DNA of 64,000 nucleotides from Haloferula helveola (GTDB lineage: Bacteria; Verrucomicrobiota; Verrucomicrobiia; Verrucomicrobiales; Akkermansiaceae): positions 2,728,001 through 2,792,000 of the forward strand of contig NZ_AP024702.1 in NCBI RefSeq assembly GCF_037076345.1. The letters run 5' to 3'. Below are positions 1 through 64,000 of the stretch, one piece after another; the first letter of the stretch is position 1; each line of letters starts with the position of its first letter. The translations under genes and the position numbers were made by a program. Below the pieces are notes generated by a model. That model was not told the DNA's origin and did not search any database. It was given only the letters and a program-made list of their open reading frames with translations.

Positions 1-24
1 AAGTGCTTCCAACTGGACGATTCC

Positions 25-1173
25 ATGAAGCCTGCCGCCGCCCTTTTCCTCGCCGCCGCCCTTGTTGCCCTTGCTCCGGCCCATGCGGTTGAGAAGGGAC
101 CGACCCATGCGCCGCCCAACTGGTATTTCAAACTGGAGAGCCACATCCTAGAGGCCACGGACATCCTGATCGTGACCGAGGGCGGGGAGATCGATGGAAA
201 GGTGACCGTGGAGGAAGTGCTTTACGGACCGAAGAAGGTGGGAGACGAACTCGACTTCCCCGACCTCGCCAAGTTCGCCCCGGAGGAGGCCCGGACCACC
301 ATGGACGACCGCATGCTGCTGGGTCCCCGGGAGGGTGAATTCGTGCCGGAGGTGGTCCCGGCCGGCCGGATGATGCTTTTCCTCGTTCCGGAAGGGTTGA
401 TGCCCGGCATCCCTGACTACGACATCGTCCCCGGCGGGAAACCCCTGCCGCAGCCGGGCATGGAGTCCCATGCCGCACTAATCAAGGACCAGAGGATCTT
501 CCTGCCCTCGGGGCTGTACCGTGAACCAGAGAAGCTGTCCCTGTACGAGCACAGGGAAACCCTGTCGGAGGTCCGTGAGCAGATCGCCGTGGTCTCGGAG
601 GAGCGCGAGCTGCTTGTCGAATGTCTGGCCAACGAGGACCCCGCGGAACGTGCCGCGATGGCGGTCCGGCTGGTGTCTTCGGACTGCTGGGTCATCGCCG
701 AGCACGCCCGGCACATCCTGGTCCGCTGCGGTGCCGCCGCCATCCCGCATGTGGAAAAGCTACTGAGCGAGCCGGCTCCCGGCTGGAGCGACAATCCCAT
801 GCATCAACAGCTCATCATTCTGCTGAGGGGGCAGGACGGGGATGACACCGCCAGCGAGACCTTCGCCCCCCTCATCCTCCGCATGGTGGACCGGGATCTC
901 GCCTTCTGGGAGAAGACCACCCCCTCCCTCGCCCCGAACTGGTGGAATGAAAGCGACGCGGAAGGTGGCCCCAGCCCCCTCCAGCAGCGCCTCGACCACA
1001 GCATGCAGCTCATCAATCTCCTCGGCGTGCTGAAGACCCCGGCGGCCCTTGCCAAAGTACAGGAAATCCAGGAGTTCTGCGAGGCCCGCCCCGCCCTCAG
1101 GAACACCGGTGCCCCCTACGGCCTCCTCGACCGCTGCGCCGTCGCCCTCGGCGAGGATCCGGGGGCAGACTGA
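25..1173 (+). CDS. Secreted hypothetical protein with HEAT-like helical region
   Basis: A 382-residue protein that begins with a clear Sec signal peptide (residues 1-21, Ala/Leu-rich core ending APAHA before VEKG), so it is probably exported. The N-terminal half (about 25-190) is a mixed region with no motif I recognise. Residues about 195-260 (CLANEDPAERAAMAVRLVS, then AEHARHILVRCGAAAIPHV) have the spacing of HEAT/armadillo-type helical repeats, which usually mediate protein binding. There are no catalytic motifs and no membrane segment beyond the signal. It is the last ordinary high-GC gene before the AT-richer accessory block. Function unknown; the HEAT assignment is inference from helix-like periodicity. 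Confidence 0.75.
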   Translation: MKPAAALFLAAALVALAPAHAVEKGPTHAPPNWYFKLESHILEATDILIVTEGGEIDGKVTVEEVLYGPKKVGDELDFPDLAKFAPEEARTTMDDRMLLGPREGEFVPEVVPAGRMMLFLVPEGLMPGIPDYDIVPGGKPLPQPGMESHAALIKDQRIFLPSGLYREPEKLSLYEHRETLSEVREQIAVVSEERELLVECLANEDPAERAAMAVRLVSSDCWVIAEHARHILVRCGAAAIPHVEKLLSEPAPGWSDNPMHQQLIILLRGQDGDDTASETFAPLILRMVDRDLAFWEKTTPSLAPNWWNESDAEGGPSPLQQRLDHSMQLINLLGVLKTPAALAKVQEIQEFCEARPALRNTGAPYGLLDRCAVALGEDPGAD

Positions 1174-1374
1174 GCGGGGGATTTCCCAGCCACCACTTTG
1201 GCAGCGGGACCTACCGTTGCCTCCGGCGGACCGTTTCGAGGGTTGGGGTCTCAGCGAAGGGGTCGTAGAAGCGGTCAATGTCACGATTGACTGACAGACG
1301 CCTTCGAGACCCCGCTGAAGATGAAATTTTTGATTCGCGGACCTACCCATTTAAACTCCTTTGAGTGCTGTCCT

Positions 1375-2991
1375 CTAGAGGTGGGTAGCAGAGTCACACG
1401 CGTGATTCTGGATCGACTCCAGCAGTTTTCTGAGTGCGGCAGCGAGGACCAGCGGGTCAGAAATCTCAGTAAAGTCTGAAATCAACCGCTGGTGTAATTC
1501 GGCTCTCGCCCAGCAGTTGAACTCATCGCTGAAAACGTAGCCGTCGAGGTCGATTGGGACAATCAGGGAGAACTGTGGTCCAAACTCCTTTTGAAGTTCG
1601 TGCTCCCGATATAGGGCAATGCAAAGTTCTCGCAAAACCCAATCGCTAGTTAAGGAGCTTTTTGAACAGAAAAGCAAAAAGCAGTCCGAGCATTGGATCC
1701 CATTGGTGATGTTTGGAGCGAGAAAGGACCCCGGTGGAAGAGTTTCAGCGTCGTACCAGCAATGGTGACCCAGCGCTCGGATGGCTCTTTCGACAAGGCC
1801 CACTGTGGCTTTGTCGTTCGAACTGTGACTCAGGAAAAACGAGTAAGTTGGTGAAAGGTTGATGGGCGACAGCGAGCATGGTTCGCGATGCTCGACTTGA
1901 CGGGACTCGTGAACCTTAATTTGTGGCAAAGGGGAACGAGGTTGGCGGTTTGCAACAAGGAGGAAGAACAAGAGCAAGACCACGCCAGCGGTGCCTGAGG
2001 CCAAGACCGCCTCGGAACTGATGCGAACCTCAAGATGAATGCCCAGTTGTGGCAAGTGGACTACGACTGCGACTAGCTCTTTCGCCTGATCGGCATCGAC
2101 GGCGCCGACCAGCATCAAGTCATGACCGCGTGTGTAGGCAACGAATTCCCCTGCCGGGATTCGTTGGTGGTTTCCCTGTTGGGTGATAGCTGCGAGCGAT
2201 GCGTCTTTGGTCCAGTCGTACTGGGCCAAGTTCCAGCAATCACGTAGGATCGCCTTCTCCGTTTCTGCGGGAGTCGCAATCGAAGCGCTCGCTGAGGGCG
2301 AGTCCCCATTCCATCCGTGGATGAGTATGACAAGATTCTCCTCTCGGCCACTGGGTGGAGAACGATTCGAGGTGGCCGATCGAGCTGGCGCAACAGGGGA
2401 GTTGGGGACGCCCGCAACCTCTCCTGAAGTGTGCGGGGGAAAGGAAGGATGATCACCCCACGCGCCGGAATCCACTCGGGAGCCGTCGATGAGCTGCGCA
2501 ACATCAGGACCAACGAAGAGCGACGTCCCAAGCTCCGGATAAGAAGTTGCGCCGTCTTCCAACCATCCGGCTGACTCACCGCTTGGAAATTCACGCAAAA
2601 ATCCCACCTCGCATTCTACCGAGTCAGGTCCAACGCAGACCATCGAAGTCGGCGGCGGGAACCAAGCGAGCCCCAATCCGCTTTCAATCTTTGGTATTTC
2701 GGTAACCGACGTATGCGTTGAGGTCGTCTGTCCCTCTGATTCTAAGAACGTGACTGTTCCGCTACCTCCGGAATACGATGTGAGCGTAATGGCCCAAAGG
2801 TTCTCAGTCGGTTGTCCGTGGATGACACTTAAATTGTCCGCCGTAGAAGACGTTCCTCCACCGAGGTGGCCACTTGGCCCAATGTTGAAGATTGGCGGAT
2901 TGGGCTGAACTGCAAGCAATTCTGGTCCGGTGCTCGCCTCAACATGCAGTATTTGCATCAAGAACCCGAAAAAAAGCGACCAACCTTTCAC
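1375..2991 (-). CDS. Toll-receptor-like membrane protein with cytoplasmic TIR domain
   Basis: A 538-residue protein. Residues 1-19 look like a signal peptide (hydrophobic run ending HVEA). Residues 20-325 form a predicted outside region with a lipase-like strand and oxyanion motif, LVILIHGWNGD at 220-230; I see no following GxSxG serine elbow, so an active hydrolase is doubtful. A single membrane segment spans about 327-347, followed by basic residues. Residues 382-525 are a TIR domain: it starts SYFFLSHSSNDK, has a CWYD box near 411, and DWVLREL at 450-456 places E455 where NAD-cleaving TIR domains (SARM1 type) have their catalytic glutamate. The order matches an animal Toll-like receptor. 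Its base composition is clearly more AT-rich than its flanks and it adjoins a transposase. A defence or signalling NADase is likely but inferred. Confidence 0.8.
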   Translation of the reverse strand: MKGWSLFFGFLMQILHVEASTGPELLAVQPNPPIFNIGPSGHLGGGTSSTADNLSVIHGQPTENLWAITLTSYSGGSGTVTFLESEGQTTSTHTSVTEIPKIESGLGLAWFPPPTSMVCVGPDSVECEVGFLREFPSGESAGWLEDGATSYPELGTSLFVGPDVAQLIDGSRVDSGAWGDHPSFPPHTSGEVAGVPNSPVAPARSATSNRSPPSGREENLVILIHGWNGDSPSASASIATPAETEKAILRDCWNLAQYDWTKDASLAAITQQGNHQRIPAGEFVAYTRGHDLMLVGAVDADQAKELVAVVVHLPQLGIHLEVRISSEAVLASGTAGVVLLLFFLLVANRQPRSPLPQIKVHESRQVEHREPCSLSPINLSPTYSFFLSHSSNDKATVGLVERAIRALGHHCWYDAETLPPGSFLAPNITNGIQCSDCFLLFCSKSSLTSDWVLRELCIALYREHELQKEFGPQFSLIVPIDLDGYVFSDEFNCWARAELHQRLISDFTEISDPLVLAAALRKLLESIQNHACDSATHL

Positions 2992-3083
2992 GTTAGAAAG
3001 CTACACGACTTTTTTTGAATTCAAACCCGATTTGCGAGAATGCCAGAGAGGTCTCTCCCCAAAGGCTCTCGAAGTGGTCTCGA

Positions 3084-3110
3084 AGGGGTCAGGCCTCGCA
3101 CTTTAACATT
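3084..3110. repeat. REP-like arm at the 3' side of the first transposase
   Basis: This 27-bp stretch is the reverse complement of 4141-4167 with one mismatch. It carries the core GGGGTCAG. The last codons and the stop codon of the transposase (encoding MLKCEA-stop) lie inside it, so the repeat is part of the gene's 3' end. Together with 4141-4167 it frames the transposase as an inverted pair. Confidence 0.8.
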
Positions 3111-4105
3111 CGCTCCAATGCCTTCGCTTGTCTCGCAAGGTTCGGCTCTTTGGCGATCCTGCCAACCTCACGGCTGACGCTTCCCGGGTGGCCCATCGCG
3201 AGCCGCTCGCCGAGCCAGGCATTCGATGCCGACGTCTGCCGCTTCACCCACCACTCCACAACCGCTTTTTCGTCTCTGTAGCGACCTCGCCCGGAGAGCT
3301 CCGCCGGTCGGGTAGGCAAGCCCAAGCCCAACACCGCTTCCCGGATCCGCCGTTCAGCCTCCCTTTCGTCATGCGCGCGTGCTCCCGCGCCAGTCACGCT
3401 TCCCCGCTTGCGCTTGGGGCGGAGCCCGCCGGCGAGCACGTCCAGCAACTGGTCACCGAAACCCTCCTCTCCAAGATACCATCCCCGACGGAGCGACTTC
3501 AGGGACTCATCGTTCAAGGTGCCCTCGCGATCCTTCGCCCGTGCCTCCAGGTAGGAGGCGTAGGCCGCCCGGCCGCGACGGTTGCCCGCCAGCTCGAATG
3601 CCCGCAAAACCCGGTCCGTCTCCAGCCACGGCAGCGTCCTCCGGCTCGCGTAGGTCGGGAAGCTGCTCCACGCCCACTCCTTGAGTTCCCGGCCCGTGTC
3701 TCCTCCGACCCAGCCGCTTCGAACGGGATTGAGATGGATGTAGTCGGCGACGATCCGGAAGTAGTGGTCGTCGCCTTCCCCGTTGACCACCACCGCCTTG
3801 TAGCGCCCTTGGAAGACGTGGCCGCGGCGCTTCCTCCGTCGGTTCCACGCTTGCGAATAGGCCCCCATCATCCACTTCATGCCTTTCACCAGATTCGGCT
3901 CGGGGGTTTCGAGCAGCAGATGAAAATGGTTGCCCATCAACACATAGGCGTGGACCCGCCAGCCGAAACGTCCCCATGCCTCCTCGATCCGCGACCGCCA
4001 GTCGTGACGGTCGGAGTCGGTCTCGAACACGTCCTTGCCGCCATCGCCGCGGGCCATGACGTGGTACACCGCACCGGCGGCTTCGTAGCGGAGGGGCCGG
4101 GCCAT
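3089..4105 (-). CDS. REP-associated tyrosine transposase with C-terminal helix-turn-helix
   Basis: A 338-residue member of the Y1_Tnp (IS200-like, RAYT) family of single-strand DNA transposases. The HUH metal-binding motif is GNHFH with H60 and H62; the nucleophile is Y122 in VADYIHLNPVRSG. The N-terminal ARPLRYEAAGAVYHVMARG is typical of the family. The C-terminal part (about 275-330, ending NAWLGERLAMGHPGSVSRE) resembles a DnaA-type helix-turn-helix, which longer members carry. All catalytic residues are present, so it is probably active. It is flanked by a 27-bp inverted repeat (3084-3110 and 4141-4167) whose core recurs around the neighbouring kinase cassette, suggesting that this enzyme recognises the GGGGTCAG core. 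Confidence 0.9.
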   Translation of the reverse strand: MARPLRYEAAGAVYHVMARGDGGKDVFETDSDRHDWRSRIEEAWGRFGWRVHAYVLMGNHFHLLLETPEPNLVKGMKWMMGAYSQAWNRRRKRRGHVFQGRYKAVVVNGEGDDHYFRIVADYIHLNPVRSGWVGGDTGRELKEWAWSSFPTYASRRTLPWLETDRVLRAFELAGNRRGRAAYASYLEARAKDREGTLNDESLKSLRRGWYLGEEGFGDQLLDVLAGGLRPKRKRGSVTGAGARAHDEREAERRIREAVLGLGLPTRPAELSGRGRYRDEKAVVEWWVKRQTSASNAWLGERLAMGHPGSVSREVGRIAKEPNLARQAKALERMLKCEA

Positions 4106-4140
4106 TAATGGGCAGGGTGGGGATCGTGCAGTTGGCCAAC

Positions 4141-4167
4141 AATGTTAAAGTGCGAGGACTGACCCCT
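4141..4167. repeat. REP-like arm at the 5' side of the first transposase
   Basis: Inverted partner of 3084-3110 (26 of 27 bases pair). It ends GGACTGACCCC, a core seen again at 4185-4195 and 4215-4225, giving three same-strand copies in 85 bp directly upstream of the transposase start. Confidence 0.8.
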
Positions 4168-4198
4168 TTCATGTCAGGATTCACGGACTGACCCCGCC

Positions 4199-4228
4199 AA
4201 ATGCTTGAAAAACGGGACTGACCCCTTT
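4199..4228. repeat. Left 30-bp inverted arm of the signalling cassette
   Basis: Reads AAATGCTTGAAAAACGGGAC then TGACCCCTTT. Its reverse complement is found at 6837-6866 with 29 of 30 bases identical. The two arms bracket the kinase and its two response regulators and nothing else. The 3' half carries the same GACTGACCCC core as the transposase-flanking repeats. Confidence 0.85.
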
Positions 4229-4267
4229 GAAGGGAGACCCCTTTGAAGGGAGACCCCTTTGAAGGGA
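4220..4267. repeat. Three tandem copies of a 16-bp unit
   Basis: The unit GACCCCTTTGAAGGGA is repeated exactly three times (4220-4235, 4236-4251, 4252-4267), beginning inside the left cassette arm and ending 66 bp before the kinase start codon. Each unit is a near-palindrome (CCCTTTGAAGGG). It could be slippage product of the arm or act on expression of the kinase operon; nothing in the sequence decides this. Confidence 0.85.
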
Positions 4268-4333
4268 CCCGCTCCTGCACCGGCATCTCCACAATTGACA
4301 AGGACCGTGAGTTCCCAAAGATCATCGACAGCG

Positions 4334-5494
4334 ATGGCATCGGGACGGGAAAAGCAGATCTGGGAGTCTTACCGGCGGCTAGTGAAGCAAGTGCCGCTTG
4401 GCGTTATCGTCGCAGACCCAAACGACGACTACGAATTTCAATTCGTAAACGACAACATGCTATCAATTCTGGGTTACGAAAATTCCAGAACTTCTCTAGC
4501 TTCCCTGAAGAGAGAGAAGGTCTCCCACATCACCGAAATTCTTTACACTAGAACTGGTTCGCCAGTGGAAGCCAAATTGCGTGAGCTTGGGGCGAAAAAG
4601 AAGTCCGAGTTTTCCGCACTCGTGTTCTGCCGGCCAAATATGCGGATTTCCGATGTGAAGGTCACTGCCACCATCGGAACGTGGAACAACAAAACGTCGG
4701 CTTTCTTCTTTATCCGAAATGTAACGAAAGAGTTACGAGAGGAAAAGGAGCTTCGCCTCAAGAACAGCGAGCTAGAATCGGTTGCCTACGCATTTTCGCA
4801 CGATCTGAATGCTCCGCTTATTACACTTAGCTCGTTTCTACCTATTGCAATTGAGCATCTTGAGAAAGCGTCCAAGGAACGAGAGTCGCTCAAACTAATT
4901 GAAAAGGCTAGAGTCGAACTCGATCGCTGCAAGAGAGCATCCGATCGAATGCAGGAGATGTTCGAGAGCATTACCGAACTGTATAGAATCGGGAATGGAA
5001 AAGAAAAAAGGATAGATCTAGAGGTTGTTAACGCAATCGAGAATGTCGAAGATATCTTGAAGGAAAAAATCGAAGAAAGTGGTGCGACCATTACCTGCGA
5101 GGGAATCTCACAGACACTCCGTGTCGCAAGAAGCCACGTTATCTTGATCCTCCAGAATCTGATTTCCAACGCCATCAAATATCGGGACCCAAAGCAGAGC
5201 CCGAATATCGAAATTGGCCTTAGCGAAGACCATGCTAATATCCGCCATAGCGTCTTTTATGTCGCCGACAACGGAGTAGGAATACCGGAGCACAACAAGA
5301 GCAAGGTATTCATGATGTTTCAGAAGTTACGATCTAATGACGAAGGAATGGGAGTAGGACTTGCCATCGTTTCACGGATCGTATCTTTATATCAAGGAAA
5401 GATATGGGTTGAAGACAACTCACCACAAGGAAGCGTATTCTACTTCACCCTTCCTGAAGCTCAAAAACTTATAGCCGACGATGAAGGCATCTAG
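4334..5494 (+). CDS. PAS-domain sensor histidine kinase, soluble
   Basis: A 386-residue kinase counted from the ATG at 4334; the frame is open further upstream through the 16-bp repeats to a TTG at 4259, but that extension is low-complexity and unlikely. Residues 15-130 form a PAS fold (PLGVIVADP at 21-29, QFVNDNMLSILGY at 36-48). The phosphorylation site is H156 in FSHDLNAPL, followed by a long DHp coiled coil. The ATPase domain has the N box NLISNAIKY (275-283), G1 DNGVGIP (312-318) and G2 EGMGVGLAIVS (337-347). There is no membrane segment, so it senses a cytoplasmic signal, possibly via a ligand in the PAS pocket. SHDL-type kinases of this form often pair with Rcp1-like receivers, as here. 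It overlaps the next gene by 14 bp, showing translational coupling. More AT-rich than flanking genes. Confidence 0.92.
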   Translation: MASGREKQIWESYRRLVKQVPLGVIVADPNDDYEFQFVNDNMLSILGYENSRTSLASLKREKVSHITEILYTRTGSPVEAKLRELGAKKKSEFSALVFCRPNMRISDVKVTATIGTWNNKTSAFFFIRNVTKELREEKELRLKNSELESVAYAFSHDLNAPLITLSSFLPIAIEHLEKASKERESLKLIEKARVELDRCKRASDRMQEMFESITELYRIGNGKEKRIDLEVVNAIENVEDILKEKIEESGATITCEGISQTLRVARSHVILILQNLISNAIKYRDPKQSPNIEIGLSEDHANIRHSVFYVADNGVGIPEHNKSKVFMMFQKLRSNDEGMGVGLAIVSRIVSLYQGKIWVEDNSPQGSVFYFTLPEAQKLIADDEGI

Positions 5495-5927
5495 AAATAT
5501 CTTACTAATCGAGGACGATGAAGATCACGCAGAGTTGCTAACACGAAACGCGAACCCATCTGACAAGATCTCTCGTATTGGAGACGGTGGAGAGGCTCTT
5601 GACTTTCTGTTTGGACTAGAGCAATCGCCGACCGCTGACCGACCTGACCTCATCATCCTTGATCTAAAGCTTCCGACTGCAGACGGGACAATGATTCTCG
5701 CCAAGATCAAGACAGACGAGAAAGCAAAAATCCTTGGTCTCCACCGCATCCCAGTTGTGATAGTCACATCCTCGATCAATCCGAGGGACATAAGCAATGC
5801 ATATGATAACTACACGAATAGCTATCTCGAAAAACCTCGATCCCCTGAAGGATGGGCGCACTTAATGCGCCAAATTGACGAATACTGGCTTACTTGCAAT
5901 AAATCTAGCCTAGGACTCCCATCGTAA
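5481..5927 (+). CDS. Single-domain response regulator, Rcp1/CheY-like
   Basis: A 148-residue stand-alone receiver. The acidic pocket is E11-D12-D13, the phosphoacceptor D61 sits in LIILDLKLP, the switch Thr/Ser lies in IVTSS (94-98), and the conserved Lys is K118 in YLEKPR. The extended loop after the third helix (FLFGLEQSPTADRPDL) is a hallmark of the Rcp1 family that serves phytochrome-type kinases. It has no output domain, so it acts by protein contact or as a phosphate shuttle. It starts inside the kinase gene and ends 9 bp before the next receiver gene, so the three form one operon. Confidence 0.92.
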   Translation: MKASRNILLIEDDEDHAELLTRNANPSDKISRIGDGGEALDFLFGLEQSPTADRPDLIILDLKLPTADGTMILAKIKTDEKAKILGLHRIPVVIVTSSINPRDISNAYDNYTNSYLEKPRSPEGWAHLMRQIDEYWLTCNKSSLGLPS

Positions 5928-5936
5928 GATCATCCA

Positions 5937-6794
5937 ATGAGCTGCAGGGTATTCATCGTCGAGGACGACAAGGCACATGCGACTCTGATGGACTTATGCC
6001 TGAAGAATGCCCGCGGATCTTACAACACCGAACTTTTTCAAAGCGGAGAGGTGGCCTTGGAGGAGGCTATTAGGAATCCGCCTGATCTGATGCTGGTCGA
6101 TATCAATCTTATCGATATGTCCGGCATCGAACTATTGGAGCAGATTTCCAAACACAAAGACTTTAAAACTCGAGTGATTTTACTTTCCAGCCAGGAGTTT
6201 GACTACGGCGTCGTGGTCAAATGCACAAAACTTGGTGCATCGGACTTCCTCCAGAAGACAAAAGTCCTCTTGAGCCCGACTTCTCGCCATCTCGAATTGA
6301 AGGTCGTCAAGGCATTGCTTGAACCAACCATAAACTTGGCGGACAGGGAAGAAGCTGAGAAACTGATCAAAGAGAATGCACGGCTCAAAGCGCAGGCTAG
6401 GGGCGCGAAGAAGCTTGCTGTTCGATTTGGATCCCTGGTGTCTGAGTGGTTCTTTAAGGCCATATTGGCAGGTGTAGCAGCGGCAGTTTTTACCTGGCTC
6501 GTCACGCAGCTTCAGCCTGGGAAAGTTCAGATCGCCTTGTTGGTTGGTGGAATTGTATTTGTTTTTGTGATCGTCAGGAATCCACTTCGACGATTTGCGA
6601 ATGCGTTTTGGGCTCTTCTGACGGTATGGTCTTCTGCGTGTTTAGTCTCCAGTTTTTCGATAGCCGTAGAACATCGAGATAGCTTCCTCGACATTTGGTT
6701 TTCAGGTCAGGAGCTTTGGTTTCATATCGTCGCAGGTGTGCTGATGTTGAGTTGCTTAATCCTTGATTTTGTCGAAAGAAGGGCGCGAAGGTGA
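5937..6794 (+). CDS. Response regulator receiver fused to a four-helix membrane domain
   Basis: A 285-residue protein. Residues 1-130 are a receiver: acidic pocket E9-D10-D11, phosphoacceptor D55 in LMLVDINLID, switch Ser in LLSSQE, Lys K107 in DFLQKTK. Residues 134-160 are a charged, probably coiled linker. Residues about 171-191, 197-214, 222-243 and 258-277 are four hydrophobic spans, so the output part is a small integral membrane domain, with no enzyme motif visible. Receivers normally end in DNA-binding or enzymatic outputs; a polytopic membrane output is unusual and suggests that phosphorylation acts directly on the membrane (pore, transporter or anchor). It is the last gene of the cassette; the right repeat arm follows 42 bp after the stop. 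Confidence 0.85.
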   Translation: MSCRVFIVEDDKAHATLMDLCLKNARGSYNTELFQSGEVALEEAIRNPPDLMLVDINLIDMSGIELLEQISKHKDFKTRVILLSSQEFDYGVVVKCTKLGASDFLQKTKVLLSPTSRHLELKVVKALLEPTINLADREEAEKLIKENARLKAQARGAKKLAVRFGSLVSEWFFKAILAGVAAAVFTWLVTQLQPGKVQIALLVGGIVFVFVIVRNPLRRFANAFWALLTVWSSACLVSSFSIAVEHRDSFLDIWFSGQELWFHIVAGVLMLSCLILDFVERRARR

Positions 6795-6836
6795 CCTCTG
6801 AAAGTGAAAGGGGTCAGTGAAAGGGGTCGGTCAGTG

Positions 6837-6866
6837 AAAGGGGTCAGTCCCGTTTTTCGAGCATTT
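6837..6866. repeat. Right 30-bp inverted arm of the signalling cassette
   Basis: Pairs with 4199-4228 (29/30). Two further partial copies of AAAGGGGTCAGTG or AAAGGGGTCGGTCAGTG lie just before it (6807-6836), mirroring the multiplied cores on the left side. High-GC chromosomal sequence resumes after this point. Confidence 0.85.
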
Positions 6867-7155
6867 GGATTGTTGGCTTCATTGGTTTGGGGAGTGGAAT
6901 GAGGCTTTGATGATCACGGTCTAGCAGGCCGTTGGATCGAAGGGAAGCGGGAGAGCGTGCCCGCCGCGCGGGAGTGGCCTCCTTCGGCGGAGCCACCGAC
7001 TGCGTCGGAGTGCCTGACGGCATGAGAAGTGGCAGACTTGGGCTCCGGGGCGGACTGAAGTCCGCGCACCATGCTCGGATGCCGGGGCGCGGTCGGAGCC
7101 GCGCGGTCCTTTGGGGATTCCGGATGGGGTCCATCGACAGGAATGTCGATGCCCC
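6867..7155. repeat. Repeat-filled spacer between the cassette and mutS
   Basis: No gene seen. It holds a hairpin repeat with stem CGGACT-GA-AGTCCG at 7047-7070, a second hairpin repeat on the same scaffold with stem GCGCGG/CCGCGC at 7084-7109, and a perfect 8-bp-arm hairpin CATCGACA-GGAA-TGTCGATG at 7132-7151. The last one ends 4 bp from the mutS stop codon and may act as its 3' end structure; the same hairpin follows another gene at 45094-45109. Confidence 0.7.
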
Positions 7156-10008
7156 TTAGTCAAACAAATCGAGCTGGGGCGGATTGGGATCCGGCATGTC
7201 CTTGGGCCGCGTGTTCTTCGCCTTCGGGCCGCGCTTTTTGGCGTCGGGCTTGGCGCTGTGCATCTCAAGGTGGCTGAGGATGTCCTTGGCGCGGTCGATG
7301 ATGGGGGTGGGGAGGCCGGCGAGGCGGGCGACCTGGATGCCGTAGGACTTGTCGGCGGCGCCGGGGACGATCTTCCTCAAGAAGATGATCTCGTCGTTCC
7401 ACTCGCGGACGGCGACGTTGTAGTTGGCGACGGCGGCGCGGGTCTCGGTGAGGTCGGTGAGCTCGTGGTAGTGCGTGGCGAACAAGGTGCGGCACCGGGT
7501 GACATCATGGAGGTGCTCGGCGACAGCCCAGGCGATGGAAAGGCCGTCGAAGGTCGCGGTGCCGCGGCCGATCTCGTCGAGGATGACGAGGCTGCGGTCG
7601 GTGGCGTGGTTGAGGATGAGCGCGGTCTCGTTCATCTCGACCATGAAGGTGGACTGGCCACGCGAGAGGTCGTCGCTGGCGCCGACACGGCAGAAGATGC
7701 GGTCGACGAGACCGACGGTGGCGGATTCGGCGGGGACGTAGGCGCCGATCTGGGCCATCAGGGTGATGAGGGCGACCTGGCGGATGTAGGTGGATTTGCC
7801 GGCCATGTTGGGGCCGGTGAGGATTTGGACGAGGGAGAGGTCGGCGGGGCCGTCCGGCGATTCGGGGCCGGTGGTGAGTGGGGAGTGGTCGGTGGTCGGT
7901 GGGGACTGGGGTTCCGCCGCCGGACGAGCGGGGGCGCTCGTCCCTACCTCTTGGGCTCCGGGGCCGGCTGAAGCCGGCGGTCCATTTTCTGGATTCTGAC
8001 CACTGACCACTGACCCCTCATCACCAGAGCCCGAATCAGGGGGCGGGACGAATTCGGTGTCATTCGGCACGAACTTCTCATCGACCAAGGTCTGCTCGAG
8101 GACGGGGTGGCGGCCGTTGGTGATTTCGAGGTAGCGGCTTTCTTCAAGGACGGGGCGGGAGTGGCGGTGGGTTTGGGCGACGTCGGCGAGGCCGCCGAGG
8201 ACGTCGATCTCGGCGACGGCGGCGGCGGTTTCCTGGAGGGCGTCGAGGTGGGTGCAGACCTGCTGCCTCAGCTCGAGGAAGAGCTCGTGCTCGAGTTGCT
8301 TGGCGCGCTCTTCGGAGCCGAGGACCTTGCTTTCCATCTCCTTGAGCGCGGGGGTGATGAAGCGCTCGGCGTTGGCCATGGTCTGCTTGCGCGTGTAGTC
8401 GTCGGGAATGGTGGCGGTGGCGAGCTTGGCGGCGGAGATCTCGATGAAGTAGCCGAAGACGTTGTTGAACTTTACCTTGAGCGAGTCGATGCCGGTGCGC
8501 TTGCGCTCGTCCTCCTGAAGCTGGGCGATCCACTTCTTGCCGTCGCGGCCGGCGGCGCGGAGTTCGTCGAGCTCGGCGCTGTGGCCGTCGGCGATGAGGC
8601 CGCCGTCTTTTAATGTGGCGGGGGGTTCTTCGGAGAGGGAGGTGGCGAGGAGTTCGGTGAGAGAGGTGAAGTCGTGGAGCTTGGCGGAGTGACTCGTGAC
8701 GAGTGAGGAGTGTGAAGTGGGAGACTGGGGCTCTGGGGCGCGGTCGGAGCCGCGCGGTCCTTGCTCGGGTTCCGGGGCGCGACTGGGGTCGCGCGGTCCG
8801 TTCTCTGAATTCTGACCACCGGCCACTGAACCCTGACCACCGGCGGCTGCTCCCTGGCCCCCGACCCCTGACCCCATGGGGAGGCTGAGGAGGTCCTCCT
8901 TGAGGGTGGGGATGTGGCTTAGGGAAGTGGCGAGGGCTTGGAGGTCGCGGGCGTTGCCGGCGCCTTGGGAGAGGCGGGAGGTGGTGCGTTCGATGTCGCG
9001 GATGCCTTGGAGGGACTCGCGGACTTTGCTGAGGATGAAGGGCTCGGCGAGGAAGGCGGCGATCATTTCCTGGCGGGCGAGGAGGGCCTCGCGGTCGCGC
9101 AGGGGGTGGAGGATCCAGTCGCGCAGGAGTCGCGCGCCCATGGGGGTCTTGGTGCGGTCGAGGACGCCGAGCAGGGTGTGCTTGCGGCCGGAGCGGGAGT
9201 CGACGAGGTCGAGGTTGCGCTGCGAGGCGGCGTCGATGAGCACGATGCCGTCGTCCTCGCGGACCTTGAGCGAGCGGAGGTGCTCGCAGGGGCGGCGGAG
9301 CTGGTGGACGAGGTAGTGGAGGACGGCGCCTGCGGCCCCGATGGCGGCGGGCATTTCGGCGCAGCCGAAGCCGTGCAGGGAATGGACGCCGAAGTGGTCC
9401 TTGAGGAGCTGGCCGGCGGGATCGGGGAGGAAGGCGAAGGCGTCGTAGGCCTGGGAGGCGGGGAGCGCGCCGAAGGCCTCGAGCTGTTCGTCGGAAACGA
9501 GGAGCTCGGAGGGCGTGAGGCGGGCGAGTTCGTCGTCGAGCGGGCCGCGGGAGTCGAACTCGGTGAGGGTGAAGGAGCCGGTGGTGTGGTCGACGCAGGC
9601 GAGGCCGAACTTCTTCCCGAACTGGAAGACGGCGGCGAGGAAGTTCGGGCGGGCGTCGTCGAGGAGGTGGTGCTCGATGATCGAGCCGGCGGAGATGATG
9701 CGGGCGATCTCGCGCTCGACGATTTTCCCGGGCTGCGGCTCGGTCGTTTGCTCGGCGATGGCAACGCGCTTGCCGGCCTTGACGAGCTTGGAGATGTAGT
9801 TGTCGGCCGCGTGGTACGGGACGCCGCACATCGGCACCGAGTTGCGTCGGGTGAGGGCAACGTTGAGGATGGGCGCGGCGGTCTGGGCGTCCTCGAAGAA
9901 CATCTCGTAGAAGTCGCCGAGGCGGAAGAGGAGGAGGACGTCGGCGGGCAGCGAGCGGCGCATCGATTGATACTGCGCCATCATCGGGGTGAGCTTGGTG
10001 CCGGCCAT
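7156..10008 (-). CDS. mutS: DNA mismatch repair ATPase MutS with two repeat-derived insertions
   Basis: A 950-residue MutS, against about 850-880 for the family. It recognises mispaired bases and recruits MutL. The mismatch-binding domain opens TPMMAQYQSMRR with the following FYEMFFEDA (the Phe-X-Glu wedge). The ATPase domain has Walker A TGPNMAGKST near residue 730, Walker B VILDEIGRGT and the THYHEL motif. The extra length comes from two in-frame blocks: about residues 377-440 (between the core and lever parts) and about 655-717 (just before Walker A). Both are rich in Gly, Pro, Ser and Glu, and their DNA is made of the same palindromic repeats found between genes. The frame and all catalytic motifs are intact, so the protein may still work. 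The C-terminus is a short basic tail and a DLFD end. Confidence 0.97.
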   Translation of the reverse strand: MAGTKLTPMMAQYQSMRRSLPADVLLLFRLGDFYEMFFEDAQTAAPILNVALTRRNSVPMCGVPYHAADNYISKLVKAGKRVAIAEQTTEPQPGKIVEREIARIISAGSIIEHHLLDDARPNFLAAVFQFGKKFGLACVDHTTGSFTLTEFDSRGPLDDELARLTPSELLVSDEQLEAFGALPASQAYDAFAFLPDPAGQLLKDHFGVHSLHGFGCAEMPAAIGAAGAVLHYLVHQLRRPCEHLRSLKVREDDGIVLIDAASQRNLDLVDSRSGRKHTLLGVLDRTKTPMGARLLRDWILHPLRDREALLARQEMIAAFLAEPFILSKVRESLQGIRDIERTTSRLSQGAGNARDLQALATSLSHIPTLKEDLLSLPMGSGVGGQGAAAGGQGSVAGGQNSENGPRDPSRAPEPEQGPRGSDRAPEPQSPTSHSSLVTSHSAKLHDFTSLTELLATSLSEEPPATLKDGGLIADGHSAELDELRAAGRDGKKWIAQLQEDERKRTGIDSLKVKFNNVFGYFIEISAAKLATATIPDDYTRKQTMANAERFITPALKEMESKVLGSEERAKQLEHELFLELRQQVCTHLDALQETAAAVAEIDVLGGLADVAQTHRHSRPVLEESRYLEITNGRHPVLEQTLVDEKFVPNDTEFVPPPDSGSGDEGSVVSGQNPENGPPASAGPGAQEVGTSAPARPAAEPQSPPTTDHSPLTTGPESPDGPADLSLVQILTGPNMAGKSTYIRQVALITLMAQIGAYVPAESATVGLVDRIFCRVGASDDLSRGQSTFMVEMNETALILNHATDRSLVILDEIGRGTATFDGLSIAWAVAEHLHDVTRCRTLFATHYHELTDLTETRAAVANYNVAVREWNDEIIFLRKIVPGAADKSYGIQVARLAGLPTPIIDRAKDILSHLEMHSAKPDAKKRGPKAKNTRPKDMPDPNPPQLDLFD
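7858..8045. repeat. Repeat block inserted in frame in mutS, before Walker A
   Basis: Holds one arm of the 94-bp REPIN family (7921-7947, CGGACGAGCG/CGCTCGTCC hairpin ending CCCTACC), a hairpin on the CCGGGGC...CGGTCC scaffold with stem GCCGGC/GCCGGC (7960-7983), and a run of TGACCACTGACCACTGA (near 7997-8013) also found between genes at 10299-10325. Read on the minus strand it encodes about 63 residues absent from other MutS proteins, including EVGTSAPARPAAEP. Confidence 0.8.
8690..8880. repeat. Repeat block inserted in frame in mutS, mid-protein
   Basis: Contains two adjacent copies of the GGGGCGCG...CGCGCGGTCC hairpin repeat (8735-8760 and 8774-8799, with different loop and stem bases) and a TGACCACCGGCCACTGA run (8813-8829). 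It encodes about 64 low-complexity residues (for example GPRGSDRAPEPQSP) between conserved MutS segments ending DLLSLPMG and resuming KLHDFTSL. Confidence 0.8.
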
Positions 10009-10593
10009 TGCCTAGAGGCTGAACATCGAACGTCGAACGTCCAACTTTGAAGTTCGGGGGAATGGCCGTTGGGGTGGTGCGGGCTTTGGTGATGAGGGGC
10101 TAGTGGCCAGGGAGTGGGGGGAAGGGTGGGCGGCGTCGGCAGGTAGAGCGGGAGGTGTGGGGTGGGCGGGTTGGTGCGCGGACTTCAGTCCGCATTTCTT
10201 CGGACTGGGTTCCGGGGCGGACTAAAGTCCGCGCACCATGCCGGGGCTCCGGGGCGCGGTCGGAGCCGCGCGGTCCGTTTCATTGGAGGCGGGACTGGCC
10301 ACTGACCACCGGCCACTCATCACCAAAGCGGGAGCAATGAGGCCGGGTCGCCTCGAGTGGGGGTGGTTCGTTCGCTTGGGCTTCCTCCTTCGCCTAGGCT
10401 TCGGCGGACATGCTGCGGCGGGTTGCAAACCCGCTCTCCTGATTTCTGGCCCCTAACCCCCGACCGCTGTCCCCTCTCCTACTGACCACCGGCCACCGGG
10501 CACTCATCACCGAAGCTGGAACAACGGGACCGGGTCGCCTCGGGTGGAGTCGGAGCTTGCTTGGGGCGAGGCGGCTGGTGAGGGTGGGAGTGG
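10009..10593. repeat. 585-bp gene-free cluster of interspersed repeats
   Basis: No convincing gene. Next to the mutS start is the element CGAACGTCCAACTTTGAAG (10036-10054), also found at the rlmN start. An inverted pair of the GGACT/AGTCC hairpin (10173-10193 and 10214-10237) makes a 65-bp REPIN-like unit, followed by a GCGCGG/CCGCGC hairpin copy (10251-10276) and two TGACCACCGGCCACT-type runs (10299-10325 and 10484-10510). The same repeat types, in similar order, make up the insertions in mutS next door. Confidence 0.75.
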
Positions 10594-11388
10594 ATGAAAT
10601 GGCGGATCTTTTTGGCGGGGTTTGTGGTGGCGATGGGGCTGGTGTTCTATCTGGCGGACGGACGGATCCTGGTGACGTTTTTCCTCGATCTGGTTGTGGG
10701 GACGATGTCGGAAGACCGGACGGCGGCGGTGCCGCCTGGGGAGTTCAGTTGGGGAACGAAGCAGTGGGGTTCGATGAATGCGGAGCTGGCGCGGACGGGG
10801 ATCGCTTTCGCGGCGATGGTGACGGGGCATTTCCTGCTGCTCGGGTTCCTCGGGCCGCGGGTGAAGGGGCGGCTGAAGTTCGCGCTGCTGCTGGCCTTTG
10901 CCTTCCTGCTGGCGTCCGGGGTGCTGCTGGTGCGGGCGTCGATCGACATCCGCGCGACGTTTCAGATGCTGTCGATGTCGGGCGCGGCGGATCCCCAGAT
11001 GCTGGGTGAAAGCATGCCGGTCGGAGGCGGCGATGCTTCGCGCTGGCTGCTGGCGCTGGGTCTCGGGACGGTGGCGTTTTTGTCGGCCATGACGGCGCTG
11101 CGGTCGAATCACATCGGGTCGGCGGGTCCGACGGTCGGCTCGGCGCTGATGCGGGTGAGCGCGGGCGCGCTGCTGCTGGCCGGCTTGATCATGCTGGTGG
11201 TGTGCTTCGGGCCGCTGACCTCGGTACTGAACTCGAGTGGCAGGCTCGATCCGTCGATGCTGGCGGGAAAGATCACCAGCTCGCTCATGGCGTTGACCTT
11301 CGTCGGGGCGATGACTGCGCTGTCGGGAGCGATCGGGGCGGTGGCGGCGATGCTGCCGGAGCCACAGGAACCGCCGACAATCGGCTGA
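10594..11388 (+). CDS. Polytopic membrane protein of unknown function
   Basis: A 264-residue protein with about six hydrophobic spans: near residues 5-32, 68-88, 100-116, 150-165, 185-208 and 230-250. The start ATG gives MKWRIFLAGFVVAMGLVFYL, a signal-anchor. Charged residues are confined to short loops. I do not recognise a transporter or enzyme signature. It converges on the lipoprotein gene that ends at 11415 and stands alone on its strand, downstream of the repeat cluster. Confidence 0.75.
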   Translation: MKWRIFLAGFVVAMGLVFYLADGRILVTFFLDLVVGTMSEDRTAAVPPGEFSWGTKQWGSMNAELARTGIAFAAMVTGHFLLLGFLGPRVKGRLKFALLLAFAFLLASGVLLVRASIDIRATFQMLSMSGAADPQMLGESMPVGGGDASRWLLALGLGTVAFLSAMTALRSNHIGSAGPTVGSALMRVSAGALLLAGLIMLVVCFGPLTSVLNSSGRLDPSMLAGKITSSLMALTFVGAMTALSGAIGAVAAMLPEPQEPPTIG

Positions 11389-11414
11389 TCGGCCTTGGGT
11401 GAAGATACGCTGCG

Positions 11415-13514
11415 TTATCGGCGGAGCGCTTCGGGTGGTTGATTGGTCATCCGGCGGTAGCGGTCGGCGAGGCCGGACGGGTAGCGCTGGATCACGAGCT
11501 GGGTGATCAAGGCGGACTCGGGAGACGGCACGATTTGTCCATCGCGGACGAGCACTTCGCGGCCGGAGCCGCCCGAGTGATGGCGCTGCAGTTCTTCCGC
11601 CAGCGATCCCGGTGCGAGACGGTAGCGTTGCTCGGCATCGCGGATCTTGGACGGGCTGCTGAGATCGATGGCGATATTCGGTGGCGCGACTTCCCGACGT
11701 GCCTCCGGGTTGGCGGTGCCGAAGATCTTCGCGATCTGGTTGCGGCGTGAGGCGAGCTTGAAGAAGAGCGTCTCGCGAACGAAGTCGGGCCAGGTCGAGG
11801 CGTCGATGGCTTGCCGCAGTTCGCGGTCGGTGAGGGCGGTGATCCGGTCGGCCATCCACTTCGCGTCCGACCAGGTCGTGTGGTCGTAGGCGGTGGGTTT
11901 GTAGACGAACGGCTGGCGTCCCTTGATCACTCGGCCGGTGTCGCGCAGGAAATCCTCGCCGGTTTTCATCCGGTTGATCTCGCCGGCTGAGCCGAGGTCG
12001 CCGAGCGTGACGCCGAGGTCGTGGTGGCCGTCGAAGTAGCTCGTGATCCGCATCTTCGAGCCACGGCCCCCGGACGGCTGCTTGATGAAGTAGGTCTTGT
12101 TGTTGTCGTTCTTGGTATCGCGTGCCGCCAGCCAGAGGCTGAAAAGATAGAGTCCGCGCGCGACGCGGTCCTCGTTCGCCGCGAGGTCCGTCATCGAGGT
12201 TCCGCTGAGGGTGCGGATGTAGCCCTTCGGCCGGAGTTCGACCGAGTATTCCCGGAAGCTGACCCAGTGGCGGCCGATCAGATTCGACCTGCGGTAATCG
12301 GACTTTCCTCCGTTCGGGAGGTGTCGGAGGAGCCGATCGACATTGCTCTCGGTGATGACGCCATGGCTGTGGATGTAGGGGCCGATGTCGAATCCGTAGA
12401 AGTCGTCAAGCGACTCGGCCAACTGCTCGACCGTGCCGGCTTCCCGCTCGGTCTTTGCCTTGTCGCCTTCGGCGGAATACTCGTCCGGCTCGGCGAGGAT
12501 CAGGATCATCTCGTCGGGGCCTCCGCCGCCGACATAAACGAGGTCGGTCATCTTCGCTCCCGCGAGCAGGTAGAGCCGGCCGGAAACCGGTTCGGTCTGG
12601 CACTCGTCGCCCCACTTGATTTTCCACTCCACGCCATAGGCATCTTCCACTTCGGCCTTGGCGGAGGTGGCGGACTTGTAGACCTCGTCGAGGAACAGGA
12701 CGCGTCGCGAGCTGTCGACATCCCACCGACGTCCCGCCGGCAGGTCGCCGTCCTCGCGAAGGGCGGCCGTCACACCGCGCTCCATCTCGCCCTCGAAATG
12801 TACGAGAGTCGACGTAGGTCGGGAGCGGGCGCGGTGCCATGCTGGGTGACGCGGGCTGATGTCGGTGTGCGCGACCTCGAGCGGCGTCATTCCCGCGAGG
12901 TGGTCGGGCGTGAGGTAGACGCCCCGACGCGAGTCGTAGAGGAAGGACGCTTCCTTGCCGGCGAGTTCAGGCCCGAGCGGTTCGTCGCGGGAGTAGCGCG
13001 GAATCGATGCGATGCGGTGCCCGAACACGAAGGTTGGAACGAGTCCGGCGATCAATTGCGGCACGCGGTGCGCCTTGGAGCTTCCGGCCTCCTCGTTTTC
13101 CATCAGGTTCAGCACACGCTCGGCCTGCAGGTTCACCGAGAGCAGTTCGGCGTCGGACGGATGGTGGCGTGAGGTGTCAGCGATCCAGCGGTCGAGGAAG
13201 TTGAGGATCTCGAGCGAGTCCTCGAGGTCGTCGAGTTCGTCCTCGTCATCGGTCACCGCGATCTTCTCGCGGTGGGTGGCGATCTTCGTCCGCACGCGCT
13301 GGTGGGTGAGTTCGAGCGTTTCGGCCCTTCGCCCAAGCTCGAACGCGCGGGCGTCGTCGCGGTGATAGGCGCGGGAAAAGTCACTGGTCGCGGTCGGCGG
13401 AAGAGGGCCGTTTCCCTGGCAACTGGCCAGCAGCCAGACCATGCCGCCAAGCGCCGGCCAGGTCGGGAAGAATGGTGATCGCGTCGCGCGGGTCGGTGTC
13501 GTGCGGGTGTGCAT
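11415..13514 (-). CDS. Large lipoprotein, third gene of a phosphatase/DUF4956 operon
   Basis: A 699-residue protein. The N-terminus has a basic stretch, a short hydrophobic segment and a lipobox LLASC with C32 as the lipidated residue, so it is probably anchored in a membrane facing the periplasm. Residues about 50-125 are highly charged and probably coiled (HREKIAVTDDEDELDDLED). The remainder is globular with no motif I can name. Its start codon directly abuts the stop codon of the DUF4956 gene, so the two are co-translated. Loci with DUF4956 proteins in other bacteria often also encode VTC polyphosphate polymerases and CotH-like proteins; I cannot show that this protein is either. Function unknown. 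Confidence 0.8.
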   Translation of the reverse strand: MHTRTTPTRATRSPFFPTWPALGGMVWLLASCQGNGPLPPTATSDFSRAYHRDDARAFELGRRAETLELTHQRVRTKIATHREKIAVTDDEDELDDLEDSLEILNFLDRWIADTSRHHPSDAELLSVNLQAERVLNLMENEEAGSSKAHRVPQLIAGLVPTFVFGHRIASIPRYSRDEPLGPELAGKEASFLYDSRRGVYLTPDHLAGMTPLEVAHTDISPRHPAWHRARSRPTSTLVHFEGEMERGVTAALREDGDLPAGRRWDVDSSRRVLFLDEVYKSATSAKAEVEDAYGVEWKIKWGDECQTEPVSGRLYLLAGAKMTDLVYVGGGGPDEMILILAEPDEYSAEGDKAKTEREAGTVEQLAESLDDFYGFDIGPYIHSHGVITESNVDRLLRHLPNGGKSDYRRSNLIGRHWVSFREYSVELRPKGYIRTLSGTSMTDLAANEDRVARGLYLFSLWLAARDTKNDNNKTYFIKQPSGGRGSKMRITSYFDGHHDLGVTLGDLGSAGEINRMKTGEDFLRDTGRVIKGRQPFVYKPTAYDHTTWSDAKWMADRITALTDRELRQAIDASTWPDFVRETLFFKLASRRNQIAKIFGTANPEARREVAPPNIAIDLSSPSKIRDAEQRYRLAPGSLAEELQRHHSGGSGREVLVRDGQIVPSPESALITQLVIQRYPSGLADRYRRMTNQPPEALRR

Positions 13515-14621
13515 TCAGTCCTCCTTCCCGTTCTTCTTCGACTTGCCGCTCTTCTTTTCGTCGGTGTCCTCCTCGATGTCGCTGTAGACCACCGTGAGGC
13601 GGACCTCCTTGTTGCAGACCCGGTCGATCTCGACCTCGTTGACGATGATGTTGAACTCCTTCGAGATCGCCTCGCGCAGGTACTGGCGGTCCAGCATCTT
13701 CTCGGTATCGGAGATGCGGTAGCGGATCTCGGTGGTCTGGTAGGCGGCGCGCCAGAAGTAAGGGTGATCGGCAAGGAAGGCCGTGAGCAGCACCGTGGCC
13801 GAGGCGAAGACCTCGACCTGTGCCGAGAGCTGCGAGTTGATGAAGGTCAGGGAGACGGCTCCGAGGAGGTAGGCGACCTCGGCCTTGCCGAAGTTCTCGC
13901 TCCTCAACCGGACCAGCGCGAGCAGCGCGAAGATCGTGAAGCCGAAGCCCATCGTCAGCACCGAGCTGAGGAGGAAGATCGGGAAGAGGAACAGGTTGAA
14001 CGCCAGCAGCAGGAACATCATCTTATGGTTGTGATGCCTGCGGTAGTAGATGAGGTAGGCGTAGATCAGGATGGTGAGAAGATTGGTGATCGACTCGAGG
14101 GCGAGCTCGCCAAGAGTGATGCCGTCGGCGAGCGTCTGACCGTTCTCGATCTTCGGAAGCGGTGAGCTGATCCCCGGAATGAAACTCCCGAGCGGTTCTC
14201 CGTCCTGCGAATACTGGACGTCCTGGTTCGGTCCCTTTTCCTGGAACTCGACGTCGTAGAAGCGGCCCTTCTCGGCACTGTCGACTTCCTCGATTTCGGC
14301 GATTTCGCGGTCGCCGTGTTCGGCACGGATGGCGGTTTTCACCGGATCCGGGAGATCCTCGAAGTCGAGGTTGCGCTCGGTCTCGATCCAGTTGCCGTCG
14401 GTGTCGAAGTCGGCGCGGTAGGACTCGCCGTCGTTTTCGAACTGGGCTTCCCAGTAGCCGTTGGAGTCGACTTCCCAATCGACCGACTCGATCGGTCCGT
14501 AGCGGGACAGGAATGCTTCGCGGATTTCCTCCGGTGCCGCATGCAGGGACGGCGCGAGCGAAACGAGGGCGAGCACGACCGGCAGGAGCCAGCTGTGGAT
14601 TGTGGATCGGATGGTAGGCAT
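13515..14621 (-). CDS. PepSY-like exported domain fused to DUF4956 membrane domain
   Basis: A 368-residue protein counted from the ATG at 14621, chosen because it gives a signal peptide (residues 1-27, ending APSLHA); the longer upstream frame overlaps the phosphatase gene. Residues 28-145 contain two PepSY-like units (WEVDSNGYWEAQFENDG, then YDVEFQEKGPNQDVQYSQDG), a fold seen in periplasmic sensors and inhibitors. Residues about 165-290 carry four membrane spans characteristic of DUF4956 (LLTILIYAYLIYYRRHHNHK, then LLALVRLRSENFGKAEVAYL). The tail is very charged (DEKKSGKSKKNGKED). It lies 20 bp after the phosphatase and touches the lipoprotein gene. The domain combination hints at a membrane complex linked to phosphate or polyphosphate; that link is inference. 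Confidence 0.82.
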   Translation of the reverse strand: MPTIRSTIHSWLLPVVLALVSLAPSLHAAPEEIREAFLSRYGPIESVDWEVDSNGYWEAQFENDGESYRADFDTDGNWIETERNLDFEDLPDPVKTAIRAEHGDREIAEIEEVDSAEKGRFYDVEFQEKGPNQDVQYSQDGEPLGSFIPGISSPLPKIENGQTLADGITLGELALESITNLLTILIYAYLIYYRRHHNHKMMFLLLAFNLFLFPIFLLSSVLTMGFGFTIFALLALVRLRSENFGKAEVAYLLGAVSLTFINSQLSAQVEVFASATVLLTAFLADHPYFWRAAYQTTEIRYRISDTEKMLDRQYLREAISKEFNIIVNEVEIDRVCNKEVRLTVVYSDIEEDTDEKKSGKSKKNGKED

Positions 14622-14641
14622 CGGTTGAAAGGGGGAACCGG

Positions 14642-16489
14642 TCAGCGGCGGACCTTCGAGTCGCTGGTCGAGTCGAAGACGGCACGGTCGGAATCGAACG
14701 CCTGATAGAGGCGGCGGCCGTTCGGCTGGAGCGTCACGCGGATCACGTGGTGGATCGACTTCCACGCCGCGAGGTAGTTGCGCGCGCCCTCACGATCGAG
14801 CATGCGGGATGTGATCGGGCGGAGTTTCGCGCCCCAAGCCCCGTCGCCGAGATAGAGGATGCCGCGTTGATCGTTCCGGACGCCCTGGATCAGCGGGTGG
14901 CTGCGTTTGTAGCAATGGTGATCGTTCTCGAATACGCAATCGACCTGGTACTCCTCGAACAACGGACACCACTCGTCCTGGACGTCGTCGTTGTTCTTCT
15001 TGATCCCCACGCCCCATGCCGGTTCGTGGTAGGTGACGAAGAGATGGCGGGCGCCGGCACGGTCCTCGAGTTGGTCCTCAAGCCAGCCGGTCTGGCTCGA
15101 TTCGTGTTGCGAGTGGCCGGAATCGAGAACCACGAAGCTCATGTAGTTCGAGAAATCGACGCGGAAGTTCGACTCGTTGTCAGGCAGGTCGAAGAAGCTG
15201 AAATAGAATGGGGCGAGCGACTTCTTGGGTCGCAGTGTCGCGAGACCTTTGAGGATTTCGCGCTTCTTGAGGCCGGAGAAACTCTTCGTCTCGTGGTTGC
15301 CGATCGCGGCGACGATCGGGATCGACCTGCCGTCCGGAGCGACCATCAGTTCGGTCCAATTGTCGATCCAGCTGTACCACAGCGAGTCGGCCCGGCCGTT
15401 GGCGTAGGCGAGGTCGCCGCCGACCACGACGAACAGCGGGTCGTCTTTGGCCACCGCGCGGCAGATCGGAATCGCCTCGGCCGTGCCCATATCGCCACCG
15501 ACGACGAACTTCATGTTCCGGCTCAGTTGGGCGGGAGCGGTGGTGAACCAGCCGGTCTTCACGCTGCGGCTGCCGGCGGAGAGGTTGTAGTCGTAGGCGG
15601 TTCCGGGCCGGAGTCCTTCAGCGACCGCGCGGAAGACCGGATTGCCGGTGGAGCCGAACTCGTCCTGCTCATGCTCGATGGGACGGAAGGCCAAACCGCT
15701 GCCGCGGCGGCGGATGGAGAGCGTCCATTCCGATTCGTCCTCGTTAGGGAGTTCGGGCAGGGCGGACTCCTTCGGCATCGAGAGGTACCAGCGTAGCGGC
15801 GGGTCGCCCGACGCGAGGTAGTGCCACTCGGAACCCAGTCCGACGATCTCGCGGCCGTTGAGAAGCAGCCTCGGCTGGAAAGTCAGGTCGCTGCTCGACT
15901 TGCGGACGTTGTGTCCTTCGATGGCGATCAGGTTCTTTCCGGACCTGAGAACCTTCCGCGGATTGGCGATGACGAAGACCTCTTCCGTGTCGCCTTCGTG
16001 GTCGTCGGTCACGTCAGCCCCTGCGTGTCGCCCACGGATGTTGGCCGAGCGGGCGACTTCGCGGCCGTTGATGTAGGCGATGAAGGCATCGTCGTAGCGG
16101 ATTCCCAACTTGAGGGCCGCATCGGACGGGATCCCGCTCACGTTGAATGTCTTGGCGAGGTAGAGGCGGGTCGAGTGGTCCTCCATTTCGGCGAGCACCG
16201 TCACATCGTCGTCATCGCCGTAGCCGAAGCCCGCATTGCCCGTCCGCCAGACCGGCAGCGGTTCGCCGTCGGGGGCGATCTGCTCCACCCAGCTGAAGGA
16301 CGCGGTGGTGCACGGATCCCGATGCCACTGGATCACCGGGCCGTGGAACTTGAGCGTCCGCGCGTCGGTCGTGCCGGCCATCAGCAAGGTCAGGGAAATG
16401 AGAGCGAACGCGATCCCGGCGACTCGGCGGGCTCGGGACTGTCCGAGACAGTATCGATGGAGGAATAGCGGTAGGATCGGGGCGATCAT
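14642..16489 (-). CDS. Secreted purple-acid-phosphatase-like metallophosphoesterase
   Basis: A 615-residue protein from the ATG at 16489, which yields a signal sequence (hydrophobic core GIAFALISLTLLMAG). Residues about 45-215 form a beta-rich jelly-roll-like part, followed by a fibronectin-type domain (about 220-320). The calcineurin-type metal site is complete: GGDMGT, GGDLAY, GNHET, VTYHEP and ENDHHCYKRS. This order is that of purple acid phosphatases, which release phosphate from extracellular esters. It is the first gene of a three-gene minus-strand operon with the DUF4956 protein and the lipoprotein. The frame continues open upstream to 17020, but that part has no protein-like character and crosses the cytochrome gene on the other strand. 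Confidence 0.88.
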   Translation of the reverse strand: MIAPILPLFLHRYCLGQSRARRVAGIAFALISLTLLMAGTTDARTLKFHGPVIQWHRDPCTTASFSWVEQIAPDGEPLPVWRTGNAGFGYGDDDDVTVLAEMEDHSTRLYLAKTFNVSGIPSDAALKLGIRYDDAFIAYINGREVARSANIRGRHAGADVTDDHEGDTEEVFVIANPRKVLRSGKNLIAIEGHNVRKSSSDLTFQPRLLLNGREIVGLGSEWHYLASGDPPLRWYLSMPKESALPELPNEDESEWTLSIRRRGSGLAFRPIEHEQDEFGSTGNPVFRAVAEGLRPGTAYDYNLSAGSRSVKTGWFTTAPAQLSRNMKFVVGGDMGTAEAIPICRAVAKDDPLFVVVGGDLAYANGRADSLWYSWIDNWTELMVAPDGRSIPIVAAIGNHETKSFSGLKKREILKGLATLRPKKSLAPFYFSFFDLPDNESNFRVDFSNYMSFVVLDSGHSQHESSQTGWLEDQLEDRAGARHLFVTYHEPAWGVGIKKNNDDVQDEWCPLFEEYQVDCVFENDHHCYKRSHPLIQGVRNDQRGILYLGDGAWGAKLRPITSRMLDREGARNYLAAWKSIHHVIRVTLQPNGRRLYQAFDSDRAVFDSTSDSKVRR

Positions 16490-16781
16490 CGGGACGTTTC
16501 CAATTAGCAAGACCGGTGCCCCGAGCTCCGGGCGGCATCTGCCTCCGGTGCGAATCCTTGAAGGTGAGTCATTTGTGAAGCCGGCCACGGCGGTGGCGGG
16601 AGAGGGCCCGACTCGGGAAACCATGCAAGCTGCCTCCCCGAGAGTCCGGGGTATGCAGAATGCACGGAACGAGCTCCGCCGGACTTCCCGGGTGGCGGCC
16701 GCCTTGCGGGACGGAATGGCGTTTCCGTCATGCCTGACGGGATTGACAGGACGGCACGCGATCCGCTGTATCCGGGGCCGT
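16490..16781. other. Gene-free divergent region with structured segments
   Basis: No gene. On the plus strand it holds CCGGTGCGAATCC (16545-16557), GACTCGGGAAACCATGC (16610-16626) and a hairpin pairing CTGCCTCCCC with GGGGTATGCAG (16630-16657). The first two recall pieces of a cobalamin riboswitch (the GGTG..AATCC loop and the B12 box), but the spacing is too short and the CCCGCCACTG element is absent, so I do not call one. It must also carry the promoters of the phosphatase operon and the cytochrome gene. Confidence 0.4.
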
Positions 16782-17189
16782 ATGACCAAGCTTCTGATTC
16801 CCGCTCTTGCTGTTGGCATGCTCGCCCTGGTGCCCGTCCGCGCGGACGACACCCCGCTGGCCGAGCAAATGGAGATCCTCAACGATTCGTACAAGGCGTT
16901 CCGCCGGACCGATGACGCGGCCGAAGGTGCCAAGCTGGCCCGCGAGGCGCAGGCGGCAGTGGTGAAGGCCTTCGCGATGACGCCCGAGTTCGTCGAGAAG
17001 GGTGGCCACCCGGGTGGCAAGGAGGTCGCGATGGCGGCCTACCGCAAGCAGACGGCGCAACTCCTCGTGACCCTTTGCGAAATCGAGGAAGCCTTCGTCG
17101 CCAAGGACATGGACAAGGTGCAGGAGCTGATCGGCCCGCTGCGCGACGCCAAGAAGACGGGCCACGACGAGTTCATGGAAGAGGATTGA
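16782..17189 (+). CDS. Cytochrome b562-like periplasmic protein
   Basis: A 135-residue exported protein: signal peptide 1-22 (ending VPVRA), then a four-helix bundle of about 113 residues. LAEQMEILNDSYKAF near the start aligns with the EDNMETLNDNLK region of cytochrome b562, placing a Met as one haem ligand, and KKTGHDEFM near the end places a His where the second axial ligand lies. Length and helix pattern match the family, which carries a non-covalent haem b for periplasmic electron transfer. I chose the ATG at 16782 because it starts the signal peptide. A rho-independent terminator follows. Haem binding is inferred from ligand positions only. Confidence 0.8.
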   Translation: MTKLLIPALAVGMLALVPVRADDTPLAEQMEILNDSYKAFRRTDDAAEGAKLAREAQAAVVKAFAMTPEFVEKGGHPGGKEVAMAAYRKQTAQLLVTLCEIEEAFVAKDMDKVQELIGPLRDAKKTGHDEFMEED

Positions 17190-17218
17190 TCGTCTGAACT
17201 CGCGATTCGATTTTGGGA

Positions 17219-17251
17219 AGCCCGGGCCGTGTGAGCGGTCCGGGCTTTTTG
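17219..17251 (+). terminator. Rho-independent terminator after the cytochrome gene
   Basis: Stem AAGCCCGG...CCGGGCTT with a loop of about 14 bases, followed by TTTTTG, 30 bp after the stop codon. Confidence 0.85.
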
Positions 17252-17456
17252 TTTAGTTACTAGTTACTAGTGACCAGTGAGAAGTGAAGTGTGTGGAGCA
17301 GGCCACTGGGGTTTGTAGTTCCCCCTTCAGGGGGCTGCGGAGCCTGAGCTGCGGAGATTCGGGCACTTTTTACTAGTCACTAATCACTAGTCACTTCCTC
17401 CCGCCTAAAGGCGGAACTACGAACATCCGTGAAGCGCGGTTTGGGTCGGGCGGGGA
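17252..17456. repeat. Two nested repeat types between the cytochrome gene and dinB
   Basis: TTACTAGTTACTAGTGACCA (near 17257-17276) and TTACTAGTCACTAATCACTA (near 17371-17390) are variants of one short tandem motif. Between and after them, GTAGTTCCCCCTTCAGGGGG (near 17311-17330) and GCCTAAAGGCGGAACTAC (17403-17420) form an inverted pair, a REPIN-like unit whose 5' end is GTAG. No gene. Confidence 0.6.
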
Positions 17457-18494
17457 TTAGAAAAGATCGAGCTGTTGCTTTTCCTCGGGGTCGCGGAAGC
17501 GGACGCCGACGCCGAGGAGCCGGACCGGTTTATTGGCGCCGCGGGTCCAGGCTTCGGTGAGGAGCTCGTCGAAGATGGCGGGGTCGAGGTGCGGGCTGGC
17601 ACGCTCGGCGGTGGTGCGGGTGAAGTCGGCGAACTTGAGCTTCACGACCAGCGAGCGGATGGCGCGGTCGGAATGCTTGCGGGCGAGATCCTCGCGCACG
17701 CCCTCGAGCTGGGCGAGCATCACCGGCTTCAGCGCGGCGAGGGTCTCGATGTTCTCGGAAAAGGTGTTTTCGCTGGAGAGCGACTTGCGGATGCGCTCGG
17801 TGCGGACCGGGCGGTCGTCGATGCCGCGACATAGCTGGTGGAGTTCGAGTCCCCACGAGCCGAAGCGTTTGGCCATCTGGATCTTGTCGAACTGCCGCAG
17901 CTCGCCGCAGGTGTGGATGCCGAGCTGGGCGAGCCGCGCCTTCATTTTCGGGCCGATCCCCCACAGGCGGCCGACGGGCAACTCGCGCAGGAAGTCGTCG
18001 ATGTCCTCCTCGCGCACCTCCTTCTGGCCGTCGGGCTTGTTCCAATCGCTGGCGATCTTGGCGAGCAGCTTGTTCGGCGCGATTCCGGCCGAGGCGGTGA
18101 GGCCGGTTTCCTCCCGGATCTGGGCGCGGATCTCGCGGGCGACCGCGGCGCCGGAGGATTGGAGGTGGGAGACGTCGAGGTAGGCTTCATCGAGTGAGAG
18201 CGGCTCGATCATTTCCGTGAAGCGGCCGAAGATCGCGCGGATGCGGGCCGACTCGGCGCGGTAGAGGTCGAAGCGGACCGGCACGATGACCAGGTGCGGG
18301 CAGGCTTCGAGGGCCTTGAAGACGGGCATGGCCGAGCGGCAGCCGAACTTGCGCGCCTCGTAGTTGGCGGTTGTCAGGACCCCGCGCCGCGAGCGTCCGC
18401 CGACCCCGACCGGCTTGCCGCGGAGGTCGGGATTCTCGCGCTCCTCGATGGCCGCGTAAAAGCAGTCCATGTCGATGTGGAGGATCTTGCGCAT
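17457..18494 (-). CDS. dinB: Y-family DNA polymerase IV
   Basis: A 345-residue translesion polymerase. The start is the ATG at 18494, giving MRKILHIDMDCFYAAIE, the invariant DinB N-terminus with the first metal Asp and the steric-gate Phe/Tyr pair. SLDEAYLDVS carries the second catalytic acid pair; a helix-hairpin-helix region (GIGPKMKARLAQLGIHTCGEL) and the little-finger domain follow. It ends QQLDLF, a classical beta-clamp binding peptide. It lies downstream of the Nudix gene on the same strand; the only sequence between them is a 94-bp REPIN ending 5 bp before this start codon, so no normal ribosome site is visible and the hairpin probably affects translation. Confidence 0.97.
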   Translation of the reverse strand: MRKILHIDMDCFYAAIEERENPDLRGKPVGVGGRSRRGVLTTANYEARKFGCRSAMPVFKALEACPHLVIVPVRFDLYRAESARIRAIFGRFTEMIEPLSLDEAYLDVSHLQSSGAAVAREIRAQIREETGLTASAGIAPNKLLAKIASDWNKPDGQKEVREEDIDDFLRELPVGRLWGIGPKMKARLAQLGIHTCGELRQFDKIQMAKRFGSWGLELHQLCRGIDDRPVRTERIRKSLSSENTFSENIETLAALKPVMLAQLEGVREDLARKHSDRAIRSLVVKLKFADFTRTTAERASPHLDPAIFDELLTEAWTRGANKPVRLLGVGVRFRDPEEKQQLDLF

Positions 18495-18499
18495 GAAAA

Positions 18500-18593
18500 G
18501 GTAGGGACAAGCGCCCTCGCTTGTCCGCGGTGGGAAGAGTGGGGCGGACTGGTATGGCGGGTTCGACGGTCGGCCGGGGCGTCCGACCCTACC
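18500..18593. repeat. REPIN copy A, filling the Nudix-dinB junction
   Basis: A 94-bp unit GGTAGGG...CCCTACC. The left hairpin is GGACAAGCG/CGCTTGTCC; the right arm is a diverged hairpin (GTCGG/CCGAC) ending GTCCGACCCTACC. Its last base is the first base of the Nudix stop codon on the minus strand, and dinB starts 5 bp beyond its other end. Same length as copies at 21407, 21526 and 22112. Confidence 0.9.
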
Positions 18594-19201
18594 TAGTCGA
18601 ACTCGGTCGGCAGGCTGGGGTCGGCGTGGTGGCGGAAGGCGAGGTGGACGTAGTCGGGCGAGGCACGGTGCGGGCACATCTCGGGGAGGTCGTCGGGGGC
18701 GAACCAGCCGAGCTCGAGGATCTCATGGTCGGTCTGCGGTTCGCCGCCGAGCAGCCGGCAGGCGAAGATCATCTTGTAGGCGTACTCCGGCTCGGGCGGG
18801 TGGTCGTGGCGGGTCTTGTCCCAGACGGCGATCAGCTTGGTCGCCTCGACCTCGTAGCCGCTCTCCTCCTTGACCTCGCGGACGGCGTTCTCGGCCGGGG
18901 TGTGGCCGGCGTCGGTCCAGCCGCCGGGGAGCGTCCAGAGGCCGTTGGTCGCCTCGCGGACGAGCAGGATGCGGCCGTCGTCGATCACCGCCGCTCGGGC
19001 GTCGAGCTTGGGGGTCGGGTAGCCGAGCTCCACCGGCCAGCGGAAGTCGGGCAAGTGACTGACCATCAACTCGCTGGCGATCTGGTGGAGGCGCTTGTAG
19101 CGCTCGCGATCGAAGTCGTTGTCGCCGTAGCGGAGCCCGGTTTCGGCGATCCCCTTGATCTCCCGGCTGAGGGCGAGCAGGTCGGTTGGCGCGCTTTCCA
19201 T
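18593..19201 (-). CDS. Nudix hydrolase with N-terminal helical domain
   Basis: A 202-residue protein (ATG at 19201; an in-frame ATG 57 bp upstream is possible). The Nudix box is GGWTDAGHTPAENAVREV then KEESGYE (G-x5-E-x7-REVKEESGYE pattern), complete with the catalytic glutamates. The N-terminal 60 residues (ALSREIKGIAETGLRYGDND) match the helical domain of YjhB-like ADP-ribose or nucleoside diphosphate hydrolases. It probably removes a nucleoside diphosphate derivative in the cytoplasm. Divergent from the M3 peptidase, and upstream of dinB on the same strand with a REPIN in between. The exact substrate cannot be read from sequence. Confidence 0.92.
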   Translation of the reverse strand: MESAPTDLLALSREIKGIAETGLRYGDNDFDRERYKRLHQIASELMVSHLPDFRWPVELGYPTPKLDARAAVIDDGRILLVREATNGLWTLPGGWTDAGHTPAENAVREVKEESGYEVEATKLIAVWDKTRHDHPPEPEYAYKMIFACRLLGGEPQTDHEILELGWFAPDDLPEMCPHRASPDYVHLAFRHHADPSLPTEFD

Positions 19202-19287
19202 GCGGCGACTGTGGCCCCGCAAGTGGACCGGGGAAAGCGCGGGAATTTCCGGTTCCAATTCCGTCGGGATGCCCTAGGTAAAGGCTC

Positions 19288-21402
19288 ATGCATCCATTTC
19301 TCGCGGAAGATTTTGAGGTTAAGTGGTCGACATTGACGGCCGAGACGATCGAGGCGGACATCCAGCACGCGCTCGACGTCGCCAAGGAAGGGATCCGCAA
19401 GATTTGCGAGCAGGAGCCGGCTCAGGCGACCTACGAATCGACCTTCGGGGCGCTGGAAGAAGCGACCGAACTGCTCGACCGCGGCTGGGGCCGGCTGCAG
19501 CACCTCGACTCGGTCTGCGACTACCCGGAGCAGCGTGAGGCGCTGAACAAGATGCTCCCGGCGGTGTCGGATTTCCATTCCTCGATCCCGCTCAATGCCG
19601 AGCTGTGGTCGATCCTCCATGCCTTTGGTGACTCGGCCGCGACCGACGAGCTCGACGACATCCGCAAGCGTTTCGTCGAGGAGACGATGCTCGATTTCAT
19701 CCAGAGCGGCGCCAACCTGCCGCCGTCGGAGAAGGACGAGCTGGCCGGTCTGCAGGCGGACCTATCGAAGCTGACCAAGCGCTACTCCGAGAACGTGCTC
19801 GATTCGACCAACGCGTGGGATCTGGTGATCGAGGACGAGTCGCGTCTCGCCGGCCTGCCGGAGTCGGCCAAGGCGGGGGCGCTGGCGAATGCCAAGGCCA
19901 AGGGCGTGGCGACCGACGACAAGCCGGCGTGGCGTTTCACGCTGCAGTTTCCGTCGATGTTCCCGGTGATGCAGCATCTCGACGACGACTCGATCCGCCG
20001 CCAGGTTTGGGAAGGATCGAGCGCGGTCGGTGCGACCGGCGACTACGACAACACCGAGCTGATCTGGAAGATCCTCGACCTGCGCCAGAAGAAGGCCGAA
20101 CTGCTCGGCCACGCGAATTTCGCCGACCTGACGCTGCAGCGTCGGATGGCCGGGGCGGGTGAGAAGGCTCTCGGCTTTGTCGAGGACCTGCACGACCGGA
20201 TCGAAGGGCAGTTCCAGAAGGACTACGAGGAGTTGTGCGAGTTCAAGGCGTCGCAGACCGGCGAGCCGGCCGACAAGCTGGAGCCGTGGGAGGTCGCCTA
20301 CTGGGCCGAGAAGCGCCGCAAGGCGGAGTTCGACCTCGATGACGAGCAGCTGCGCCCGTATTTCCCGGTCGACCGCGTGATGTCCGGCCTGTTCGAGCTG
20401 TGCTCGAAGCTCTTCGATGTGCGGATCGAGGAGAAGCCGTCAGTTTACTACGAACGTGGTAGCCGACCGGCCGATGCCGACGGCCGCCCGGAGGTGTGGG
20501 ACCCGGAAGTGAAGTTCTACGACCTGCTCGATGCGACGAGCGGCGAGCATCTCGGATCGTTCTATGCCGACTGGCATCCGCGAGAGGAGAAGCGCGGCGG
20601 CGCGTGGATGAACTGCCTCGAGACCGGTCTTCCGCCGCTTGGCGGTGACGGCCGCAAGCCGCACCTCGGCCTGATCACGGGCAACATGAGCCCTCCGGTC
20701 GACGGCAAGGCGGCGTTGCTGACCCACCGCGAGGTCGAGACCATTTTCCATGAGTTCGGCCACCTGTTGCACGGCCTGCTGAGCGACGTGCCGGTGCGTT
20801 CCCTGGCGGGCACCAACGTCCCGTGGGATTTCGTCGAGCTGCCGTCGCAGATCATGGAGAACTTCTGTTGGGACCGCGACTCGCTGAATCTCTTCGCCCG
20901 CCACCACGAGACCGGCGAGCCGATCCCGGACGAGCTTTTCGACCGGATGATCGCCGCGCGGAACTACATGAGCGCGACGACCTTCATGCGTCAGCTGGCC
21001 TTCGGTAAACTCGACCTCGAGCTGCACCTGCACCTCGACCGCTACAAGGGTCGCGATCTTGACGAGGTGGATGCCGAGATCCTCGCACGCTACAAGGTGC
21101 CGATGAAAACCGAGACGCCGAGCATGGCGCGTCGGTTCAACCACCTGTTCAGTTCGCCGACCGGTTATGCCGCGGGTTACTACTCTTACAAGTGGGCCGA
21201 GGTGCTGGACGCCGACGCGTTCACCAAGTTCCGCGACAACGGCGTGATGTCGGCCGAGGTCGGCCGCGAGTTCCGCGAGTGCGTGCTGTCAAAGGGCAAC
21301 TCGCGTCCGGTGGACGAGCTGTTCCGCCGCTTCATGGGCCGGGATCCCGAACTCGAGCCGCTGCTCGAGCGTTCGGGCCTGTCCGAGGAGATGGTGGCGT
21401 AG
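19288..21402 (+). CDS. prlC: M3-family oligopeptidase A
   Basis: A 704-residue cytoplasmic zinc metallopeptidase of the thimet oligopeptidase family, which degrades short peptides, including released signal peptides. The zinc motif HEFGH has H488, E489 and H492, followed by the third ligand region DFVELPSQIMENF. The terminal SPTGYAAGYYSYKWAEVLDA is the family's substrate-binding Tyr loop. There is no signal peptide. The start MHPFLAEDFEVKW is supported by its divergence from the Nudix gene with 86 bp between start codons. A REPIN begins 4 bp after the stop. Confidence 0.96.
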   Translation: MHPFLAEDFEVKWSTLTAETIEADIQHALDVAKEGIRKICEQEPAQATYESTFGALEEATELLDRGWGRLQHLDSVCDYPEQREALNKMLPAVSDFHSSIPLNAELWSILHAFGDSAATDELDDIRKRFVEETMLDFIQSGANLPPSEKDELAGLQADLSKLTKRYSENVLDSTNAWDLVIEDESRLAGLPESAKAGALANAKAKGVATDDKPAWRFTLQFPSMFPVMQHLDDDSIRRQVWEGSSAVGATGDYDNTELIWKILDLRQKKAELLGHANFADLTLQRRMAGAGEKALGFVEDLHDRIEGQFQKDYEELCEFKASQTGEPADKLEPWEVAYWAEKRRKAEFDLDDEQLRPYFPVDRVMSGLFELCSKLFDVRIEEKPSVYYERGSRPADADGRPEVWDPEVKFYDLLDATSGEHLGSFYADWHPREEKRGGAWMNCLETGLPPLGGDGRKPHLGLITGNMSPPVDGKAALLTHREVETIFHEFGHLLHGLLSDVPVRSLAGTNVPWDFVELPSQIMENFCWDRDSLNLFARHHETGEPIPDELFDRMIAARNYMSATTFMRQLAFGKLDLELHLHLDRYKGRDLDEVDAEILARYKVPMKTETPSMARRFNHLFSSPTGYAAGYYSYKWAEVLDADAFTKFRDNGVMSAEVGREFRECVLSKGNSRPVDELFRRFMGRDPELEPLLERSGLSEEMVA

Positions 21403-21406
21403 GAAA

Positions 21407-21500
21407 GGTAGGGACAAGCGCCCCCGCTTGTCCGGGGTGGGAAGGAAGAGGCGGGCCGGCTTCATCATACGGCGGTCGGCCGGGGGCGTCCGACCCTGCC
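21407..21500. repeat. REPIN copy B after the oligopeptidase
   Basis: 94 bp, GGTAGGGACAAGCG...GACCCTGCC. Left hairpin GGACAAGCGCCCCCGCTTGTCC; right arm of the diverged GTCGGCC/GTCCGAC type, as in copy A. It begins 4 bp after the oligopeptidase stop and is separated by 25 bp from copy C in the same orientation. Confidence 0.9.
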
Positions 21501-21525
21501 TAGGCTGGTTGATCGGCCTCCGAAA

Positions 21526-21619
21526 GGTAGGGACAAGCGCCCTCGCTTGTCCGGGGTGGGAAGGAAGAGACGGGCCGGACTCATCGTTCAGCGGACGAGC
21601 GAGGGCGCTCGTCCCTACC
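21526..21619. repeat. REPIN copy C, upstream of the second transposase
   Basis: 94 bp. Left hairpin GGACAAGCGCCCTCGCTTGTCC, right hairpin GGACGAGCGAGGGCGCTCGTCC, so both arms are full palindromes and the whole unit is a symmetric inverted pair. It lies 41 bp before the transposase start codon. Confidence 0.92.
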
Positions 21620-21660
21620 TTTGGCTGGCGTCGGGCGGACGATTGGTCATTCTAACATGA

Positions 21661-22116
21661 ATGGAGGATCCGCGCCCTCAGCGAAAGCAGCTCCCGCATG
21701 CGCCGCCCGAGTGGTTGGAGATCGAAGGGCAGGTGTTCTTCCTAACGCTTTGCTGTAAGCCGAGAGGCAAGAACCAGTTGGCGAACGCTGAGGCGTGGCA
21801 ATCGATTCTCGAAACGTTCCACCACTACGATCGGCTCGGGCATTGGCACACTCATCGGGTTCTGGCGATGCCGGACCATCTGCATTCCATGGTGTCGCTT
21901 CCGGCCGAGGCATTTCTGAAGAAGCGGGTGGCGAGCTTCAAGGCGTGGACCGCCAAGCACGCGGGTGTCGTTTGGCAGAGGGATTTCTTCGACCACCGCT
22001 TGCGGCGGGATGAATCGTTCGAGGCGAAATCGCTCTATATTGCGATGAATCCGGTGCGCGCGGGTTTGTGCGCGACACCCGGGGAGTGGCCGTACTTCTG
22101 GAAAAAGCAGGGGTAG
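21661..22116 (+). CDS. REP-associated tyrosine transposase, short form
   Basis: A 151-residue Y1_Tnp/RAYT protein. HUH motif MPDHLHSM (H73, H75), nucleophile Y126 in SLYIAMNPVRAGL, and the WQRDFFDHRLR segment typical of this subgroup. It lacks the C-terminal DNA-binding extension of the transposase at 3089-4105, so the two belong to different subfamilies. REPIN copies C and D flank it, both with the 5' GTAG tetranucleotide that RAYT enzymes recognise in other bacteria, and its stop codon lies within copy D. All catalytic residues are intact; it is the likely driver of the 94-bp REPIN family. ATG at 21661 used; an ATG at 21657 is out of frame. Confidence 0.92.
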   Translation: MEDPRPQRKQLPHAPPEWLEIEGQVFFLTLCCKPRGKNQLANAEAWQSILETFHHYDRLGHWHTHRVLAMPDHLHSMVSLPAEAFLKKRVASFKAWTAKHAGVVWQRDFFDHRLRRDESFEAKSLYIAMNPVRAGLCATPGEWPYFWKKQG

Positions 22117-22205
22117 GGACAAGCGCCCCCGCTTGCCCGGGGTGGAAAGGGTGTGGCGGCCAAGATTCGTCGTTCGGCGGACGAGCGAGGGCGCTCGTCC
22201 CTACC
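22112..22205. repeat. REPIN copy D, overlapping the transposase stop codon
   Basis: 94 bp, GGTAGGG...CCCTACC. Right hairpin identical to that of copy C; the left one has one mismatch (GCTTGCCC). The TAG stop codon of the transposase (22114-22116) is made by the repeat's GGTAGGG. The guanylate kinase gene starts 54 bp later. Confidence 0.92.
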
Positions 22206-22259
22206 TCTGCAGGGATACCTTTCGCTTGCGGAGGGGCGTCGGGCTTTCCACGTTTGGGC

Positions 22260-22856
22260 GTGCGCAGCGGAATCCTGTATCTCGTCTCCGGGCCGTCGGG
22301 CTCCGGGAAATCGACGCTTTGCCGGCGGCTCGAGGCCGAGGGCGAAGCGGAGTTCTCGGTGTCGTGCACGACCCGCCCGCCGCGCGAGGGCGAGGTGAAC
22401 GGCCGCGACTACCACTTCCTCGACCGCGACGAGTTCCGGCAACGTGTCGATGCCGGCGAGTTCCTCGAACACGCGGTCGTCCACGGCAATTTCTACGGTA
22501 CGCTCCGTAGCGAGGTGGTCGACCGTCTTTCGCAGGGTCGCGACGTGGTGATGGACATCGATGTCCAAGGCGCGGCCCAGGTGCGCTCGATCGAGGACAC
22601 GGCGATCCAGACGGCGCTGGTCGACCTGTTCGTCATGCCGCCCGACGAGCGTGAGCTTGAAGCCCGGCTCACCGGTCGCGGCACCGACAGCAAGGATGTC
22701 ATCGCACTGCGCCTGCGCAATGCGATCAAGGAGATGGCGCACTGGCCGGACTATTCGTATCGTCTCATTTCCGCGACCCGCGAGGAGGACTACAGCCGCT
22801 TCAAGGCGCTGTTGGTCGCCGAGCGGATGCGGGTATCCCGACTCGGAGAATCATGA
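22260..22856 (+). CDS. gmk: Guanylate kinase
   Basis: A 198-residue enzyme that phosphorylates GMP to GDP with ATP. The P-loop is SGPSGSGKST; SCTTRPPREGEVNGRDYHFL is the GMP-binding signature; MDIDVQGAAQ and LRNAIKEM follow in family order. GTG at 22260 is chosen because homologues start just before GILYLVSGPSGSGK; the frame is open upstream only through the REPIN and the transposase tail. The stop overlaps the coaC start by 4 bp (ATGA), so the two are coupled. The REPIN lies immediately upstream and may contribute to the leader. Confidence 0.96.
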   Translation: MRSGILYLVSGPSGSGKSTLCRRLEAEGEAEFSVSCTTRPPREGEVNGRDYHFLDRDEFRQRVDAGEFLEHAVVHGNFYGTLRSEVVDRLSQGRDVVMDIDVQGAAQVRSIEDTAIQTALVDLFVMPPDERELEARLTGRGTDSKDVIALRLRNAIKEMAHWPDYSYRLISATREEDYSRFKALLVAERMRVSRLGES

Positions 22857-23377
22857 ACATCGTCCTCGGCATCAGCGGATCGATCGCGGCCTACAAGGCG
22901 GCGGATCTCGCCTCGCAACTCGTCAAGGCGGGCCATGAGGTCAACGTGGTGATGACGCGTGCCGCGACCGAGTTCATCACGCCGCTGACGTTGCAGACGC
23001 TGACCCGGCGGCCGGTGCTGCTCGGGCTCGAGGATGAGAAGGAATCGTGGAAGCCCGGCCATATCGAGCTTGCCGACAACGCTGACCTGTTCCTCGTCGC
23101 CCCCGCTTCCGCCGACGTGCTGGCACGCTTCGCCAACGGTCTCGCCGGTGACTCGCTCGGGTCGGTCTATCTGGCGCTGCCCCGTACGACGCCTGTCGTA
23201 ATTGCGCCCGCGATGAATGGCAAGATGTGGGATCACCCGGCGACCCGCCGAAATGTCGAGACGCTCAAGTCGGACGGCTGCCGATTCGTCGGACCCGCCG
23301 AGGGGGATCTCGCCTGCGGTTACCAGGGCATCGGCCGGATGTCGGAGGTGGACGACATTCTCGCGGCGATCGGCTGA
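22853..23377 (+). CDS. coaC: Phosphopantothenoylcysteine decarboxylase (CoaC half of CoaBC)
   Basis: A 174-residue flavoprotein of the HFCD family, making 4'-phosphopantetheine precursor for coenzyme A. GISGSIAAYKAADL binds FMN, the active-site His falls in the usual position for the family (GHIELADNAD region), and PAMNGKMWDHPATRRN plus GDLACGYQGIGRM are the substrate clamp and the Cys-containing flap. Most bacteria fuse this to the CoaB ligase in about 400 residues; here the protein ends after the first half. A separate coaB is expected elsewhere in the genome, which I cannot see. Overlaps gmk by 4 bp. Confidence 0.93.
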   Translation: MNIVLGISGSIAAYKAADLASQLVKAGHEVNVVMTRAATEFITPLTLQTLTRRPVLLGLEDEKESWKPGHIELADNADLFLVAPASADVLARFANGLAGDSLGSVYLALPRTTPVVIAPAMNGKMWDHPATRRNVETLKSDGCRFVGPAEGDLACGYQGIGRMSEVDDILAAIG

Positions 23378-23385
23378 GCGTTGCC

Positions 23386-24987
23386 CTACTTCGGGATCTC
23401 CGTCGCGAGCAGGCAGACGTCGTCGTCGAAGCCTTCCGAGAACGAGAGCACGGTGGCGACCACGCCATCGAGCATCTGTTCGAGCGATTCTTCCCGCCGT
23501 TCGCCGACAGCTTCGACCAGCCGCTTGTCGAGGAACGCTTCGCCTTCCTCGTTTTCCGCCTCGAGGATACCGTCCGTGAAGAGGATGAGCCGGTCGACTT
23601 CTTTGAGGGAGAGCTTCTGGATGGGGAAATCCGCCTTCGGGATGATTCCCAATCCCGGGCCCCGCTGGTCCCGTTGCGCGGCGAGCTGTTGCACGCCGCC
23701 GGGCCCGAGGACGAGCGCGCCCGGGTGACCGGCACAGGCGCAGCGGAGTTCGCCGGCTTCGAGATCGATGACGGCGTAGAAAGCGGTCGCGAACATGGTC
23801 GCGTCGGCCCGTTTGAGAATCGAGCTGAGGCCTTGGTTCAAGCCTTTGAGGTAGGCTCCCGGCTGCGTGGCGTCGTGGCGTTGCTTTTCGAGAAGTCCGC
23901 GCAGCATCGCGACAATCAGTGCCGAGCGGACGCCGTGGCCCATCACGTCGCAGATCAGGAGTCCGGCGGTGCGTTCGTTGATTCGGACAACCTCGAAGAA
24001 GTCCCCGGCCAGGCCGGAGATCGGCAGGTAGCGGGCGCCGAATTTCAGGCGGTTGCCGGTCGCGCCGATGCGCGGGAATTGCGATGACGCGAGCGCCTGC
24101 TGGATCTCACGGGCGAGCTGGACTTCCTCCTCGTACGACTGGTTGCGGCGCGCGAGTTCCTCGGCGAACTCGGCGACCTGCTGCTGCGCCTTGACCAGCT
24201 CGGTGACGTCGCTCGAAACCCCGAAGCTGCCGCAGATCTGACCCTTGCGGTCGATCCATGGAAACTTGGAGGTAAGCACGTAGGTGTCGCCGGTTTCGTC
24301 ATCGCGCGTCTCGTGCTCGAGCTTTCCGGTGATCGCCTTGCCGGTCTTCATCACGTACTGCTCGTCGTCGAAAGCCTCCTTCCAGTGCGCGTAAGCGAAG
24401 AAGTCACGGTCGTGCTTGCCGACGACTTCCTCGGGCGCGCACTTGCCGTTCCACTCGGCCATCTGCTGGTTGACGAGGACGAAGCGCGAGTCAGTGTCCT
24501 TGAAGTAGATCTGCAGCGGCACGTGATCGATCAGCATCTTGAGCCGGTGCCGTTCCTCCTCGATCTGAGCTTCGGCCGCCTTGCGACGGGAAATGTCGAT
24601 CATCGAGCCCGCGATCCGGGTGGCCGCGCCGGTGCGGTCGCGGACGACCGTTCCGCGGATGCGCAGCCAGCGCCAGTCGTCGCTGCCGGTGTGGATCCGG
24701 CAGTCGATGGCGAACAGCTCCGGGCCGCCCGGGTCGAGCGCGTTGCCGAGCGCGGCGACGAATTCCTCGCGGTCGTCGTCGTGGACGGACTCGTGCGGCG
24801 AGAGGAAGAAGTTGGGCGCCCGGTTGTCGCCGCATTCGAGGAACTCGAGGATACGTCGCGAGTAGTAGATTTCCCGCTTGTCGGTGTGCCAGTCCCAGAT
24901 GCCTTCGTTCGATGCCCGCAGTGCCAGCTCGAGTCGACCGGCGTCGCTGGCGGGGTGAGCCGGTGAAGATTCCGAGGGCGGCTTCAT
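23386..24987 (-). CDS. PAS-PAS-SpoIIE/PP2C-type serine phosphatase
   Basis: A 533-residue soluble protein from the ATG at 24987. A first PAS domain (about 20-135; SNEGIWDWHTDKREIYYS and a PAC end GSMIDISRRKAAEAQ), a second PAS domain (about 150-270; LQIYFKDTDSRFVLVNQQMA), a short coiled coil (QQQVAEFAEELARRNQSYEE), then a SpoIIE/RsbU phosphatase domain: LAGDFFEV, LLICDVMGHGVRSALI, GHPGALVL, LFTDGILEA and a final DDVCLLA, giving the metal-binding Asp residues. Such proteins dephosphorylate anti-anti-sigma factors in response to signals. No anti-sigma or antagonist gene is nearby. It converges on coaC with 8 bp between stops. Confidence 0.93.
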   Translation of the reverse strand: MKPPSESSPAHPASDAGRLELALRASNEGIWDWHTDKREIYYSRRILEFLECGDNRAPNFFLSPHESVHDDDREEFVAALGNALDPGGPELFAIDCRIHTGSDDWRWLRIRGTVVRDRTGAATRIAGSMIDISRRKAAEAQIEEERHRLKMLIDHVPLQIYFKDTDSRFVLVNQQMAEWNGKCAPEEVVGKHDRDFFAYAHWKEAFDDEQYVMKTGKAITGKLEHETRDDETGDTYVLTSKFPWIDRKGQICGSFGVSSDVTELVKAQQQVAEFAEELARRNQSYEEEVQLAREIQQALASSQFPRIGATGNRLKFGARYLPISGLAGDFFEVVRINERTAGLLICDVMGHGVRSALIVAMLRGLLEKQRHDATQPGAYLKGLNQGLSSILKRADATMFATAFYAVIDLEAGELRCACAGHPGALVLGPGGVQQLAAQRDQRGPGLGIIPKADFPIQKLSLKEVDRLILFTDGILEAENEEGEAFLDKRLVEAVGERREESLEQMLDGVVATVLSFSEGFDDDVCLLATEIPK

Positions 24988-25124
24988 GGAGTGCCCAGTC
25001 AAGCAGCGGCCTCCGCGGGGCGCAATCGGTTTCCCCGACACACGGGTTCCGGATGCGCTTTGTAACGTCGATTCCGGCCACGAACGGGTTTGCCGCGACG
25101 ACTTCCCGGTGGCAGAACGGTGGG

Positions 25125-25778
25125 GTGAAGAAGTGGATTGCCATGACGATCGCGCTGGCGGCCGTCGCCGATGCGGAAAGCCCGCCGAAGCGGATTGTCG
25201 GAACGCAGGGGACCGGCGTGGTCGAGCGGGGCTTTTTCGATGACAAGGACGCGTGGAAGCCGGGTGACCCGGCGGCGTGGAAGTGGGAGGAGCGAGAGGG
25301 CGAGCGGGTCCTGTGCCTGGTGAAGCAGAGCAAGGTGAAGCCGCCGGTGCGCTCGCCGTTCAATCTGATCTGGTTCGAAAAGAAGAGCTGGGAGGGCTTC
25401 GATCTGCAGGTCGAGGTGCGCTTGACCAAGTTCGACAAGGGCAACAACGACCTGTGCGTGGCGTTCGCCGGGAAAGGGCCGCAGGAGTTCTACTACGCGC
25501 ATCTCGGCGAGAAGGCGGATCAGGTGCATCACCAGATCCATCTTGTGAACCATGCCGACCGCAAACCGATCACTGTCTGGCGGAGCGAGGGCACGCCTTG
25601 GAAGGAAGGAACGTGGCACAAGTTGCGGGTCGTGCATCGTCCGGCTACCGGTGAGATCGCCGTCATGTTCGACGGCGAGTCGGTGCTGACGGCCGCCGAC
25701 AAGACCCTGACCGGCGGGAAGATCGGCCTCGGGTCATTTGACGACACCGGCGAGTTCCGGCGGATCATCATCCGCTGA
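25125..25778 (+). CDS. Secreted DUF1080-like/concanavalin-fold protein
   Basis: A 217-residue exported protein. GTG at 25125 gives a signal peptide MKKWIAMTIALAAVADA; ATG at 25143 is an alternative. The body has the beta-sandwich pattern of DUF1080 and LamG-like domains: GFFDDKDAWKPGDPAAW, GFDLQVEVRLTKFDKG, EGTWHKLRVVHRPATGEI, and a final GGKIGLGSFDDTGEFRRI. This fold binds or cleaves carbohydrates; some DUF1080 proteins are 3-keto-glycoside hydrolases. No catalytic residues can be assigned. Divergent from the SpoIIE phosphatase. Confidence 0.82.
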   Translation: MKKWIAMTIALAAVADAESPPKRIVGTQGTGVVERGFFDDKDAWKPGDPAAWKWEEREGERVLCLVKQSKVKPPVRSPFNLIWFEKKSWEGFDLQVEVRLTKFDKGNNDLCVAFAGKGPQEFYYAHLGEKADQVHHQIHLVNHADRKPITVWRSEGTPWKEGTWHKLRVVHRPATGEIAVMFDGESVLTAADKTLTGGKIGLGSFDDTGEFRRIIIR

Positions 25779-25846
25779 GTGCGGAAGACGCCACCATTCC
25801 TAGTCCCGAAGCGCCAACCTCCCTAGTCCCGAAGGGACGTCGGCAG

Positions 25847-26003
25847 TTAGCCACGGGGTTCACCCCGTGGAACGAGGTCGGCAAGATGATTGAGCCCCGG
25901 CAGGGGCGTAGGCGAACTCCCGGGATCTTCTCACGCTCCGCCGACGCGCCTTCGGCGCTTGGATATTTCGCTCCCGGGACCACGGGGTGAACCCCGTGGC
26001 TAA
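25847..26003. repeat. 157-bp inverted pair with identical 24-bp arms
   Basis: Arms 25847-25870 and 25980-26003 are perfect reverse complements (TTAGCCACGGGGTTCACCCC GTGG), and each arm is itself a hairpin, CCACGGGGTTCACCCCGTGG. Flanking CGCCCCTTCGGGGCT units extend the element to about 26025. The same scaffold with changed stem bases occurs at 31405-31556. It fills the space between two convergent genes. Confidence 0.85.
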
Positions 26004-26039
26004 ACGCCTTCGCCCCTTCGGGGCTGAAGATCGCGCTTT

Positions 26040-26570
26040 TCAGTCCCCCTGCTTCTTCAGCCACTTGCGGGTCAGCGGGCCAAAGTAGGCCTTCTCCGAA
26101 ATGTCGGTGAGCAGCATGCCGCCGGGGCCGAAGAACTTCCACTCGTGGCAGCCGTAGCAGAGCTGCAGCACGCGGCGGGAGCCGTCGGTCCAGACGACCG
26201 CGTAGTCCGGATGGAATCCGGCGCACTTCTCCTTCGGCCCCCATGCCTGGTGAGACTTCGGCTGGCAGTAGAGTTTGAGGACCTCGTCGATGCTTTCGCG
26301 CGGCACGTCGACCGGCTCCTTGAAGAACTTGAAGCCCTCGATTTCCACCCAGCCGCCCTTCTCGACCTGCCTGTTGTAGGTTGATGTCTGGGCCTGCGGG
26401 TGGGCGAGACCGCGGTAGACCACGGCATTCGAGGTGTTTCCGAAGTCGATGCACGCCTGGGTGCGGGCGCGCTCCTCGATCGGTCGCAGGTCGATGCCGC
26501 CGGACCAGCAGGTCGGACCGGCGCAGGAGGCGAGCAAGGCGATCGGGAGGAGAAGCAGCAGGGATTTCAT
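26040..26570 (-). CDS. Small lipoprotein of unknown function
   Basis: A 176-residue protein with a clear lipoprotein signal: MKSLLLLLPIALLASC, Cys at residue 16. The mature part has five further Cys residues (ACIDFG, KLYCQP, EKCAGF, QLCYGCHEW), including one CxxCH-like YGCHEW context that is not a full haem motif. No family recognised. It is divergent from the OmpR-type regulator with 120 bp between starts. Confidence 0.8.
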   Translation of the reverse strand: MKSLLLLLPIALLASCAGPTCWSGGIDLRPIEERARTQACIDFGNTSNAVVYRGLAHPQAQTSTYNRQVEKGGWVEIEGFKFFKEPVDVPRESIDEVLKLYCQPKSHQAWGPKEKCAGFHPDYAVVWTDGSRRVLQLCYGCHEWKFFGPGGMLLTDISEKAYFGPLTRKWLKKQGD

Positions 26571-26642
26571 GGATACGACTCAATCGCGAACCGGCGCGCG
26601 GCGCAAAGCTTTTGAAGTGGCACTCCCGCAGCAGGCCCGGAA

Positions 26643-26665
26643 ATTCTCATGTTTCTCTCATCCGG
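26643..26665. promoter_or_regulatory. Candidate response-regulator operator before the OmpR-type gene
   Basis: TTCTCATGTTTCTCTCATCC is a direct repeat of TTCTC with 9-bp spacing, 26 bp before the regulator start. A near-identical block precedes cmoA at 28804-28827. OmpR-family proteins bind such direct repeats, so autoregulation is likely. Confidence 0.55.
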
Positions 26666-26690
26666 AACGTGGTGGAATTTCCGCTGACCG

Positions 26691-27365
26691 ATGCGCTGCC
26701 TGCTGGTTGAGGATTACGCCCCCCTGCGTGAGAACGTGGCCGAATGCCTGCGGGAGGACGGCTACGTCGTGGATGCGAGCGCGACGGGCGACGAGGGGCT
26801 CTGGTACGCGCGGAACCATCCGTACGACGTGATCCTGCTCGACATCATGCTGCCGGGGGTGGACGGACTGACCATCCTGAGGAAGTTGCGCGAGCTGCAG
26901 GACAAAACGCCGGTGCTGGTGATCAGCGCGCGTGACTCGGTCGACCAGCGGGTCGAGGGGCTGGATGCCGGTGCCGACGACTATCTGGTCAAGCCCTTCG
27001 CGTTGGCCGAGCTTGCGGCCCGCACCCGTGCGCTGCTGCGCCGCCGCTACGACCACGAGTCGCCATTGCTCCGTGTCGGGGATCTGGAAATCGACACGGT
27101 CACGAGGCAGGTGTCCCGTGCCGGTTCGGCGATCCCGTTGACCCCGCGCGAATACGGGTTGCTCGAGTATCTCGCCCACCGCACGGGGCAACCGGTGAGC
27201 CGCACGGATATCTGGGAACATGTGTACGAGGACCAGGAGGGAGGTTCCAGCAACACGGTCGATGTCTACATCGGCTACCTGAGGAAGAAGCTGAATGCCG
27301 GCGGCCGGGATGAGCTCATCCACACCCGCCGCGGCTTCGGCTACGTGCTTTCGACCGAGCCATGA
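26691..27365 (+). CDS. OmpR/PhoB-family response regulator
   Basis: A 224-residue two-domain regulator. Receiver: acidic pocket E7-D8, phosphoacceptor D51 in VILLDIMLPG, and K101 in DDYLVKPFAL. Winged-helix output from about 130: LTPREYGLLEYLAHRTGQPV and NTVDVYIGYLRKKL then HTRRGFGYVL, as in QseB/CpxR-like proteins. It overlaps the kinase gene by 4 bp, so the pair is co-translated. The candidate operator upstream suggests it controls its own gene. Confidence 0.96.
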   Translation: MRCLLVEDYAPLRENVAECLREDGYVVDASATGDEGLWYARNHPYDVILLDIMLPGVDGLTILRKLRELQDKTPVLVISARDSVDQRVEGLDAGADDYLVKPFALAELAARTRALLRRRYDHESPLLRVGDLEIDTVTRQVSRAGSAIPLTPREYGLLEYLAHRTGQPVSRTDIWEHVYEDQEGGSSNTVDVYIGYLRKKLNAGGRDELIHTRRGFGYVLSTEP

Positions 27366-28795
27366 AGCATCCGTCGATGCGCGTCCGGCTGATGGTCGGC
27401 ACCGGTCTTGCGGTGAGCGTGGTGCTGCTCGTTTCGCTGGTCATCATTTATCAGTCGGTCTCGCGGATGCTGCGCAAGGAAGTGCGGCTTCAGTTGCTCA
27501 ACAGCGCGTCACTGCTGATGAAGTCATCGGAGTTGGAGCCGGGTGGGGTGGTTTACGAGTGGCACGAGGCTCTGGAGTCGGACGACACGACGGGGGTGCT
27601 CGGGTTGTTCCAGTTCTGGGACCAGAACAGCGGAACGACGGCCGGGTCGCCGGCGCTCGGCGGCGAATCGATCGAACGTTTCCATGGCGAGCTGAACCAG
27701 CCGGTGCTCAAACCGATCACCTTGCCGGACGGCCGCCCCGCCATGGCGGTCGGTGTGTTGCATCTTCCCTTCCTCGACGGGGAGGGCCTTGAGGAGATGA
27801 AGCGCCTCGGGAAAGTACTACAGCCGCAGGATTTTCCCCAGGTGCTCGTCTGTGCCCGGGAAACCCGATCTCTGGATCAGAAGCTTGGCCGATTCCGCGG
27901 TCACCTGATCCGTGCGGGTGCGGCCACTCTGATCGCGATCTGGGTTTCGGTGGGCTGGATCACCCGGCGGACGCTGCGGCCGATCGACGAGCTGGCGGAG
28001 CGTCTTGATCGTCGCTCCCGCGAGGACGAAGGTCCGGTGCCGCCGATTCCCGACGGGATGCCGGTGGAACTCACGGCGCTGGCCGGTGCCTTCAACCGCA
28101 CGCTGGAGAGGGTCGAGGCCGCCCGAGAGCGCGAGCGTCGCTTCGCCCTGCACGCCGCGCATGAGTTGCGCACTCCTATTTCAGGCCTCCAGGCGATCCT
28201 TGAGCAGGCGGTTAGTCGGCCGCGTGATGCCGACGAACTTACCAAGCGGATCGAATCCGCCCTCGGTGTCGCATCCGGCATGCGCGGCACGGTCCACACC
28301 CTGATGCGGCTCGCCCGGATCCGCGGTGGGCTCGAGCAGGGGGTGAGCGAGCCGTTCGACCCGGCGTTGGCGGTCCGCGAGACGCTGGACGAGGCGAAGG
28401 AGCGCTTCGAAGACCGAGGGATCGAACTGGCCAGTTCGATCCCCGATGGGGCGCACGCACTTGATGGTGATCCGGAGCTGTTCCGTCTGGTGGTCGGCAC
28501 CTTGGTCGACAATATGGTTCGACATGCACCTTCCGGTTCGGAGGCAAGGGTGTCTGCGGACGAGGGAGCGTCCGGGTTCCGAGTCGTGATGACGAACCGT
28601 GCCGATGGACTTGCCCCTGAAGAACTGCCGCGCTTGTTCGAACCCTTCCAACGCGGCGAGGCATCGGTCGGTCACGAAGGTTCCGGCCTCGGGCTCAGCC
28701 TTGCGCGGGAGGTGGTGCTTGCGATGGGTGGCGCTATTGACCTTCGGCTGCGTGACGAAGACCTCTTCGAGGTGGAGGTGAACTTTTCCCGCTGA
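27362..28795 (+). CDS. Membrane sensor histidine kinase, QseC-like
   Basis: A 477-residue kinase with two membrane segments (about 9-31 and 182-200) enclosing a periplasmic sensor of about 150 residues, then a HAMP linker (RPIDELAERLDRRS), the phosphorylation site H267 in ALHAAHELRTPISG, and an ATPase domain whose N box reads TLVDNMVRHAPSGS and whose G2 box is GSGLGLSLAREVV; the G1 region (MTNRADGLAPEELP) is weak. It should phosphorylate the regulator encoded just upstream. The sensed signal is not evident. The cmoA gene follows 57 bp after the stop. Confidence 0.95.
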   Translation: MKHPSMRVRLMVGTGLAVSVVLLVSLVIIYQSVSRMLRKEVRLQLLNSASLLMKSSELEPGGVVYEWHEALESDDTTGVLGLFQFWDQNSGTTAGSPALGGESIERFHGELNQPVLKPITLPDGRPAMAVGVLHLPFLDGEGLEEMKRLGKVLQPQDFPQVLVCARETRSLDQKLGRFRGHLIRAGAATLIAIWVSVGWITRRTLRPIDELAERLDRRSREDEGPVPPIPDGMPVELTALAGAFNRTLERVEAARERERRFALHAAHELRTPISGLQAILEQAVSRPRDADELTKRIESALGVASGMRGTVHTLMRLARIRGGLEQGVSEPFDPALAVRETLDEAKERFEDRGIELASSIPDGAHALDGDPELFRLVVGTLVDNMVRHAPSGSEARVSADEGASGFRVVMTNRADGLAPEELPRLFEPFQRGEASVGHEGSGLGLSLAREVVLAMGGAIDLRLRDEDLFEVEVNFSR

Positions 28796-28803
28796 ATTTC
28801 GCG

Positions 28804-28827
28804 GTTCTCACGATTCTCTCACTTCGG
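28804..28827. promoter_or_regulatory. Second copy of the candidate operator, before cmoA
   Basis: TTCTCACGATTCTCTCACTT, matching the block at 26643-26665 at 16 of the first 17 bases if pyrimidine and A/T changes are allowed, lies between the kinase stop and the cmoA start. It implies that the two-component system also controls the cmoA operon. Confidence 0.5.
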
Positions 28828-28852
28828 GTGGTTAGGATGGCGTCACCGTTCG

Positions 28853-29635
28853 ATGAAAGCCGTCGCATCCACCCAACCGCTATCGCCCCTTTCCGTGGTT
28901 CGGACCGCCGAGACCACCGACCGCGTGTTCGACACGCCGGACGAGAATGTCGCCGACTTCCGGTTCGGCGCGAAGGTCGCCTCGGTCTTCGACGACATGG
29001 TCAGCCGCTCAGTACCCTTCTATGGGGAGATGCAGCGGATGATCGCCGAAATGGTCGGCGACTACGCGGTGCCCGGCTCCAACGTTTATGATCTCGGTTG
29101 CTCGACCGGCACCACCTTCCTAGGCATCGACGGGAAGGTGGCGCCGGCCGTCAAATTCGTCGGCGTCGACAACTCGAGCGAGATGCTCGACAAGTGCCGC
29201 ACCAAGCTTTCCGCAGCCGGCATCACCCACGAGGTCGAGCTGGTGAATGCCGATCTCAACGGCGGCGTGCGCATCGAAAACGCCTCGGTGGTGATGCTGG
29301 TGCTCACCCTGCAGTTCGTCCGCCCGCTCTACCGCGACAAGCTGATCGCGGACATCCTCGAAGGCATGAACGAGAACGGCGCCTTGATCCTCGTCGAGAA
29401 GGTCATCGGCGAGGACTCGCTCTTCAACCGCCAGTTCATCAAGTACTACTACGACCTGAAAAGGCGCCACGGCTACAGCGAGCTTGAGATCTCGCAGAAG
29501 CGCGAGGCGCTGGAGAACGTGCTCATTCCCTACAAGCTTCTCGAGAACCGCGAGATGCTGCTCAGGGCCGGCTTCCGCTACTGCGACACCTTCTTCAAGT
29601 GGTACAACTTCACCGGAATGATCGCCGTCAAATGA
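28853..29635 (+). CDS. cmoA: CmoA-type carboxy-SAM synthase
   Basis: A 260-residue class I methyltransferase-fold enzyme. In known species CmoA converts SAM and prephenate to carboxy-S-adenosylmethionine, used by CmoB to make the wobble base cmo5U34 in tRNA. FDTPDENVADFRFGAKVASVFDDMVSRSVPFYGEMQRM is the family's N-terminal signature (residues 25-63 region), followed by the SAM motif VYDLGCSTGTTF and VGVDNSSEMLDKCR. The start MKAVASTQPLSPL is the first ATG; a later start is possible. No cmoB is next to it; instead a membrane methyltransferase overlaps its stop by 4 bp. Confidence 0.93.
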   Translation: MKAVASTQPLSPLSVVRTAETTDRVFDTPDENVADFRFGAKVASVFDDMVSRSVPFYGEMQRMIAEMVGDYAVPGSNVYDLGCSTGTTFLGIDGKVAPAVKFVGVDNSSEMLDKCRTKLSAAGITHEVELVNADLNGGVRIENASVVMLVLTLQFVRPLYRDKLIADILEGMNENGALILVEKVIGEDSLFNRQFIKYYYDLKRRHGYSELEISQKREALENVLIPYKLLENREMLLRAGFRYCDTFFKWYNFTGMIAVK

Positions 29636-30369
29636 AGGTCCGGCTCGGTAACTTCCTCTATCACTACCGGAACGTCCTGTTTCCGTTGGTGTACTCGCTT
29701 CTCTTCATCAAGGGACCGCTTCTGGTAGGCGACTACCGGATCGCAGCACTGGCCGGTTTCGCCATCGCAAGCGCCGGCCAGTTGCTGCGAGGGGTCACGG
29801 TGGGGCTGGATTACATCAAGCGCGGAGGCAAGAACCGCATGCCCTACGCCGACGACCTGGTGACCGGCGGGCTTTTCAGCCACTGCCGAAACCCGCTCTA
29901 TGTCGGCAACCTGACGATCCTACTCGGCGCGGGTGTCGCGTCGAACTCGCTGCTCTTCCTTACGGCCGGCATGGCCTTCTTCCTGTTCGCCTATTCGTGC
30001 ATCGTGGCGGCGGAGGAGAACTTCCTGCGCGGCAAGTTCGGCGACGTCTTCGATCGGTATTGTTCGGAGGTCGGCCGCTTCACCCTCAATCCGAAGGGAC
30101 TCGCCGAAACGATGCGCTCGATGCGCTTCAACTGGCGTCGCCTGGTGAGCGCGGAGTACAACTCGGCTTTCATCTGGATCGTCGCCGCTTCGGTCGGGGT
30201 ACTGCAGAACGCATGGCTTGCCGGTGACATGGCTGGTTTCACCGCATCGGCGGCCGAGGGCATCTTGGCGCTCGCCGTGATCGGCTACGCAGTCGCGCGC
30301 GTCCTGAAGAAAACCGGACGGCTTCGCCAGTCCGTTGCGGAGCCGACCGGCGAGGCAGCCCGGGCCTGA
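29632..30369 (+). CDS. ICMT/PEMT-like membrane methyltransferase
   Basis: A 245-residue polytopic protein with about five membrane spans. The isoprenylcysteine carboxyl methyltransferase signature is clear: GLFSHCRNPLYVGNLTIL, then EENFLRGKFGDVFDRYCSEV and GRFTLNP, which bind SAM at the membrane face. Substrates in this family are lipids, isoprenylated groups or unsaturated phospholipids. ATG at 29632 overlaps the cmoA stop (ATGA), so both products are made together. A third membrane pair near residues 183-222 extends the usual domain. Substrate unknown. Confidence 0.85.
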   Translation: MKVRLGNFLYHYRNVLFPLVYSLLFIKGPLLVGDYRIAALAGFAIASAGQLLRGVTVGLDYIKRGGKNRMPYADDLVTGGLFSHCRNPLYVGNLTILLGAGVASNSLLFLTAGMAFFLFAYSCIVAAEENFLRGKFGDVFDRYCSEVGRFTLNPKGLAETMRSMRFNWRRLVSAEYNSAFIWIVAASVGVLQNAWLAGDMAGFTASAAEGILALAVIGYAVARVLKKTGRLRQSVAEPTGEAARA

Positions 30370-30373
30370 GTTG

Positions 30374-30730
30374 TTATCCGAGCCGTGCCTCGGTGCCGGG
30401 CTCCCATTTCAGGCCCCAGTCGCGGATGGCAAGCAGGAGCGGCTTGAGCGATTCGCCTTTCTTGGTGAGGGCGTAAGCGAAGCGCTTCGAGCCATCTTCG
30501 GCGGGCACCTTCTCGATCACTCCACCCTCGGTCAGCCGGGTGAGCCGGTCGCTGAGGATGTTGGTCGGGATCCCTTCCGGCGAGCCGGCGAAGTCCTTGA
30601 ACCTCGATCGACCGAGCATCAGGTCGCGGATGACGAGCAGCGTCCAGCGGTCGCCGAACAGATCGAGCGCGCAGGCGACCGGACAGGGAGAACGGCGTTC
30701 GGGGGACTCGGGCTTGTTGCGGGCTGCCAT
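30374..30730 (-). CDS. HxlR-family transcriptional regulator
   Basis: A 118-residue winged-helix protein (ATG at 30730; an ATG at 30745 adds five residues). CPVACALDLFGDRWTLLVIR is the family signature, with the Cys near the start that acts as a redox sensor in some members; ILSDRLTRLTEGGVIEKV is the recognition helix and wing start. It is divergent from the DinB-fold gene and shares an 81-bp intergenic region holding a perfect 11-bp-arm palindrome, the probable operator for both. Confidence 0.93.
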   Translation of the reverse strand: MAARNKPESPERRSPCPVACALDLFGDRWTLLVIRDLMLGRSRFKDFAGSPEGIPTNILSDRLTRLTEGGVIEKVPAEDGSKRFAYALTKKGESLKPLLLAIRDWGLKWEPGTEARLG

Positions 30731-30751
30731 GCCCGAGGCTCGCATTCATAA

Positions 30752-30791
30752 ACTTGCATTTCAAAAGTAAAATAACTTGCGAAATGCAAGT
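30752..30791. promoter_or_regulatory. Palindromic operator between the HxlR and DinB-fold genes
   Basis: ACTTGCATTTC (30752-30762) and GAAATGCAAGT (30781-30791) are perfect reverse complements with an 18-bp A-rich spacer that repeats AACTTGC on one strand. Position and symmetry fit a dimeric regulator controlling both divergent genes. Confidence 0.65.
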
Positions 30792-30811
30792 GAGTGGGTA
30801 GGGGTTTCTCC

Positions 30812-31393
30812 ATGTCTGTGGTCACCGAACCGAAACTAGCCGCTCCTGGAGCGGGATTGCCTGCGATGGAGCTGATGATCGCCCGGATCATGTTCGGGCG
30901 AAAACGGAAGTCGGGATCCCGCGATGGATTTGACCGGGAGTTTCACAAAGAGCGGGAGCTGATCCGGAAGCGGGTTGCATCCTGTGATCCGTCGCGGCGA
31001 GGCGAGCGGGTGCTCATCAAACGCCTGCGTGGCTTGGAAGACAGCAGTCGGAACTGGTCGGTGTGGATGACGCTTGATCACCTCCGCATCTGCAACGGGG
31101 TGTTCGCGGCAGTGATCGGCGGTTTGAGTCGCGGGCAAGTTCCCGAGAAGGAAGCCAGCACCGCGGATGTGAAGCCGTCGCCCGAGGTGGGTGAAGAGAT
31201 CGAGGCATCGTATGGGGCATCTTGTGATGCGTTGTTGTCGGCGGTCGGCGCGGTGAGCGATCTCGCAACGGATGAGCGCTACGCCCATCCATGGTTCGGG
31301 CCGCTCGATGCGGCCGGCTGGCATGCCTTGTCCGCGCTCCACATGGGCATCCACCGTCGGCAGATCGAGAAGATCATCGAGGGGTTGGGTTAG
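30812..31393 (+). CDS. DinB-superfamily four-helix protein
   Basis: A 193-residue protein. WMTLDHLRICNGVF and the C-terminal SALHMGIHRRQIEKI supply the three His metal ligands of the DinB/YfiT-like fold (a metal-dependent, often thiol-transferase family unrelated to the polymerase at 17457). The first His lies about 75 residues in and the last pair near the end, as usual. ATG at 30812 chosen over the open GTG upstream because that would lie in the operator-proximal leader. Likely controlled by the divergent HxlR regulator, which suggests a stress-response enzyme. Confidence 0.82.
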   Translation: MSVVTEPKLAAPGAGLPAMELMIARIMFGRKRKSGSRDGFDREFHKERELIRKRVASCDPSRRGERVLIKRLRGLEDSSRNWSVWMTLDHLRICNGVFAAVIGGLSRGQVPEKEASTADVKPSPEVGEEIEASYGASCDALLSAVGAVSDLATDERYAHPWFGPLDAAGWHALSALHMGIHRRQIEKIIEGLG

Positions 31394-31402
31394 CGTATCG
31401 CT

Positions 31403-31557
31403 CAGCCCCGAGGGGCGCGGATGATGTTGGCGCACCTTGAGAACATGCACCGACGACCTACTCTGCCTACGCCCCTCCGGGGCTTGGATTCCACTCCGGT
31501 CCGACATCCCCGGGGTGAACCCCGGGGCTAAGTGCCTGCGCCCCTCCGGGGCTTTGA
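31403..31557. repeat. Hairpin repeat block related to 25847-26003
   Basis: Contains GCCCCGAGGGGC (31405-31416), GCCCCTCCGGGGC (near 31471-31483), CCCCGGGGTGAACCCCGGGG (31508-31527) and GCCCCTCCGGGGC (near 31540-31552). Compared with the block at 25847-26003 the CACGGGG/CCCCGTG stem has become CCGGGG/CCCCGG with both sides changed, so pairing is kept. No gene. Confidence 0.75.
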
Positions 31558-31573
31558 GCACGAGTGGGGTCGC

Positions 31574-32290
31574 CTACTTGGCCTCCAGATCCGCGAAGAT
31601 GCCGGTGCCGGCGCGGACGGAGATCTTCTGGTTCTTGGCGTAGGCCCGACCGGCGGCTGACCGGATCGCTGTGCGGTTGCCGCCCTTGCGCCATGACTCG
31701 ATGGCATCGTGAAGGATGAAGGAGCCCGGATACATCAGTTGCCGAGTAAGAAGCAGAGGCTCCGAGCTCATCCGTTCGAGGCGTGGAGTGAAGTAGCTCT
31801 CGCTGAGGCAGCACAGCGCGATGGTTGCGGTCGGGTTGTTTTCGACGGGCTTCGGCTTCGGCAACTGGAGTTCCATGAAGCCGTTGTGACCGATGAATGC
31901 GACGAGCGCGTGCTCCTTCGATGCCACCGCCGCTTCGAAGTCGAGGAGGCACTTCTTCATCTCCGCACCGCGATAGGCATCGGCGGTCAGGACGAGGCCC
32001 CCGTCAGCGTGCCGGAACTTGAGGCGCCGCAGGATTCCGGGTGCGGGATTCTTCACCGCGTCCACGGTCTTCCACTTGCTGCTGCGCTTGAAGTAGGACG
32101 CCAGACCGTCGTCGCATCCCCAGTAAAGGTTTCCCTCCGGGTCGTCGCCATTCCCGATCTTCTCGCCCACCTTGACGATTCCCTGGGTGGCATTGTCGCA
32201 GAGCGCGACGAATACCCGGATCGACTTCTCTTCGTCCGCCTTGAGCGAGACGCCCGAAATGAGAAACACGACCATTAGTAGCATTTTCAT
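31574..32290 (-). CDS. Secreted hypothetical protein with a possible His/Cys dyad
   Basis: A 238-residue protein with a signal peptide (MKMLLMVVFLISGVSLKA). The mature part starts IRVFVALCDNATQGIVKVGE and contains NGDDPEGNLYWGCDDGLASY. FIGHNGFME (near residue 134) followed about 30 residues later by IALCCLSESYF has the order and spacing of the His and Cys of caspase-like (clan CD) peptidases: a strand ending in H-x-G, then a strand ending in Cys. I recall similar proteins in other bacteria only as uncharacterised. A peptidase role is a hypothesis, not a call. It lies 13 bp downstream of the glycosyltransferase gene. Confidence 0.75.
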   Translation of the reverse strand: MKMLLMVVFLISGVSLKADEEKSIRVFVALCDNATQGIVKVGEKIGNGDDPEGNLYWGCDDGLASYFKRSSKWKTVDAVKNPAPGILRRLKFRHADGGLVLTADAYRGAEMKKCLLDFEAAVASKEHALVAFIGHNGFMELQLPKPKPVENNPTATIALCCLSESYFTPRLERMSSEPLLLTRQLMYPGSFILHDAIESWRKGGNRTAIRSAAGRAYAKNQKISVRAGTGIFADLEAK

Positions 32291-32303
32291 GGTTGTGGCG
32301 AGA

Positions 32304-33122
32304 TTACCCGTCTTGACCTCGATGTCGATGTGCTCGTTGGCTGCTGACCAACGGCTCGGTCAGGTGACTGTAGTGACGCTTGAAGAGCCGGATGTGGCGG
32401 TAGCGCCAGTAGATGGTGTATTCGAAACCGAAATCCTTATCGATCTCGACCAAGCGATGGGGAGCGGTGTCGAGAAGCGGCACGATCGCCTGGGTGTAGG
32501 CCCATGGGCCCGTGACGAGGAGGACTGCTCGCTGACCGATGCCGTCGCGGGACTCGTCGTAGTTGAGAATGTTTCCGAGCACCAAGAGGATCGCGGCACG
32601 GAGGAACGGGTGGCCGGCCGCGGCCACGATGTGCCACTGCTGGAATTCGCCGAGCGCCGGAATTCCGGGTGTGTCGGTGATTCCCCACTCGGGGAAACGC
32701 TGCTGGTTCCAGTGGGAGAGCACGTAGGATTCGTCCGGCCTTAAGACCTGGTCCAGCGGCTCTTTTGCGGTGCTCTTGATGTCGAGGTAGACGCCGCCTT
32801 CGGCATACATCAGGAGGTAGCGGAAGAGGTCGGCCCGGGCGGCGCCGTAGGCCGGCCGGATCATCCGGTAGATCCCCAGCACCCGGTCGCCGTAGCGGGC
32901 ATCGATCCAGCGTTCGATGTCTGCATCGCTGAAAACCCGGTGGCTCCATCCGGGATTGCGTTCCCGCATTCGGCGGATGTTGCGGAGGATCTTCCGCGGC
33001 AGGCGTTCCGGGTCCGCACAGGTCTGGTAGATGCGCTTCGGGATGCCGGTTGTCGGCTCGAACGCCGGAAGCTCGATATCCGGCATGCTTGGTGAATTGT
33101 CGCGATCGGAAGCTTCGGTCAT
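32304..33122 (-). CDS. GT32-type glycosyltransferase with DXD sugar-binding motif
   Basis: A 272-residue protein from the ATG at 33122. IPKRIYQTCADPERLP, then NPGWSHRVFSDADIERWI, and the core AARADLFRYLLMYAEGGVYLD (quoted to its DXD-like YLDIKS end) are the Gly_transf_sug/OCH1-like signature. These retaining enzymes move hexoses onto glycans or lipids. LSHWNQQRF and HPFLRAAILLVL follow in family order. No membrane segment. It is 19 bp downstream of rlmN and probably in the same transcript. Confidence 0.88.
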   Translation of the reverse strand: MTEASDRDNSPSMPDIELPAFEPTTGIPKRIYQTCADPERLPRKILRNIRRMRERNPGWSHRVFSDADIERWIDARYGDRVLGIYRMIRPAYGAARADLFRYLLMYAEGGVYLDIKSTAKEPLDQVLRPDESYVLSHWNQQRFPEWGITDTPGIPALGEFQQWHIVAAAGHPFLRAAILLVLGNILNYDESRDGIGQRAVLLVTGPWAYTQAIVPLLDTAPHRLVEIDKDFGFEYTIYWRYRHIRLFKRHYSHLTEPLVSSQRAHRHRGQDG

Positions 33123-33141
33123 GGCATCAGGGACCGCTGCC

Positions 33142-34248
33142 TCATCCCTTTGCCGGAGCCTCGATGATGCCTTCCTCGGTCTCCTGCTTGAGACGGAGCT
33201 GGCCGCAGGCGGCATCGATGTCGTGACCCTTCTCCAAGCGCAGCGTGGCGGACACGCCAGCGTTCTTGAGGATGTCGCGGAAGGCGCGGCACTGCGCTTC
33301 GGAAGGGCGGACCCAGTCGAGGCCCTCGACGGTGTTGTAGGGGATCAGGTTGACCTTGGCTTTCAGGCGACGGGCGTGGCTGGCGAGGATACGGGCTTGC
33401 TCGAGGTCGTCGTTGACGTTCTCGATGAGGATGTACTCCAGCGTCAGGTGCTGCTTCTTACGGGAGTTCCAGTAGTCGAGTGCCTCGAAGAGCTCGGCGG
33501 TCTTCCACTTCTTGTTCACCGGCATGATCCGGTCGCGGACCTCGTCGGTGGCGCCGTGAAGGGAAATCGCCAGGCGAATCTGCTGCGGGTGGTCGGCCAG
33601 CTTCCGGATCTGCGGCACCAGACCCGAGGTGGAAATCGTCAGGTGGCGCGCACCGAGATGAAGTCCCCACTCCGAAGTGATGATCTCGATCGCCGCCATC
33701 AACCGGTCGAAGTTGGCGAAGGGTTCGCCCATGCCCATGAAGACCAGGTTGTCGACCCGCTCGCCGGAGAGCCACTCGGCGGCCAGCACCTGCCCGGCGA
33801 TCTCGGCGGGTTCCAGATTCCGCGAAAAGCCGGCGAGTCCCGAGGCACAGAATTTGCAGCCGTAGGCGCAGCCGACCTGGGACGAAACGCAGAGCGTGCG
33901 GCGATCGGAGCGCTCGCCGTAGAGGGCCGGATTGGCCGGGATGAGGACCGACTCGACATAGCGGCCGTCGTGGAGCTTGAAGAGGAACTTGCGGGTGGTG
34001 TCGGCGCTGCCTTGGGTTCGCGAGTGCTCGAGCGCGTGCAGACGGTGGGTCTCGGCGAGCCTGTCCCGCAGCGCGGCCGGCAGGTTGGTCATTTCCTCAA
34101 ACGTCCCGGCCTTTTTCTTCCAGACCCAGTCGAGGATCTGCCCGGCCCGGAACGCGGGCTGGCCCCAGTCGGCCATCAGGGCGGAAAGGTCGTCAATCGA
34201 GAGGCCGGTCAGGGCGGGGAGCACGCGGGAGGGTGGAATATCGAACAT
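33142..34248 (-). CDS. rlmN: Dual-specificity RNA methyltransferase RlmN
   Basis: A 368-residue radical-SAM enzyme that methylates C2 of A2503 in 23S rRNA and A37 of some tRNAs. The iron-sulfur motif is GCAYGCKFCASG; MGMGEPFANFD and the SLHGATDEVRD region bind SAM and substrate; the two catalytic Cys are the GVSATLRLEKGHDIDAACGQ one and that in SSQVGC. The start ATG at 34248 gives MFDIPPSRVLPALTGLSIDDL; its ATG belongs to an interspersed repeat (34242-34267). Divergent from amt. Confidence 0.96.
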   Translation of the reverse strand: MFDIPPSRVLPALTGLSIDDLSALMADWGQPAFRAGQILDWVWKKKAGTFEEMTNLPAALRDRLAETHRLHALEHSRTQGSADTTRKFLFKLHDGRYVESVLIPANPALYGERSDRRTLCVSSQVGCAYGCKFCASGLAGFSRNLEPAEIAGQVLAAEWLSGERVDNLVFMGMGEPFANFDRLMAAIEIITSEWGLHLGARHLTISTSGLVPQIRKLADHPQQIRLAISLHGATDEVRDRIMPVNKKWKTAELFEALDYWNSRKKQHLTLEYILIENVNDDLEQARILASHARRLKAKVNLIPYNTVEGLDWVRPSEAQCRAFRDILKNAGVSATLRLEKGHDIDAACGQLRLKQETEEGIIEAPAKG

Positions 34249-34267
34249 CGAACGTCCAACTTTGAAG
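34242..34267. repeat. Interspersed element that supplies the rlmN start codon
   Basis: CGAACATCGAACGTCCAACT plus TTGAAG. The same sequence, with one extra CGAACGT unit, occurs at 10022-10054, 13 bp upstream of the mutS start and in the same orientation relative to the gene. The rlmN ATG (34246-34248) is formed by this element. Confidence 0.8.
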
Positions 34268-34367
34268 ATTGAGGGCCGTGGGGCTCCGGATGCCCGGAAT
34301 CCCGCCTCGGGCGCGGACACAGCGGGAACTCGACAGATTGTGGGCGAGAATCGAAAACGCCCGAGGC

Positions 34368-35663
34368 ATGAACAACATTCATAACAAATGGCGATTGGTT
34401 GCGGGATTGCTCATGGCATCGGTCCTTCCGGCCATGGCTCAGGAGGCTCCGACGGCCCCGGATAGTGGGGATACCGCATGGATGCTGGTTTCCACGGTGC
34501 TGGTGCTGCTGATGACGCTGCCGGGCCTGGCGCTGTTCTACGGCGGGCTGGTCCGCGGCAAGAACGTGCTGAGCATCTTGGTCCAGTGCTTCGTGATGGC
34601 GGCACTGATGAGCGTGCTGTGGATCACCTTCGGTGCCAGTTTCGCCACCGGCAGCGACGAGAACCTGTTCATCGGCGATTCGTCGAAGCTGATGCTCGGG
34701 CACATGACGGCCGACACGCTGAACGGAACGATCCCGGAGAGCGTGTGGCTGACCTTCCAGATGACCTTCATCATCATCACCCCGGCGCTGATGGTCGGTG
34801 CCTTCGCCGAGCGGATGAAATTCTCGGCGATGCTGATTTTCACCACCCTCTGGACGATCCTGTCCTATCTGCCCGTCTGGCACATGGCCTGGGGCGGCGG
34901 TTTGTTCCACGACTGGGGCGTGCTTGACTTCGCCGGCGGCACGGTGGTCCACATCAATGCGGGGATCGCCGGTCTGGTGGCCTGCATCATGGTCGGCCGG
35001 CGTCGCGGCTACCCGGGGCCCAACCTGGTCCCCCACAACGTTCCGTTCACCGTGATGGGGGCGGGGCTGCTGTGGGTCGGCTGGTTCGGCTTCAATGCCG
35101 GCTCGGCCTGCGCGGCGGATGCATCGGCCGGGATGGCGATGCTTACCACCCACGCGGCGACCGCGGCCGCGGTGCTGGTGTGGATGGGCATGGAATGGAT
35201 GATCCAGAAGAAGCCAACCGCGGTCGGTGTGGCGACGGGTGCCGTGGCCGGACTGGTGGCGGTCACCCCGGCGGCGGGATCGACCACGGTCGGTGGCGCG
35301 CTGGCGATCGGCGCGATCTCGAGCTTCGTCTGTTACTTCACCGCGACCAAACTGAAGCACGCGTTGAAGTTCGATGACTCCCTCGACGTCTTCGGGGTGC
35401 ACGGAGTCGGCGGGATCGTCGGTGCCATCCTCACCGGGGTCTTCGTCCGCGAAGGGATCCTTGAGGAAGGTGTGACCACGGCCCAGCAGACCTGGGCGCA
35501 AACGCTGAGCGTGCTGGTCACCATCGGCTGGAGCGCGGTCGCGGCCTTCATCGCGCTGGGTGTGGCCAAGGTGGTCACCGGCCTGCGGGTCAGCGAGGAT
35601 GTCGAAGTTGGCGGACTCGACCGCTCCGAGCACGGTGAGGAAGCCTACAACAGCGAGGGCTGA
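34368..35663 (+). CDS. amt: Ammonium transporter
   Basis: A 431-residue Amt/Rh channel protein. A signal peptide (MNNIHNKWRLVAGLLMASVLPAMA) precedes 11 membrane spans. LALFYGGLVRGKNVLS, DFAGGTVVHINAGIAG (first pore His) and VFGVHGVGGIVGAI (second pore His) are the family markers; WHMAWGGGLFHDWG carries the periplasmic recruitment site. It imports ammonium from outside. No glnK lies next to it. The start was set at 34368 for the signal peptide. A strong terminator follows, and a copy of its last codons occurs at 36806-36855. Confidence 0.96.
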   Translation: MNNIHNKWRLVAGLLMASVLPAMAQEAPTAPDSGDTAWMLVSTVLVLLMTLPGLALFYGGLVRGKNVLSILVQCFVMAALMSVLWITFGASFATGSDENLFIGDSSKLMLGHMTADTLNGTIPESVWLTFQMTFIIITPALMVGAFAERMKFSAMLIFTTLWTILSYLPVWHMAWGGGLFHDWGVLDFAGGTVVHINAGIAGLVACIMVGRRRGYPGPNLVPHNVPFTVMGAGLLWVGWFGFNAGSACAADASAGMAMLTTHAATAAAVLVWMGMEWMIQKKPTAVGVATGAVAGLVAVTPAAGSTTVGGALAIGAISSFVCYFTATKLKHALKFDDSLDVFGVHGVGGIVGAILTGVFVREGILEEGVTTAQQTWAQTLSVLVTIGWSAVAAFIALGVAKVVTGLRVSEDVEVGGLDRSEHGEEAYNSEG

Positions 35664-35678
35664 TCCGGAGTTTTCCCC

Positions 35679-35713
35679 AAGCCTCCCGTGGCTCCGGCTG
35701 CGGGAGGCTTTTT
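35679..35713 (+). terminator. Rho-independent terminator of amt
   Basis: AAGCCTCCCG/CGGGAGGCTT stem with a loop of about 11 bases and a TTTTT run, 16 bp after the amt stop. It ends 10 bp before the stop of the convergent GH43 gene and could serve both. Confidence 0.9.
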
Positions 35714-35722
35714 CGTTCCGAC

Positions 35723-36694
35723 TCAGCGGATGGGCGCCGGTTCCGGGCCTTCGTCGGTGGGTGTGACCTTCGAAATCGTGCCGTCGGCCGCGAAGCTGAT
35801 CTTCTGGATCGAGCATTGGCGCTGGCCGGTGAGTGGCGGCTCGTTCTTGGTCGATGGCCAGTAGTGGTAGCAGATGTACCATTGCTTGGTGCCGGGGTGC
35901 TGGAAAAACGAATGGTGGCCCGGCCCCTTGTGCGACTCGCCCGAGTTGAGGATCGCGCCCCGGTACTTCCACGGTCCGACCGGCGAGCTACTGGTAGCAT
36001 AGTGGACCGAGTAGTTCGGGTTGTTCCAGCCGCCGTGGCTGTAGGAGAGGTAGTAGGTGCCGTCGATCTCGTGCATGAAGGCGCCCTCGGTGAACTCCGG
36101 AGGCGTCGCGACCTCGACCTCCTCGCCGAGCTCAATGAGATTCGGCTTCAGCTTCCACACCCGCAGCTTCGCGCCGTTCGATCCGCCGGCGTAGAAGTAG
36201 GCCGTGCCGTCCTTGTCTTGGAAAACCATCGGGTCGATCGCCTCGAAGCCGTTGCCTCCTGTCAGCAGCGGCTTGCCGATGTCCTTGAACGGGCCGGCGG
36301 GATGGTCCGCCACCGCGACGCCGATGCGGCTGGGGGTCGGATTCTGGGGGCCGACCGAGAAGTAGAAGTAGTATTTCCCGTCCTTCTCGGTGATCCCCGG
36401 CGCCCACAGCCAGTGGTTCCTGGCGCCGTCGTCCTTGATCCACGAAATATCGGCCATTTTCAGGATCGGCTCGCTGGCTTTCCAGTCGACCAGGTCGGGC
36501 GACGAGTAGGCGACGAAGTCAAAAGAGTGGAACTGGGCCTTGGGGTCCGAGGCGTGGGTCGGGTAGGCCCAGAACTTGCCGTCGAAGACCGCGACGTGCG
36601 GATCGGCGCCGGGGAAGACCGGATTGGCTTGGCAGATCGCGGTCAGAACGAAGGCGACGCCGAGGCGTAGGGAGTGGCGGCTGGGTTGTTTCAT
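35723..36694 (-). CDS. Secreted GH43-family glycosidase
   Basis: A 323-residue five-bladed beta-propeller hydrolase with a signal peptide (MKQPSRHSLRLGVAFVLTA, ending CQA). The catalytic base Asp is in FPGADPHVAVFDGKFW, the pKa-setting Asp in FEAIDPMVFQDKDGTAYFY, and the acid Glu in FTEGAFMHEIDGTYYL, in family order. GH43 enzymes release arabinose or xylose from plant or algal polysaccharides. It sits between amt and a remnant of a second amt end, so this gene occupies a former duplication or insertion site. Confidence 0.92.
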   Translation of the reverse strand: MKQPSRHSLRLGVAFVLTAICQANPVFPGADPHVAVFDGKFWAYPTHASDPKAQFHSFDFVAYSSPDLVDWKASEPILKMADISWIKDDGARNHWLWAPGITEKDGKYYFYFSVGPQNPTPSRIGVAVADHPAGPFKDIGKPLLTGGNGFEAIDPMVFQDKDGTAYFYAGGSNGAKLRVWKLKPNLIELGEEVEVATPPEFTEGAFMHEIDGTYYLSYSHGGWNNPNYSVHYATSSSPVGPWKYRGAILNSGESHKGPGHHSFFQHPGTKQWYICYHYWPSTKNEPPLTGQRQCSIQKISFAADGTISKVTPTDEGPEPAPIR

Positions 36695-36805
36695 GGGCTC
36701 CGAATGAACGGTCCGGGCGGGGAAATGGTTTAGGGGGAATCTGGCGAGCGGGCCATCTGTTCCCAGCTGCAATTTCCGGAGCGCGACCCGCGGAATGCCA
36801 GATCG

Positions 36806-36906
36806 GCGGACCCGACCTCTCCAAGCATGGTGAGGAAGCCTCCAACAGGGAGGGCTGATCCGGAGTTTTGCCAAGCCTCCCGTGGCTCCGACTCAGCGGA
36901 CGGGCG
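36806..36906 (+). pseudogene. Remnant of the 3' end of a second amt gene
   Basis: This stretch matches 35611-35736 closely. Read in frame it encodes GGPDLSKHGEEASNREG-stop, against GGLDRSEHGEEAYNSEG-stop in amt, then the same downstream sequence TGATCCGGAGTTTT. The second half of the terminator hairpin has been deleted (23 bp missing between GGCTCCG and ACTCAGCGG). Nothing else of the second copy is left. Confidence 0.85.
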
Positions 36907-36924
36907 ATTCTCCAGAGGCGTCGG

Positions 36925-37575
36925 TCAAGCCCGGCGCCTGCGCAAAAGCAGCACGCCACCGAAGGCGGCGAGAACGAAAGCCGACGGCTCCGGCACCGGA
37001 TCGTAGCGGGTATCGGCGCCCGAGAGGCGCATCATCCGGCCGACGCCGGACCCGTAGCCGGAGGTCAGGTCGGTCGTCGACTGGTGGGCCTGACCGCTGC
37101 CGGTATTCAGCATCTCCATCACGAAGTCCGACCCTGGCTCGACATTGACGATGGCGAGAAAGTAGGTGCCGTCCGCGAGAACGATCTCCGTGTCGAGGTC
37201 GACCTGATAGGTGAACCGTCGAACGGTCGGATTGATCCGGGTCCGGTTGTAGAGGGTGGTCTCGCTTTCCGCGACCAGCGAGCCGGGTCCGCCGGCGGGT
37301 CCGTTTGGCAGGAGGATGGCAATGGCGAAGTCCGGGAGGAAGGCATCGCTGGAGTCCTGTCCCGTGAACTCGATCGACCGGAGGGTGCCGCCCGAGGTGG
37401 TGACGGTGGCGGCGAGGAAAATGTCGGGTCCGCCCGGTCCGTATTCCAGATCCGCAGCCATGGTGGCGTTGGTCGTGTAGCTGGGCGCGCCGTTGAGGAT
37501 CGTGGCTGCCTCCGTGGTGAGCGAGGAGCCGAATACGATGGCGGTGACCGCGAGGAGGGAGGAGGGGAATCGCAT
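36925..37575 (-). CDS. PEP-CTERM surface protein
   Basis: A 216-residue exported protein: signal peptide 1-23 (ending TTEA), a beta-rich body, and a C-terminal sorting signal VPEPSAFVLAAFGGVLLLRRR, the PEP motif followed by a hydrophobic helix and basic tail. Exosortase normally cuts at this signal and the protein is placed in the outer layer or matrix. The body resembles choice-of-anchor domains (GGTLRSIEFTGQDSS, LYNRTRINPTVRRFTYQVDL). The gene for exosortase is not in the window. Confidence 0.92.
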   Translation of the reverse strand: MRFPSSLLAVTAIVFGSSLTTEAATILNGAPSYTTNATMAADLEYGPGGPDIFLAATVTTSGGTLRSIEFTGQDSSDAFLPDFAIAILLPNGPAGGPGSLVAESETTLYNRTRINPTVRRFTYQVDLDTEIVLADGTYFLAIVNVEPGSDFVMEMLNTGSGQAHQSTTDLTSGYGSGVGRMMRLSGADTRYDPVPEPSAFVLAAFGGVLLLRRRRA

Positions 37576-37648
37576 GGGGTGCTGCGATCTGCTAACAGCT
37601 TTGGACGAGGCGCGTCAAGTTCAGCGGAGCAGCGATCGAAACCGTGCA

Positions 37649-39325
37649 TCATGCAACCCGCCCCCGATGAAGGAGCTGTTCCGAGAAGCTCACTTCAGGA
37701 AGGCGGCGGGCGACAAGATTCTCAGTGAAATACGAGAGACTTAGTAGCAGATCCTCGCGCCACCACGGGGCGATGGCCTGCATGCCGATCGGGAGCCCGA
37801 ACGAATCGTAGCCGACAGGGATCGAGATGGCCGGCAGGCCGGTGAGGTTGCCGCAGGCGACGAAGCGCATCAGCTCCGAGAGGGTTGCCAGGTCGGACTC
37901 TCCGCCGTCCGCCGCATCGGGTCGGATCGGCGGAGCGGTGCGTCCGGTGATGGGCGTCAGGATGATGTCTGCCATCCCGAATGCGCGGGTGAAATCGCGG
38001 ATGGCGCGGGTCCGGACCCGGTTGGCGATACGCCGGTCGGCGTCGCCGAGGAATGCCGCGAGCGCGAAGTTCATGCGGACGTCGAGGCCGTGTTCCTTGC
38101 GGTGTTCGGGGAGGAACTGCGACATGCACTCGAGCATCTCGGTGACGATGAGGATCAGCTGCGCCACGCGCATGTCGTCGAGTCCGGGTATTTCGATCGG
38201 CACCACTTTGGCCCCGGCATCTTTGAGAGCCTCGACGACCTTTTCGATGGCCGCGACGATCTCGGGCTCGGCGTCCTTGAACCATGGCTCGTAGATACCG
38301 ATCCGCAGGCCGTTGAGATCGGAGGGAGGTCCGCTCGGGATGACCGGGGCCGGTTGGCCCGCGGTCATCGGATCGCGAAGGTCGGGTCCGGCAATGATTC
38401 CGTAGGCGCAAGCGACATCGGCCGTGCTGTTGCCGATCGGTCCGACGTGGCCGAGCGACGCACAGAGGGGAAACGCGCCGGCTTCACTGACGCGACCGAA
38501 GGTCGGCTTGAGTCCGACGACTCCGCACAGGCCGGAAGGAATGCGGATCGAGCCGCCGCCATCGGCACCGATGGCGACCGGGCAGAGTCCGGCTGCGACC
38601 GCGGCCGCCGATCCGCTTGAGGAGCCTCCGGTGTGTCGCGTCGGATCGAAGGGATTGCGGACCGTGCCGTGGTGCGGGTTCAGGCCCGTCACCCCGAGGC
38701 CGATCTCGTGCATGTTGGCCTTGCCGATCAGGAGTGCCCCGGCGGCGCGGAGGCGCTCGACGGTTGTCGCGTCCTGCTCCGGCCTGTGGCGGAGAAAGGC
38801 GGTTCCGACGGTGGTCGGGTAGGGGAGTTGGTCGAGCTCGTCCTTCACCGCGACCGGCACGCCATCGAGTGCCGACAGCGGCCGGCCTTGCTTCCAGCGT
38901 TTGGAGGATGCGCGAGCTTGGGCGAGAACATCGTCTTCGTCGCAGGCGATGATCGCGCGCAGCGGCGGGTCCGCGGCATTTGAGCGGCGGACCGATTCGA
39001 TCACACGCGTCGCAACGGCTTCGGGATCGGTGGTGCTGTCTTGGTACGCCCTCCGGAAGTCTTCGATGGAGGGCTGAGGCAAGGTCGGTGGCGCGGCGCG
39101 GCTTTCGGAGAGTTCGGCTTGGTCGTTTGAGGAGGCTTCGACCAAGGGCGTTTCGGTCGCTGGTTCCTCAAGTTCCAGCCGTCGCAGTCTGGAAATGCCG
39201 AGGGTTCCGAAAAGCGGCCGGTGAAGAAGCCGGCTGATCCGGGGCTCTTCCAACATTGAGACCAGGAGCCGCAGCTTCGCGCCGGCCAGACGGGGCGACT
39301 TCGGTTTGATCAGGTCGTACGACAT
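37649..39325 (-). CDS. Amidase-signature family amidohydrolase
   Basis: A 558-residue enzyme. The Lys-Ser-Ser triad is visible: K161 in VPVAVKDELDQLP, the bridging Ser in TGGSSSGSAAAVAAG (about 236), and the nucleophile S259 in ADGGGSIRIPSG. The N-terminal 85 residues (rich in charged and Pro residues) form an extension beyond the usual amidase start, which is also seen in fatty-acid-amide-hydrolase-like members. It is not GatA: no gatB or gatC is adjacent. The substrate amide cannot be predicted. Confidence 0.92.
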   Translation of the reverse strand: MSYDLIKPKSPRLAGAKLRLLVSMLEEPRISRLLHRPLFGTLGISRLRRLELEEPATETPLVEASSNDQAELSESRAAPPTLPQPSIEDFRRAYQDSTTDPEAVATRVIESVRRSNAADPPLRAIIACDEDDVLAQARASSKRWKQGRPLSALDGVPVAVKDELDQLPYPTTVGTAFLRHRPEQDATTVERLRAAGALLIGKANMHEIGLGVTGLNPHHGTVRNPFDPTRHTGGSSSGSAAAVAAGLCPVAIGADGGGSIRIPSGLCGVVGLKPTFGRVSEAGAFPLCASLGHVGPIGNSTADVACAYGIIAGPDLRDPMTAGQPAPVIPSGPPSDLNGLRIGIYEPWFKDAEPEIVAAIEKVVEALKDAGAKVVPIEIPGLDDMRVAQLILIVTEMLECMSQFLPEHRKEHGLDVRMNFALAAFLGDADRRIANRVRTRAIRDFTRAFGMADIILTPITGRTAPPIRPDAADGGESDLATLSELMRFVACGNLTGLPAISIPVGYDSFGLPIGMQAIAPWWREDLLLSLSYFTENLVARRLPEVSFSEQLLHRGRVA

Positions 39326-39430
39326 GGTCCGGATTCTCAGTTATCATGGACGGTTGGTGACGGGATGCCAGCCCGCTTGTGCACGTGCTGGCGGATTGAA
39401 TCGCCCCGTCGCATGGTCCATGGTCGCGGC

Positions 39431-40114
39431 ATGATTCGATGGATGGTCGGGTGGGTTCTGTTGGTGGCCGCGTCAGCCGATGAATTGTCGGAGGCGAAGA
39501 AGTCGTTCGAGAAGCAGGACGCGGCACTGAACAAGACCTATGCGGAGCTCAAGAAGGGGCTGGCGCCGTACCTTTTCGAAAAGCTTCAGGAAGAGCAGCG
39601 CGAGTGGATCGAGCATCGCGATTACCTGAGCGATTACTTTGATGAGCGACGCGAGACACCCGAGCAGAAGGCGGAGAAGTGGGAGATCGCGGCCGGGCTG
39701 ACGGAGTCGAGAGTCGAGTGGCTGAACGCATGGAACCGGATCGGAAAACGCGAAGGCTGGAGCGGGAAGTATTCCGACAGCCGTGGCGGATGGCTGGAGA
39801 TCGTCGAGAAGGACGGCAAGGTGCACTTCGCCCTGAGCGTGGTTCGGGGTCCGACCTTTCACCTCGGAGACATCCGCGGTGAGCTGCGGGTGAACGGAGG
39901 CATGGCTTGGTTCGAAGTGAAGGAGGAAGGGCAGGACGCGCCGACGTGGCTGACCTTTGTGGAGACGAACGACGGAACCGGGCGGATCCGGGTGTTCGGG
40001 GCGAACACGCAGTATTTTCACGGGGCCCGGGCCTACTTCGAAGGCAGCTACCTTTGGCTGGGTGAATTGACCGACGAGGAGAAGCGGGAGGTGATCGAGG
40101 GCGAGGAGAAATAG
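39431..40114 (+). CDS. Exported DUF1311 (LprI-like) protein
   Basis: A 227-residue protein with a short signal peptide (MIRWMVGWVLLVAASA). Residues 17-100 are helical with the DUF1311 pattern: AKKSFEKQDAALNKTYAELK and LQEEQREWIEHRD, the region that in LprI inhibits lysozyme. Residues 110-225 add a beta-rich domain (GWSGKYSDSRGGWLEIVEKD) of the kind that often follows. Divergent from the amidase. A periplasmic protective role is inferred from the family. Confidence 0.82.
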   Translation: MIRWMVGWVLLVAASADELSEAKKSFEKQDAALNKTYAELKKGLAPYLFEKLQEEQREWIEHRDYLSDYFDERRETPEQKAEKWEIAAGLTESRVEWLNAWNRIGKREGWSGKYSDSRGGWLEIVEKDGKVHFALSVVRGPTFHLGDIRGELRVNGGMAWFEVKEEGQDAPTWLTFVETNDGTGRIRVFGANTQYFHGARAYFEGSYLWLGELTDEEKREVIEGEEK

Positions 40115-40211
40115 GCCGGGGTCCAGGCACCCTGAAGGGGCGCCCGATACCAATCAGGTACGTCGTGCCCGGGGGATTGGGCGGACAGCGGCCTACCGGG
40201 GGCGGTCAGCC

Positions 40212-40607
40212 CTACCTTTTCTCCGGCAGCGATAGCCACTCGGCGAGGATGGGGAGGTCGGCGGCGGCGAGGTCGAGTTCGTCGAGCTCATCGGCCGTGC
40301 ACCAGCGGATCTCGCTGTGCTCGTGAGGGTGGGGTTCGCCATCGGTGATCCGGCAGACGATCGGGATCAGCCGGATCGGGCCGCGGCCGTAGTCGTGGAC
40401 CACCGGGGTGAGTTGGCGGAGCGGCTCGACCGTGATTTCAAGCTCCTCCCTGAGCTCGCGGACCAGAGCAGGCTCGGGGGTTTCACGGGGCTCGACCTTG
40501 CCTCCGGGGAACTCCCACTTGCCGCCGAGGTGCTTGCCTTCGGGGCGGCGACAGGCGAGCAGGCGGCCGTCAGAAGCGAGGATCAGGCCGGCGACGACAT
40601 CGATCAT
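40212..40607 (-). CDS. mutT: MutT-type 8-oxo-dGTP diphosphatase
   Basis: A 131-residue Nudix protein. GGKVEPRETPEPALVRELRE then ELEI is the full Nudix box. The opening VVAGLILASDGRLLACRR and the KWEFPGGK loop match MutT proteins, which remove oxidised guanine nucleotides before they enter DNA. Its start overlaps the phosphoesterase stop by 4 bp; it is the last gene of a five-gene operon. Confidence 0.92.
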   Translation of the reverse strand: MIDVVAGLILASDGRLLACRRPEGKHLGGKWEFPGGKVEPRETPEPALVRELREELEITVEPLRQLTPVVHDYGRGPIRLIPIVCRITDGEPHPHEHSEIRWCTADELDELDLAAADLPILAEWLSLPEKR

Positions 40608-41422
40608 CGGCCCTCGGCGAGACGGTCGGCGAGCATCGGCGGCAGGTCCGCCTCGCGGATCTTCCGCTGGGTGGTCTCGATGTCGTACTCGACGCGCCGG
40701 AAGACGACGAGCTTGTGCTCGAGATCGTAGATTGCGTAGCAGGCGCGCCAGTCGCCATCGCGCGGCTGGCCGACCGATCCGACGTTGATGAAGTACTTGG
40801 CGCCGCCTTCGATCGCGACCGATTCGGCCGGGATCTCCTGGACCTTGTCATCCTTGATGTAGACCCGCGGCACGTGGGTGTGGCCGTGGAAGCAGACCTG
40901 CGTGAACTGGTAGGAGAAGTTCGACATCGCGTCGAAGCGGTTGGTCACGTAATTCCAGTTCGACGGCTGGTCGAGGGTGCTGTGGACCACGGTGAAGTCG
41001 GCGACCTGCCGGACCATTCTCAGACGACGGAGCCACAGCCGTTGTTCGTCGGTGAGCTGCTCGCGGGTCCACTCGAGGGCGGTCGCGGCGACCGGATTCA
41101 TCGAGTCGAGCGAGTGGGTGCCCGAGGCGTCCTCGTCGTGATTGCCCTTGATCGTCGGGCAGTTCATCTCGCGGACGATTTCCAGGCAGGCGGACGGATC
41201 GGCATTGTAGCCGACGATGTCGCCCATGCAGATGTAGTCGTTGCAGCCCTGCTCCTTGGCGTCGGCGAGGACCGTCTGGAGCGCCTCGAGGTTGGCGTGG
41301 ATGTCGCCGAAGATCGCGATGCGTTTCGATTCCCGTGCGGCGGCCGGTTCATCGGCAGCGGTTTCCTCCGTGGGGGGATGGGCCACTTTGGGGGCAGGAG
41401 GAGGGCCGCTCGGGCGTTGCAT
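40604..41422 (-). CDS. Calcineurin-like phosphoesterase
   Basis: A 272-residue cytoplasmic enzyme. After a Pro/Ala-rich N-terminal tail of about 32 residues come the metal motifs FGDIHANLEAL, MGDIVGYNADP, KGNHDED, and FHGHTHVPRV. This set is that of the YfcE/MJ0936-like phosphodiesterases and protein phosphatases of the metallophos_2 group. It is 18 bp after the TPR gene and overlaps mutT. Confidence 0.92.
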   Translation of the reverse strand: MQRPSGPPPAPKVAHPPTEETAADEPAAARESKRIAIFGDIHANLEALQTVLADAKEQGCNDYICMGDIVGYNADPSACLEIVREMNCPTIKGNHDEDASGTHSLDSMNPVAATALEWTREQLTDEQRLWLRRLRMVRQVADFTVVHSTLDQPSNWNYVTNRFDAMSNFSYQFTQVCFHGHTHVPRVYIKDDKVQEIPAESVAIEGGAKYFINVGSVGQPRDGDWRACYAIYDLEHKLVVFRRVEYDIETTQRKIREADLPPMLADRLAEGR

Positions 41423-41440
41423 CGGACTCTGGGTGGGGAA

Positions 41441-42388
41441 TTACTGTTGTTCGAGAAACTCGCGGGCCGTGAAAACGCTGTCTTTCTCGGCGATGGCGAG
41501 CTTTCTTTCAAGCTTACGCAGGTAGCTGGCAATCCCATTCATGGGGTAGTTCTCGCGGATATCGAGATAGTACTGGCCCAGCAGGCGGTAGGCGTGCTTC
41601 TCGGAGCCGAAGAGTTCCATCGCGAGCGGCTCGGGGTCGCGATCGGGATCTTCCCGCATTTCGAGGGCGAAACGCAGCGACAGCATGGTTGGAACGCTGC
41701 CGCCGGGCTCCTGTTGGAGCTTGCGGACGAGGGGCAGCGCCTGATCGATGTACTTGTCCGAACGGGCCATCGCGTAGGCCTCGGCGCGGCGGATGTAGGG
41801 GAGGACGTCACCGATCTCGACGGCTTTGTGGAAGGCGTCGGCGGCTTTCGTGTAGTCGCGGGTCTCGGGCTTGTTGACGTCGCGGTAGATCCAGCCGAGC
41901 CGGTACCAGAGAAAGCTGTTCTCGGGATTCTGGCGGATGCCTTCCTCGAGGAAGTTGATGCCATTCCGGACCCATCGCTCCGACTCGGCGCGGGCCCGGA
42001 TTTCGGGCAGGTCCTCCTCGTTGCGCTTGATGTAGCCGGACGCGTTGTACGACATGTGCCAGAATCCGGTGTCCCAGTAGTAGGGCGAATGCGGTGCGAG
42101 CTGGACGACGGTGCCGTAGGTGTCGGCCAGTTCGTTCCAGCGGTGTTCCTCGAAGAAGCTGAATGCCCGCAGGTTGAGGATGGTGGCGACCAAGGTCCGC
42201 AGGCCGCCGAGGGACACGGCCCAGAAGCCCTGGCCGACCTTTTTCGAGAGTTCGATGTCGACCGGTTTCTGGAGCAGCTCCTTTTCGCGCAGGTCGTCGG
42301 TCAGTCGCTGCTCGATCGGCGCACGGATCACCCCGGCCACCAGCAGAAGGCCGGCGGCAGCGAGGGTCAGGCGTCGGTGGGCGGTCAT
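41441..42388 (-). CDS. Membrane-anchored TPR-like protein of an ABC operon
   Basis: A 315-residue protein with one N-terminal membrane anchor (RLTLAAAGLLLVAGVIRA), so the rest is probably periplasmic. Helical repeats of TPR type run through it: FSFFEEHRWNELADTYGTVV, FLEEGIRQNPENSFLWYRLG, and DAFHKAVEIGDVLPYIRRAE. No enzyme motif. Its place between the ABC permease and the phosphoesterase suggests a scaffold for a transport or cell-envelope complex. Confidence 0.85.
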   Translation of the reverse strand: MTAHRRLTLAAAGLLLVAGVIRAPIEQRLTDDLREKELLQKPVDIELSKKVGQGFWAVSLGGLRTLVATILNLRAFSFFEEHRWNELADTYGTVVQLAPHSPYYWDTGFWHMSYNASGYIKRNEEDLPEIRARAESERWVRNGINFLEEGIRQNPENSFLWYRLGWIYRDVNKPETRDYTKAADAFHKAVEIGDVLPYIRRAEAYAMARSDKYIDQALPLVRKLQQEPGGSVPTMLSLRFALEMREDPDRDPEPLAMELFGSEKHAYRLLGQYYLDIRENYPMNGIASYLRKLERKLAIAEKDSVFTAREFLEQQ

Positions 42389-42400
42389 GGGTCGGTCGGC

Positions 42401-43309
42401 TCAGAATTCCTTCCGGGCGAAAATCATCCAAGAACAGAAGGTGTAGACGAGGAAGTAAAAGAAGGTCGCCCCGGTGATCTTGAGCAGGTCGAGCGCCTCC
42501 AGCGGCTTGCCCTCGATGATGGCATCGATGACGTTGAAGATCTGGAGGTCGGGGAGAATGGTGGTCATCGCCCCCGAGCCGATTTTCCCGAGCACTCCGG
42601 CATCGCCGAAGTACATCTCGCGGGCGTCGGCCTGGAAGAAGCCGATGAAAACCACGAGGAATCCGACGATCGCGGTGAACAGGGTGCTGGTCGAGAAGGT
42701 CGAGAGCAGCAGTGCGATGCAGGCGAGCACGACGGAGCGGAGGAAAACGACGAACACCGCGCCTTGGAGATTCCATGTCGGGCCGAGGGCGCGGGTCTCG
42801 GAGAGCTGGGCGGCGATCACGTCGGGTCCGGCGCCGAACGACTGAAGGCGGAGCGTCTGCTCATCTAGGACCGAGTTCATCCGCAGTGCCAGCACGCCGG
42901 TCATGAGAAGGTCCATGGCGAGCATCGAGACGAAGATCAGCGAAGTCACTCCGAGCAGCTTGCCGAGCAGGTAGTCGAGGCGGGGAACCGGCTTGGCGAG
43001 GATGGTGTAGAGGGTGCGGTCCTCGACGTCCTTCGGCAGCAGCAGGCCGGTGGCGACGATCGCGATCACGATCGAGAAGATGCTCATGCAGCCGATCGAG
43101 GTGTTCTTGATGGCGTAGAGCACGTCGACCCCGGCGGCCTCCGGTGCGGCGTGGGTCGGAAGCTCGAGGAAGTTGGCGCCGATCACGATCACCGCGAAGA
43201 TCGCGAGGAAGTAGAACACCTTCATCCGCACCAGCTGGGTGAAGGCATGGTAGGCGAGCACGCCGATCCGGCGCGGGTTGAGCGGTCGATTGGGAAGGGC
43301 CTTGCTCAT
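42401..43309 (-). CDS. ABC-2 type transporter permease
   Basis: A 302-residue protein with six predicted membrane spans (near 25-45, 72-95, 115-140, 170-200, 205-225, 275-297) and a large loop with two amphipathic segments. KDVEDRTLYTILAKPVPR is the characteristic coupling segment of ABC-2 permeases. It overlaps the ATPase gene by 4 bp. The transported substrate is not evident; NosY/gliding-type exporters have this layout. Confidence 0.9.
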   Translation of the reverse strand: MSKALPNRPLNPRRIGVLAYHAFTQLVRMKVFYFLAIFAVIVIGANFLELPTHAAPEAAGVDVLYAIKNTSIGCMSIFSIVIAIVATGLLLPKDVEDRTLYTILAKPVPRLDYLLGKLLGVTSLIFVSMLAMDLLMTGVLALRMNSVLDEQTLRLQSFGAGPDVIAAQLSETRALGPTWNLQGAVFVVFLRSVVLACIALLLSTFSTSTLFTAIVGFLVVFIGFFQADAREMYFGDAGVLGKIGSGAMTTILPDLQIFNVIDAIIEGKPLEALDLLKITGATFFYFLVYTFCSWMIFARKEF

Positions 43310-44163
43310 GGCTTTTCGGATCGGTCGGTGGTTTCCCGTAGGAACAGTCGCTCGAGGGTCGTGCGCGGCTTGCCGGCCCGGATCAGCTCGGCCTTGCCGC
43401 CGGCCTCGACCAGCCGGCGGATCTCCTCGATCAGCTCGGGGGCGGCGTCCTTGAGGACCAGCTCGGTCTGGTCCTCGATCGACAGCAGCTCGTCGAGCCG
43501 GCCTTCCTTGATCATGCGGCCGCGGAAGATGATCCCGACCCGGTCGCAGACCTCCTGGACCTGCTCGAGCAGGTGGGAGCAGAGAAATACGGTGATGCCG
43601 CGCTCGCGGAGGGCGAAGATCAGGTCGCGGATCTGGCGGGAGCCGATCGGGTCGACCCCGGCGGTCGGCTCGTCGAGGATCACCAGCCGCGGTTCCTGAA
43701 CGAGCGCCTGGGCCAGGCCGATCCGCTGGAGCATCCCTTTCGAGTAGCCGCCGAGCCGACGTTCGGCGGCACTTTCGAGGTCGACGAGCTGGAGCAGCTC
43801 CTTCACCCGGTCCTCAAGCGTCTTGCCCCGGAGGCCGCAGAGTTTGCCGTAGAAGCGGAGCGTTTCGGCGCCACTGAGGTGCTTGTAGAAGTAGGGATTC
43901 TCCGGGAGGAAGCCGACCTGCTGGCGCGAATCGACCTTGAGCGAGTCGGCTCCGAAGATCCTGCAGTTCCCGGAAGTCGGGGCGACCAGGCCGAGCAGCG
44001 CCTTCATGGTCGTCGATTTGCCCGAGCCATTCGGCCCGATGAGCCCGTAGACCTCGCCGGGCTCGATGCGGATGTTCACCCGGTCGACGGCCTTCAGCGG
44101 CCGGCCACCGAAGTGGGCGGGGAAGACCTTGACCAGATCCTGGATTTCAACGGCGGGTTCCAT
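43306..44163 (-). CDS. ABC transporter ATPase subunit
   Basis: A 285-residue ATPase from the ATG at 44163. Walker A is GPNGSGKSTTMK, the ABC signature GGYSKGMLQRIGLAQ and Walker B RLVILDEPTAGVD, followed by the switch His (FLCSHLLEQV). A C-terminal regulatory part of about 70 residues follows. It powers the permease encoded next and starts the five-gene operon. Confidence 0.95.
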   Translation of the reverse strand: MEPAVEIQDLVKVFPAHFGGRPLKAVDRVNIRIEPGEVYGLIGPNGSGKSTTMKALLGLVAPTSGNCRIFGADSLKVDSRQQVGFLPENPYFYKHLSGAETLRFYGKLCGLRGKTLEDRVKELLQLVDLESAAERRLGGYSKGMLQRIGLAQALVQEPRLVILDEPTAGVDPIGSRQIRDLIFALRERGITVFLCSHLLEQVQEVCDRVGIIFRGRMIKEGRLDELLSIEDQTELVLKDAAPELIEEIRRLVEAGGKAELIRAGKPRTTLERLFLRETTDRSEKP

Positions 44164-44286
44164 GCGGACTCTAACGCCGAGCTTACGAGCGCAAATGCCG
44201 CCGGGGCAACGGGATTTCAGGAAATCCAAAAGCGTTGCACGTTTGTAGTTTGAGGGCCGCGCGGACCGTGCCTACGCTGGCCCGTT

Positions 44287-45087
44287 ATGAAAAAATGGAT
44301 GATGGCCGCTGCTGCGGTCCTGGCAATGATGGCGACCAGCTGCATCGAGCACCATGTGACGATCGAGCTGAACAAGGATGGCAGCGGAACCGTCACCGAG
44401 GAGAGCACGCTCTCGGCGGCGACGATCGCGATGATCGAACAGATGGCGGCCGGACTCGGCGGCGAAGGAGGCGAGGCGGCGGACCCGACCGCGGACATGA
44501 TGGACAAGGCGAAGGCCGAGGAGAAGGCGAAGACGATGGGTGAGGGTGTGACGGTGAAATCGATCGAGAAGATCGACGATGGCGCCCGGAAAGGAGCCAA
44601 GATCACCTACGCCTTCGAGGACATCAACAAGGTGAAGTATGGATTCGGTGATTCCCTGAACGACATGGGTCCCGGCGAGGAGGCGGGGGGCGCGGACAAG
44701 TCCGAGCCGATTGAGTTCTCGTATGCCGACGGTGTGCTGACGGTGAAGAATCCGAATATCGGCAAGGCCGAGGAGGCTGCCGCCGATGAGGAAGTTCCTG
44801 AAGTGGACCCGGGTGCGATGGCCCAGGCCCAGATGCTCAAGGGCATGAAGATGAGTATGAAGCTCAAGTGCCCCGGCGGGATTGCCGAGACCAACGCGAC
44901 CCATCACGAGGGCGACACGGTCACGCTGATTTCGATGGATATGGACAAGCTGCTGGAGGATCCCGCGGCCTTCGCCAAGCTGCAGAAGGCCCAGCCGGAG
45001 TCGCCGGCGGAGATGACCGAGGCGCTGAAGGGCGTCGAGGGCGTCAAGGTGGACGCCAACGAAGAGCTCAAGGTCACGCTGAAGTGA
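44287..45087 (+). CDS. Lipoprotein of unknown function
   Basis: A 266-residue protein with a lipobox (LAMMATSC, Cys at residue 19). The mature part begins IEHHVTIELNKDGSGTVTEE, a beta motif common in surface lipoproteins that carry a DUF-type fold, and the middle is very acidic with many Met residues (MDKAKAEEKAKTMGEG). No enzyme motif. Divergent from the ABC operon. A conserved hairpin and a terminator follow. Confidence 0.82.
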   Translation: MKKWMMAAAAVLAMMATSCIEHHVTIELNKDGSGTVTEESTLSAATIAMIEQMAAGLGGEGGEAADPTADMMDKAKAEEKAKTMGEGVTVKSIEKIDDGARKGAKITYAFEDINKVKYGFGDSLNDMGPGEEAGGADKSEPIEFSYADGVLTVKNPNIGKAEEAAADEEVPEVDPGAMAQAQMLKGMKMSMKLKCPGGIAETNATHHEGDTVTLISMDMDKLLEDPAAFAKLQKAQPESPAEMTEALKGVEGVKVDANEELKVTLK

Positions 45088-45093
45088 GTTTCA

Positions 45094-45152
45094 TCGACAG
45101 GAATGTCGACACTCCCAAAGGAATGGCCGTCCCGGATGGGGCGGCCGTTTTG
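45094..45152 (+). terminator. Hairpin repeat and terminator after the lipoprotein gene
   Basis: The hairpin TCGACA-GGAA-TGTCGA (45094-45109), identical in core to the one after mutS, is followed by GGCCGTCCC/GGGGCGGCC with a T run (45124-45152), a likely rho-independent terminator. Confidence 0.7.
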
Positions 45153-45169
45153 CGTAGAGGGACCCGGGT

Positions 45170-45358
45170 TCAGCGGAACTGGCGCTGCTCGGGGCGGTAA
45201 TCGTAGCCGGCGTCGGCGAGTCGGCTGACCAGCTTGTCCTGCTCGATGCCGTGCGTCTTCACGAGGTCGTCGAGCGACTCCGAAACGTTGCGGAGCTCGG
45301 TATTGACCAGCCCGACGAGCAGGTGCGGGTCCATTTCCTCGAATCGCTGGAGCTTCAC
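45170..45358 (-). CDS. Small DUF4250 protein
   Basis: A 62-residue protein from the GTG at 45358 (MKLQRFEEMDPHLL); the ATG at 45334 is an alternative. DPHLLVGLVNTELRNVSESL then LDDLVKTHGIEQDKL and GYDYRPEQRQF match DUF4250, a small conserved domain of unknown role. A frame opening further upstream (to 45466) is discounted because that part is the left arm of a repeat. Confidence 0.8.
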   Translation of the reverse strand: MKLQRFEEMDPHLLVGLVNTELRNVSESLDDLVKTHGIEQDKLVSRLADAGYDYRPEQRQFR

Positions 45359-45414
45359 GGGCGGGAAGGGAGCGGAAAGCGTGCCGGAGGGCAAGGCGGG
45401 AGAGGTGGCGGAGC

Positions 45415-45539
45415 GGACCGCGCGAGCCCACTCGCGCTGCGGGGAATTTAGAAATCGAACCGCCAAGGCTCTGGCGCCGCAAGGGGAGACTGGTTGTGTT
45501 GCTCAGGGGTTCCGGGGCGCGAGTGGGCTCGTGCGGTCC
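45415..45539. repeat. 125-bp inverted pair of the GCGCG hairpin repeat
   Basis: Left arm GGACCGCGCGAGCCCACTCG (from 45415) and right arm ending GAGTGGGCTCGTGCGGTCC (to 45539) pair with few mismatches. Each arm is also a hairpin with a stem different from the copies at 7084, 8735 and 10251. It is 57 bp upstream of the DUF4250 start and 13 bp from the SOD terminator. Confidence 0.75.
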
Positions 45540-45552
45540 GCCTGGCGGTATG

Positions 45553-45585
45553 AAAAAACGGCCGCTCCCCGGGAGGAGCGGCCGT
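45553..45585 (-). terminator. Rho-independent terminator of the superoxide dismutase gene
   Basis: Perfect 11-bp stem (ACGGCCGCTCC/GGAGCGGCCGT) with a six-base loop; on the minus strand it is followed by six T residues. Confidence 0.93.
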
Positions 45586-45609
45586 TCGGAATCGGGGATC
45601 GGGAAAGGG

Positions 45610-46230
<621 letters not shown>

Positions 46231-46340
46231 GGTTGGAATTGGTTTGGTTTGCGTTCGGGGGGACGGGTCGCTAGGTCGGACCGGCGACGTCCCGAGCCAC
46301 GATGGCCCGCGTGGACGGCTCCGCAAGAATCAATCTGAAC

Positions 46341-47822
46341 ATGCTGGGATTCGAACTGGATATGTCGGGAGAGCAGTGGCCGTGGCTGCTGGGGGGATTG
46401 GCGGGTTTCATGGTCGGGTGGATCCTGACCCTGCTGGTGGGCGGTGCGCGCCGCGGGCGGATCGAGGAAAAGCTGAAGGCGGAGGAGCGTCGGGCGACCG
46501 ATCTCGAGGCGCGTCTGGCGCAGGCGACTTCCGAAGCCGAGCAGGAGGAACGCGACGCCGGCAACCTGCGGACGCAGGTCGCCGAGTTGAAGACACGGCT
46601 TGAGGAGGAAGGGAAGTCGGCCAAGGAGAAGCAGGAAATCCTCGAGCAGACCGAGAAGCGGCTGTCTGACGTCTTCAAGGCGCTGTCGGCCGACGCATTG
46701 AAGTCATCGACCGAGCAGTTCTTCCAGCTCGCGAAGCAGTCGCTCGCCGCGCAGCAGGACGAGGCGAAGGGCGAACTCGACAAGCGCAAGCAGGCGATCG
46801 AGCAGATGGTCAAGCCGGTGACCGAGACGCTCGGCAAGTTCGAGGGTCGGATCGGCGAGATCGAAAAGGCCCGCGAGGGTGCCTACGCCGAGCTCAAGAC
46901 GCAGGTGAAGGCGATGGCCGAGGCCCAGACCGGCCTGCAGCGCGAAACCGCGCAGCTGGTCAAGGCACTGCGCCAGCCGACCGGCCGCGGCCAGTGGGGC
47001 GAGATCCAGCTCCGTCGGGTGGTCGAGATGGCCGGGATGCAGGAGCACTGTGACTTCCAGACTCAGACGACGACCACCGACGACGAAGGCAAGCGGCTGC
47101 GTCCCGATCTGATCGTGCGCCTGCCGGGCGGCAAGACCATCGTGGTCGACTCGAAGACGCCGATGGATGCCTACCTCGATGCGGTCGAGGCCCAGGACGA
47201 CACCGCCCGCAACGAGGCCCTGGCCCGCCACGCGCGGCAGGTCCGCACCCACATTTCCCAGCTCTCGTCGAAGAACTACACCTCGCAATTCGAGCACGCG
47301 CCGGAGTTCACGGTCCTGTTCCTGCCGAGCGAGTCGTTCTTCTCCGCGGCGCTGCAAAGCGACCCGGGGCTGATCGAGCGCGGTGTCGATCACGGGGTGA
47401 TCCTCGCCACGCCGACGACACTCATCGCACTGCTCCGTGCGGTCGCTTACGGCTGGCGTCAGGAGGCACTGGCTGAGAACGCCCGCGAGATTTCGGTGCT
47501 CGGTCGCACTTTGCACGAACGGCTTTCGACCCTCGCCGGCCACTTCGCCAAGCTGGGCCGGTCGCTCGACAGCGCGGTCGGGCACTACAACTCGGCGGTC
47601 GGTTCCTACGAGACGCGCGTGATGAGCACCGCACGGAAGTTTGAGGATTTGCAGGCGGCGCCCGACGGACAGAGTTTGCCGGAAATCGAGCGGATCGAGA
47701 AGACGTCCCGGTTGCCGCTCGCGACGCCGGAGGACGAGCCGGGCGAAGACTCCCAAGAGGCGGACGTGAAGGAAAAGGCGAGTTCGGTCGCGTCCGATCT
47801 GAGGTCAGCTTTGGGAGAGTGA
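46341..47822 (+). CDS. rmuC: DNA recombination protein RmuC
   Basis: A 493-residue protein, ATG at 46341 (an ATG at 46302 is also open, and the one at 46362 is possible). One N-terminal membrane anchor (WPWLLGGLAGFMVGWILTLL), a long coiled coil (about 35-190), then the RmuC nuclease-like domain with RGQWGEIQLRRVVEMAGM and VVDSKTPMDAYL. RmuC limits DNA inversions at short inverted repeats in E. coli and may act in phage defence-like surveillance; a role in a genome rich in short inverted repeats is worth noting. Confidence 0.93.
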   Translation: MLGFELDMSGEQWPWLLGGLAGFMVGWILTLLVGGARRGRIEEKLKAEERRATDLEARLAQATSEAEQEERDAGNLRTQVAELKTRLEEEGKSAKEKQEILEQTEKRLSDVFKALSADALKSSTEQFFQLAKQSLAAQQDEAKGELDKRKQAIEQMVKPVTETLGKFEGRIGEIEKAREGAYAELKTQVKAMAEAQTGLQRETAQLVKALRQPTGRGQWGEIQLRRVVEMAGMQEHCDFQTQTTTTDDEGKRLRPDLIVRLPGGKTIVVDSKTPMDAYLDAVEAQDDTARNEALARHARQVRTHISQLSSKNYTSQFEHAPEFTVLFLPSESFFSAALQSDPGLIERGVDHGVILATPTTLIALLRAVAYGWRQEALAENAREISVLGRTLHERLSTLAGHFAKLGRSLDSAVGHYNSAVGSYETRVMSTARKFEDLQAAPDGQSLPEIERIEKTSRLPLATPEDEPGEDSQEADVKEKASSVASDLRSALGE

Positions 47823-47823
47823 T

Positions 47824-47892
47824 GGACCGCGTGGCTCCGACCACGCCCCTGAGCCCCAGCGCACCGGAGGCGTGGCCGGAGCCACGCGGTGC
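47824..47892. repeat. Inverted pair of the GCGTGG/CCACGC hairpin
   Basis: GGACCGCGTGGCTCCGACCA (from 47824) and GGCGTGGCCGGAGCCACGCG (from 47869). Versus the copies at 7084, 8735 and 10251 the stem has G-to-A and C-to-T changes on opposite sides, so base pairing is kept. It fills the rmuC to NlpC/P60 spacer. Confidence 0.75.
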
Positions 47893-47934
47893 TTTCCCGT
47901 TCGCGTTCGGTAGACCTGGTGTTAGGTTGATCGG

Positions 47935-48561
47935 GTGCGCTTCCTGACCATCGTCTGCCTTCTTTTCGCCAGTCTCGCCACCGGCGCCGAGCGGCCGATG
48001 CCGGGGGTGATCGCGGCTTCCGAGCTTCGGGAATTCGCTGACCTTGAGGCGGGTCGGAAGCGGTTCGTGCAGATTGCCTTGGAGGAAACGGCCGAGCTGA
48101 AGCTATCGAACTACCTCTACGGCAGCGCGGATCCCTCAAAGGGTGGCTTCGATTGCTCGGGCGCGGTTTTTTACCTGCTGGAAAGGGTCGGCATCGATCC
48201 GCCGCGGAGCTCGGCGGCACAGTTCGATTGGATCAAGAAGGCCGGTAACCTCACCGAAGTGCCGGCCGCGGCGCGCACGCTGGATCACCCGTCACTTTCA
48301 AAACTGGAGCCGGGCGACCTTCTGTTCTGGTCGGGCACCTACCAGCCGACCGACGGCCGGACGAACAAGATCACGCACGTGCAGATCTACCTCGGCCGGG
48401 AAAAGGACGGCCGGGCGGTGATGGTCGGGTCGAGCGACGGACGCAGCTATCGCGGCAAGGCGCGATGCGGTTTCGGGGTGTATGACTTCCGGCTCCCGCG
48501 CGAGGGATCGAAGGCCCGGTTCGTTGGCTATGGGAAACCGCCGGGGTTGAAAGGGGAGTAG
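47935..48561 (+). CDS. Secreted NlpC/P60 peptidase
   Basis: A 208-residue exported protein (GTG start; signal peptide MRFLTIVCLLFASLATGA). The catalytic Cys is in SKGGFDCSGAVFYLL, the His in ITHVQIYLGRE, and the third residue follows about 12 residues on (MVGSSDG). LEPGDLLFWSG is the family's conserved strand. Such enzymes cut stem peptides of peptidoglycan. It stands alone on its strand, convergent with the DEAD-box gene. Confidence 0.92.
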   Translation: MRFLTIVCLLFASLATGAERPMPGVIAASELREFADLEAGRKRFVQIALEETAELKLSNYLYGSADPSKGGFDCSGAVFYLLERVGIDPPRSSAAQFDWIKKAGNLTEVPAAARTLDHPSLSKLEPGDLLFWSGTYQPTDGRTNKITHVQIYLGREKDGRAVMVGSSDGRSYRGKARCGFGVYDFRLPREGSKARFVGYGKPPGLKGE

Positions 48562-48562
48562 C

Positions 48563-48611
48563 GCGACGTGGACGTCGCCGCGCCCACTCATGGCGCCTGC
48601 AAGGCGCCACT
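48563..48611. repeat. Two small hairpins between convergent genes
   Basis: GCGACG-TGGA-CGTCGC (48563-48578) and GGCGCC-TGCAA-GGCGCC (48592-48608). They may end transcription of both convergent genes; no T run is clear. Confidence 0.55.
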
Positions 48612-48613
48612 CC

Positions 48614-50281
48614 TCAGCGGGGGCCCTTGTCGTGGTCGAGGACGAAGGGCTTGTTGCGGTACTTCACGCTCTTCATCGCGCCGATCAGCTGGTCGGCGAC
48701 CTTGGCGTCGACGTCGACGCGGCTGTGTTTGAAGAACAGCTTCACGTGGCCGATCGATCCTTGGGGGATGCCGGACTCGTTGTAGAGCATGCCGATGATC
48801 TCGCCGACCTTTACGCCGTGCTGCTTGCCGAGCGAGAGGAACAGTGGGGTCATGTTCGAGTTGTCGACAGGTCCGGTCGAATGCTCGCGCTTCGGTCCGC
48901 GCTCACGCGGCTCCCGTCGCTCGCGCTGCTGGCGTCCGCGACGTTGTCCGGGCTCCTCATGGTCCTCCTGGATCTCGTTGAAGTCGCGACCGCTTTCGTC
49001 GCGCAGCATCGAGATCAACGCGCTGACGACATCGGTCGGCGTGAACCCCTGCTCGAGCAGACGGTCGAGCTGATCGGCGTAAGACTCGAATTTTCCTTCG
49101 CCAAGCCGCTCCTTGAGTTGCTCGAATAGTCGGTCGGCCATGCGGCCCTCGACCTGCTCCTGCGACGGCACCCGCTCGCGCCGGACCGGCTGGCGGGTGT
49201 AGCGCTCGATCGTTTCCAGCCGATGGAGATCGCGTCCGAAGACAAAGCTCACCGCACGACCGCTGCGCCCGGCACGGCCGGTGCGGCCGATCCGGTGGAC
49301 GTAGTCCTCCGGGTCCTGCGGGAGGTCGTAGTTGATGACCAGATCGATCTCGTCGATGTCGAGGCCGCGCGCCGCGACGTCGGTGGCGACCAACACGTCG
49401 ATGGTCCTGTCGCGGAAGCGCTTCAGCACTCGCTCGCGCATCTGCTGGGTGATGTCACCGTGCAGGCGGTCGACCGCGTAGCCGCGGGCCAGCAGTGCCT
49501 CGGTCGCCTCGTCGACCGAGCGCTTGGTGTTGCAGAAGACGATCGAAAGGCGTGACGGCTCGATGTCGAGCAGGCGGGACAGCACCTCGACCTTCGAGCG
49601 TTGCCGTACTTCATAGCAGCACTGGTCGATCGAGCTGACGGTCTTCGCCTTCTGTTCGATCTTGATCGTTTGGGGCTCGCGGCCGAAGCGCTCGATCAGC
49701 TGCGACACCGCACGGTTCATCGTGGCGGAGAAGAACAGCGTCTGGCGGTCGTCCGGAAGATCGGCGAGCAAGTCTTCCATCTCGTCGCGGAAACCCATGT
49801 CGAGCATGCGGTCCGCCTCGTCCAGGACGACCATGCGGATGGCTCCCGGCTGCAGTGAGCCGCGGCGGAGGTGGTCGAGCACCCGTCCCGGCGTTCCCAC
49901 GACAACATGGGCGCCTTGTCGGAGCGCGCGGAGCTGGCGGTCGATCGGTGCGCCACCGTAGACCGGCACGGCACGCAGTGTGGCGACTTTCGAGCCGAGC
50001 CGGTGGATGTCCTCGCAGACCTGATTCGCCAGTTCACGGGTCGGGCAAAGCACGAGGGCCTGCGGCTCGAAGCGATCAAGATCGAGCTTCGCCAGCATCG
50101 GCAGTGTGAAGGCGGCGGTTTTTCCCGATCCGGTCTGCGAAAGACCGATCAGGTCCCGGCCCTCGAGTGCGGGCGGAATCGAAAGTGCCTGAATCGGCGA
50201 AGGCCGCTCGAAACCAAGGGATTCGACGGCGGCGAGGAGGGAGTCGGGAAGTCCGAGCTCGGAGAATGGAGGCGTTTCCAT
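48614..50281 (-). CDS. deaD: DEAD-box RNA helicase, CsdA/DeaD-like
   Basis: A 555-residue ATP-dependent RNA helicase. Q motif and motif I ([23 protein letters not shown]), motif [11 protein letters not shown], motif III SATMNR, motif [11 protein letters not shown] and motif [13 protein letters not shown]. The C-terminal part holds a charged [15 protein letters not shown] segment and a DbpA-type RNA-binding fold ([20 protein letters not shown]), as in cold-shock helicases. It unwinds structured RNA in ribosome assembly or mRNA decay. Confidence 0.96.
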
Positions 50282-50460
50282 GACGGAGGCGGGAAATCCG
50301 CCGGCCGGGGTCGCGTCGGGCGACCGTCTTCGGCGGGGGCGGACCCTGATCGATTCCGCGCCCGTGGCAAGCAGCGATTTTCGGGGCCACGGGTCCCGGA
50401 TGCGGAGAAACCCGGAGCGGCAGGGCGCCGCACCGGGTTGTTCCGGGGATTACCTCCGGC

Positions 50461-50910
50461 TTACCAGTTCCAGTCCGCGGGCATCTCGTGACGCTGCGTG
50501 GCCTCGAAGGAGCAGGTCAGGTAGAGCTCGTTGCTGGGAGGGAAAACCTCTTCGTGTTTGATGAGGTATTCGCCACCACCGGGGCAGGTCCGGACGCCTT
50601 TGACCATCTCGTAGAGAGGCTCCTGGATGTAGCCCTTCGAGTACAGGTGGTCGACGATCGACTGGGTGCCGTGGTCGGCATACGGGATCGTGCCGTCCGA
50701 GTATCCGTACATGTTTTGGTAGGCACGGACACTTGCTTGCACGTTGCGCATGTTGATGACGCAGGCGGCTCGGTCGGAGGCGCGGCGCCAGCCGCGCGCA
50801 CCGAACATCGTTACGGTGACGAGGGCAAGCAGGGCGGCGATCACTACGGTCAATTCGAGTAGCGTCAAGCCGGCCGGCTTTCTCGTCCGCAGGGGGGATG
50901 CGGATTTCAT
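50461..50910 (-). CDS. Type II secretion/type IV pilin-like pseudopilin
   Basis: A 149-residue protein from the ATG at 50910. The prepilin signal is KPAGLTLLELTVVIAALLAL: cleavage after G, then a hydrophobic helix with Glu at mature position 5. The globular part has two Cys (TCPGGGEYL, TCSFEA) and ends MPADWNW. No pilus or secretion genes flank it; such orphan pseudopilins are very numerous in Verrucomicrobia and Planctomycetes. Confidence 0.9.
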   Translation of the reverse strand: MKSASPLRTRKPAGLTLLELTVVIAALLALVTVTMFGARGWRRASDRAACVINMRNVQASVRAYQNMYGYSDGTIPYADHGTQSIVDHLYSKGYIQEPLYEMVKGVRTCPGGGEYLIKHEEVFPPSNELYLTCSFEATQRHEMPADWNW

Positions 50911-50950
50911 ATTGGGGGGATGTTTGGGGGGAGGCATTCAAACTAACACG

Positions 50951-50989
50951 AAAAAGCCCCGCCGCGATGCCGTGATCGCGGAGGGGCTT
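50951..50989 (-). terminator. Terminator of the DUF1080 gene
   Basis: Stem AAGCCCCGCCGCGAT/ATCGCGGAGGGGCTT with AAAAA on the left, giving T residues on the minus strand, 27 bp downstream of the DUF1080 stop. Confidence 0.85.
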
Positions 50990-51015
50990 GGGAAAAACGA
51001 TTCCGGGCGTTTGCC

Positions 51016-52251
51016 TCAGAGTTCCTTGATCCAGATGTTCGCGAAGTCGATCTGGGATCCGTGATGCTGGAGGGCGATCGGTCCTTCCGGCTTCATTCCG
51101 GGAAGCAAGGCGTCCTCGATCACCGTCTGGCCGTTGAGAACGACGGTGAGCTTCTCTCCCTTCACCGTGATCATCATGCGGTTCCATTCGCCCACGGGCT
51201 TATCGGCCTTCGCCGTCGGAGTGACGCCGGCGCGCACTTCGGCAGGTTGCTTGCCGTCCGTCCGGTAGCCGTAAACCTCGCCGGATCCGACCGGCCAGTT
51301 CCACAGGTTGACCTGGCTCTTCGAACTGCCACGCAGGTAGACGCCGCTGTCGAGCTCCTGCACCTTGACCTTCTCGCCGGTCTCCTTGCCGTCCGGTCCG
51401 ATGATCGGGCGATCCATCATCTTGCCGGGTGCGCCCCAGCGCCAGTCGAAGACCACGGTGAAGTCCTTGTAGGATTTCTCGCTCCAGAGGTCTTTACTGC
51501 GGCCGTCGTACTTCAGGATGCCGTTGACCGGATTCCAGTGGCCCTCGGCGCCTGCCGGGGCCTTCCAGCCCTTGAGCGTCTTGCCGTCGAAGATCTGGGT
51601 GAAGCCGGCGGACTTTACCCCGTCGATATTCGCCGCGGGCGGGAGTTCGCAGATCTTGAATCCGCGGAACGCGACCTTGTCGCCGTGGCCGCACATCGCG
51701 ATGTGGCCTGCGCGGCGCTTGGCGCCCTCGTGCTTCGGAAACTTCTTGTTCAGTTCGTCGAGATTCGCCTCGGTGATCACGGTGCCGTTCAGTTCCACAC
51801 GCACGTGCGGGCCATGGACGGTGATCCTCTGCTGGTTCCACTCGCCGACCGGCTTGAGGAAGCCCTGCTTGGCCGGGACCATGGTGTAGATCGATCCGTG
51901 GAACTGGTAGGGCTTGAGCTTGCCTTTGTACTTCTCCGCGGTGTTGTCGAGGACCTGGAGTTCCATCCCGGTGTAGGCGGCATCGCCCTGGCCGGGGTAG
52001 TGGATGCCGATGCCGTTGTTGCCTCCGGGCGGCAGCTTGAATTGGAAGTCGAGGACGTAGTTGGCGTAGATCTTGTCGGACACCAGGTTGCGGCCTTTCG
52101 GTGTGCAGACGATGGCGCCGTCCTCGACGACGTAGCCGTCGCCCTTCCAGCCATCCAGGGTTTTGCCGTCGAAGATCGGGACGAACTTCATGGGGGCTTC
52201 CTCCGCCAGGGCGGCGGCGGTGAGCGCGATGATCGGGATCAGGAATTTCAT
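51016..52251 (-). CDS. Two-domain DUF1080 3-keto-glycoside hydrolase
   Basis: A 411-residue exported protein (signal peptide MKFLIPIIALTAAALA). Two DUF1080 units: about 20-215 (FVPIFDGKTLDGWKGDGYVV, ending FRGFKICELP) and about 225-411 (FTQIFDGKTLKGWKAPAGAE, ending DFANIWIKEL). Each ends in HHG- or HGDK-like loops. DUF1080 proteins split 3-keto-disaccharides made by glycoside-3-oxidoreductases. The Gfo/Idh oxidoreductase gene precedes it by 10 bp in one operon, so the pair probably handles an oxidised sugar. Confidence 0.9.
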   Translation of the reverse strand: MKFLIPIIALTAAALAEEAPMKFVPIFDGKTLDGWKGDGYVVEDGAIVCTPKGRNLVSDKIYANYVLDFQFKLPPGGNNGIGIHYPGQGDAAYTGMELQVLDNTAEKYKGKLKPYQFHGSIYTMVPAKQGFLKPVGEWNQQRITVHGPHVRVELNGTVITEANLDELNKKFPKHEGAKRRAGHIAMCGHGDKVAFRGFKICELPPAANIDGVKSAGFTQIFDGKTLKGWKAPAGAEGHWNPVNGILKYDGRSKDLWSEKSYKDFTVVFDWRWGAPGKMMDRPIIGPDGKETGEKVKVQELDSGVYLRGSSKSQVNLWNWPVGSGEVYGYRTDGKQPAEVRAGVTPTAKADKPVGEWNRMMITVKGEKLTVVLNGQTVIEDALLPGMKPEGPIALQHHGSQIDFANIWIKEL

Positions 52252-52261
52252 GGTCTTGGTT

Positions 52262-53338
52262 TCAGAGTTCGATGGTTTGTCCGGTGCGGAAACTACGGTC
52301 GGCGGCATCAACGATCTTCATCGAGTTGATCGCGTCGTCCATGTGGTCGGTGAGGTCGACGTCCTCGACGATCGCCTTCAGGAAGTAGTCCTGTTCGCGA
52401 CGGCAGAGTTCGTCGTGATCCGGTTCATCCCCGGTCTCGGTCCACTCGTCCTGCTTCACGAACCGGTTGTTGGCGTCGAGTTCCGAGAAGTGGCGCCGCA
52501 AGGTGTTGGTCTTGGTGTGGGCGTCGACGTCGGCCGACGCGCCCTCGCCCGCGGCTTCGCGCGCCTCGATGGTGACGCAGCCTTTCGGGCCGACCACATC
52601 CTTCACGAAGAAGGCGGTCTCCGACATCATCGGACCCCAGCCGGCTTCATACCAACCGACCGAGCCGTCCTCGAAGGTCACCTGCAGGTGACCGTAGTTG
52701 ATCTTGCCCTCCGGCAGTTCGTCGCTGAGTCGCGCGCCGAGGCCGGACACGCGGACCGGCTTCGAGCGGGTCATCTGGCACATCACGTCGACGTAGTGCA
52801 CACCGCAATCGACGATCGGCGAGATCGACGCCATCAGGTTCTTGTGGGTCTCCCAGTTGTCGCCGGACGACTGCTGGTTGAGGTTCATCCGCATCACCAG
52901 TGGCTTGCCGAGGTCGTGGGACATCTCGATGAACTTCTGCCACGACGGGTGGTGGCGGAGGATGTAGCCGATGACCAGCTTGCGGCCGGTCTTCTTGGCC
53001 GTCGCCACGATCTCCTCGGCTTCCGCGACGGTATCCGCGAGCGGCTTCTCGATGAAGACATCGCAGCCGGCTTCGAAAGCGGCTTTGGCGTAGGGAGCGT
53101 GGGTGTCGGGATAGGTCGAGATCGAAACCGCGTCCGGCTTGGTCGCCTCGAGCGCCTTGTAGAAGTCATCGAAGAGCTCGTAGCCGCCGCCGAGCTCGGT
53201 ATTCAGCTTCTCACGGGATCCGGCCGAACGGGTGCAGATGCCGGCAATCTCGAACTCCGGGATGTTGTGGTAGGCGAGGGCGTGCGAGCGGCCCATGTGG
53301 CCGGCTCCGACGCAGAGGACTCGGATTGGTTTGGTCAT
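52262..53338 (-). CDS. Gfo/Idh/MocA-family oxidoreductase
   Basis: A 358-residue NAD(P)-dependent enzyme. Rossmann motif RVLCVGAGHMGRSHALAYH, the catalytic EKPLADTVAEAEE (Lys-Pro after Glu), and ILRHHPSWQKFIE with SPIVDCGVHYVDVMC as the substrate end (His in the third position). No export signal. It oxidises or reduces a sugar or inositol ring at C2 or C3. First gene of the DUF1080 operon. Confidence 0.93.
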   Translation of the reverse strand: MTKPIRVLCVGAGHMGRSHALAYHNIPEFEIAGICTRSAGSREKLNTELGGGYELFDDFYKALEATKPDAVSISTYPDTHAPYAKAAFEAGCDVFIEKPLADTVAEAEEIVATAKKTGRKLVIGYILRHHPSWQKFIEMSHDLGKPLVMRMNLNQQSSGDNWETHKNLMASISPIVDCGVHYVDVMCQMTRSKPVRVSGLGARLSDELPEGKINYGHLQVTFEDGSVGWYEAGWGPMMSETAFFVKDVVGPKGCVTIEAREAAGEGASADVDAHTKTNTLRRHFSELDANNRFVKQDEWTETGDEPDHDELCRREQDYFLKAIVEDVDLTDHMDDAINSMKIVDAADRSFRTGQTIEL

Positions 53339-53481
53339 GATTGGGGCGGGAAAACGAGGTGAGCTGACGGAATGTTTCGGTGTCAGGTGAGAAATCGGCG
53401 GAAACTTGGCCTGTCCGACGCCCTTTGGCGAGCGGAAGCGCAGCCGGTGTCGGCAAGCCTCACTTTCGCCGCTCCCGAACC

Positions 53482-54651
53482 TCAGCTGCCGGGTTTCTCC
53501 GGAATCATGTCGGACAGCTTGCCGCGAAGCTTGTGGTCCTTGCTGCGCTGGAGCGGGCAGCGGACGAGGGAGTTGTTCTCAATGACCGCCTCCGGGCTGT
53601 TCGAGGCGAGGATGCCACGGGCGAACGCGTCCTGAATGTAGCAGCCGGAGATCTCGCCCTTGGCGTGGAAGAACGCGACGGCGTCGTCGCCTGATGCGAT
53701 GAAACGGCAATCCTTCACCACGTTGCCGGTAGTTGGCGGGTCCCACGGTTGTCCGATCTGCGGCCCGCCACCCGGGGCGGCAAGACAAGGGGTTTGCCCG
53801 TTGATGGGAGCCGCGCGATCCGTCACGCAGTCGAGGACCTGGATCCTGTCGAACCCGCCCCGAAAGACGCCGCGCGTCTTGTGGGTCCATTTGACTGATT
53901 TGAAGATGAAGTCGGACCCTCCCATCAGCCAATAAGTCTGGCCACCGTGCTTGGACTTGATGCCGAGCAGCGCGCCTTTCGCATAGTGGGGCACGGCATT
54001 CCTCTTCACGAGGTTGAGCTGCCAACGCTGTCCGCCCAGTGGCACGGCCTCGCGCCACGCATACTGCGGGTTGTTCTCTACCACCAGTTGAGGATCGGTC
54101 TTGCTGTTGACGTACTCACGGACGTAGCGCCCTTGGTCGCTCTGCGGGTTGAAGATGTCGGCCGGGGTGGGAAAGCCGTTCTGGATGTCCAGAACCAGTC
54201 TGCCCCTCGCCGACTCGACCACGGTCCCTTGGCTGACCGTGTAATTGCGCCGCGTCATGTGCATGTCGGCCATCGTCACGCGGAAGACCTTGCGTCCGGC
54301 GATCGCGTGGACGTTGTCGCTGAAGACCAGCACCGTCTTGTCCATCCCCGCACCTTGGAAAACGAGCCGACCGTTCGGGCCGGGCTCGACTCCGCTCAGG
54401 TCGATCGTTCCGAAGTCGGAGTCCTTGCCGTCGAGTTGGTAGGTGCCCGCGTCGAACTCAAGGACAATGGTATCATCCGGCTTCTGGCCGAAGTGCTTCT
54501 TCGCCTTCGAGATGGCCTGTCCGACTCCTTTGGCGGTGATGCCGAACTCCGACTGGACGTTCCAGCGCAGGGTGTCGGCCCGGGCGGGTGAGAAGACAGC
54601 CACTGCAAGCAGACAGAGGATCGGGAGAATACGTGTGGGATTGGAAATCAT
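53482..54651 (-). CDS. Secreted right-handed beta-helix protein
   Basis: A 389-residue exported protein (signal peptide ending SPARA). DTIVLEFDAGTYQLDGKDSD opens the helix, as in pectate-lyase-like and poly-D-mannuronate-type folds; later coils include VVKDCRFIASGDDAVAFFHA and AVIENNSLVRCPLQ. Such proteins bind or cleave polysaccharide. The catalytic residues cannot be assigned. Confidence 0.85.
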   Translation of the reverse strand: MISNPTRILPILCLLAVAVFSPARADTLRWNVQSEFGITAKGVGQAISKAKKHFGQKPDDTIVLEFDAGTYQLDGKDSDFGTIDLSGVEPGPNGRLVFQGAGMDKTVLVFSDNVHAIAGRKVFRVTMADMHMTRRNYTVSQGTVVESARGRLVLDIQNGFPTPADIFNPQSDQGRYVREYVNSKTDPQLVVENNPQYAWREAVPLGGQRWQLNLVKRNAVPHYAKGALLGIKSKHGGQTYWLMGGSDFIFKSVKWTHKTRGVFRGGFDRIQVLDCVTDRAAPINGQTPCLAAPGGGPQIGQPWDPPTTGNVVKDCRFIASGDDAVAFFHAKGEISGCYIQDAFARGILASNSPEAVIENNSLVRCPLQRSKDHKLRGKLSDMIPEKPGS

Positions 54652-54700
54652 CAGCGAATGGATTGGGTCATAGGGGGTGCTGAACGAAGACCCGCTGCTC

Positions 54701-55912
54701 CTACTTTCGAGCTTCGGCCGGATTCTCGAACCAGATCACGCCCCAGCCGCCATTCTCTTCGGTCGTCGTGATGTCGAGATCTCCGTCGCCGTCGAGGTCG
54801 GCGAGGTAAACGTTGTCCATCTTCTTGCGGGTTTCGGAGCCCGGAGTGGGGAGCGGCGCAGCCTTCCAGTTCGCCGCGTCCTTCGGGTCGCCGCTGAAGG
54901 AGGCGGTCCACAGGTCGCCTTGCTTCGGCAGGACGACGATCTCGAGGGTTTTCGGATCGCCGTCGAGATCGAGCAGACCGACGCCCTTCGGGAAATTGCC
55001 GCAGGGCTGGTCGATGCGGATCTCATGGTAGGTCGGATCGCCGGAATCGTTGGTGCGGAGCAGTACGGTCAGTTTGAGTTTCCACGGGTCCTTGCCTTCG
55101 GCTCCGCCGGCGATCGCCATGTCCTCACGGCCGTCGCCGTCGATGTCCCCCATGGCGACGAACATCGGACCGTGGGGATGGAGCGGCTTGCGCGGCCACT
55201 TTGATGTCACGCGCTCCTTCCCCGGGTTCGCATACCAGAAGATCTCCTTGCGGCGGTCCGCCACGACGATGTCGGTGTCGCCGTCCTTGTCGACGTCACG
55301 CGGCAGGCAGTTCATCGGCCACTTCGCCTCACCCAGCTCGTAGCGGATCCAGTGTTCGGCCCCGTGCTTCCCGGTCTCCGGCTGCTTGAACCAGGAACGT
55401 CCGCCGACGATCAGGTCATTGAGCCCGTCGCCGTCGACATCGGCCACGACGGGCACGCGCTGCTCTTCCCGGAAAAGCGTGATCCGCGGCCAAGTGTCCG
55501 CATCGTGGAGTGTTTCCGGGCCCGGGTTGAAGTAGATGATTCCGCCGTTCGCGACGTAGTCGATGTCGCCGTCGTTATCGAGATCCCCGATGCCCGAGTC
55601 CTCGCACGGGCCGTGACGGAACTCGATGGAGTCCTCCCAGAGACCACGCGCCTTCTCCTTTCCCGGGTTGAGGTAAAGGCGGCTGTATTTTCCTTCCTCG
55701 TAGTTGGCGAAGACATCGATGTCTCCGTCGCCGTCCCAATCATGGAAGTTGATCCCGTCCGGTCCGTGGTCCTTCGGGTCGGGCTGGATCACGTGGCAAC
55801 GCCAGCCGCCCGGTCCCGGCTTGCCCGCGAAGTCTTTCCACGTTTCGGCGGCGAAAGAAGGCTCGATGGTGGCGAGCAGGAAGGTCGCCAACCAGCAGCG
55901 GCGGAGTTTCAT
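54701..55912 (-). CDS. FG-GAP/VCBS repeat secreted protein
   Basis: A 403-residue exported protein from the ATG at 55912 (signal peptide ending EPSFA). Seven or more Asp-rich calcium loops repeat along it: DWDGDGDIDVF, DLDNDGDIDYV, DVDGDGLNDLI, DVDKDGDTDIV, DIDGDGREDMA, DLDGDPKTLEI and DLDGDGDLDIT. This is a beta-propeller of integrin alpha type, binding proteins or sugars outside the cell. It ends EENGGWGVIWFENPAEARK. Confidence 0.92.
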   Translation of the reverse strand: MKLRRCWLATFLLATIEPSFAAETWKDFAGKPGPGGWRCHVIQPDPKDHGPDGINFHDWDGDGDIDVFANYEEGKYSRLYLNPGKEKARGLWEDSIEFRHGPCEDSGIGDLDNDGDIDYVANGGIIYFNPGPETLHDADTWPRITLFREEQRVPVVADVDGDGLNDLIVGGRSWFKQPETGKHGAEHWIRYELGEAKWPMNCLPRDVDKDGDTDIVVADRRKEIFWYANPGKERVTSKWPRKPLHPHGPMFVAMGDIDGDGREDMAIAGGAEGKDPWKLKLTVLLRTNDSGDPTYHEIRIDQPCGNFPKGVGLLDLDGDPKTLEIVVLPKQGDLWTASFSGDPKDAANWKAAPLPTPGSETRKKMDNVYLADLDGDGDLDITTTEENGGWGVIWFENPAEARK

Positions 55913-55972
55913 GGAACTCATCGGGCCATCAATACGTGCCCGGCACCGGCGGCTGTTCGGGGGATCGGGGCC

Positions 55973-56272
55973 CTACCGGATTTCCTTTGGCTCAGGCAGG
56001 CGGCGCAGCAGCGAGGCGAAGTAGTCGGGTTTCAAGTCGCCGAACAGGACGACGGGATCTCCGGATACCTGGAGTGAGCCGCAGTCCCACTCGGCTTTTG
56101 AAAGTCGTTCATCGCTCCGGATCGAGCTGACGGCGATGCCGGAGGCGGGCATTCCGGTCGGCGCGCAGGAAATCATGCCGAGGGCGCAAAGGCCCCCGCC
56201 AAACGCGGCCGTTAACCGGGCCAACAGGGCGTGGCGCCCGGGACCCTGGGGGAGGGATGAGTCGGGGGACAT
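55973..56272 (-). CDS. Small putative lipoprotein
   Basis: A 99-residue protein with a lipoprotein-type N-terminus: a basic stretch, the hydrophobic TAAFGGGLCALGMISC and a Cys at residue 36. The remaining 63 residues (DERLSKAEWDCGSLQVSGDP) match nothing I know. The long N-terminal stretch before the lipobox means the start may be later. Confidence 0.55.
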   Translation of the reverse strand: MSPDSSLPQGPGRHALLARLTAAFGGGLCALGMISCAPTGMPASGIAVSSIRSDERLSKAEWDCGSLQVSGDPVVLFGDLKPDYFASLLRRLPEPKEIR

Positions 56273-56515
56273 GGGGGATGGGGGTTGTGGGGGGACGGAA
56301 TGGGGAGTTCCGGGACGGGATCCTAGCGACCGGATTTGCGAAAGTCACGACGCGATCGCGCGTGTTTGTGAAACCTCTGCGGACTCGGACGACTTTTACC
56401 CAAGGTGCCGGCAGCGACTCGAAGTGCTTGAAATGGCGGGGCTGGGCCCCTTCCGCCCGGTTCCGCCATGCAAGGAATGGGGGAGCTCACACGTTTGTCG
56501 CTGACAGATTTTATG

Positions 56516-58948
56516 ATGAAATTCGGGTGGCGATGCATTATCCCGGCGTTGGCAATTGTGCCGGCGCTCGCGGATGATGTCCGCTTCAACCGCGATGTAC
56601 GGCCGATTCTCGCGGACAACTGCCTCGCGTGCCATGGTGCGGACGAGGCTGCGGTCGAGGCCGGGCTCCGGCTCGACGACCCCGAAAGCGCGTTCGCCGA
56701 GCGAGATGGTGTGCGGGCGATTGTTCCGGGCGATCCGGATGCCAGCGACCTCGTGCGTCGGATCCATGCCGCCGATCCGGAGCAGGTAATGCCTCCGCCC
56801 CGGCATCCGGTTCAGCTCACCGAGAAGGACAAGGGGCTGCTGGTCCGCTGGATTGAGCAAGGTGCCGAATACGAGGGCCACTGGGCTTTTCAGACTGTCG
56901 AACGCCCGAAGGCTCCCGGAGGCGGAGAGGGGCCGGCGGCGGTTGATGCCTTCATCGAGAAGCGCCGGGCAGAGGCAGGGCTCGATGGCAATCCTCCTGC
57001 GTCGCGCGAAACCTTGCTACGTCGCCTGAGTCTCGACCTCACCGGCCTGCCGCCAAGCGTCGAGGAGGTCGATGCCTTCGTCCGAGACAAGCGCCCCGAT
57101 GCCTACGAGCGACAGGTCGATCGGCTTTTGGCCTCGGCCCACTACGGGGAGCGGATGGCGATGTGGTGGCTCGATGGCGCGCGCTATGCCGACAGCCACG
57201 GCTTTCAGGCCGACTGGGAGCGTTACCAATGGCCATGGCGTGACTGGGTGATCCGCGCGTTCAACACCAACCAGCCCTTCGACGAGTTCACCATCGAGCA
57301 GATCGCCGGCGACATGCTGCCCGGGGCGACCGAGGACCAGGTCGTCGCGACCGGCTTCTGCCGCAACCACCGCATCAACACCGAAGGCGGTGCCCTCGAC
57401 GAGGAATGGCTCGTCGAGAACGTGATGGACCGGGTCGACACGGTTGGCTCGGTCTGGCTGGGACTTACGCTGAGCTGTGCGCGTTGCCACGACCACAAGT
57501 ATGATCCGCTCACGCAGCGCGAGTTCTACGAGTTCTTCGCCTTCTTCCACAACGTCCCGGAGCAGGGCAAGGGGCCCGGTCGTCAGGGGAATTTCGAACC
57601 GGTGCTGAAACTCGCGTCTCCGGAGCAGGAGGCGGAGCTGGCCCGACTGGCGAAGGAGATTGAGGGCAGTGAGAAGGAACTCCTGCCGTGGTTGCCGAAG
57701 AACCTCCACGGACTCGCCAAGACCGCCTTCGGAGAGCGTGGTGGCAATGCCGACGCCGGTCTCAAGAAGCAGATCCAGGGGCTCAAGCAACCGGAGGCTC
57801 AGAAACTGAAGAAGCGGAATCTCGAGCTCCGCAAGAAGCACGAGCAGGTCGAGAAGCAGTTCGCTTCCGTCATGGTGATGCGGGAGATGGAAGCCCCGCG
57901 GAAGACCTTCATTCTGGACCGCGGCGAGTATCAGAACCGGACCGAGGAGGTTCAGGCCGACTTGCCTGCGTTCCTGCCCCCGCTTCCGCAGGGAGAGGCC
58001 ATGAACCGCCTCGGACTCGCGCGCTGGTTGGTCAGCCGCGAGCAACCGCTGACCGCGCGCGTGCAGGTCAACCGACTGTGGGAACTCGTTTTCGGGACGG
58101 GTCTCGTGAAGTCGAGCGAGAACCTCGGCGTGCAGGCCGACTGGCCGAGCCATCCCGAGTTGCTCGACTGGCTGGGGGCGGAGTTCATGGAGAGCGGCTG
58201 GGACGTCAAGGCGATGCTCAAGACGATGGTGATGACCGATGCTTACCGGCAGGACGTGACCGTCGACTCGGTGAAGCTCGAAAAGGATCCGGACAACCGC
58301 TTCCTGTCGCGTGGTCCGCGCTTCCGGGTGCAGGCCGAGATCGTGCGCGACCAGGCGCTGGCCATTTCCGGCCTGCTCAACCCGAAGCTGGGCGGGCCGA
58401 GCGTGCGGCCGTACCAGCCGGAGGGGATCTGGAGCGAGACGAACTTCTACGGCAACCTTCGTAATTACAAACACGACACCGATGGCGGGCAGTATCGGCG
58501 CAGTCTCTACACGATCTGGAAGCGCACCGCGGCGCCGCCGGGCATGACGCTTTTCGACATGCCGAGCCGCGAGGTCTGCGTCGTCCGCCGTTCGCGCAGC
58601 AACACGCCGCTGCAGGCGCTGGCGTTGATGAACGACGTGACCTATCTCGAGGCGTCGCGGAGATTCGCCGAGCGCATGATGGAACACGGCGACACGCCGG
58701 AAGTGCGGTTGGCGTGGGGATGGAAGTGCGCGACCGCCCGCCAGCCGGATCCGGAGGAGGTCAAGGTGCTGGTCAGCGGCTTCGAACGTCGTCTGGAATT
58801 CTACCGACAGAATCCCGAAGAGGCGAACGCGCTGCTGCAGACCGGTGAGGCCCCGGTTTCGGATGGCCACGACCCTGCCGAGTTGGCGGCCATGGCCACC
58901 GCCGCCAGCGTCATTCTCAATCTCGACGAAGTGATCACCAAAGGATGA
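56516..58948 (+). CDS. DUF1549/DUF1553 protein with planctomycete cytochrome C domain
   Basis: An 810-residue exported protein; ATG at 56516 begins a signal sequence ([19 protein letters not shown]). Residues 20-125 are the planctomycete-type cytochrome C domain (PSD1/PSCyt1) with the haem site [11 protein letters not shown]1549 follows (about 140-330; [23 protein letters not shown], a second CxxCH) and then, after a charged coiled coil (about 390-460), DUF1553 (from about 500; [20 protein letters not shown]-like segment to [13 protein letters not shown]). The function is unproven; the family is tied to polysaccharide breakdown. Its stop overlaps the DUF1501 gene by 4 bp. Confidence 0.94.
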
Positions 58949-60381
58949 ACCCGCTCTCGCTCCAGGATGCGCTGAACCGGCGCACGTTTCTCCGCTCGTC
59001 CGCCCACGGCTTCGGTCTGGCCGCGCTGGGTTCGATGTTCGGATCGAACGCGATGGGCGGTGTGCCGTTGCTCGACAAGCCGCATCACCTGCCAAAGGCG
59101 AAACGGGTGATCTATCTCTTCCAGTCGGGTGCTCCGTCGCAGATGGACCTCTTCGACCCGAAGCCGATGCTTGAGAAGAGATTCGGCGAGGAGCTGCCGG
59201 ACTCGATCCGTCAGGGTCAGCGCATCACCGGGATGACCTCGGGGCAGAAGACGCTCCCGGTGGCACCATCGAAGTTCAAATTCGCCCAGTACGGCCAGAG
59301 TGGTGCGTGGGTGAGCGAACTGATGCCGGAGACGGCGAAGATCGTCGATGACCTGTGCATCATCCGGTCGATGCACACCGAGGCGATCAATCACGACCCG
59401 GCCGTGACCTTCTTCCAGTCCGGATCCCAGCTCGCCGGCCGTCCGAGCATCGGCTCGTGGGTGTCCTACGGTCTCGGTAGTAGCAACAGCGACCTTCCGA
59501 ACTACGTGGTGCTCACGTCGCGCGGAACCGGTCGCCCGAACGACCAGCCGCTGGCCGATCGCTACTGGGGCGCGGGTTTCCTGCCGACCGAGCATTCCGG
59601 AGTGAAGTTCCGCAATGCCGGCGATCCGGTGCTCTATCTTTCGGATCCCGCCGGAATCGACCGGGTCCGCCGTCGTGACATGCTCGACGACCTCGCCGCA
59701 CTCAACCAGCGGCGCCATGGGATCGTGGGCGACCCGGAGATCGCGGCACGGATCGCGCAGTATGAGATGGCCTTCCGCATGCAGGCCAGCGTGCCGGAGC
59801 TCACCGATGTCTCCGGCGAGTCGGAGACGGTGCTCGGCATGTATGGTCCGGACGTCAAGAAGCCCGGAACTTACGCCGCCAACTGCCTTCTCGCCCGACG
59901 TCTCGCCGAGCGCGGTGTGCGGTTCATCCAGCTCTTTCACCAGGGGTGGGACCACCACGGCGGATTGCCGAAGGCGTTGGCGGGCCAGTGCCGCGATACC
60001 GACCACGCCACGGCCGGGTTGCTCCGAGATCTCAAGCAGCGCGGCCTGCTGGAAGACACGCTGGTCGTTTGGGGTGGCGAGTTCGGACGGACGATCTACT
60101 CACAGGGCAAGCTCACCCGCGAGAACTACGGTCGCGACCACCATCCGCGATGCTTCACGATGTGGCTTGCCGGCGCCGGCGTGCGGAAGGGCGTGACCAT
60201 CGGCAGCACTGACGACTACTCCTACAACATCGTCGAGGATCCGGTCCACGTGCACGACCTCAATGCGACGATCCTCCATCTGCTCGGCGTCGACCACGAG
60301 AAGCTCGTCTTCAAGTACCAAGGCCGCCAGTACCGCCTCACCGACGTTCACGGCCATCTCGTCCGGAAGGCCATGGCATGA
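58945..60381 (+). CDS. DUF1501 exported protein, partner of DUF1549/1553
   Basis: A 478-residue protein with a Tat-type signal ([19 protein letters not shown]). The fold is alkaline-phosphatase-like (sulfatase-related): [56 protein letters not shown] and [10 protein letters not shown] are the DUF1501 blocks. It always accompanies a DUF1549/DUF1553 gene, and the overlap here (ATGA) shows they are made together. Probably acts in the periplasm on sulfated or phosphorylated glycans (inference). Confidence 0.94.
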
Positions 60382-60408
60382 AAAAGGCCCGGGGCTCTTC
60401 CCCGGGCC
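60381..60408 (-). terminator. Terminator of sppA
   Basis: Near-perfect hairpin GGCCCGGGG-CTCTT-CCCCGGGCC with AAAAA on its left, i.e. a T run on the minus strand, 41 bp after the sppA stop. The left flank overlaps the DUF1501 stop codon, so it could serve both genes. Confidence 0.88.
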
Positions 60409-60448
60409 GAAGTCCGTCCGAGTGGCGATCTCCCGATCGCGCTGTCGA

Positions 60449-62221
60449 TCACCAACCGATCCGCACGTCCGGACCGATCAGCTGGATGCGTGACTCCTGG
60501 ATCGCCTGGATGCGTTCCATGGCTCGGCCGACCGAAATACGGGCGGGTTCCGGCAGTGCGGTGAGTCCGGCTTCGCGGACGATCGCACGCACCGCGTCGG
60601 CCGCCGGTGCGGGTCGGCTGCTCATGCGGACAAGTTCGCCATCCTTGTTCTTTTCCGGCTTCGAGAACATGCCTTCGAAGGCGCTCTTCGGCTCGGGGCG
60701 GAGTTTGGAGTCGGCCCCCTCGATGCCGGCTTCCTTGGCTGCCCATTCGATCGCGTCGGTCAGGCCGCCGAGTTCATCGACGAGGCCGAGCTCGAGCGCC
60801 TTACGTCCGGTGTAGACGCGGCCGCCGGCCATCGGCTCGAGTTCGCCCTTCAGTCGGTCACCGCGGCCATCGGTGATGCGCTTCTTGAAGGTTCCGTAGA
60901 CGTCGAGCATCGACTGGCGGATGATCGCGGCTTCCTCGTCGGAAAACGGCTCGGTCATCGACATCGCGTCGGCGTGCTTGCCGCGCTGGATCGTGTGGGT
61001 GGTGATGCCGAGCTTGTCCATCGCGCCGGCCATCACGAACTTCATGCCGACGACTCCGATCGATCCGGTGATGGTGCCGGGCTCGGCGAAGATGCGGTCC
61101 GCTCCGGCGGAAACGTAGTAGCCACCGCTGGCCGCGACGCCACCCATCGAAACCGCGAACGGACGTCCGGCCGCCTTCCACTCGTCGGTGGCTTCCCACA
61201 GCACTTCCGAGGAAAGCGCCGAGCCGCCGGGCGAATCGACCCGCAGGACCATCGCCTTCGCATGCTCGTCCTTCAGCAGCTTGACGATCGCGGCGCGCAC
61301 CGGCGCGATCGACTGGTCGGAGATACCCCCTTCGAGAGCGACCACGGCAACGTAGTCGTCCTTCGACTTCGAGTCGTCGGCCGAGCTCATCATCAGCTTG
61401 AAGACATCGAAGATGCTGTCGAGGTCGGGACCGTCGAGATCCGGCAAACCGTACTCGCGGTCGAACTTCGCTTCGGCGTATTCCTCGCGCAGCTTGGCAT
61501 TGAAGTCGGTGCGGTACTGGAGGTCGTCGACCAGTCCGGCTTCCTTGGCGTCGCTGGCGGTGAAGGTGCCTCGGTCGACCAGCGACAGGACCTTCTCGCG
61601 CTCCAGCTTGCGGCCTTCGGCGACGGTGCCGGTGATTTCCGAAAAGATACCGTCGATCAGTTCCTCGGTTTGCTTGGCGGCGAACTCGCTCGGTCCGGTG
61701 CGGTAGAACTCCTCGCCGAAGCTCTTGAAGTCACCGATGTGGATGACGTCCGCCTGCAGGCCGGCTTTGTCGAGCAGGCCCTTGAAGTACATCGACTCCG
61801 AAGCGATGCCGGCGAAGTCGACGCCGGCCTCGGGCATGAGCACGAAGTGGTTGGCGGCGGAGCCGAGCAGGGCGGACTTGTTTGAGTAGTAGTCGCTGTA
61901 GAGCCACACGTCCTTGCCGGCTTCGCGGGCGTCAGCGAGGTGGCCTCGGAGTTCCTCGAGTTGGGCGAGGCCAAGCGTCGCGCCATCGACGTCGAGCACG
62001 AGCGCCGTGACCTCCGGATCGGCGGCGGCCATCTTGAGCCCGCGGGTCAGGTCGTGGAAGGTCAGCGGCCGCTCGGGGCTGAACTCCATCGAGAACATCG
62101 AGTTTGAGGTGACTCCGCTTTCGGACAGAGGACCTTCGAGATCGTAAACGGCGACGATCGGCTTTTCATCGGCCAGCGCGAATGAAGCGGTGGCGGCAAG
62201 GATCAGGAGTGGCGATTTCAT
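60449..62221 (-). CDS. sppA: Signal peptide peptidase SppA, 67K type
   Basis: A 590-residue membrane-bound serine peptidase with two S49 repeats. Signal anchor MKSPLLILAATASFALA. The catalytic Lys lies in the first repeat (YSDYYSNKSALLGSAANHFV), the nucleophile Ser in the second (LRVDSPGGSALSSEVLW), as in E. coli SppA. SMGGVAASGGYYVSAGADRI shapes the active site. It cuts signal peptides left in the membrane. Confidence 0.95.
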   Translation of the reverse strand: MKSPLLILAATASFALADEKPIVAVYDLEGPLSESGVTSNSMFSMEFSPERPLTFHDLTRGLKMAAADPEVTALVLDVDGATLGLAQLEELRGHLADAREAGKDVWLYSDYYSNKSALLGSAANHFVLMPEAGVDFAGIASESMYFKGLLDKAGLQADVIHIGDFKSFGEEFYRTGPSEFAAKQTEELIDGIFSEITGTVAEGRKLEREKVLSLVDRGTFTASDAKEAGLVDDLQYRTDFNAKLREEYAEAKFDREYGLPDLDGPDLDSIFDVFKLMMSSADDSKSKDDYVAVVALEGGISDQSIAPVRAAIVKLLKDEHAKAMVLRVDSPGGSALSSEVLWEATDEWKAAGRPFAVSMGGVAASGGYYVSAGADRIFAEPGTITGSIGVVGMKFVMAGAMDKLGITTHTIQRGKHADAMSMTEPFSDEEAAIIRQSMLDVYGTFKKRITDGRGDRLKGELEPMAGGRVYTGRKALELGLVDELGGLTDAIEWAAKEAGIEGADSKLRPEPKSAFEGMFSKPEKNKDGELVRMSSRPAPAADAVRAIVREAGLTALPEPARISVGRAMERIQAIQESRIQLIGPDVRIGW

Positions 62222-62379
62222 GGAATGTGGGACGTGTCTCCGAGGTTTAGCGTCGACCTACACCGGATCCGTCGGGAATTCACTTCCGAAGTGGCCGGGC
62301 AATTGGAATGGACGGGGTGGTCGGTCACCCTCGGCTGGCCGTAGGTCTACCTGTTCGGCTCTCAGACCCCTTCGAGCCG

Positions 62380-62406
62380 CGGACGACCGGGGCGGTCGTC
62401 CCTACC
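62380..62406. repeat. Single arm of the 94-bp REPIN family
   Basis: CGGACGACCGGGGCGGTCGT then CCCTACC, directly upstream of the DUF1232 stop (convergent side). The hairpin stem has bases changed on both sides compared with copies C and D. Confidence 0.75.
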
Positions 62407-62408
62407 TT

Positions 62409-62759
62409 TCACTCGCCGCTGTCGGGAAACCAGCGCTGCATGGTCTGCTTGGCGCGGTCGATGTGCTCCCGTTTCACATGGGCGGCGACGATGCCGAAGG
62501 CGACCGCGAGCGCACCGAGGTCGTCGGAGAAGCCGACGACAGGGACGAGGTCGGGGATCGCGTCGACCGGTGCGATGAAATAGCCGAGGGCAGAGATGAT
62601 TGTGCCCTTCGCCCACTTCGGAGTGTCCTCATCCTTGAGGGCCTCGTAGAGAGTCAGCACCTTCTCCACGACCTCGATGCCCGCATTCCGGGCGAAGCCG
62701 CCGAGCTTCTTCCAAAGCGAGTCTTCCGAGTATTCGTCTGAGTGATCCTGGTCTTCCAT
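62409..62759 (-). CDS. DUF1232/YkvA-like membrane protein
   Basis: A 116-residue protein from the ATG at 62759. KGTIISALGYFIAPVDAIPD then LVPVVGFSDDLGALAVAF is the DUF1232 signature: a hydrophobic hairpin with a conserved Pro-Asp pair. The acidic N-terminus (MEDQDHSDEYSEDS) is cytoplasmic. Function unknown. Confidence 0.9.
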   Translation of the reverse strand: MEDQDHSDEYSEDSLWKKLGGFARNAGIEVVEKVLTLYEALKDEDTPKWAKGTIISALGYFIAPVDAIPDLVPVVGFSDDLGALAVAFGIVAAHVKREHIDRAKQTMQRWFPDSGE

Positions 62760-62959
62760 GCGTTTTGTCTGCGCGGGTGCCGCCCTGCGGAATTGGCGAA
62801 GCGGTCCGACGCGGCCGCCAGAACGATGAAGAGCAACGCGGTTGGCGCAAGGTTGTTTCCGACGGGCCAGGCGTGCGGGTTGTGTTGGTATCGGTTTTTC
62901 ACGCGCTCCCATTCCACGTTCTTGCGCTCCGCACGAAAACCGATAGATCGGGAACCGTC

Positions 62960-63448
62960 GTGCAAGATCCTACCGAGAACCCCTACGCAGCTCCCACCAC
63001 GGTGGAAGCATCACCCGTCGTTATCGAATCGTCCGCAGCGGCCATCCCCGAAACGGCTTCGCTCGGGCTCCGGTTCGCGAATCTGATCATCGACCGGATC
63101 GCTTCGATGGTGGTCGTTTTCGTGATCAGCTTCGCTTACGGCTTCGCGCTCGTGGCGTCCGGGTCGGAGATCGAGGAGGACTTCGGCACCGGCATGGAGC
63201 TGGTCCTCGCGCTGGGCTCGACCTTTCTCTACTACGCCGCCTGCGAGTCGATTTTCGGCCGCACGCTGGGCAAGCTGATCACCGGCACCAAGGTGATCGA
63301 CGAGAACGGCGCCAAGCCGAGCTTCCTCCGGGCGCTGGCCCGCACGGTGTGCCGCTTCATTCCCTTCGAGCCGTTCTCCTTCTTCGGCAGCGAGCAGCGC
63401 GGCTGGCACGACTCGATCACCCGCACTTGGGTGGTGAAGTGCCGATGA
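62960..63448 (+). CDS. RDD-family membrane protein
   Basis: A 162-residue protein from the GTG at 62960 ([13 protein letters not shown]). [20 protein letters not shown] has the R-x3-D-R pattern that names the family (R in the first helix, D in the second), followed by [20 protein letters not shown] and [20 protein letters not shown]. Three membrane spans. Its role is not known; some RDD proteins act as Na+/H+ exchangers. Confidence 0.85.
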
Positions 63449-63542
63449 GGCGCGGGTTCGGTGGCGGAAATCGCCCGCTCCGGCGGGAATCGGGCGCTTG
63501 AGGGTTGCCCTTTCACGCTGTCGGGCCTATGCGCGCGGCCCG

Positions 63543-64000
63543 ATGTTCTCCGACCTTTTCCGAAAAAAGAACGGCAACTGGAAAGACGACACGCTTTCCG
63601 GTCTGACCGTCGCGCTCGCGCTGGTGCCGGAGGCAATCGCCTTTTCGTTCCTTGCCGGAGTCAATCCGATCATCGGCCTCTGGTCGGCGGTGTTCGTCGG
63701 ATTCATCACCTCGACCCTCGGTGGCCGGCCCGGGATGATCTCGGGTGCGACCGGTGCCATCGCGATCGTCGCGGCCAAGGCGGTCGACCTCGGCGAGGCG
63801 GCGGGTGGCGAGGAAATGGGGCTCAAGTATCTCTTCGTGACGCTGGTTCTCGCCGGCGTGATCCAGCTGCTCGCCGGTGCCTTGAAACTCGGACGCTTCA
63901 TCCGTCTGGTGCCGCACCCGGTGATGATCGGTTTCGTCAATGGACTCGCGATCGTGATCGGTCTGGGCCAGCTCGGGTTCTTCAAGAAGCTCGCCGAAGT
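63543..64000 (+). CDS. SulP-family anion transporter, 5' part only
   Basis: The frame is open to the end of the window (152 residues). [20 protein letters not shown] then [20 protein letters not shown] is the SulP/SLC26 start; [20 protein letters not shown] and [20 protein letters not shown] are conserved membrane blocks. The family carries sulfate, bicarbonate or other anions. Most of the transport domain and any STAS domain lie beyond the window. Confidence 0.93.

Follow-up and report, generated by a model that had tools for sequence, protein, structure and literature searches.

Dispersed palindromic and heptameric repeats within two in-frame inserts of MutS in Haloferula helveola

We found that the mutS gene of Haloferula helveola contains two in-frame inserts, which are made to a large extent of repeats dispersed through its genome (5,677,198 bases, a single contig). 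Our preferred explanation, to which we assign a probability of about 0.85, is that the dispersed repeats of this genome have accreted in two surface loops of MutS, where they are read as disordered linkers while the protein continues to work. The window, i.e. the whole stretch of 64,000 nucleotides that was analyzed, contains the following features:

7156..10008, minus strand: mutS, 950 aa, a single open frame of 950 codons
8698..8874, minus strand: insert 1, approximately residues 379–437, in a loop of domain III; 59 residues longer than in Haloferula luteola
7843..8043, minus strand: insert 2, approximately residues 656–722, in the loop directly ahead of the Walker A strand; 67 residues longer than in H. 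luteola
8805..8875, minus strand: heptamer-type repeats on the N-terminal side of insert 1
8768..8799, minus strand: family A palindrome, strict copy in insert 1 (pattern match)
8729..8760, minus strand: family A palindrome, second copy in insert 1, one base away from the strict pattern
8687..8712, minus strand: heptamer-type repeats on the C-terminal side of insert 1
7998..8025, minus strand: left arm (28 nt) of an inverted repeat in insert 2, made of heptamer repeats and matching the dispersed GGTGATGAG-heptamer unit
7954..7983, minus strand: family A palindrome, strict copy in insert 2, 32 of 32 bases shared with L057:13135-13166
7922..7948, minus strand: family B arm (GTAG-type REP) in insert 2, with an identical 27-mer elsewhere in the genome
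7870..7897, minus strand: right arm of the inverted repeat in insert 2 (score 13, reached by 0 of 200 shuffles)
10204..10328, no strand assigned: intergenic repeats upstream of mutS, with the same kinds of palindrome and the GGTGATGAG-heptamer unit
7037..7112, no strand assigned: intergenic repeats downstream of mutS, with similar palindromes

Repeats in the MutS inserts and elsewhere in the genome

All five Pfam domains of MutS (domains I–V) were matched, and the alignment with the best solved MutS chain showed gaps at query positions 373/432 and 655/728 (chain positions 382/385 and 605/610), leaving residues 374–431 and 656–727 without a counterpart in that chain. We aligned this MutS with 51 others, each taken from a named genome record. 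Site 1 (P367–L443) was 77 residues long, compared with 18 in H. luteola and 16–53 (median 22) over the 51 proteins, and site 2 (N649–T731) was 83 residues long, compared with 16 in H. luteola and 15–50 (median 16) over the 51. Insert 2 stops just short of the Walker A motif GPNMAGKST (residues 732–740), with a spacing of about nine residues. The first-pass annotation had described two in-frame MutS inserts containing dispersed palindromes, and the 51-protein alignment, the repeat identities and the pattern counts confirm this description: neither the solved MutS chains nor H. luteola had a counterpart of the segments, and matching repeats were abundant genome-wide.

Insert 1 contains two copies of the 32-base family A palindrome, and insert 2 contains a 30-base family A copy together with a family B arm, both enclosed by the 28-nt heptamer-armed inverted repeat. 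The 28- and 32-base identities of insert DNA to sequences elsewhere in the genome are located between other genes; the former, a 28-base stretch over the first 26 bases of the second family A copy of insert 1, is found at positions 7084–7111 of the window and at L055:14098-14125. The inserts had been regarded as built of mobile palindromes; palindromes are indeed present, but heptamer repeats also form part of both. The short stems did not stand out in shuffle tests: that of insert 1 in this genome was equalled by 190 of 200 shuffles, which is not significant, and the corresponding values in the other genomes with inserts were 132/200 (G017, site 1), 145 and 136 (G013), and 48 and 20 (G014). 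The case for repeats therefore rests on repeat identity. A scan for strong hairpins (arms of at least 10; 464-kb sample; 27 hairpins, 9 in genes, 7 after one shuffle) was dropped in favor of repeat identity because it missed short-stem families.

Genome-wide counts by strict patterns yielded 56 matches to family A (a 30–32-bp palindrome) and 68 to family B (a GTAG-type REP), and the same patterns reversed, i.e. read backwards, yielded none for either family. Four of the 68 family B matches were set aside as not palindromic by eye, leaving 64, and the match to this pattern at L064:8476 was attributed to chance, since it is not palindromic. When placed on our own gene calls, the family A copies fell between genes in 52 of the 56 cases, inside a gene in three and across a gene end in one; for the 64 family B copies, the corresponding numbers were 50, 9 and 5. 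Among the matches that fall within called genes are those at L113:3201 (family A) and L092:3201 (family B). Within mutS, there are two strict copies of A and one of B, plus one A copy that is a base off.

Family A is thus a short dispersed palindrome with mainly intergenic copies, as is typical of REPs; it carries no GTAG tag at either end in the listed copies and was accordingly not filed under the GTAG superfamily. Family B consists of many dispersed short palindromes, also mainly intergenic, whose pattern starts with GGTAG, and it was assigned to the GTAG REPs on the basis of this tag. Elsewhere in the genome, copies of family B form inverted pairs (106-nt family D1), and one whole pair lies in a called gene. 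In mutS there is a single B arm and no inverted pair, in agreement with the earlier proposal that a MutS insert contains one arm of a REPIN, which is the family B arm of insert 2. The gene has the properties of an in-frame intragenic REP insertion, in that a REP lies inside a conserved gene, the frame is open and orthologues lack the element.

These observations bear on an alternative in which a GC-rich gene has ordinary low-complexity linkers at these positions, and their likeness to repeats is one of composition alone. Such an explanation is compatible with the lengths reached by some distant MutS proteins (53 residues at site 1 and 50 at site 2), with the hypervariability of UvrA linkers in the genus and with the several single hairpins that were not significant by shuffling. 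However, it does not account for identities of 27 to 32 bases to families whose reversed patterns match nowhere, nor for the 28-nt inverted repeat of insert 2, which none of the 200 shuffles reached. We consider it extremely improbable, and as regards the palindromes it is largely refuted.

The repeat scan covered 996,052 bases with 809 called genes, comprising the window and 76 stretches, 56 of which were picked for holding repeats. A loose pattern for the GGTGATGAG unit followed by GGTCAGT-like heptamers had nine matches in these bases: one in mutS, seven between called genes and one (L056:737) that looks like chance. In the scanned stretches, which were partly chosen for repeats and hence do not give genome averages, we counted 31 intergenic tandem arrays with a period of 7, and no other period in the range 3–30 had more than three. 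Coding sequences contained four arrays with a period of 7, two of them in mutS, and this number does not exceed those of other periods there, which reach 9 arrays.

The heptamer parts might have grown inside mutS by replication slippage, with the palindromes alone having been transposed. Parts of two papers (PMC4692102, PMC4679880) describe heptameric repeats as over-represented in many bacteria and contain the idea of slippage, which the prevalence of lag-7 arrays between genes would also fit. However, the GGTGATGAG-heptamer unit is matched by the left arm of insert 2 and has seven other good copies, all intergenic, and in both this genome (G000) and G017 the heptamer arms of insert 2 form an inverted repeat that encloses the palindromes. 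Slippage is therefore a possible but doubtful origin of the heptamer parts.

The same repeats were found within other genes. A scan for gene-internal segments with 598 13-mers that recur between genes detected nine segments in 7 of the 809 called genes, and the reversed library, which covered 428 coding bases compared with 1,106 for the real one, yet formed no segment; the intergenic excess of the 13-mers (11,438 versus 18) arises by construction. Two segments lie in mutS and two in a fused UvrA (1906 aa), to which the strict pattern adds a third site. The others were found in PriA, directly ahead of its Walker A motif, in HsdM, in a U32 peptidase (a GGACTGAAGTCC palindrome), in an alpha/beta-hydrolase-like frame that contains a whole B pair, and in a large protein at L113. 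UvrA, PriA, HsdM and U32 were named by Pfam, and the hydrolase-like and L113 proteins are unnamed or named by eye. The inserts in MutS are real, but MutS is not unique as a host: family B is present in frame in UvrA (three sites), PriA and HsdM. DNA-transaction enzymes make up four of the seven repeat-bearing genes, which, for seven genes only, is a hint. The linkers of UvrA were hypervariable across the 17 genus genomes compared and had a repeat-like look in several. An in-frame test with 60-codon flanks flagged one mutS element, because adjacent elements spoil the flank score; given this shortfall, the 13-mer scan and plain gene overlap were added.

The genome contains 12 Y1_Tnp matches, 11 of which exceed the cut-off. 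REP copies flanking the gene are the usual RAYT–REP arrangement, and family A shows it at one of the 12 matches (3,901,771), where one copy lies before the gene and two lie in the opposite orientation after it; the stem of these copies is that of the second copy in insert 1. The match at 2,050,448 has GGACTAAAGTCC or GGACTTTAGTCC palindromes on its flanks. No family B match was seen up to 1.5 kb on either side of the 12 Y1_Tnp matches, and the original flanks of this family may be further off. The family A and B copies were presumably brought into mutS by a RAYT.

Occupation of the two sites in related and distant lineages

We compared 18 genomes of the genus, among which are H. luteola (G016), Luteolibacter marinus (G012) and Haloferula sp. 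BvORR071 (G015). A MutS match was obtained in 16 of them; the two without one, G001 and G005, are both draft genomes, and we therefore do not interpret the missing match as a loss of MutS. Both inserts were present in 4 of the 16 (G000, G013, G014 and G017), and in the remaining 12 insert 2 was absent and site 1 was short, with AATCAAC heptamers in the short site 1 of G007 and G010. The contents of the inserts differed among the four species: insert 1 ends in AATCCGC heptamers in G013 and in CACTCGT-like heptamers in G000, G014 and G017, and the stems differ as well. The earlier proposal of recent insertions, as two single events, is thus not borne out, as both sites are filled in four species but not with the same contents.

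In a tree of 22 species based on 745 gap-free columns, the four insert species formed a clade adjoining H. luteola (support 0.635, or 0.998 for the node that includes H. luteola). From the sequences compared, the inserts were likely gained in the ancestor of the four species; alternatively, because the node of the four has a support of just 0.635, they may have been lost in H. luteola. In the approximately 24–31 kb read from each of G013, G014, G016 and G017, we found no match to family A, family B or perfect heptamers in G016, and family B was present within UvrA in G013. Family A was not seen outside mutS in 27 kb of G014 or 24 kb of G017.

At the family level, MutS was found in 250 of 260 genomes. 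In genus g7, loop 1 is long and repeat-like in both G023 and G132; it contains AATCAAC heptamers in G132, and its best inverted repeat in G023 was not significant (65 of 200 shuffles). About 30 extra residues were observed at site 1 in G164 and G184.

Among the 51 aligned MutS proteins, site 1 comprised at least 38 residues in 10 and site 2 at least 30 residues in 5. An inverted repeat reached by at most 2 of 200 shuffles was present in 4 of the 10 long loops at site 1 (L197, L198, L199 and L206) and in 3 of the 5 at site 2 (L198, L199 and L206), and a significant inverted repeat was absent in 8 of the 15 long loops tested. L197 and L206 are recorded as Limisphaerales, L198 as Verrucomicrobia subdivision 3 and L199 as Verrucomicrobia, and their MutS proteins are 50–51% identical to that studied here; the metagenome-assembled genomes L198, L199 and L206 have inverted-repeat segments at both sites. 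Within the kilobases read, the segments of the distant loops had short or weak matches elsewhere. These sequences suggest recurrent capture of repeats at the same two MutS loops across lineages. If the same loops were filled independently elsewhere, they would provide a series of natural experiments on how selection filters in-frame insertions. A bolder reading, which we regard as improbable, is that the loops after the domain III helix and before Walker A are Verrucomicrobiota-wide landing sites of unrelated repeats whose turnover tunes repair, in which case a genome's own repeats would adjust its mutation rate.

In the mechanism that we propose for the insert clade, RAYT-type REP palindromes and heptamer-repeat units would enter two surface loops of MutS by insertions that come in multiples of three bases and lack stop codons, and the inserts would be translated as disordered linkers of a MutS that stays active. 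Selection would pass only in-frame, stop-free insertions at tolerant loops, and further repeats could enter an occupied loop, or be exchanged or lost there. Such turnover would lead the species of the clade to differ in content at the same sites. We infer the translation of the inserts in the cell, and likewise the order of the insertion events and the tolerance, rather than benefit, of the inserts.

The occupation of both loops in all four species while their contents change might instead indicate that the inserts were selected for a new MutS function, for example, binding a partner or the DNA of the repeats. However, the inserts contain no conserved peptide and are disordered in the structural model, and the same kinds of repeat occur in unrelated proteins. 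We consider selection for a new function very unlikely.

State of the MutS protein

Key residues for mismatch binding and ATPase activity, in the FYE, Walker A, Walker B and H-loop motifs, were invariant across 52 sequences. With the 950-codon frame, this upholds the earlier statement that the reading frame and the catalytic residues are kept. We also ran the modeling of the two loops that had been recommended: the AlphaFold2 model of MutS had a mean pLDDT of 83.6 and a pTM of 0.82, and pLDDT fell below 50 only at residues 383–432, 659–721, 920–934 and 945–950. Both inserts are thus predicted to be disordered within an otherwise confident fold. MutL scored above the cut-off in all 18 genus genomes.

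Amino acid divergence among the four species with inserts was compared with that among nine species that lack large ones (eight of the nine for MutL). The dN of MutS was 0.073 among the former and 0.062 among the latter, a smaller rise than those of GyrB (0.085 versus 0.045), MutL (0.163 versus 0.099) and UvrA (0.101 versus 0.077). The dN/dS of MutS was higher in the insert clade (0.261 versus 0.069), because dS was just 0.28 there. Third positions of MutS were C-rich in the four insert species (C3 of 0.66–0.69), in an analysis for which the longest frame was taken for UvrA, GyrB and MutL and may be wrong in some rows, and this base composition may have lowered dS. Some relaxed constraint on MutS may exist in the insert clade; given the low dS and the C-rich third positions, we do not claim relaxed selection from dN/dS.

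These data allowed us to weigh the idea that the inserts impair MutS and that the clade is a mutator, as hinted at in the first-pass annotation. The raised dN/dS of MutS in the insert clade and the position of insert 2, only about nine residues ahead of Walker A, point in this direction, and mutators were speculated on in part of the text of Di Nocera et al. (2013, PMC3733652). However, the rise in the dN of MutS remained below those of GyrB, MutL and UvrA in the same species, the key residues and MutL are retained, the frame stayed open in four species despite changing inserts, and the fold is intact by prediction. We found no sign of a loss of function in the key residues, MutL, dN or predicted fold, and consider a mutator clade decidedly unlikely. 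The normal catalytic residues, MutL and amino acid divergence favor a working MutS with repeat-made loops, in which mismatch repair would be preserved.

Mobile repeats of the genome have thus added to the length of a key fidelity protein, and because close relatives lack the inserts, their effect on mismatch repair is directly testable. If the loops affect repair, repeat activity would be linked to the mutation rate; if they have no effect, they would show cleanly that a repair enzyme has tolerated selfish DNA.

Comparison with known repeat systems

Judging by titles and the openings of abstracts, we found no paper whose subject was repeats within mutS, and we found none on Opitutaceae heptamers or Luteolibacter REPs; the text of PMC3390384 contains both 'muts' and REP terms. 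In the main text of the closest study (PMC3733652), to which this count is restricted and which is separate from its supplementary target-gene list, the term 'muts' occurs 0 times.

Rickettsia palindromic elements (RPEs), as described in parts of PMC10969869 and PMC2229807, are short, lie in frame in conserved protein genes and are apparently tolerated. Judged by description, they resemble the present case in their mode of working only. RPEs are about 105–150 bp long and encode a conserved peptide, whereas the REPs found here are 27–32 bp in length, have stems of several types and occur in a 5.7-Mb genome that also contains RAYT-like genes. The likeness to REPINs and RAYTs consists in the inverted pairs of family B and in the flanking of a RAYT-like gene by family A; in contrast to REPINs, mutS contains a single B arm, and most copies genome-wide are intergenic. 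Intergenic tandem 7-mers, often with several units adjacent, are reported in parts of PMC4692102 and PMC4679880 for cyanobacteria, Xanthomonas and Beggiatoaceae; unlike these heptameric repeats, those found here are also present in coding loops, as inverted arms around REPs.

Di Nocera, De Gregorio and Rocco (2013, PMC3733652) described GTAG and CGTC REPs, single or paired, that lie within ORFs, and DNA synthesis and repair genes are prominent among the hosts. According to the same study, the verrucomicrobium Opitutus terrae has the most intragenic GTAG repeats, with double inserts in both of its uvrA genes. Family B resembles these REPs in that it begins with GGTAG and is also found in UvrA. 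The occurrence of REPs in DNA-repair genes and the mutator idea were therefore already published in 2013, and the present case is a new, unusually layered example and not a new kind of thing. It differs from the published REPs in that several repeat classes, heptamer arms included, are stacked in one loop, and in that the same loops hold segments of other origin in other lineages; this recurrence at one and the same pair of MutS loops may be what is new.

Divergence and distribution of mutS in the genus

Among the four species carrying both MutS inserts (G000, the genome of the window, and G013, G014 and G017), synonymous divergence was lower for mutS (0.28) than for UvrA (0.58), GyrB (0.97) and MutL (1.39), and C occupied 66–69% of mutS third positions. 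No MutS match was obtained from two draft genus genomes (G001 and G005; 90–92% complete), whereas MutL was found in both; the missing match may reflect either an assembly gap or loss.

Repeats inside other genes

Copies of the two repeat families present in the mutS inserts, a dispersed 30–32-bp palindrome (family A) and a GTAG-type REP arm (family B), were also observed within genes on further stretches (L) of G000:

L076:1384-7104 (G000 about 1306079-1311799), fused tandem UvrA, 1906 aa
L084:2545-4923, PriA
L078:2689-3489, alpha/beta-hydrolase-like frame
L092:2422-3459, called gene, one strict internal family B copy
L113:3005-4105, called gene, one strict internal family A copy

Each of three UvrA linkers, which are hypervariable across the genus, holds an in-frame family B arm (three arms in total). 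In PriA, a family B arm and more repeat-like sequence lie directly ahead of the Walker A motif. The hydrolase-like frame contains a complete, in-frame inverted family B pair; its coding score is low, and it could be a decaying gene.

RAYT-like genes and heptamer arrays

The window carries, at 3089-4105, a Y1_Tnp (RAYT-like) gene some 3 kb away from mutS, and two more of similar length (about 350 aa) occur elsewhere in the genome. In the DNA analysed here, 7 was the predominant period of tandem repeats between genes; differing heptamers abut one another in the following arrays, one of them up to 269 bp long:

L097:2303-2462, intergenic 7-bp-unit array
L106:3122-3280, intergenic 7-bp-unit array
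L108:5243-5511, intergenic 7-bp-unit array
L109:18926-19194, intergenic 7-bp-unit array
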